From a virus: a DNA stretch of 22,998 nt. The position numbers and the translations under genes were made by a program. The stretch is from positions 1 through 22,998 of the IMG/VR virus record IMGVR_UViG_3300005523_000018, one strand, 5' to 3'. Every line of letters starts with the position of its first letter. Position 1 is the stretch's first letter. The notes beneath the pieces are model-generated. The model was given only the letters and a program-made list of their open reading frames with translations. It ran no database searches and was not told the origin of the DNA. Shown here piece after piece: positions 1 through 22,998 of this stretch.

Positions 1-81
1 GGTGTGTTGGCGGCCGCAATTTTTAGCTAGTTGTAGGGTTTTAAAGGCGTTAATTAAGCGAAAGATCTGTCTCTGACAATG

Positions 82-121
82 TTTATATCGCTACTAATTT
101 TTTTTATATCGCTACTTATTT
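82..121. repeat. Two 19-bp direct repeats, 21-bp spacing
   Basis: TTTATATCGCTACTAATTT (82-100) recurs as TTTATATCGCTACTTATTT (103-121), with one mismatch in 19. The 21-bp period is two helical turns, so two proteins bound here would lie on the same DNA face. The pair sits just upstream of the candidate promoter at 120-147. An operator, or a terminase-binding site of the cosB type, are both possible. The sequence does not decide between them. Confidence 0.6.
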
Positions 122-147
122 GCGAATTAACCTGTAACGCATATAAT
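120..147 (+). promoter_or_regulatory. Candidate sigma70-type promoter for the modification operon
   Basis: A perfect TATAAT lies at 142-147. A weak -35 match (TTGCGA, 120-125) stands 16 bp upstream. Transcription would start near 153-155, ahead of the first gene. The 11-mer GCATATAATGA (139-149) recurs exactly at 9500-9510, upstream of the capsid gene, which supports a shared phage promoter element. The -35 is poor, so an activator bound at the adjacent direct repeats may be needed (inference). Confidence 0.5.
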
Positions 148-196
148 GAATCAAAATTTGATAAGCAGTTAAGTGACATCCATATCTAGTGTGAAC

Positions 197-763
197 ATGG
201 CAAAGAAGATAGAACATTGGTCAACGGAAAGACTTATCCCTTATGAAAAGAACTCAAGAACACATAGTGAGGAGCAGGTAGGACAAATATCTCAGTCTAT
301 TGTCGAGTTTGGTTTTCTAAACCCTATTCTTGTAGATACAAATGATGGAATTATTGCGGGACATGGTCGGTTGCAAGCGGCCAAAGAATTAGACTTAAAA
401 GAAGTCCCAGTTGTTGTCTTAGATCATTTAACAGAAAAGCAAAGAAGGGCATATATTATTGTTGATAATAAGTTGGCCCTTAATGCTGGGTGGGATCAGG
501 ATGTCCTTTCAAGTGAAATAGCAGAATTAAATGAAGCAGACTTTAATATTTCGTTATTAGGTTTTACTGAAGCAGAAATTGATGGGCTGCTAGAAGAACC
601 GTGGGATAGTGATATTGATGCAATGGATAAAATTGAGGCAAAAGATTCGGAGGTTAAGGCATCGATTAAAATTAGTTGCAATGAATGGGATAAGGAGCAA
701 ATAAGAGAAGCAATAACCAACACGATAGATCAGTTAGGTCTGGAGAATGTTGATGTCAGCTAG
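197..763 (+). CDS. ParB/sulfiredoxin-like nuclease-domain protein
   Basis: This ParB N-terminal-type protein has 188 residues from ATG 197. In-frame GTG codons at 173 and 191 could extend it to 196 residues. No start has a clear Shine-Dalgarno sequence, and 197 was chosen as the first ATG. Residues 52-62 hold IIAGHGRLQAA, the G-H-x-R core that ParB-fold proteins use for nucleotide or DNA contacts. It follows the typical opening in which the protein lists what it needs (LIPYEKNSRTHSEEQ). The last 45 residues are acidic and unassigned. Phage proteins of this fold are often paired with a DNA methylase, but here the partner is a DpdA-like base-exchange enzyme whose start overlaps this gene's end. 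A DNA-binding or targeting role in modification is inferred. Chromosome partitioning is unlikely, because there is no ParA and no helix-turn-helix domain. Confidence 0.8.
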   Translation: MAKKIEHWSTERLIPYEKNSRTHSEEQVGQISQSIVEFGFLNPILVDTNDGIIAGHGRLQAAKELDLKEVPVVVLDHLTEKQRRAYIIVDNKLALNAGWDQDVLSSEIAELNEADFNISLLGFTEAEIDGLLEEPWDSDIDAMDKIEAKDSEVKASIKISCNEWDKEQIREAITNTIDQLGLENVDVS

Positions 764-1631
764 GAAGCTCAATATCTTAGTGGCTTATCCTTATTTTACT
801 GAAGGGATCAGGGCTTACTTGTTAAACAGAGATCCAAGTACCTTTCGGCTCATTGTGGATAGTGGAGCTTTTACAGCTTGGAATACTGGGGCAGAAGTAA
901 CGATGGAGGGATATACAAAATTCTTAAAAACAATTCCAAAATCATGGGAGTGGAAGGCGGTCCAGTTGGATGTTTATGGGGATCCGGAAGGAACTTATAT
1001 CAATTGGAAAAAGATGCTGGATATGGGCTTTGATGATGTCATGCCTGTCTTTACTCGTGGTGATTCTTTAGAACGGCTTGAAGAATTCTACGAGGCTACG
1101 GATTACATAATGTTCGGGGGTATAGCTTTCGGCGGTGAGAATAAAAATTATATTAAATGGTTTAGTGAGGCAAATAAGGGAAGAAGAGTTCACTGGCTAG
1201 GTTTTACGAATATGCCTTTTATTAAGCATTACAAGCCAGAGTCAGTGGATAGTAGTTCCATTACTTCTGCCCAAAGATATGGCTCTATTGTTTATTACAA
1301 GGGAAAAGGTGTATTAAAGACACTCAATAAAAAAGATTTTGCTAAGAAGCCTCCATTGGTTTTCTTAAATGAGTGCATTAAAAGAGGCTTCACAATGAAA
1401 GAATTAAAATGCCTTGGAGTCTCTGAGTCTTGGGTGGGGGCAGTTAAGACACCTAATAAAAAGAACCTAAAAGGTTTCGCAAGTTTTGTGAGTTACTGTC
1501 ACCACGTCTGGAGAGGATTTGATGTAGAAGATAATCTTGGCACGAAGATTTATTTAGCCTTTGCCACGGAGCAAGACATGGCAGGATCTTTCGATGCTTA
1601 TGACTTTATGAAATTAAGGGGGGCGATCTGA
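753..1631 (+). CDS. dpdA: DpdA-like DNA 7-deazaguanine transglycosylase (TGT family)
   Basis: This is a tRNA-guanine-transglycosylase-like TIM-barrel protein of 292 residues. The family swaps guanine for a 7-deazaguanine base, and DpdA members act on DNA. Visible motifs are DSGAF at 36-40 (TGT general-acid region), QLDVYGDPE at 71-79, GGIAFGG at 122-128 (the GGLAVGE-like base pocket) and VDSSS at 165-169, whose Asp166 is my candidate nucleophile. The compact CxCxxC zinc signature of bacterial TGT is not visible; scattered C208, C220, C249 and H250-H251 remain. ATG 753 is preferred over ATG 747 because GGAG at 742-745 is correctly spaced only for 753. The gene overlaps the ParB-like gene and is followed by the genes that make its substrate, preQ0. 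The DNA rather than tRNA target is inferred from the phage context and short length. Confidence 0.8.
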   Translation: MSARKLNILVAYPYFTEGIRAYLLNRDPSTFRLIVDSGAFTAWNTGAEVTMEGYTKFLKTIPKSWEWKAVQLDVYGDPEGTYINWKKMLDMGFDDVMPVFTRGDSLERLEEFYEATDYIMFGGIAFGGENKNYIKWFSEANKGRRVHWLGFTNMPFIKHYKPESVDSSSITSAQRYGSIVYYKGKGVLKTLNKKDFAKKPPLVFLNECIKRGFTMKELKCLGVSESWVGAVKTPNKKNLKGFASFVSYCHHVWRGFDVEDNLGTKIYLAFATEQDMAGSFDAYDFMKLRGAI

Positions 1632-2875
1632 TGTGTAGTATTTATGGAGCGTACACCCAAGAAAAAAATGGTATAGATCCCATTATTTTAAATACTGTTC
1701 GATTAGGAGCAAAAGACCGAGGCCGTGATGGTGGAAGAAAAGAATATTTTGGACTTCAGGGTGATGCTTATGCTGTTATGGGAAACTGGAGGGCTACTCC
1801 TACAACGGAGATAGGGAAAGCTCCTTTTCAACCTTATGGAAGAGTCGTTCATAATGGAACAATTGCTAATGACAAGGAACTAGGGGCAAAAGAAGGTGAA
1901 GTTGACTCTATGGTTCTGGATAGAGTTCTTAATAGTGATAATCTTGTTTCTTTTCGTAAATCCTTAAATCAAATCAAGGGCTCTTATGCGATTGGGATGG
2001 TGGGGACTGATCGGGTTTTCTTAGCTACTAATTACAAGCCGATCTATTTATTGAAGCGTGAAAAAGCTATATATTTCAGCAGTATGGAACGGCACTTGCT
2101 CCCAGTCTGTGAACTAGGGGTAAGGCCACAAAGACTTCAGCCTTATAGTGTGCTAGACCTTAAATCTGGTGTAAGTGTAAAGATACCAAGAGAGACACAT
2201 AATAGAAGAGCTTTAGTGATTGCTTCTGCAGGGCTAGACAGCACAACGGCGGCATATATGTTAAAGGCAGAAGGATATGAAGTTACCTTGCTTCACTTCA
2301 CTTATGGTTGTCATGCGGAAAAGAAAGAAACTTCTTTGGTTCAAAGGATTGGCAAAGATCTTAATGCTGATGTAAAAATAATTCCTATTAATTATTCTCA
2401 TTTTGCTGGGGGTTCAAGTCTTTTAAATAACGATGAAGAAAATATTGCGGAAGGAATAAGTGGGGCAGAGTTTGCCCATGAATGGGTTCCAGCCCGTAAC
2501 TTATTAATGATTTCTAATGCTGTGGCTTATGCGGAAGCAAATTCCTTTGCTTATGTCGCTCTTGGAAACAACCTTGAAGAAGGAGGTGCATACCCAGACA
2601 ACGAAGAAGAATTTACTCACTTATTAGATATAGCTTTAGATTATGCCGTTCATGATGGGGGTTGTGTTCGCTTGCTTGCTCCTGTTGGGAAGTTAATGAA
2701 ACATGAAATTGTAAATAAAGGGCTTGGTCTTGGAGTCCCTTATAAATTGACGTGGTCTTGCTACAAATCGGGGGATAAGCACTGTGGGAACTGTGGCCCC
2801 TGTTTTATGCGTCAAACTGCTTTTCGGCGAAACTACGCACATGACCCAACACTTTACGAGGTTTCTAAACCATGA
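1631..2875 (+). CDS. gat-queC: Gat-QueC: glutamine amidotransferase fused to 7-cyano-7-deazaguanine synthase
   Basis: This is a two-domain enzyme of 414 residues. Residues 1 to about 180 are a class-II glutamine amidotransferase: Cys2 follows the initiator Met, with GRDGGR at 31-36, NWRATP at 52-57 and VHNGT at 73-77. Residues 190-414 are QueC, an ATP-dependent PP-loop ligase that turns 7-carboxy-7-deazaguanine into preQ0: SAGLDS at 199-204, and a zinc site C377, C385, C388, C391. Such fusions are known from phages, including coliphage 9g, whose DNA contains dG+, so this enzyme probably also supplies ammonia to amidinate the nitrile. The PP loop reads SAGLDS rather than the usual SGGxDS, and the QueC YGQRH block is replaced by YGCHA, so the synthetase half is divergent. 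GGGGGG at 1618-1623 is a good ribosome site. The end overlaps folE by ATGA. Confidence 0.88.
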   Translation: MCSIYGAYTQEKNGIDPIILNTVRLGAKDRGRDGGRKEYFGLQGDAYAVMGNWRATPTTEIGKAPFQPYGRVVHNGTIANDKELGAKEGEVDSMVLDRVLNSDNLVSFRKSLNQIKGSYAIGMVGTDRVFLATNYKPIYLLKREKAIYFSSMERHLLPVCELGVRPQRLQPYSVLDLKSGVSVKIPRETHNRRALVIASAGLDSTTAAYMLKAEGYEVTLLHFTYGCHAEKKETSLVQRIGKDLNADVKIIPINYSHFAGGSSLLNNDEENIAEGISGAEFAHEWVPARNLLMISNAVAYAEANSFAYVALGNNLEEGGAYPDNEEEFTHLLDIALDYAVHDGGCVRLLAPVGKLMKHEIVNKGLGLGVPYKLTWSCYKSGDKHCGNCGPCFMRQTAFRRNYAHDPTLYEVSKP

Positions 2876-3546
2876 ACATTTCTGAAACAATTAAAAATAG
2901 AATAAAACTAGACAAGGCAAGTTATTTTGCTAATGACAATATTGCTTCTTATATAAGAGAAGGTGAGCTAGAACTTTTAAAAAAAGAAGTAGAAGAAAAG
3001 TTACAAGGTCTATTAGAAAGTTTAATTATAGATACTGAAAATGATCACAACACGGTTGAGACGGCAAAACGTGTTTCAAAAATGTATTTAACAGAAGTAT
3101 TTAAAGGAAGATATGAACAATGTCCAAAGGTAACTGATTTCCCAAATGCTAAAAATTTAGATCAGATTTACACAGTTGGTCCAATTTCAGTTCGTTCGGC
3201 ATGTTCTCATCATTTAGTTCCCATTATTGGAAAATGTTGGATAGGAGTAATTCCTAGCGACAGAGTAATTGGTTTGAGTAAATTTAATCGAGTGGCAGAT
3301 TGGGTTTTATCACGTCCACAGATTCAAGAAGAAGCAGCCATTCAATTAGCAGATACCATTGAAAAGTTGATTAAGCCTTTAGGGCTTGCAGTAATAATCA
3401 AAGCTCAACATCAGTGCATGACATGGAGAGGAGTTAAAGATAACGAAACTGAAATGGTAACAAGTGTTATGAGGGGTATTTTTAGAGATCAATCAGAAGC
3501 AAGAAGTGAGTTGATGAATATTTTTAATGGACAAGGATATAAATAA
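2872..3546 (+). CDS. folE: GTP cyclohydrolase I (FolE)
   Basis: GTP cyclohydrolase I converts GTP to 7,8-dihydroneopterin triphosphate, the first step of preQ0 synthesis. The protein has 224 residues, close to bacterial FolE. The catalytic zinc ligands are visible: Cys111 in SACSHHLVP (109-117), the adjacent His113-His114, and Cys182 in QHQCMTWRG (179-187). The pterin-pocket stretch GLSKFNR lies at 134-140. The first 30 residues are lysine-rich and variable, as is common. The start overlaps the queC stop (ATGA, 2872-2875), and the stop overlaps queD (TAATG). This points to translational coupling within the modification operon. A role in folate synthesis is less likely, because no other folate gene is present. 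Confidence 0.95.
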   Translation: MNISETIKNRIKLDKASYFANDNIASYIREGELELLKKEVEEKLQGLLESLIIDTENDHNTVETAKRVSKMYLTEVFKGRYEQCPKVTDFPNAKNLDQIYTVGPISVRSACSHHLVPIIGKCWIGVIPSDRVIGLSKFNRVADWVLSRPQIQEEAAIQLADTIEKLIKPLGLAVIIKAQHQCMTWRGVKDNETEMVTSVMRGIFRDQSEARSELMNIFNGQGYK

Positions 3547-3998
3547 TGAATAATTTTAAATCTACAAAAACTTATAAATCTTCAAAGGGGTTTAGCTGTT
3601 GTTTTCGTCAATGGAAAGCAGATTCTCATTGTAAGTATTTGCATGGCTACTCATTGGAAATTTCTATTCAGTTTGAAGCTTTAAATTTAGATAAGAGGAA
3701 TTGGGTTGTAGATTTTGGGGGGTTAAAAGAACTAGAAAAAGATTTAAGAAATACCTTTGATCATAAAACAGTTGTATCTTCAGATGACCCAAGAATTGAT
3801 TGGTTTTATACAGGTGAAAGACTTGGAATTTTGGATTTAGTAATTTTGGATGAAGGGGTGGGATGTGAAATGTTTGCTTTAGAAGTTTATACCCTTGCTA
3901 ATGCGTGGTTACAAGAAAGTGAGTTCAAAGAACGGTGCAAGATAACTCAAGTAGAAGTTCGTGAGCATGGTTCTAACTCGGCTATCTATACACCATGA
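3546..3998 (+). CDS. queD: QueD-like 6-carboxy-tetrahydropterin synthase, altered metal site
   Basis: This is a 150-residue member of the PTPS/QueD fold. QueD converts dihydroneopterin triphosphate to 6-carboxy-5,6,7,8-tetrahydropterin, the second step to preQ0. FSCCFRQW (16-23), SHCKYLHGY (27-35), VVDFGGLK (residues 54-61, approximate), FDHKT and the C-terminal VREHGSN align with QueD landmarks. Cys29 matches the catalytic cysteine. Of the three zinc histidines in the classical FxAAH...LHGH pattern, only His33 is kept: the first position is Phe20 and the third is Tyr35. Cys18, Cys19 and His28 could serve instead (inference). The rest of the fold is well kept and the neighbours are folE and queE, so a working variant is more likely than a decayed gene. 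It overlaps both neighbours (TAATG, then ATGA). Confidence 0.85.
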   Translation: MNNFKSTKTYKSSKGFSCCFRQWKADSHCKYLHGYSLEISIQFEALNLDKRNWVVDFGGLKELEKDLRNTFDHKTVVSSDDPRIDWFYTGERLGILDLVILDEGVGCEMFALEVYTLANAWLQESEFKERCKITQVEVREHGSNSAIYTP

Positions 3999-4378
3999 AA
4001 AAACTAAACTGGACAGGGTTTAATGAAGCAGTTACTTACATCGTTGAAGAATGTAAGTTTAAGAAACTAACTGGTGTCTATGGTTTTCCTCGTGGGGGGC
4101 TATGTCTAGCGGTTGCTCTTAGTAATTATTTAGATATTCCTTTTTTAATACACCCGAAAGAAGGCTGCTTGGTTGTGGATGATATTTATGACTCTGGTAA
4201 AACCCTAAATGAATTAAAAGGATTAAAAGATGCAGAATTCTTTGTATGGTTGTCAAAGAAACAACCTTCTTGGTGGAACTGTTATGAGGTCTTAGAAACA
4301 AATGAATGGGTCATCTTCCCTTGGGAAGACGAGAACCAAGCGATTAAGGGTATGGAGGAATATTATGCTACGAATTAA
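3995..4378 (+). CDS. Small phosphoribosyltransferase-family protein
   Basis: This is a compact type-I phosphoribosyltransferase-like protein of 127 residues. The PRPP-binding loop LVVDDIYDSGKT lies at 59-70, with two acidic residues before the DSGKT phosphate loop. VYGFPRGG (28-35) matches the PPi-loop region seen in xanthine/guanine PRTases, and WVIFPWE is a typical C-terminal strand of that group. It has no part in the classical GTP-to-preQ0 route, yet it sits between queD (ATGA overlap) and queE (14-nt overlap), so its product is likely made with theirs. It might recycle the guanine released by DpdA to GMP, or act on a 7-deazaguanine base. Both are inference. Its substrate cannot be read from the sequence. 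Confidence 0.8.
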   Translation: MKKLNWTGFNEAVTYIVEECKFKKLTGVYGFPRGGLCLAVALSNYLDIPFLIHPKEGCLVVDDIYDSGKTLNELKGLKDAEFFVWLSKKQPSWWNCYEVLETNEWVIFPWEDENQAIKGMEEYYATN

Positions 4379-5021
4379 TGAAGTATTTGATACTGTTCAA
4401 GGTGAGGCTTTTTACACGGGAAGTCCTGCCACTTTTATACGACTTCAGGGTTGCCCAGTGGGTTGCCATTGGTGTGATACGAAACATACATGGCACAAAG
4501 GGAGGGAAGGGAAACAAGTAAGTCCAGAAGCAATGCTGGCAAAAACTGGTGATAGCCCTGAATGGGCTGCCATGAGTGAGGATCAAATTTGTGGGATGGT
4601 TAGTAATTTAAAGCCAAGACATTTTGTCCTAACTGGGGGGGAGCCTTGTGCTCAATCTATTTATTCTTTAACTGAAAAATTATTACATCTTGGAACCGTT
4701 CAAGTGGAGACAAGTGGTACGCATGGGATCAATGTTCATTATGAGACGTGGGTAACTGTTAGCCCTAAAGTTGACATGAAAGGAGGGTTGCAGGTATTAG
4801 ATACTTCTTTATTAAGGGCTAATGAAATTAAAATGCCTATAGATGGAGTTAAAGATGTTAATAACTTAAAAAAACTTGTTAATCGTGTTGATTTTACTGG
4901 TTATGTATGGTTACAACCTGTTAGTCAAGGAAAAGAAAACACAGATTTATGTGTCAAAACTGCGACTGATAATAACTGGAGAATAAGTATTCAGACTCAT
5001 AAATATATGGGGGTCAGATAA
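4365..5021 (+). CDS. queE: 7-carboxy-7-deazaguanine synthase (QueE), radical SAM
   Basis: QueE rearranges 6-carboxy-tetrahydropterin to 7-carboxy-7-deazaguanine, step three of preQ0 synthesis. The protein has 218 residues, normal for QueE. The [4Fe-4S] radical-SAM motif CxxxCxxC is C30, C34, C37 (CPVGCHWCDT), and the SAM-binding GGEP lies at 91-94. EVFDTVQGE (6-14) is the usual QueE N-terminal pattern. ATG 4365 was chosen because GGAGG at 4354-4358 lies six bases upstream and the protein opens with that pattern. An in-frame ATG at 4302 would add 21 unrelated residues from inside the preceding gene. The stop overlaps the small terminase start (TAATG, 5019-5023), joining modification to packaging. 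Confidence 0.94.
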   Translation: MLRINEVFDTVQGEAFYTGSPATFIRLQGCPVGCHWCDTKHTWHKGREGKQVSPEAMLAKTGDSPEWAAMSEDQICGMVSNLKPRHFVLTGGEPCAQSIYSLTEKLLHLGTVQVETSGTHGINVHYETWVTVSPKVDMKGGLQVLDTSLLRANEIKMPIDGVKDVNNLKKLVNRVDFTGYVWLQPVSQGKENTDLCVKTATDNNWRISIQTHKYMGVR

Positions 5022-5539
5022 TGCCTTTAATGGACGCTAAGGGTTATGCAAAACATAGAAAAGTTAGTGGCCCAATGGTTACAAAGTATCTACAAAATGG
5101 GTTAATTCCTAGTGCTAAAAGAAATGGAAGAACTTGGATTATTGATAGTGATTTAGCGGATAAAGATTTAGAAAGAAGTTTACAAAAAGAATATAGAACA
5201 ACACCTCAAAGCAAACCGCCTACAAGACAAATTGATGTCTTAACTGGACACCAAACCCCTGTTCCTTCTTTGGCGGCTAACAGGGCAATTAGAGAGCTTT
5301 ATACGGCAAGAATAACAAAGCTTGAATATGAAGAAAAAGCGGGGAAGTTAGTTCCTTTGGATGAATTGAAATTAAAACTTGCGAAGGTTCATTTACAAGT
5401 AAGAGATCGCTTAAGAACAATCCCTGATCGAATTGCTCCTTTATTAACAGCCGAAACAGACCAGTCCAAAATTCACAATTTAATTGTGAAAGAACTTGGT
5501 CAAGCATTGGAGGGGTTACATGACATCAAATGGGGTTGA
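5021..5539 (+). CDS. Terminase small subunit (lambda Nu1-like)
   Basis: This is the DNA-recognition subunit of the packaging motor, with 172 residues. The N-terminus (about 1-50) looks like a MerR/Nu1-type winged helix: DAKGYAKHRKVSG, then KYLQNGLIP, then a basic RNGRTWIIDS segment. The C-terminal half carries a charged helix with LEYEEKAGKLVPLDEL, the REREAKLxAGxLV-type pattern that follows the DNA-binding domain in Nu1-like proteins. It is followed by a segment expected to contact the large subunit. The protein would bind a cos or pac site and recruit the large terminase. The start is coupled to queE (TAATG), and the end overlaps the large terminase by 20 bases. Confidence 0.85.
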   Translation: MPLMDAKGYAKHRKVSGPMVTKYLQNGLIPSAKRNGRTWIIDSDLADKDLERSLQKEYRTTPQSKPPTRQIDVLTGHQTPVPSLAANRAIRELYTARITKLEYEEKAGKLVPLDELKLKLAKVHLQVRDRLRTIPDRIAPLLTAETDQSKIHNLIVKELGQALEGLHDIKWG

Positions 5540-7403
5540 CTTCTTAGTTAAATCTTGTATCAAGAACCTGCAATTTGAACCAGATATTACTGTTAGTGAC
5601 TGGGCGGATAAAAACAGAATATTAAGCGGAAAAGCAAGTGCTGAACCCGGAGCTTGGCGTACTTCTCGAACTCCTTACTTAAAAGAACCGATGGATTGTT
5701 TAAGTGCAACCCATCCAATTCAGCGTGTTGTTTTACAATTTGGGGCTCAACTAGGTAAAACCGAAGCGGGGTCAAATTGGTTGGGTTATGTAATATCTAC
5801 GGCCCCCGGACCTATGCTTATGGTTCAGCCAACTGTAGAGATGGCAAAGCGTTTAAGTAGGCAAAGATTAGAGGGCTTAATTAATGAAACAGAGGTGCTA
5901 TCAGAACTTGTTGCACCTCCTAGAAGTAGGGACTCAGGCAATACAATGTTTAGTAAGGACTTTCCAGGAGGCATCATGGTTTTGACGGGTGCTAATAGTG
6001 CAACTGGGCTTAGAAGTATGCCTTGTAGATATATATTTTTAGACGAAATTGATTCGTTCCCTGCTGACCTCGATAACGAAGGAGATCCTGTTACTTTAGC
6101 AGAGAAAAGAAGCATGACTTTTAGTAGGCGAAAAATATTAATGACATCAACTCCAACTGTAAAAGATATGAGTAGAGTTGAAATGGAATACCTGCAATCT
6201 GATCAAAGAAGATTTTTTATTCCTTGCCCTAAATGTAAAGAAATGCAGTGGTTAAAATGGAGTCAAATTAAATTTGAAAATAATGATCCCAAGACCGTTA
6301 AATATGAATGCGAACATTGTAAGGAAAGATTTGAAGAGAAACATAAGGCTGATTTTTTAGAGAAGGGAAAATGGTTACCGACTGCACCCTCTGATGGAAA
6401 AACTGCGGGGTTTCATTTATCAGGTTTATATAGCCCACTCGGTTGGAAATCTTGGGAGGAAATAGTTAGTGAATTTTTATTAGCAAAAGGTGATGCCCCA
6501 CGTTTGAAATCTTGGTGTAATACTGTTCTTGCTGAAACTTGGGAAGAAGATTATGCGGCAAAGGTAGGGGCAGAAACCTTAATGGAACGGGTTGAAGTAT
6601 ATGAGCCAGAAGTTATTCCAGAAAAAGGAGTGCTATTAACTTTTGGAGTTGACGTACAAGACAATCGTTTGGCGATTTCTGGATGGGCATGGGGTCGGGG
6701 AGAAGAAGGATGGTTGATATTGCATCAGGAAATTTATGGAGATCCGGGAAGTAGCGAATTATGGAAACAGTTAGACAAGATAGTTTTAAAACCTTATCCG
6801 CATGAATTAGGGGGTGGTTTTAGGGCTGATGTTATTGCAATTGACTCTGGAGGACATTTTACGAATGAAGTTTATGCGTACTGTCGAGAGCGTAAAAAAT
6901 TTGGAGTTATTGCTATTAAGGGTGCAAGCGTTAAAAACAAACCTCCCATTGGCAAGCCTTCAAGATTAGACATCAACTGGAAGGGAAGAGCAATAAAAGG
7001 AGGAATAGAATTGTTTACTGTTGGAACAGACACAGTAAAGACAACTTTGTTTTCAAGAATGAGACATAACGATGAAGGGGAAGGGTTTCTTCATTTCCAT
7101 CACAAGTTAGATGTTGAATATTTCAATCAATTAACAGCAGAAAAACAAGTAATTAGATATGTAAAGGGTTTTCCTGTTCGGGAGTGGGTAAAAAAACCAT
7201 CTGCAAGAAATGAAAGCTTGGACACTATGGTCTATGCCTATGCGGGGGTTCATCGGATGTATCAACGAAAAGATAGAAGAACAATTTGGGATCAATTAGA
7301 AGAAAGAGGACTACCGAAATCGAATTTAAAAGAAAATAACGATAAACAAACGCTAAGATCAAGGAGAAAGGCGAAAAAGCCTAATTTCGTAAAACAATGG
7401 TGA
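5520..7403 (+). CDS. Terminase large subunit, GpA family
   Basis: This is the ATPase-nuclease that cuts concatemers and drives DNA into the prohead, with 627 residues and clear GpA-family features. The Walker A-like GAQLGKTE lies at 75-82, and Walker B IFLDEID at 172-178. A zinc-finger-like set C236, C239, C264, C267 interrupts the protein before the nuclease part. Asp378 in FGVDVQDN and the later IAIDSGG are likely nuclease acidic residues. The start at 5520 is supported by GGAGG at 5509-5513, six bases upstream. An upstream in-frame TTG at 5496 has no such support. A GpA-type terminase usually goes with cohesive-end packaging, but no cos site can be pointed to here. Confidence 0.95.
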   Translation: MTSNGVDFLVKSCIKNLQFEPDITVSDWADKNRILSGKASAEPGAWRTSRTPYLKEPMDCLSATHPIQRVVLQFGAQLGKTEAGSNWLGYVISTAPGPMLMVQPTVEMAKRLSRQRLEGLINETEVLSELVAPPRSRDSGNTMFSKDFPGGIMVLTGANSATGLRSMPCRYIFLDEIDSFPADLDNEGDPVTLAEKRSMTFSRRKILMTSTPTVKDMSRVEMEYLQSDQRRFFIPCPKCKEMQWLKWSQIKFENNDPKTVKYECEHCKERFEEKHKADFLEKGKWLPTAPSDGKTAGFHLSGLYSPLGWKSWEEIVSEFLLAKGDAPRLKSWCNTVLAETWEEDYAAKVGAETLMERVEVYEPEVIPEKGVLLTFGVDVQDNRLAISGWAWGRGEEGWLILHQEIYGDPGSSELWKQLDKIVLKPYPHELGGGFRADVIAIDSGGHFTNEVYAYCRERKKFGVIAIKGASVKNKPPIGKPSRLDINWKGRAIKGGIELFTVGTDTVKTTLFSRMRHNDEGEGFLHFHHKLDVEYFNQLTAEKQVIRYVKGFPVREWVKKPSARNESLDTMVYAYAGVHRMYQRKDRRTIWDQLEERGLPKSNLKENNDKQTLRSRRKAKKPNFVKQW

Positions 7404-7410
7404 GGGTCTT

Positions 7411-7977
7411 GTGAACATTCCAAAAAAGCTCAGGATGGGCGACACAACAAAATGGCGGGACGATGCTACGACTGATGTTTTTGGGAATGATGTAACGTCA
7501 ACAGATTGGACTCTTACTTATTACTTAAGAACAAATGCGGCAAAGGGACATACAGTTGTTTCAAGTGCATATACAACAGGATGGGAAACAACTATTTCAG
7601 CCGCTAATTCAGCAACATTTATAGATGGCGATTGGTTTTGGCAAGCAGTAGCAAATAAGGGGAGTGAAACTTTAACTTTAGGAAGTGGATCAATAAAGGT
7701 TTTAAAAGGTCTTAGCTATAGCGGAACTCCAACTCCTTTAGATGGTAGATCACAAGCAGTTAAAGATTTAGAAGCAATACAGTCAGCCATTAGATCCATT
7801 GTCTCTGGAGGTGTTGTTCAAGAATATAAAATTGGAACAAGAGATTTAAAAAAATATGATTTATCAGATTTAATAATGCTGGAAAATAAATATAAAGCTG
7901 AAGTCGTAAAGGAAAAGAAGAGTGAAATGATAGCTAATGGTCTAGGCAATCCACATAATCTATTCGTGAGGTTTTAG
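7411..7977 (+). CDS. gpW-like head-tail connector with extra N-terminal domain
   Basis: This 188-residue protein starts at GTG 7411, with GAGGG at 7402-7406 just upstream. The C-terminal part (about 112-170) resembles lambda gpW: a helix with DLEAIQSAIRSI, a hairpin with YKIGTRDLKKYDLSDL, and a second helix ending in basic residues. gpW alone is about 68 residues and plugs the portal channel. Here about 105 N-terminal residues rich in Thr, Trp and Tyr precede it and look beta-sandwich-like. I do not recognise that domain with certainty. The position between large terminase and portal is exactly that of W in lambda. It probably acts at the head-tail junction; the role of the added domain is unknown. 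Confidence 0.7.
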   Translation: MNIPKKLRMGDTTKWRDDATTDVFGNDVTSTDWTLTYYLRTNAAKGHTVVSSAYTTGWETTISAANSATFIDGDWFWQAVANKGSETLTLGSGSIKVLKGLSYSGTPTPLDGRSQAVKDLEAIQSAIRSIVSGGVVQEYKIGTRDLKKYDLSDLIMLENKYKAEVVKEKKSEMIANGLGNPHNLFVRF

Positions 7978-7979
7978 TC

Positions 7980-9494
7980 ATGGGATTTTTTGATTTTCTG
8001 CCAATTTCTGATTCTTTAAAAAGCACTCCAAAAGTTGAAACATTAAAAGAGCCAGAAAAAAAGATTAGTTCCGATCTTTCCAAAAGACGTTACAAAGGGG
8101 CAACAATTTCACGACTTACAAGTGATTGGGCGGCTTCAAGTAGTAGTGCTGACGCAGAAATAAAAACCAGTCTTAAAAAGCTAAGGGACAGAAGTAGACA
8201 ACTTTGTAGAGATAATCCTTATGCAAAACAAGCAAAAAGAACAACACAAATAAACGTAATAGGACAAGGAATTAAACTTCAATGTCAAGTCCCAGCACTA
8301 AGAGGAAAAAAGAAAGATCAAAAGTTGTGTTATTTAATTGAAAAATGTTGGAAAGATTGGTGCAAAAGGGATTCTTGTGATGTTTCAGGTCAAAGAAGTT
8401 TTGTAATGCTTGAAAACATGCTTGCAGGTGCATTACCTGAAAGTGGGGAAGTTATTTTTAGGATCGTTCGGAAAAAATTTGGAAAAAGCAAGATCAGTTT
8501 AGGTCTTGAAATGATCGAGTCAGATTTATTAGATGAAGATTATCAAGGGTCAGTAAAAAGAAAAGGTAACGAGTGGAGGATGGGCGTTGAAGTTGATTCT
8601 TGGGGTAGACCTGTTCGCTTTGCATTTTTAACAAGACATCCCGGAGATTATTGGTTCAAAGATCCCTATGAAAAAACGAAACATATTTTCTTGGATGCTA
8701 AGGATGTAATTCATCTTTATTTGCCAGAAAGGCCCGGACAAAATAGAGGAGTTCCGTGGTTTGCTTCTGTTATGGACGACTTGCATCAAATGTCGGGCTA
8801 TGAAAGTGCCGCAGTAGTTAGAGCTCGTGCGGGAGCGAGTTTAATGGGATTTATCACATCGAATGAAGGAGAGTTAGAAGCAGACGACGTTGAAGATGAA
8901 CAAAGGGTTACGGACTGGGAAGCAGGTGTTTTTAAATATCTAAATCCAGGCGAGGACATAACTGTTCCAAATGTCAGCAGTCCAGATCAGCAGTATGAAA
9001 TGTTCATAAGGTCAAAAACTCGTAGGTTTGCCAGTGGTTTTGGATGTAGTTATGAAACTATTTCTAGAGATTTTTCTGAGACAAATTATTCAAGTTCAAG
9101 ACTTGCTTTGTTGGAAGATAGGGAACATTGGAAAATGCTTCAAACTTATATAATTGAAAATTTCCATCAACGAGTTTTTGAGGAGTTCTTAGATGCAGCC
9201 GTTTTAGATGGTGTTTTAAGTTTGCCTGATTATGAGCTGAATACGGATAGATATACAAATCCAAAATGGCAAGCAAGGGGGTGGAGTTGGGTTGATCCTC
9301 GCAAGGAAATTGAGGCGTTTAGAATGGGTGAAGCGGCTGGTTATTACACTAAGAGCCAAATCGTTTCGATGTTGGGGAATGACTTGGATGATAATATTCA
9401 GCAAATTAAGGCCGAACAAGATCAATTAAGTGAATCTGGAGTACAATTAGACTTGGATTTAAAGGTTATTAGCGAAGATATTTCAAGTGAATAA
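7980..9494 (+). CDS. Portal protein, lambda gpB family
   Basis: This 504-residue portal protein forms the ring at one capsid vertex through which DNA enters and leaves and to which the tail connectors bind. The family pattern is clear. An N-terminal helix-rich segment has RDRSRQLCRDNPYAKQA, followed by a TQINVIGQGIKLQ strand. The central stem region includes RPGQNRGVPWFASVM and RAGASLMGFI, and the sequence FSETNYSSSRLALLEDR is typical of gpB-type portals. GAGG about eight bases upstream supports the ATG. The gene follows the gpW-like connector with a 2-bp gap. A 40-bp gap containing a candidate promoter separates it from the capsid gene. Unlike lambda, the maturation protease is fused to the capsid protein and is not a separate C-like gene. 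Confidence 0.93.
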   Translation: MGFFDFLPISDSLKSTPKVETLKEPEKKISSDLSKRRYKGATISRLTSDWAASSSSADAEIKTSLKKLRDRSRQLCRDNPYAKQAKRTTQINVIGQGIKLQCQVPALRGKKKDQKLCYLIEKCWKDWCKRDSCDVSGQRSFVMLENMLAGALPESGEVIFRIVRKKFGKSKISLGLEMIESDLLDEDYQGSVKRKGNEWRMGVEVDSWGRPVRFAFLTRHPGDYWFKDPYEKTKHIFLDAKDVIHLYLPERPGQNRGVPWFASVMDDLHQMSGYESAAVVRARAGASLMGFITSNEGELEADDVEDEQRVTDWEAGVFKYLNPGEDITVPNVSSPDQQYEMFIRSKTRRFASGFGCSYETISRDFSETNYSSSRLALLEDREHWKMLQTYIIENFHQRVFEEFLDAAVLDGVLSLPDYELNTDRYTNPKWQARGWSWVDPRKEIEAFRMGEAAGYYTKSQIVSMLGNDLDDNIQQIKAEQDQLSESGVQLDLDLKVISEDISSE

Positions 9495-9510
9495 AAAAAG
9501 CATATAATGA
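9481..9510 (+). promoter_or_regulatory. Candidate internal promoter for the capsid cassette
   Basis: TATAAT lies at 9503-9508 inside GCATATAATGA (9500-9510), an exact copy of the 11-mer at 139-149. The -35 region is weak (TTTCAA, 9481-9486, spacer 16). It fills most of the 40-bp gap between the portal and capsid genes. This placement would boost the most abundant virion protein. It is a prediction from sequence only. Confidence 0.5.
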
Positions 9511-9534
9511 TGGACATAGCTATTTCATTGTTCT

Positions 9535-11454
9535 GTGGATTTAGAAAAACAAGAAACACCTACTTCTAAAAAAATTAAATTAGAGGATTTACAAAAGAGG
9601 GGAAATGGTGGCGAGTTAATACAAACTCGTGAAGCCAAAATTGAATCTGCGAGCGATTCAGATGAAATGTATTTTAGTTTTAGTTCGGAGGAACCTGTTG
9701 AGCGTTACTTCGGAAAAGAAATATTATCCCATGATGATGGTGCAGCAGACTTTTCCCGTTTAAATAATGGCACTGGACCCTTCTTATGGAACCATGACAG
9801 AGATACAGTTTTAGGCGTTGTTCGTAACGCACAAATTGACAACGATAAAAGAGGATACGCAACAATTAAATGGAGTCAAAATCCAGCAGCACAAGAAAAG
9901 AGACAAGACGTTGAAGATGGAATTTTATCTCAAGTAAGTTTTGCTTATAAAATTAATGAAGTTGAAGAAAGAGAAGAAGATTTTCTTGTTACAAAATGGT
10001 CGGCATTGGAGGTAAGTTTGGTTAGCATTCCGGCGGATTCCAGTGTCGGAATTGGACGTACATTTGAAGAGCCTATTACTATGAAAACAACAACTTCTTC
10101 TTCAGTTGAAGAAGTTACGACTTCATCTTCTGAAGTTGAGAAAGTTTCCTCCGATTCTTCGAGGGAAGCTGAGGCGGCAAATGCCCCACCAAGTCCAACA
10201 ACAACTATTTCTCCAATGGAAGAAAAAATTGATGTGGAAGCTCAGACTAAGGCAGCCGTCGAGGCTGAACGTAGTAGAAGCGAATCCATCACAGCTATGG
10301 GTGACAAGTATGATTGCCCAGAGTTAGCTCGCTCATTAAACGGCGAGGGAGCATCTGTAGAAGAAGCTCGTACAAAAATTACTGAACTTCGTGAGGAACG
10401 AATTAACACTGTGGAACAACGTATTCAGAACACACCATCCAAAGAGGTGGGTCTTGAAGAGAAAGAAATTAAGAGATTTTCTTTCCTTCGTGCTTTAAAT
10501 GCTTTAGCAAACCCAACTGACAAGCAAGCTCAAGAAGCTGCTGCTTATGAGAAGGAAGTTTCTGAAGCTGCTTCCAGAGCCTATGGCAAGCCAGCCGCAG
10601 GTATCATGGTTCCAAACGAAGTTTTAAAAAGAGACTTAAACGTAGGAACAGCAACAGCAGGTGGAAACCTAGTTGCTACTGAGCTTTTAGCTGGTTCATT
10701 TATAGACATTCTTCGTAAAAGAATGGCTTTAATGCAAGCTGGAGTAACAATGTTGACAGGACTTGAAGGTAATATTTCAATTCCAAGAATGACATCTAGC
10801 TCAACCGCTTATTGGGTTGGGGAAGGAGCTTCACCAACAGAAAGTCAACAGGCTTTTGATCAGGTGAATCTTTCACCTAAGACAGTTGGTGCTTATGTTG
10901 ACTACACAAGAAGAACTCTTCTTCAGTCAAGCATTGACGTTGAAGCAATGGTTAGAGACGACCTAGCAAAGGTAATAGCTCTTGAATTAGATCGTGCTGG
11001 TCTTTATGGATCAGGTTCTTCCAATCAGCCTTTGGGTTTAACAGGAACTTCTGGCATCGGAACTCAGACCATAACCACTTATGGAACTTTTGCTGAGTAC
11101 ATCGGTATGGAGACAGACGTTGCAACAGCTAATGCTGATGTAGCTTCTATGAAGTATCTCGTTAATGCAGCCGCTAGAGGTGCATTGAAGTCAACAGAAA
11201 AAGCTTCAAGCACTGCTCAATTTGTTTGGGAAAATGATGAAATCAATGGCTATCAAGCTATCGTTTCTAACCAACTAGCAAACAATGATGTCGTCTTCGG
11301 AGACTTCTCTCAGTTTGTTGTTGCTACATGGTCTGGACTTGACTTAACTGTTGATCCATACGCAGGTGCAACAAGTGGCAATATCAGAATTATTGCTCTT
11401 CAGGATGTTGACTATGGTGTCAAGCAGCCCGGAGCGTTCTGCTACGGAACATAA
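9535..11454 (+). CDS. HK97-type prohead protease fused to major capsid protein
   Basis: This 639-residue polyprotein starts at GTG. Residues about 30-180 are a U35-type prohead protease: candidate catalytic residues are His87 in FLWNHD, Ser135 in SQVSFAY, and Glu159 in SALEVSLVSIPAD. A Ser/Thr/Glu-rich linker (183-225) follows, then a charged, coiled-coil-like scaffold segment (about 228-310). The HK97-fold major capsid protein (about 310-639) has GGNLVATELLAGSFIDILR, ISIPRMTSS and LGLTGTSGI landmarks. The protease probably cuts itself free and removes the scaffold during maturation. No Shine-Dalgarno sequence is visible before GTG 9535. Internal ATGs at 10081 (residue 183) and 10216 (residue 228) could give protease-free capsid, but neither has a strong ribosome site. 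Confidence 0.93.
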   Translation: MDLEKQETPTSKKIKLEDLQKRGNGGELIQTREAKIESASDSDEMYFSFSSEEPVERYFGKEILSHDDGAADFSRLNNGTGPFLWNHDRDTVLGVVRNAQIDNDKRGYATIKWSQNPAAQEKRQDVEDGILSQVSFAYKINEVEEREEDFLVTKWSALEVSLVSIPADSSVGIGRTFEEPITMKTTTSSSVEEVTTSSSEVEKVSSDSSREAEAANAPPSPTTTISPMEEKIDVEAQTKAAVEAERSRSESITAMGDKYDCPELARSLNGEGASVEEARTKITELREERINTVEQRIQNTPSKEVGLEEKEIKRFSFLRALNALANPTDKQAQEAAAYEKEVSEAASRAYGKPAAGIMVPNEVLKRDLNVGTATAGGNLVATELLAGSFIDILRKRMALMQAGVTMLTGLEGNISIPRMTSSSTAYWVGEGASPTESQQAFDQVNLSPKTVGAYVDYTRRTLLQSSIDVEAMVRDDLAKVIALELDRAGLYGSGSSNQPLGLTGTSGIGTQTITTYGTFAEYIGMETDVATANADVASMKYLVNAAARGALKSTEKASSTAQFVWENDEINGYQAIVSNQLANNDVVFGDFSQFVVATWSGLDLTVDPYAGATSGNIRIIALQDVDYGVKQPGAFCYGT

Positions 11455-11456
11455 GC

Positions 11457-11660
11457 ATGAAGGTTGACATCATTCGCAACGTGATGGTCGCTGGAGTCCG
11501 CAAGGACTCTGGCTCAACCATTGAAGTTGAAGATCATGTTGGACACATGCTGATCGGAATAGGGAAAGCTGTTAAGGCGGCTGAAGTATGCGATCCAGTA
11601 AAAAAACCTGCGGCAAAAAAAGCCGTAGCCAAACCTAAGACGACCCCTGCTGACGAGTAA
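11457..11660 (+). CDS. Small basic-tailed protein of the capsid cassette
   Basis: This 67-residue protein lies two bases after the capsid stop. The first 45 residues look like a small beta-barrel-type fold: an N-terminal strand MKVDIIRNVMVAGVRKDSG, then TIEVEDHVGHMLIGIGKAV. The tail is low complexity, rich in Lys, Ala and Pro (KKPAAKKAVAKPK). Small proteins of this shape are common directly after the capsid gene in siphoviruses and are usually left as hypothetical. A minor head component or assembly factor is likely. It lies in the same predicted transcript as the capsid. Confidence 0.7.
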   Translation: MKVDIIRNVMVAGVRKDSGSTIEVEDHVGHMLIGIGKAVKAAEVCDPVKKPAAKKAVAKPKTTPADE

Positions 11661-11661
11661 A

Positions 11662-12042
11662 ATGGGCTTAATCCAACAAAACCTAGAGTCCGTCAATTTC
11701 ATTGCGGGGCATCCAACAGCCACTAGAACGGCAACTGGACAAACAAGTGGAATTGATTTAAGAACGTACGATGGAGATGTTGTGTTTATTTTGGACTCTG
11801 CTGCTGGCGGTGGTTCAAGTCCAACTCTTGACGTAACTATTGAAGACTCTGCTGACAATTCATCTTTTAGTGCTTTAAGTGGTGCTGCCTTTTCACAAGT
11901 AACAGGATCCGCTTCTGCTCAAACGCTAGAAGTCAACAAGGATGGGGCTAAGCGTTATGTGCGAATTAAGTACACAATAGGTGGCTCTTCTCCAACCTTT
12001 ACTTTTTCAGTTAATGCAATTGGCTTGAAGAAGTACGGTTAA
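11662..12042 (+). CDS. Probable capsid decoration or structural protein
   Basis: This 126-residue protein has a strand-rich composition and no charged core: IDLRTYDGDVVFILDSA, then GGGSSPTLDVTIEDSADNS, then a closing FSVNAIGLKKYG. It has no cysteine, signal peptide or membrane segment. Proteins with this DL-x-YDG...LDVxIEDS pattern recur next to capsid genes in siphoviruses, usually described only as structural. It is the last gene before a strong terminator and shares the capsid promoter, so it is likely made in large amounts. That fits a decoration or cement protein. The function is inferred from position and composition, not from a recognised family. Confidence 0.6.
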   Translation: MGLIQQNLESVNFIAGHPTATRTATGQTSGIDLRTYDGDVVFILDSAAGGGSSPTLDVTIEDSADNSSFSALSGAAFSQVTGSASAQTLEVNKDGAKRYVRIKYTIGGSSPTFTFSVNAIGLKKYG

Positions 12043-12049
12043 ATTATAT

Positions 12050-12075
12050 AGCCCCTTTATTGGGGCTTTTTTTTT
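12050..12075 (+). terminator. Intrinsic terminator after the capsid cassette
   Basis: AGCCCC (12050-12055) and GGGGCT (12062-12067) form a perfect 6-bp GC-rich stem with the 6-nt loop TTTATT. Nine T residues (12067-12075) follow. The U tract ends exactly at the next start codon (12076). Confidence 0.92.
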
Positions 12076-12366
12076 ATGGCTTTTACTGAAAACTTAGATA
12101 CTTATCTTTCTGATTTTGGTCGTCCTGTTATCTTTGGAAATAAAGATTTTATAGGCATATTAGAAATGCCTGATCAAATAATTGCAGGTGATATGGTTAT
12201 AACAACTGATTATCAATTAATTGGTAAAGCATCAGACATGAGTACTCTAGTTTCTGGTGATAATTTAAAAATTAAATTAAATAATGTCATGGAAACCTTT
12301 GAAGTTAGATCAACAAGACTTATAGACGATGGAAGTTTTGTTGAAGTTATGTTAAGCAAGCCATGA
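12076..12366 (+). CDS. Head-tail joining protein, gpFII-like
   Basis: This 96-residue, strand-rich protein opens with ENLDTYLSDFGRPVIFGNKDF, the pattern of small phage attachment or joining proteins that cap the connector. It ends in two strands, TFEVRSTRLIDDGSFVEVML. Its position between the head genes and the tail terminator is that of FII in lambda. The ATG lies directly after a terminator U tract, so the normal ribosome-site position is all U. GGGG in the terminator's 3' arm (12062-12065) is the only purine-rich stretch nearby and is locked in the hairpin. Expression should therefore depend on read-through. The stop overlaps the next gene by ATGA. Confidence 0.75.
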   Translation: MAFTENLDTYLSDFGRPVIFGNKDFIGILEMPDQIIAGDMVITTDYQLIGKASDMSTLVSGDNLKIKLNNVMETFEVRSTRLIDDGSFVEVMLSKP

Positions 12367-12791
12367 CAACAAAAAGAGAAACAATTTTAGCTCAAATAAT
12401 TACGAGTTTGGCTGGAACAACAAATGTTTCAAATCGTATTTATAGGTCAAGAGTTACTCCTTTAGCAAAAGGAGAAATGCCTTGCTTAATTGTGGAACCT
12501 TTAAGTGATACACCCACATTAGGAATTAGTGTTTATCAATGGTCCTTACGGGTTAGAATTAGTGTTTTAGTTAAAGGAACGAAAGCAAATAGTCCCGACA
12601 AGGTTGCTGATTCTATTATTGAATCTGTTCACTCAAAACTGTGTACTGATCCAACTTTAAATAATACATCTTTAGATATAGAGGCTTCTTCAGTTACTTG
12701 GGAGTTAATTGATGCAGACCAAGCAAGCGGAATTGTTAGTATGGATTATATTATTAGATATCAAACGCTTCCAACTGACTTAACTAACTAA
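12363..12791 (+). CDS. Tail terminator / minor tail protein (gpU-like)
   Basis: This 142-residue protein has an N-terminal helix (RETILAQIITSLAGTT) followed by strands: RSRVTPLAKGEMPCLIVEP, YQWSLRVRISVLVKG and SIVSMDYIIRYQTLP. This order of helix, mixed strands, a middle helix (DKVADSIIESVHSKL) and a final strand fits the U / DUF3168-like tail-completion proteins, which form a ring ending tail-tube growth and docking to the head. It lies in the right place, after the joining protein (ATGA overlap) and before the tail tube. A gpZ-like tail-completion role is an alternative that I cannot exclude. Confidence 0.7.
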   Translation: MTTKRETILAQIITSLAGTTNVSNRIYRSRVTPLAKGEMPCLIVEPLSDTPTLGISVYQWSLRVRISVLVKGTKANSPDKVADSIIESVHSKLCTDPTLNNTSLDIEASSVTWELIDADQASGIVSMDYIIRYQTLPTDLTN

Positions 12792-12938
12792 ATGACCGCT
12801 AAGATAGTTGATAAATATGAGGGTCAAGGTGGTTCATTCATTATTGACCCCAAAACTGGCAAGAGAAAGCTCGTCGAGCAGACTCAACCTGCCGAACAAC
12901 CAACCGATTCTGCAACTGAGGAAGTAGACGATGCCTAA
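12792..12938 (+). CDS. 48-residue small protein before the tail tube gene
   Basis: This short gene starts immediately after the tail terminator stop codon (TAA 12789-12791, ATG 12792) and overlaps the tail tube start by 8 bases. The protein opens MTAKIVDKYEGQGGSFIIDP and continues TGKRKLV, followed by an acidic, Gln/Pro-rich tail. The GGSF-x-x-DPxTGKRxLV pattern is familiar from many siphovirus small proteins in this same position, which supports a real gene. The function is unknown. GAGGAAG inside its 3' end (12918-12924) is the ribosome site for the tail tube gene. Translating the small gene may therefore influence tube synthesis. Confidence 0.7.
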   Translation: MTAKIVDKYEGQGGSFIIDPKTGKRKLVEQTQPAEQPTDSATEEVDDA

Positions 12939-13863
12939 GCTTTATCGCAAGAGAACAATCCTTGCAAAAACCGAGTCAACAGTAGGAACAGATCCAACTC
13001 CTACAGGTGCGGCCAATGCAATCAAAGTAAGAGAGCTTACTATTGAGCCAATCCAAAGTGATGAGGTAACTAGAGATCTTGTAAGGGGTTATCTCGGAAA
13101 CTTTGAAACCTTGCTAGCGAATACAAGAGTTCAAATTACTGCGGAGTGTGAGCTTGCGGGAAGTGGAGCAGCAGGAACGGCCCCTCGCTATTCTCCTCTT
13201 TTAAAAAGTTGCGGTTTTTCCGAGACAGTGGCTTCAGGTACGAGCGTTACTTATGTTCCTGTTTCGGCTGCAATGTCTAGTTGTACTATTTATTACAACA
13301 CAGACGGAATATTACATAAGATTACAAATTGCCGAGGAACTATGAGTATTGCCTGTGAGACAGGTGCTATCCCCACAATTTCTTTCACTATGACTGGAGT
13401 TTTTAATGCTCCAACCGATACGGCGGCTCCTTCTACTACTTATGCTCAGCAAGCAGATCCATTGATCTTTAAGCAAGGAAATACATCAGGATTTCAAATT
13501 CATGGACATTCTGGGGTTTTACAGTCTTGGTCTTTAGATATGAATAATGAAGTTGTTTATCGTGAGTTAGTAGGAGGAACAAAAACTGTTGAATTGTTAG
13601 ATAGGGCTCCTTCAGGAAGCTTAAGTATAGAAGCACCAACATTAGCAACCAAGAACTTCTTTACTGCGGCGACTGGATCTGCAACTGGAACAAATACTTT
13701 CCTACATGGAACGACAGCAGGAAACAAAGTTCAAGTTAGCTGCCCTCAATCTGACTTAGGTGCTGTTACTTATGGGGACAATGATGGTGTCGTAATGCTT
13801 GAAATTCCTTACACAGCCGTTCCTAGTAGTGGTAACGATGAAGTAAGTATTGTATATACATAG
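12931..13863 (+). CDS. Major tail tube protein
   Basis: This 310-residue tail tube protein stacks in rings to form the conduit for DNA. It opens with KRTILAKTESTVGTDPTPTG, the hallmark of phage tube proteins that start with a strand and the TxxGTxPTPT turn. It continues with IEPIQSDEVTRDLVRGYLGN and RYSPLLKSCGFSETV. The second half (about 160-310) repeats strand-rich structure, including HSGVLQSWSLDMNNEVVYREL and a Thr/Gly-rich end, as in tube proteins with a duplicated or Ig-like region. GAGGAAG at 12918-12924 is a good ribosome site. No terminator follows; a 40-bp gap leads to the chaperone gene. Confidence 0.88.
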   Translation: MPKLYRKRTILAKTESTVGTDPTPTGAANAIKVRELTIEPIQSDEVTRDLVRGYLGNFETLLANTRVQITAECELAGSGAAGTAPRYSPLLKSCGFSETVASGTSVTYVPVSAAMSSCTIYYNTDGILHKITNCRGTMSIACETGAIPTISFTMTGVFNAPTDTAAPSTTYAQQADPLIFKQGNTSGFQIHGHSGVLQSWSLDMNNEVVYRELVGGTKTVELLDRAPSGSLSIEAPTLATKNFFTAATGSATGTNTFLHGTTAGNKVQVSCPQSDLGAVTYGDNDGVVMLEIPYTAVPSSGNDEVSIVYT

Positions 13864-13903
13864 ATTATTGATTATGCTGTGCGTTACATAGTATTTATTT
13901 CGC

Positions 13904-14257
13904 ATGGCTTTAAATTTAAGCAAATCAAAAACATATACTTGGCCCGTTGAATATGAATATCCTGAAGATGGTGAGTATAAAACAGTAGAGTTTATTGCAA
14001 AATTTAAAAGAATGCCTCAATCTTATTTGGTAAAAATTGGCAAATTAGGAGAGAGGAATGAAATTGAAGATACAGAGGTTGTCAAAGAAGTCTTAGCTGG
14101 CTGGTCACAAATAACTGAATTAGATAAGGATGGTAATGAAGTAGAAGTTCCTTTTAATAAAAAAAATTTAGAAACACTTTTAGAAATGCCTATGTTAAGT
14201 GCTGCAATATTAATTGCCTTTTTTAAAGGTGTTCAAGGAAGCAAAGTAAAAAACTGA
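13904..14257 (+). CDS. Tail assembly chaperone G
   Basis: This 117-residue tail assembly chaperone is the shorter of two products. It follows the tail tube gene and precedes the tape measure, the universal G position in lambda-like phages. It is acidic, with strands (KTYTWPVEYEYPEDGEYKTV) and helices (KKNLETLLEMPMLSAAILIAFF). It is expected to coat the tape measure during tail assembly and is absent from the virion. No good ribosome site is visible before ATG 13904. The last two sense codons, AAA AAC, are part of a slippery heptamer directly followed by the TGA stop, so a fraction of ribosomes should continue in the -1 frame. Confidence 0.85.
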   Translation: MALNLSKSKTYTWPVEYEYPEDGEYKTVEFIAKFKRMPQSYLVKIGKLGERNEIEDTEVVKEVLAGWSQITELDKDGNEVEVPFNKKNLETLLEMPMLSAAILIAFFKGVQGSKVKN

Positions 14258-14289
14258 CAGGGGCCGTAGAACATTTATTGGGAGGCTCC
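14248..14289 (+). promoter_or_regulatory. Programmed -1 frameshift site with downstream stem
   Basis: A_AAA_AAC at 14248-14254 is in the correct frame (GTA AAA AAC TGA). A -1 slip lets both tRNAs re-pair on AAA and gives CTG ACA GGG onward, in the frame of the T segment. GGGGCC (14260-14265) can pair with GGCTCC (14284-14289): six pairs including one G-U, with an 18-nt loop. The spacer between heptamer and stem is 5 nt. Confidence 0.88.
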
Positions 14290-14586
14290 AGAGTAGTAGA
14301 TGATTCCTATAAAGATGCGTTGGCTTTGGGTGTAAAAAATTTCCCAGAGCCAGAGCCAGAAAAAGATTTTGAAGTTTATGAGGAAAATTGGGAGAGTGTT
14401 TTGTTGTTTTCAAGAGTAATGACTCAATGGAGAACAACAATGGGAGGAGTTATTGGTTTAGATTATGCCGTAATCGAATGGGTGTTTAGAATGTATAAAG
14501 TAAAAGACCCAAAAGCCATTTTTGAAGATTTTCAAATTATGGAAATGAAGGCTTTAGAAATCCTCAACAAAGACAATAAGAAATAG
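14254..14586 (+). CDS. T segment of the G-T tail assembly chaperone (frameshift product)
   Basis: These 110 residues are read only after a -1 shift at 14248-14254 and give a G-T fusion of about 227 residues (13904-14254 joined to 14254-14586). The segment has no proper start of its own: its first possible start is a TTG at 14278 without a ribosome site. The sequence is acidic then helical: EPEPEKDFEVYEENWESVLL, then QWRTTMGGVIGLDYAVIEW. The pattern of an acidic stretch, an MTQWR-type helix and a final helix is typical of T-domain extensions, which bind the tail tube while G binds the tape measure. The gene ends 2 bases before the tape measure start. Confidence 0.87.
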   Translation: MTGAVEHLLGGSRVVDDSYKDALALGVKNFPEPEPEKDFEVYEENWESVLLFSRVMTQWRTTMGGVIGLDYAVIEWVFRMYKVKDPKAIFEDFQIMEMKALEILNKDNKK

Positions 14587-14588
14587 CT

Positions 14589-17084
14589 ATGACAATGAAT
14601 CTTGATACAACTTTTAAGCTTAAAGCAAAAGTTGAGGGTGGAAGAACTGTAACTCAGTTCAAAAAACAGCTAAGGGGATTAGAGACTTCTTCAAAAATGT
14701 CGAAGACTCAACTCGGCAAAATGAATATTGAAATTAATAGAATGGCAAGGGCCGCAGGAAATACAACAAGAGGATTAAAACAACATATCTCAGCTCTTCA
14801 AAATTTAAGGAGTAGAACTGAAATTGGAAGCAAGGCTTACAAACGTTTAGGAAATGAAATAGATCGGTTGAAAGGAAAGTTAAAAGGTTTAGACGGTCAA
14901 GCTTCTAAAACAGGATCAAAAATAGCAACTCTTGTAGCTGGGATTGGATTTGGAAGAGCAATTAAAGGAACAATCTCAACAGCTAGTTCTTATGACGAAG
15001 AACTTAGAAAGGCTGCTGCTATTGAAGGTAAGGGTGCAAATTTCGGACAAATAAAAACAGCCGTCGAATCAACTGCTTCTGTCGCTGCTGGAACACCTCA
15101 AGAGGTGGCTGAACTTGCTACCGTTCTTTCTCGTGCTGGTTTTAGTGCAGATAAGATAACTAATTCTTTAACAGGTATTGTTCGAGGTGCAGAAGCTACG
15201 GGTGTCGGGTTTGCAGAGATGGGTTCTGTTGTGTCAGACAACTTAAATGCCTTTGGATTGGAAGCAGAAAAAACGGGGGCATTAACTGATGTTTTAGTTA
15301 CAGCAGCAAACAGTTCAAACCAAAGTGTCAGCGATTTAGGTGAAGCGTTAAAATATTCTGCTCCAGCAGCCAAAACCTATGGAGTAACCGTTAATGACTT
15401 GGCTGCTTCTATCTCCTTAATGGCCCAATCAGGAATTAGAGGGTCAATGGCTGGAACTGGCCTTTCTGTGGCTTTAGGCAACCTTCAAAAGGCCGCAGGG
15501 GCATCTAAGGGTGAACTTTTTGGGTTGTCCAGAGGTAGTGAAAGAATGGGTAAAGCTATGAAGAAAATTGGATCTGAAGTTACGGATTCAAGTGGAAAAT
15601 TAAAACCAATGGATCAAATAATTTTAAGTCTGAAAAAAAATATGGCAGGATTTAATGATGCTCAAAAAACAGAATTAACGGAAGCATTATTTGGAAAGGA
15701 AGCAGGAAGAAAATTCTTGGCAATGACAAACCAGAGTGAAGAGTCAATTAAAAATATGTTTGAAACCATTAGAGAAAGTGGAGGTTCAACAGCAGAGACT
15801 CATGCTGCGATGGCAAGTTTTGGAAGGGAGATGAAAGTATTGGGAGGAAACTTTCAAGTGGTTACTAATCAAATCGGGGGGGCTTTTATGGTTGTATTAA
15901 ACCCTCTAGCTAAAAGTTTAAATGCTCTTATTGCAGCATCTCAAAAACTTCCGGGTCCAGTTAAAAAATTTGCGGGTGCAATGGCGGCGGCTGGTTTAGC
16001 AGCAGGGTTATTAAAAACTGCAATCGTTTTAGTTAAAGGGAATATGATTGCAATGATGATTGTGGGAAAAGTTGCAACATTATTTGGAGGACTTACAAAG
16101 GCATTAGGTTTAGCAAAGGCGGCGATGATAGCTTTTAACCTAACGAACCCACTAGGTTGGATTGCTTTAGCAGTAGGGGCAACAGCCGCATTAATAACGA
16201 ACTTTCAAGGGATTAGAGATTGGATTGTTGAAATTAGTTTAGTTATTAGAAATCACATTTTAGGGGTCTGGAACGCTCTCCCAGCCGCAATCAGGAAGTT
16301 CTTTACTGGGGATGGGGCGACAATTGAAATTCCAGCAGTAAAAGATAGTGAAGGAAATGTTATTCATGCAGGGACAAATAAAATTGCGGCAGCCACAATG
16401 GATAAAACCAATATTCTTGGAGGGAAGGGATCAGGGAAGGGATCAGGGAAGGCAACTGGATTAGAAAATGAACCAGGAAAAACAAAGTCTGTTGTCGCTG
16501 GAATGAAAGAAGCCTTATCTGATTATGCTAAGAAAGCTGCTGACGTAGGGACACAAGTAAAAGATTCAATGAATAAAGCTTTAAAAGGGATGGAGGATGC
16601 TCTTGTCAACTTCGTTATGACAGGCAAGCTTGCTTTTAAAGATCTTGCTCGTTCAATTTTAAATGATATTACAAGGATATTTATTAGAAAGACAATAATG
16701 GCTCCTTTTGGAAATTGGCTTGATGGTGTTCTTAAGAACGCTAATGGAAATGTTTACGCACAAAATGGAATAAAAAAATTTGCAAGAGGTGGCATCGTAA
16801 ACAAACCTACTATTTTCCCGTTTTCAAAAGGAACTGGTCTGATGGGCGAAGCAGGCCCAGAAGCAATAATGCCTTTAAAACGTGGAGAAGGAGGGCGGTT
16901 AGGCGTTGAAGTTGTAGGAGGTGGAGGTAACACGATTGTAAATATTTCAGTTGATGCAAAAGGACAAAAACAAGTTGAAGGGGATGAAACAAAAGCTAAT
17001 GAGTTAGGTCGTGCAATATCTCAAGCTGTTACAGCAGAATTAGTAAAACAAAAACGTCCGGGGGGCATCCTTAGCACTTCTTAA
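14589..17084 (+). CDS. Tail tape measure protein
   Basis: This 831-residue protein sets tail length; at roughly 1.5 angstrom per residue it predicts a tail near 125 nm (rule-of-thumb inference). The N-terminus (1-110) is a basic coiled coil. Residues about 110-440 match the TP901-type tape-measure core (ASSYDEELRKAA, EVAELATVLSRAGFSADKI, ALFGKEAGRKFLAM). A hydrophobic, Ala/Gly-rich region (about 454-540) should be membrane-active during DNA injection. The C-terminus resembles lambda H: FVMTGKLAFKDLARSILNDI, then FARGGIVNKPTIFPF and GEAGPEAIMPLKRGEGG. A short in-frame tandem repeat (16422-16452) gives KGSGKGSGK. Met3 is an alternative start; neither has a strong ribosome site. Confidence 0.95.
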   Translation: MTMNLDTTFKLKAKVEGGRTVTQFKKQLRGLETSSKMSKTQLGKMNIEINRMARAAGNTTRGLKQHISALQNLRSRTEIGSKAYKRLGNEIDRLKGKLKGLDGQASKTGSKIATLVAGIGFGRAIKGTISTASSYDEELRKAAAIEGKGANFGQIKTAVESTASVAAGTPQEVAELATVLSRAGFSADKITNSLTGIVRGAEATGVGFAEMGSVVSDNLNAFGLEAEKTGALTDVLVTAANSSNQSVSDLGEALKYSAPAAKTYGVTVNDLAASISLMAQSGIRGSMAGTGLSVALGNLQKAAGASKGELFGLSRGSERMGKAMKKIGSEVTDSSGKLKPMDQIILSLKKNMAGFNDAQKTELTEALFGKEAGRKFLAMTNQSEESIKNMFETIRESGGSTAETHAAMASFGREMKVLGGNFQVVTNQIGGAFMVVLNPLAKSLNALIAASQKLPGPVKKFAGAMAAAGLAAGLLKTAIVLVKGNMIAMMIVGKVATLFGGLTKALGLAKAAMIAFNLTNPLGWIALAVGATAALITNFQGIRDWIVEISLVIRNHILGVWNALPAAIRKFFTGDGATIEIPAVKDSEGNVIHAGTNKIAAATMDKTNILGGKGSGKGSGKATGLENEPGKTKSVVAGMKEALSDYAKKAADVGTQVKDSMNKALKGMEDALVNFVMTGKLAFKDLARSILNDITRIFIRKTIMAPFGNWLDGVLKNANGNVYAQNGIKKFARGGIVNKPTIFPFSKGTGLMGEAGPEAIMPLKRGEGGRLGVEVVGGGGNTIVNISVDAKGQKQVEGDETKANELGRAISQAVTAELVKQKRPGGILSTS
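16422..16452 (+). repeat. 12-bp tandem repeat inside the tape measure gene
   Basis: GGGAAGGGATCA occurs twice and is followed by a partial third copy (GGGAAGG), keeping frame. It encodes a flexible Gly/Ser/Lys linker between the hydrophobic region and the H-like C-terminus. Copy-number slippage would add or remove four residues without shifting frame. Confidence 0.8.
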
Positions 17085-17086
17085 TT

Positions 17087-17440
17087 ATGGCTCAACCTTT
17101 TCCTTCTACTGTTCCTGCTCCTAGTTATGGAATCAGCAAATCATCCAAACCTAAAATTCGTGTTGTTAAATTTATGGATGGCTCAGCCGAGCAACGTTTA
17201 ACTTTTGGGATGAATAATAACCCTAAAACATGGAATCCAACTTGGGAAAATATAACCCAAACAGAATCAAACATTATTGAACAATTTCTAGACGCAAGAG
17301 CCGCCGACGCTGATTACTTTACTTGGACCCCACCAAACGAATCAAATGGAAAATATGTTTGTCGGGACTGGAGCAAGCAGATTAATTTTGCTGGTCTTGC
17401 AACTATTACTGCAACTTTTGAAGAAGTCTTTGAAGCATGA
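17087..17440 (+). CDS. Minor tail protein, lambda gpM-like
   Basis: This 117-residue tail-tip protein follows the tape measure. The sequence KIRVVKFMDGSAEQRLTFGMN, then WNPTWENITQTESNIIEQFL, then YFTWTPPNESNGKYVCRDW is the gpM pattern, in which a strand pair is followed by a helix and a WTPP turn. Gene order H-M-L-K-I-J is the lambda tail-tip order. It ends with an ATGA overlap into the L homologue, suggesting equal synthesis. In lambda, M links the tape measure end and the L ring at the tail tip. Confidence 0.9.
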   Translation: MAQPFPSTVPAPSYGISKSSKPKIRVVKFMDGSAEQRLTFGMNNNPKTWNPTWENITQTESNIIEQFLDARAADADYFTWTPPNESNGKYVCRDWSKQINFAGLATITATFEEVFEA

Positions 17441-17982
17441 CCTATATAACAGAATTACAAGGGACTAACCCATCAGCAATTATTGAACTTTTTACTTTAG
17501 AGCTAGTTCCTTCTATTCATGGTTCATCGACTGTTCATCGTTTTCATGCAGGTAGAAATCAAAATAATGCAAGTATTGAGTTTGGAAATAATACTTATAC
17601 AGCTTTACCGATAGAAGCCGATGGATTTGAGCAAAATGGAAAGCAAAGCGCAAGGCCAACATTGAGAATTAGTAATTTAGCTGGAACAGTAACAACAATT
17701 CTTTCTACTTTGTCAATGGGGTTAGAGGGGGCAATCGTTAAACGAGATCGAACCTTACTAAGGTATTTAGATCCTTCAAATTTCACAGGTGGAATATCAC
17801 CATACAGTCCAGACCCAACGGCAATTTTTAATTCACAAGTATATGTAATTGATCGTAAATCTTCTGAAAACAGAGATTTCGTTGAATTTGAATTAGCAAA
17901 TTCCATTGATGCAATGGTGAGGCTACCAAAACGGCAAGTCTTATCAAATGAGTTTCCTGGTATTGGTTCGTTTTATAGATGA
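17437..17982 (+). CDS. Minor tail protein, lambda gpL-like, without cysteine domain
   Basis: This 181-residue protein matches the N-terminal part of gpL: IIELFTLELVPSIHG, RFHAGRNQNNASIEFGNNTY, QNGKQSARPTLRISNL and DRTLLRYLD. It ends at LPKRQVLSNEFPGIGSFYR, where lambda L continues with a cysteine-rich domain that binds an iron-sulfur cluster. This version has no cysteine at all. The next gene begins at the stop (ATGA overlap), and the end is clean with no sign of frameshift, so I read it as a natural short form. It should form the ring joining tail tube and tip. Confidence 0.88.
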   Translation: MTYITELQGTNPSAIIELFTLELVPSIHGSSTVHRFHAGRNQNNASIEFGNNTYTALPIEADGFEQNGKQSARPTLRISNLAGTVTTILSTLSMGLEGAIVKRDRTLLRYLDPSNFTGGISPYSPDPTAIFNSQVYVIDRKSSENRDFVEFELANSIDAMVRLPKRQVLSNEFPGIGSFYR

Positions 17983-18686
17983 CGTGGAAAACTAAAGCGT
18001 TAGAACATGCAAAAGAAAAATTCCCTTGTGAATCATGCGGTTTATTAGTTGTTGTTAAAGGTAAGGAGACTTATTTCGCTTGTAAAAATATTGCGGAAGA
18101 TCCAGAGGATATTTTTATTATTGATCCTAAAGATTGGGCAAGGGCCGAGGATAAAGGCGAAATCATCTCAGTGATTCATAGCCACCCGACAACATCCCCA
18201 GAGCTATCAATGGCGGATAAAGTGGCTTGTGAAAATACTAAATTACCGTGGTATGTCGTAAATCCTGACTCTGAAGAATGGGTTAAATATGACCCTTGCG
18301 GATATAAAGCCCCGTTAATTGGTCGTCAATGGGTGTGGGGTGTTAATGATTGTTGGTCATTGTGCCGTGATTATTACAAAGAACATTTAGGGATTAATTT
18401 AAGAGACTGGGATAGACCAACAAGTTCAGATGCTTTTGATTTGGATCCAATGTTTGAACGTTGTTTAATACCAACAGGATTTAGAGAATTAAAACCAGAG
18501 GAAGGGCTACAGAAAAATGATTTATTATTATTTAGCATTGGTTCACCTGGACTAAATCATATTGGTTTGTATCTAGGAGATCAATTGGTTTTACATCATT
18601 TACAGAGTCGTTTATCAAGTCGTGATTTATTAAGCGAATTTCTATTAAGATGTATGAGAACAAGGTATCGATATGAGTTTGCGTAA
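17979..18686 (+). CDS. Tail tip protein gpK-like: JAMM peptidase plus NlpC/P60 domain
   Basis: This 235-residue two-domain protein resembles lambda K. Residues 1-105 are a JAB/JAMM metallopeptidase-like domain: Glu18, His67 and His69 (HSHP), and Asp80 in the HSHPxxSxxxxSxxD pattern are all present. Residues about 110-230 are NlpC/P60: Cys125 in NDCWSLC, His194 in NHIGLYLG, and His206-His207 as further candidates. Both active sites look intact. In tailed phages such proteins cleave peptidoglycan at the tip during entry or act in tip assembly. It overlaps L by ATGA and I by 14 bases. The His67-x-His69 pair with Asp80 argues that the JAMM half is catalytic and not just structural. Confidence 0.93.
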   Translation: MTWKTKALEHAKEKFPCESCGLLVVVKGKETYFACKNIAEDPEDIFIIDPKDWARAEDKGEIISVIHSHPTTSPELSMADKVACENTKLPWYVVNPDSEEWVKYDPCGYKAPLIGRQWVWGVNDCWSLCRDYYKEHLGINLRDWDRPTSSDAFDLDPMFERCLIPTGFRELKPEEGLQKNDLLLFSIGSPGLNHIGLYLGDQLVLHHLQSRLSSRDLLSEFLLRCMRTRYRYEFA

Positions 18687-19284
18687 AATAAAACTATATG
18701 GCGAATTGGCAAAGTTTTGTGGAGAACGTGTTCTTGAAGCAGACGTATCAAACGCAGCGCAAGCAATACGTTTCTTATGTGTAAATTTTGAAGGTATTGA
18801 AAAACATATGTCTAATCAGTATTACAAAGTATCGGCAGGGGATTGGGATATAGATAAAGATGAGTTGCACTATCCAACGGGACAAAGCGACATTTCAATT
18901 GTTCCTGTTGTTGGTGGAGCTAAAGGCAAATGGATGAAGATTTTCATCGGTGCGGCTTTAATTACTATGGCTTTTACTACTGGCGGCGCATCTTTGGCAG
19001 CATTAGGCACTGGAAAGGCTTTTGCTGGAGCGGCGGCTTGGGCTGGTACGGCTGCCGCTGTCGGAGCTAATTTGGTTTTATCAGGTGTTTATGAATTATT
19101 AACGCCTATTCCAGAGATTCCAAAAGCTGAACTTGACCCAAAAAATAGTTTTAGTTTTAATGGCATCCAGCAAACACACCATCAAGGGGTCGCCATACCA
19201 ATTCAATATGGTTGGGAAATACTCGTTGGATCCATAGTTATTTCAGCGGCAATTGATACCGTTGCGGTTGAGGTGACAACATGA
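18673..19284 (+). CDS. Tail assembly protein, lambda gpI-like
   Basis: This 203-residue protein has a ubiquitin-like N-terminus (1-75: KIKLYGELAKFCGERVLEAD, then ending SDISIVPVVGGAKG). A hydrophobic, Ala/Gly-rich region (about 87-130) follows, with IFIGAALITMAFTTGG. After that comes ELLTPIPEIPKAELDPKNSF and a short end with GVAIPIQYG. This matches gpI of lambda, which is needed for tail-tip assembly and is not found in the mature particle. It starts 14 bases inside the K homologue and ends in an ATGA overlap with the J homologue. Confidence 0.9.
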   Translation: MSLRKIKLYGELAKFCGERVLEADVSNAAQAIRFLCVNFEGIEKHMSNQYYKVSAGDWDIDKDELHYPTGQSDISIVPVVGGAKGKWMKIFIGAALITMAFTTGGASLAALGTGKAFAGAAAWAGTAAAVGANLVLSGVYELLTPIPEIPKAELDPKNSFSFNGIQQTHHQGVAIPIQYGWEILVGSIVISAAIDTVAVEVTT

Positions 19285-22200
19285 GTCCTACAACTGCAAA
19301 AGATAATCTTGACTCGACGCAATATGTACGAATTCTTGATTTAATTGGTGAGGGTGAAACGGGGGGTCTTGTTGATGGTGAGAAGTCAGTATTTTTTAAT
19401 AACACACCTTTAGAAAATGCAAACGGAACTGCAAAAAATTTTAAAGACGTTTTAGTAGAAGAAAGAACAGGCCAATATCCACACAGCGAAACAGGTGGCA
19501 GTCAGCCTGTAATAGGTGTAACTGCAAATACATCAATAACAACACCCACTAATTACTCAGCAATTCAGCAAGGCACACCAAATATTAAACAACTGTCAAA
19601 TTCTAGTATTGATGCGGTAAAACTTACGATTGCTGTTCCTCAACTGCAAGAGGCAACTGATAAAGGCGATATTATTGGAGCTGAAATTGAATTAAAAATT
19701 GAGATTCAATATTCAGGGCAAGGTTGGCAAACTAAAGTCTCTGGTGATGATGGAAAAATAACAGGTAGAACAGGCGATTTGTATCAAAGAGATTATTTAA
19801 TTAGATTAGATGGTCCGTTTCCTGTAAATATTAAACTAACAAGAATTTCAGCTAATAGACGAAATACAAATCAGAGAGTATGGGATGATTGTATTTGGAC
19901 TACATACACAGAAATAATTTATGATAATAGACCATATGATAACAGCGCACTTATTGGGCTAAGGATAAGCGCAGAACACTTAAATAATATCCCCAATAGA
20001 AGTTATTTAGTACGTGGTGTTAAGGTCGCAATTCCTCAAAATGCAACTGTTGATTCAAGCAATGGTGCTTTGATTTTTAGTGGTCTTTTTAATGGACAAC
20101 TTACAGATCAGTTGTCAACACCTGTTAAATACACAACATCATGCCCTGTTTGGTGCTTATGGGATTTATTAACTAACGATAGATATGGTTTAGGTTTAGA
20201 CGCTAATGATTTAGATATTTATTCTTTTTATGCTGCTTCTCAGTATGCCAATGCAAATAATACCAGACCTAGTAATTCAAATAATGATTACGGGCCTAAT
20301 GGTAAACATGGTATATCTGATGGCTTTGGAGGATTTGAACCTCGTTTTTCTTGCAACGTAAATATACAAGCGGCGCAAGAAGCTTATACGATTATTAATC
20401 AATTATGTTCAATATTTAGGGCGCAAGCTTTCTGGGCTACGAGTGTGATGATTGCTCAGGATGCGCCACAAGATGCAACATATTTATTTAGTAATAGTAA
20501 TGTATTAGAGCCGGGTTTTACTTATGCTTCTAGTAGTCAAAAAACACGAACTAATGTCGCAGTTGTTAAATACTTTGATAATGAATTAAGAGATTATCAA
20601 TTTGAAGAAGTTAAAGATCAAACATATATAAATCGTAATGGTGCGATTGTTAAAAATGTGGATGCCTTCGCCTGTACTAGCAGGGGTCAAGCCAATCGAA
20701 TTGGGCAATGGTTGATCTATATGGAAAACAACTCGGAGACTTGTTCTTTTGTAACTTCACTTACAGCAGGTCTCTCATTGCGTGTTGGTCAAGTAATAGA
20801 AATTGCTGATGATGTTAAATCAGGAAGTAGAAGGTCGGGACGTATTGCAAGTGCAACAACTACCGCAATTACCGTTGATGATGCGACAGGTTTAACGACT
20901 AGTAATTCACCACATATTTCGGTAATGCTTCCAAATAATCTTCCGGAAAAACGTGCGGTCAGTAGTATTTCAGGGAATGTTATTAGCATTAACTCTTCAA
21001 CACCTTTTTCATCCGCCCCTGAGTCTAATTCAATATGGCTTTATGAAACATCAAATATATTGCCTTCGACTTGGCGAATTGTTGCAATAGAAGAACAAGA
21101 TGAAACGAATTATGCGGTTACTTGTTTGACATATAATTCTACTTCTTATAACTACATTGAAAATATTGGAACTTTATTACCAAGAGATATTACTGATTTG
21201 AATGTTGCGCCTGATGCTCCTACTGGAACACATGCGGAAGAATTGATATATGACAACTTAGGAATTGCAAGGGTTAAAATTATTGTTAGTTGGACAAATA
21301 CGACTGATAATGCATATGTAAGATTTAGATTTGAGAATGGAAACTGGGAATCAAGACTCGTAGAAAAATCAAAACAATTAGAAATATTAGATGTCGTTGT
21401 TGGTACTTATGAAATAGAAATTTATAGTGTTAGCGCGTCAGGCTTAAGAAGTGTTGACCCTGCAAATTTAACAGTAAATGCAGTAGGGAAGACAGCAGTT
21501 CCAAGTCAAGTTGCTGGTTTAAATTTAATTCCTATTAATGAATCAAGTGCAATCCTTCAATGGGATAGAAGTTCAGAACTTGATGTGATTTTAGGAGGTC
21601 AAGTTTTTATCAGACGATCAAATAAAACATCAGGTGCGAAATGGGGTGATGCGGTTTCTATTTTCAAACCTAGATTGGATCCAGTAACAAATAAGAAAAT
21701 TGAACAGGGCGTTCCTGGTAGTTCAACTCAATACATAGTTCCTTTGTTAACAGGAACATATTTACTTAAATTTGTAGATGATGGAGGCAGAATATCTGGC
21801 AGCCCTGGATCAACAGATTCAGCGTGGGATAGTGTTCGAGTTGTTGTTATTAGACCAGAGCCTACTGATCGTCTCAGGGTAGTAAGGGTCGATGAAACGC
21901 AGGATCCCCCAGGTACAAATATTATAGGAGGATTTAATGGCACAAAAGTTGACACAGTTTGGGAGAGTCATTTCAACTCAGGTAAAGATGCTTTGCTTTT
22001 AACGGTTACGAATGGGGCTACTGCTTCAAGCGGAACTTATAAATTTTATGCACCTGTTGATTTAGGTAATGTTTATAGCGTCAATATTCAAAGCATTTTA
22101 GATACTTATTCTTTTGGTAATGAAACCCTATGGGATGATCGAACTGACTGGATCGACAGTTGGGGTGATATAGATGATGTAGGGGCAGTAATCTCTGACA

Positions 22201-22649
22201 AGTGTAATGCAACTTTATTTTTAAGAACTACTAATGACGACCCAACTTCATCACCTACGTGGGGAGATTGGCAAGAGTTTTCTAATGTTTTAGTAAGAGC
22301 TAGAGGCATAGAATTTTATTTAGAACTTACATCTGCGGATACTGCTCAGAATATTGCCGTAACAGACTTAGGGGCAATAATTGAATTACAGTCAAGGATT
22401 GAAACCATTACAACACCTGTTACTTCTGGGGCTGATATATATAAGGTTTTGTTTTCTAATGCCTTTTATGAACCGCCAGCCGTATATGTCACGCCAAGTG
22501 AGTCAACAGCTCAAGAAGGTGATTATTTAAGCGTCAATAACATTACAAGAACTGGTTTTGAAGTAACATTTAGGAACACAGGTAGCAGTGCAATGCTCTC
22601 ACGATCATTCGTTTGGGGTGCAACTGGCTACGGTAAACAAACAAGCTAA
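19281..22649 (+). CDS. Tail tip / host-specificity protein, lambda gpJ-like
   Basis: This 1122-residue protein is close to lambda J (1132). The N-terminus DLIGEGETGGLVDG, FFNNTPLEN and later SVNIQ-type strands fit the J core that forms the hub of the tail tip. Residues near 310-360 contain VKYTTSCPVWCLWDLLTND, RYGLGLDANDLD and an Asn-rich loop, typical of J. From about 640 to 860 there are fibronectin-III-like stretches (PSQVAGLNLIPINESSAILQ, RLDPVTNKK). The C-terminal 200 residues (from about 900) are strand-rich and probably contact the receptor. It is preceded by I (ATGA overlap) and followed by a further tail gene (TAATG). The receptor cannot be predicted. Confidence 0.93.
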   Translation: MSPTTAKDNLDSTQYVRILDLIGEGETGGLVDGEKSVFFNNTPLENANGTAKNFKDVLVEERTGQYPHSETGGSQPVIGVTANTSITTPTNYSAIQQGTPNIKQLSNSSIDAVKLTIAVPQLQEATDKGDIIGAEIELKIEIQYSGQGWQTKVSGDDGKITGRTGDLYQRDYLIRLDGPFPVNIKLTRISANRRNTNQRVWDDCIWTTYTEIIYDNRPYDNSALIGLRISAEHLNNIPNRSYLVRGVKVAIPQNATVDSSNGALIFSGLFNGQLTDQLSTPVKYTTSCPVWCLWDLLTNDRYGLGLDANDLDIYSFYAASQYANANNTRPSNSNNDYGPNGKHGISDGFGGFEPRFSCNVNIQAAQEAYTIINQLCSIFRAQAFWATSVMIAQDAPQDATYLFSNSNVLEPGFTYASSSQKTRTNVAVVKYFDNELRDYQFEEVKDQTYINRNGAIVKNVDAFACTSRGQANRIGQWLIYMENNSETCSFVTSLTAGLSLRVGQVIEIADDVKSGSRRSGRIASATTTAITVDDATGLTTSNSPHISVMLPNNLPEKRAVSSISGNVISINSSTPFSSAPESNSIWLYETSNILPSTWRIVAIEEQDETNYAVTCLTYNSTSYNYIENIGTLLPRDITDLNVAPDAPTGTHAEELIYDNLGIARVKIIVSWTNTTDNAYVRFRFENGNWESRLVEKSKQLEILDVVVGTYEIEIYSVSASGLRSVDPANLTVNAVGKTAVPSQVAGLNLIPINESSAILQWDRSSELDVILGGQVFIRRSNKTSGAKWGDAVSIFKPRLDPVTNKKIEQGVPGSSTQYIVPLLTGTYLLKFVDDGGRISGSPGSTDSAWDSVRVVVIRPEPTDRLRVVRVDETQDPPGTNIIGGFNGTKVDTVWESHFNSGKDALLLTVTNGATASSGTYKFYAPVDLGNVYSVNIQSILDTYSFGNETLWDDRTDWIDSWGDIDDVGAVISDKCNATLFLRTTNDDPTSSPTWGDWQEFSNVLVRARGIEFYLELTSADTAQNIAVTDLGAIIELQSRIETITTPVTSGADIYKVLFSNAFYEPPAVYVTPSESTAQEGDYLSVNNITRTGFEVTFRNTGSSAMLSRSFVWGATGYGKQTS

Positions 22650-22998
22650 TGTCAATTTTAAGAAATGGTGATTACAGTCTCAACAATCAAACTGGGCTGA
22701 ATTTTAGAACTGAATTAAATAAAATTTTAGAAGATGTTAAATCCTTAAATGCGGATGGTAATGGGCCAACGCAAACATCTGCTCATATGTTGTGGGCGGA
22801 TACGACTAATAATTTATTAAAGGTTAGGAATGGTTCTAATAACGCTTGGATCACGCTTGGTACTTTAGGCACTAACTTGGGGATGGCTTCGTTGTCAGAG
22901 GCTACTCAACAAAATTTCACAGGTCCAATTCAAGCAACAGAATTTATATCTAACTCTACAGGTCGTTTAAAAATGCCTGTTGGAACAACAGGTCAACA
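22649..22998 (+). CDS. Tail or fibre protein, 5' part only
   Basis: A reading frame opens at ATG 22649, inside the TAATG overlap with J, and runs off the window. The 116 complete codons begin MSILRNGDYSLNNQTGLNFR. They contain HMLWADTTNNLLKVRNGSNN, then AWITLGTLGTN, and later LKMPVGTTGQ. This WADTTN-x-L-x-R-x-x-x-NAW-x-LG pattern is common at the N-terminus of tail fibre or structural proteins that attach to the tail in marine phage sequences. A tail fibre or short appendage protein is the best reading. The missing part would carry the receptor-binding end. Confidence 0.75.
   Translation, partial: MSILRNGDYSLNNQTGLNFRTELNKILEDVKSLNADGNGPTQTSAHMLWADTTNNLLKVRNGSNNAWITLGTLGTNLGMASLSEATQQNFTGPIQATEFISNSTGRLKMPVGTTGQ

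Follow-up and report, generated by a model that had tools for sequence, protein, structure and literature searches.

The window analysed here, a stretch of 22,998 bases, spans an entire IMG/VR record, which is a fragment of the genome of a lambda-like siphophage. Seven genes, all on the + strand between positions 197 and 5021, are reported in Table 1, along with the terminase genes that follow them: in order, they encode a ParB-like protein, DpdA, Gat-QueC, FolE, a QueD-like protein, a phosphoribosyltransferase (PRTase) and QueE. Neighbouring genes share 1 to 17 bases, and the last of them, queE, shares a single base with terS. Because the overlaps run from 197 to 5021 and on into terS, a chance arrangement is excluded: the region is confirmed to be a single, tightly and translationally coupled operon, with the terminase genes immediately downstream. 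The ATG at base 197 opens the ParB-like gene rather than a pathway gene. Downstream, the order is terS, terL, portal, head protein, tail terminator, tape measure and lambda J-like tail protein; no tRNA genes were found in the 22,998-base window.

Table 1. Genes of the operon and terminase genes adjoining it, with the matches supporting each assignment
Feature	Position	Strand	Supporting match
ParB-like (ParBc) protein, dpdA partner gene	197..763	+	PF02195 36.2 bits (cut-off 26.3)
DpdA-like DNA guanine transglycosylase, 294 aa	747..1631	+	phrog_887 E 6e-30
Gat-QueC, glutamine amidotransferase fused to preQ0 synthase, 414 aa	1631..2875	+	QueC PF06508 E 5e-53
FolE, GTP cyclohydrolase I, 224 aa	2872..3546	+	PF01227 159.8 bits (cut-off 27), E 6e-47
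QueD-like 6-carboxytetrahydropterin synthase, variant zinc site F20/Y35, 150 aa	3546..3998	+	PF01242 E 2e-17
Hood-less XGPRT-like phosphoribosyltransferase, 127 aa	3995..4378	+	phrog_8995; AF2 pLDDT 94.4
QueE	4365..5021	+	TIGR04322 256.6 bits (cut-off 200)
Terminase small and large subunits	5021..7403	+	phrog_57, phrog_15; overlap operon end

The original prediction described a complete 7-deazaguanine pathway at 197-5021, with contiguous FolE, QueD, QueE and QueC and a DpdA-like transglycosylase. Family searches agree with it for FolE, QueE, QueC and the DpdA-like protein. Its contiguity is true in part: all four genes lie where they were placed, but the PRTase gene splits queD from queE. The QueD assignment stands as far as the PF01242 match and the fold are concerned; the protein, however, is a variant, in which two zinc ligands are replaced. 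The PRTase, the ParB-like partner and the unusual form of QueD had been passed over.

A near-identical copy of the operon, with 99-100% protein identity, is present on an independent 5.9-kb contig. The operon order is also kept in a diverged phage, L009, whose DpdA and Gat-QueC are 77% and 65% identical to those of the window. In a near-identity DNA search of phages, the only match was one of 137 bases in queC.

The genes of the predicted dG+ pathway

FolE and QueE are both recognized by their family profiles above cut-off. The DpdA-like protein, for which a Pfam search gave no match, is only 22% identical to the DpdA of coliphage 9g, yet all invariant positions are common to the two: D38, H149 and D168, equivalent to D72, H196 and D215 in 9g, are invariant in an alignment of 15 DpdAs, 9g included. 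It therefore has both catalytic Asp residues, together with the His that is conserved in the family; a histidine of the 9g H196 type distinguishes DpdA from DpdA2 (PMC6884629).

Gat-QueC is 45% identical to its 9g counterpart, with every catalytic position invariant, in full agreement with the fusion architecture that had been anticipated. When it is aligned with the 9g protein and seven others, the amidotransferase Cys2 (the Ntn nucleophile), RGRDG and HNG, the SAGLDS PP-loop and the four zinc cysteines (C377, C385, C388, C391) are all kept. In E. coli, 9g Gat-QueC and DpdA introduce dG+ into DNA and confer EcoRI resistance, even when host QueC is missing (PMC6884629). Because the catalytic residues of both enzymes are kept, and the 9g enzymes put dG+ into DNA, the prediction of dG+ in the virion DNA of this phage appears sound, and we consider it highly probable. 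Protection of the phage DNA from restriction would be expected by analogy with 9g.

The dG+ pathway as such is already known from 9g, where five activities (FolE, QueD, QueE, Gat-QueC, DpdA) are in common with the window, that of QueD putatively so, including a Gat-QueC fusion with all catalytic residues and a DpdA with two Asp and one His (PMC6884629). The window differs from 9g in the PRTase within the operon, the ParB-like gene before dpdA, the variant QueD and the gene order; its operon lies directly upstream of terS/terL, while the 9g cluster is beside the DNA polymerase. In some relatives (L010-L014) the ParB-DpdA-FolE-QueD-QueE set is kept, with QueC and QueF substituting for Gat-QueC, which predicts preQ1 or G+ as the likely product; the terminal chemistry of the pathway looks modular.

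The first gene encodes a protein with a ParBc domain scoring above the Pfam cut-off, and resembling the N-terminal domain of phage DNA methyltransferases (phrog_498; PADLOC MTase_II, E 9e-45). The association with DpdA is recurrent: in 73 of 75 viral loci, the ParB gene ends no more than 300 bases upstream of DpdA. A ParB-type domain is also found beside another phage base-modifying enzyme, with no role assigned (PMC12783734). The ParB-like protein is likely a DNA-engaging partner of base-modifying enzymes.

The QueD-like protein is confidently modelled with the QueD fold (AF2, pLDDT 95.6). In comparison with E. coli QueD, Cys29, His33, Asp72-His73 and Glu140 are kept, while Phe20 and Tyr35 occupy the positions of two expected zinc histidines. 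We take the equivalents of C29 and H33 in E. coli QueD to be the catalytic Cys and a zinc His, respectively, and the replaced histidines to be zinc ligands. Phe20 and Tyr35, as well as two additional histidines, H28 and H141, are invariant in 35 aligned phage sequences. The canonical signature (COG0720; C-x3-HGH and the His of AAHR) is accordingly absent: HGY and Phe are found in its place, in the window and in 35 out of 35 variants. Because both the HGH motif and the AAHR histidine are replaced, the protein is labelled here as a QueD-like variant. This variant is widespread, and its HGY form is also found in phages Iggy, phiSM, phiST and immuto. In five syntenic operons (L013, L024, L029, L035, L058) a canonical QueD takes the position of the variant; since one is swapped for the other at the same locus, the two forms are very probably functionally equivalent. 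Our guess is that the metal site may have been rebuilt through recruitment of H28 or H141.

The PRTase, its relatives and its genomic neighbours

The PRTase scores 24.0 bits in Pfam, just under the cut-off of 26.3. Its closest solved folds are those of guanine/xanthine PRTs: the AF2 model is nearest to E. coli XGPRT bound to a guanine transition-state analogue (4jls; Z 17.2 over 115 residues, rmsd 2.9), and a profile built from 31 viral relatives finds the P. horikoshii purine PRT (1vdm) with E 6e-24. The PRPP loop (DDxx[DE][ST]GxT), the RGG loop and the purine pocket (W..PW[DE]) are all present, and R33-G34-G35, D62-D63, D/E66, G68, T70, W105, P109 and E111 are conserved in the 31 sequences. 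Fold, PRPP loop, purine-stacking Trp and PW(D/E) are thus shared with E. coli XGPRT (4jls/1a95) and with 1vdm. In contrast, the 127-residue protein lacks the flexible hood loop: a stretch of 22-27 residues, which in 6kqc and 1vdm separates the RGG loop from the DD motif, is absent. Because of this absence, it is named XGPRT-like rather than XGPRT.

Similar genes recur in viral 7-deazaguanine clusters. Of 80 DpdA-anchored loci, chosen irrespective of the PRTase, 67 contain FolE, QueD and QueE, and a PRTase is present in 36 of the 67; among 80 loci anchored on the QueD variant, it is present in 27. Similarity to the window determined the ranking of both sets, and the fractions do not represent frequencies across all phages. 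Conversely, pathway genes are found in 68 of the 80 stretches carrying the nearest viral PRTases, a figure inflated by the ranking of these loci by similarity to pathway-linked seeds; 14 of the 80 are FolE fusions. The gene either occupies the interval from queD to queE or forms an N-terminal fusion with FolE, as in the cultured phages NP1, PSASB_03 and VpKK5 and in many viral contigs. Some Queuovirinae, for instance Pseudomonas phage NP1 and Vibrio phage VpKK5, thus have an XGPRT-like domain within their own pathway cluster, hidden within a protein annotated as GTP cyclohydrolase, whereas in the window it is encoded by a gene of its own, flanked by queD and queE. In immuto the PRTase adjoins FolE, QueE and DpdA; in PA5oct it lies near QueE and a TGT-like protein.

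The association extends over different versions of the pathway: the PRTase co-occurs with DpdA1, with DpdA2 and with a third, TGT-like type, as well as with Gat-QueC, QueC alone, QueC plus QueF, or no QueC at all. The DpdA2 proteins of immuto and phiST, to which phrog_887 is blind, were recovered by the custom profiles A2 and A3. No match to PF01702 (TGT) was found in 11 records, phiST included; the silence of this profile carries no meaning, because the phiST DpdA2 that it misses is detected by A3. Marine PRTase contigs without DpdA1/2 had been considered as counter-evidence to a base exchange. This objection is weakened by the finding, in 10 of 26 such contigs, PA5oct included, of a TGT-like protein that is about 500 aa long and contains a DSGGFQ motif, one of the ten matches (contig of L083, E 2e-12) being weak.

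The possibility that the hood-less form is specifically linked to the pathway is contradicted by a control scan, whose seeds were hooded PRTases having no pathway gene nearby: 54 of 67 hooded PRTases, catalytically complete in appearance, have a pathway gene within 3 kb. As hooded relatives are equally linked, loss of the hood is not what binds the gene to the pathway. In the tree, pathway-linked PRTases are found in all main branches: FolE-fused, DpdA2-cluster, hooded, and that of the window.

Close relatives are also found in picocyanobacteria. In a tree built from few columns, whose deeper forks are unsure, the PRTase of the window branches as sister to those of Prochlorococcus (support 98/90), and the copy of phage L009 groups with Synechococcus ones (96/59). 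The picocyanobacterial protein, also hood-less, is about 43-57% identical to the window one and has its motifs in common; all of them are kept in 78 of 80 sequences. Since streamlined genomes keep the PRTase intact, the hood-less form presumably works, and its conservation argues that it may well be functional. While the window PRTase belongs to a phage que operon, the picocyanobacterial gene is chromosomal and lies beside a base-releasing enzyme: in some 45 loci it directly adjoins a nucleoside 2-deoxyribosyltransferase gene (PF05014) or overlaps it, in most cases by 4 bases. In the flanks of these loci, que genes are absent and folE is found only occasionally. One small protein is therefore paired with two unrelated enzymes, both expelling a free base. 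The tree also carries a hint of a past encounter between the window phage, or one of its ancestors, and a picocyanobacterium.

Possible roles of the PRTase

In the proposed scheme, FolE, the QueD variant and QueE would convert GTP to 7-carboxy-7-deazaguanine, from which Gat-QueC would form preQ0 and, in a step that uses glutamine, the formamidine of archaeosine (G+). Guanines of the phage DNA would then be replaced with this base by DpdA, probably helped by its ParB-like partner, generating dG+ and protection from bacterial restriction enzymes. Each preQ0 would use one GTP and each exchange would release one free guanine, which the PRTase would most likely join to PRPP to give GMP; host kinases would return GMP to GTP for FolE, closing a phage-encoded guanine loop. 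Guanine salvage is the first choice because all PRTase-bearing versions of the pathway have in common only the use of GTP at the start and the release of guanine at the end. It is weakened by the missing hood loop (about 22-27 residues), by 9g and R7M, which manage without a PRTase, and by contigs carrying a PRTase with none of the three DpdA types searched, all of which are possibly fragments. Fusion to FolE, moreover, offers no direct channel for GMP, because two phosphorylations intervene, and hosts usually possess guanine PRTs of their own. For the PRTase itself, we give salvage about an even chance; the evidence leans slightly toward the whole, a DNA hypermodification operon of the 9g kind with a PRTase-driven guanine loop. 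The broader proposal is evenly balanced: viral 7-deazaguanine modification would commonly include a hood-less PRTase, sometimes FolE-fused, returning DpdA-expelled guanine to the GTP pool, and picocyanobacteria would use the same enzyme beside a nucleoside 2-deoxyribosyltransferase.

Loss of the hood and N-terminal fusion to FolE in many phages would also suit a regulatory domain, binding PRPP, GMP or (p)ppGpp without turnover and tuning FolE, which opens the pathway, to the purine supply; PyrR and the ppGpp-bound 5vog and PurR are among the structural neighbours. Yet the purine pocket (W105, P109, E111), needless for a PRPP sensor, is fully invariant, hooded and apparently complete relatives have the same neighbours, and the PRTase is mostly a separate gene beside queD/queE rather than a FolE fusion: a regulator is thus an unlikely alternative. 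The relationship to Prochlorococcus might instead reflect capture from a host of a generic purine-salvage gene, a passenger raising nucleotide supply with no link to base exchange, and cellular copies are indeed not near que genes. This is quite improbable, given the repeated placement in 7-deazaguanine clusters of several lineages, FolE fusion included, and two separate scans in which phage XGPRT-like genes lie mostly inside such clusters.

Sitting among enzymes that make preQ0, CDG and G+, the PRTase might convert these very bases to nucleotides, for the DNA polymerase or for trapping within the cell. XGPRT chemistry, however, relies on a contact with purine N7, absent in 7-deaza bases, and transglycosylases are reportedly present in all modified phages; DpdA is encoded in the same operon, and the PRTase occurs with every terminal chemistry. 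Synthesis of modified dGTP has been left open for some phages, but CAjan without DpdA loses all modification (PMC6884629), and the production of 7-deazaguanine nucleotides is very unlikely. Finally, the same enzymes produce preQ0, the precursor of queuosine, and the pathway might serve host tRNA rather than phage DNA. This is scarcely credible for an operon that carries DpdA and Gat-QueC: the 9g Gat-QueC does not rescue tRNA Q in E. coli queC mutants, while with DpdA it yields dG+ in DNA (PMC6884629).

Known schemes of phage 7-deazaguanine modification stop at base insertion, leaving the expelled guanine unaccounted for. Among the papers covered by a literature search, none joins a phosphoribosyltransferase to DpdA or to phage 7-deazaguanine clusters; recognition of the PRTase as a pathway-linked gene is probably new. 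If salvage is its function, a role is found for a gene left unannotated through a sub-cut-off Pfam score or a "GTP cyclohydrolase" label, and recovery of guanine would make modification much cheaper. At the modification density of CAjan, 70,628 per million nt (PMC6884629), we estimate that a 60-kb genome would expel about 8,500 guanines; for 100 progeny genomes in a 1-fL cell, where both burst and volume are assumed, about 1.4 mM guanine would be released, with an equal amount of GTP used.

Variation within the operon

The QueD-like protein of the window is a variant, where two zinc-binding His are replaced by Phe and Tyr. Both substitutions are invariant across 35 phage sequences; in syntenic operons, a canonical QueD takes the place of the variant.

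In 73 of 75 DpdA loci of the window's branch, the end of a ParB-like gene is found directly upstream of DpdA. In phage DNA methyltransferases, the N-terminal domain is the part that the window's ParB-like gene matches.

Gat-QueC is replaced by QueC and QueF in loci L010-L014, L024 and L035, with the rest of the operon constant; an additional 149-aa gene lies between queF and queC in L010-L012 and L014.

Third TGT-like protein and neighbours of DpdA2

Among PRTase-bearing phages lacking DpdA1/2, L339 and PA5oct feature a third, TGT-like type of protein, for which no match is present in Pfam or PHROG. The genes found around FolE and DpdA2 in phages phiST and immuto may possibly represent further nucleotide-recycling or tailoring steps.

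Localization of the described features
Feature	Locus	Position	Remarks
ParB-like gene	window	197-763	
QueD variant	window	3546-3998	
TGT-like protein, ~500 aa	L339	976-2487	- strand; DSGGFQ motif
TGT-like protein, ~500 aa	PA5oct	222982-224283	DSGGFQ motif; annotated hypothetical
MazG-like pyrophosphohydrolase + ATPase or formyltransferase genes	L194 (phiST)	6905-8286	around FolE and DpdA2
MazG-like pyrophosphohydrolase + ATPase or formyltransferase genes	L006 (immuto)	7344-9540	around FolE and DpdA2

PRTase copies in cells and marine contigs

The hood-less PRTase gene is chromosomal in picocyanobacteria (L342-L420; Prochlorococcus, Synechococcus, Cyanobium); in about 45 of these loci its coupled partner or neighbour is a gene for nucleoside 2-deoxyribosyltransferase, and the two look like a purine-base salvage pair. 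Within the genome collection, the closest PRTase (59%) is found in L341, a Myxococcota MAG, in a piece possibly misbinned or transferred; a groEL-like gene directly precedes it.

In a few marine contigs (L022/L119, L023, L122, L127), a second match to the PRTase profile, possibly a duplicated or diverged copy, is located downstream of queE.
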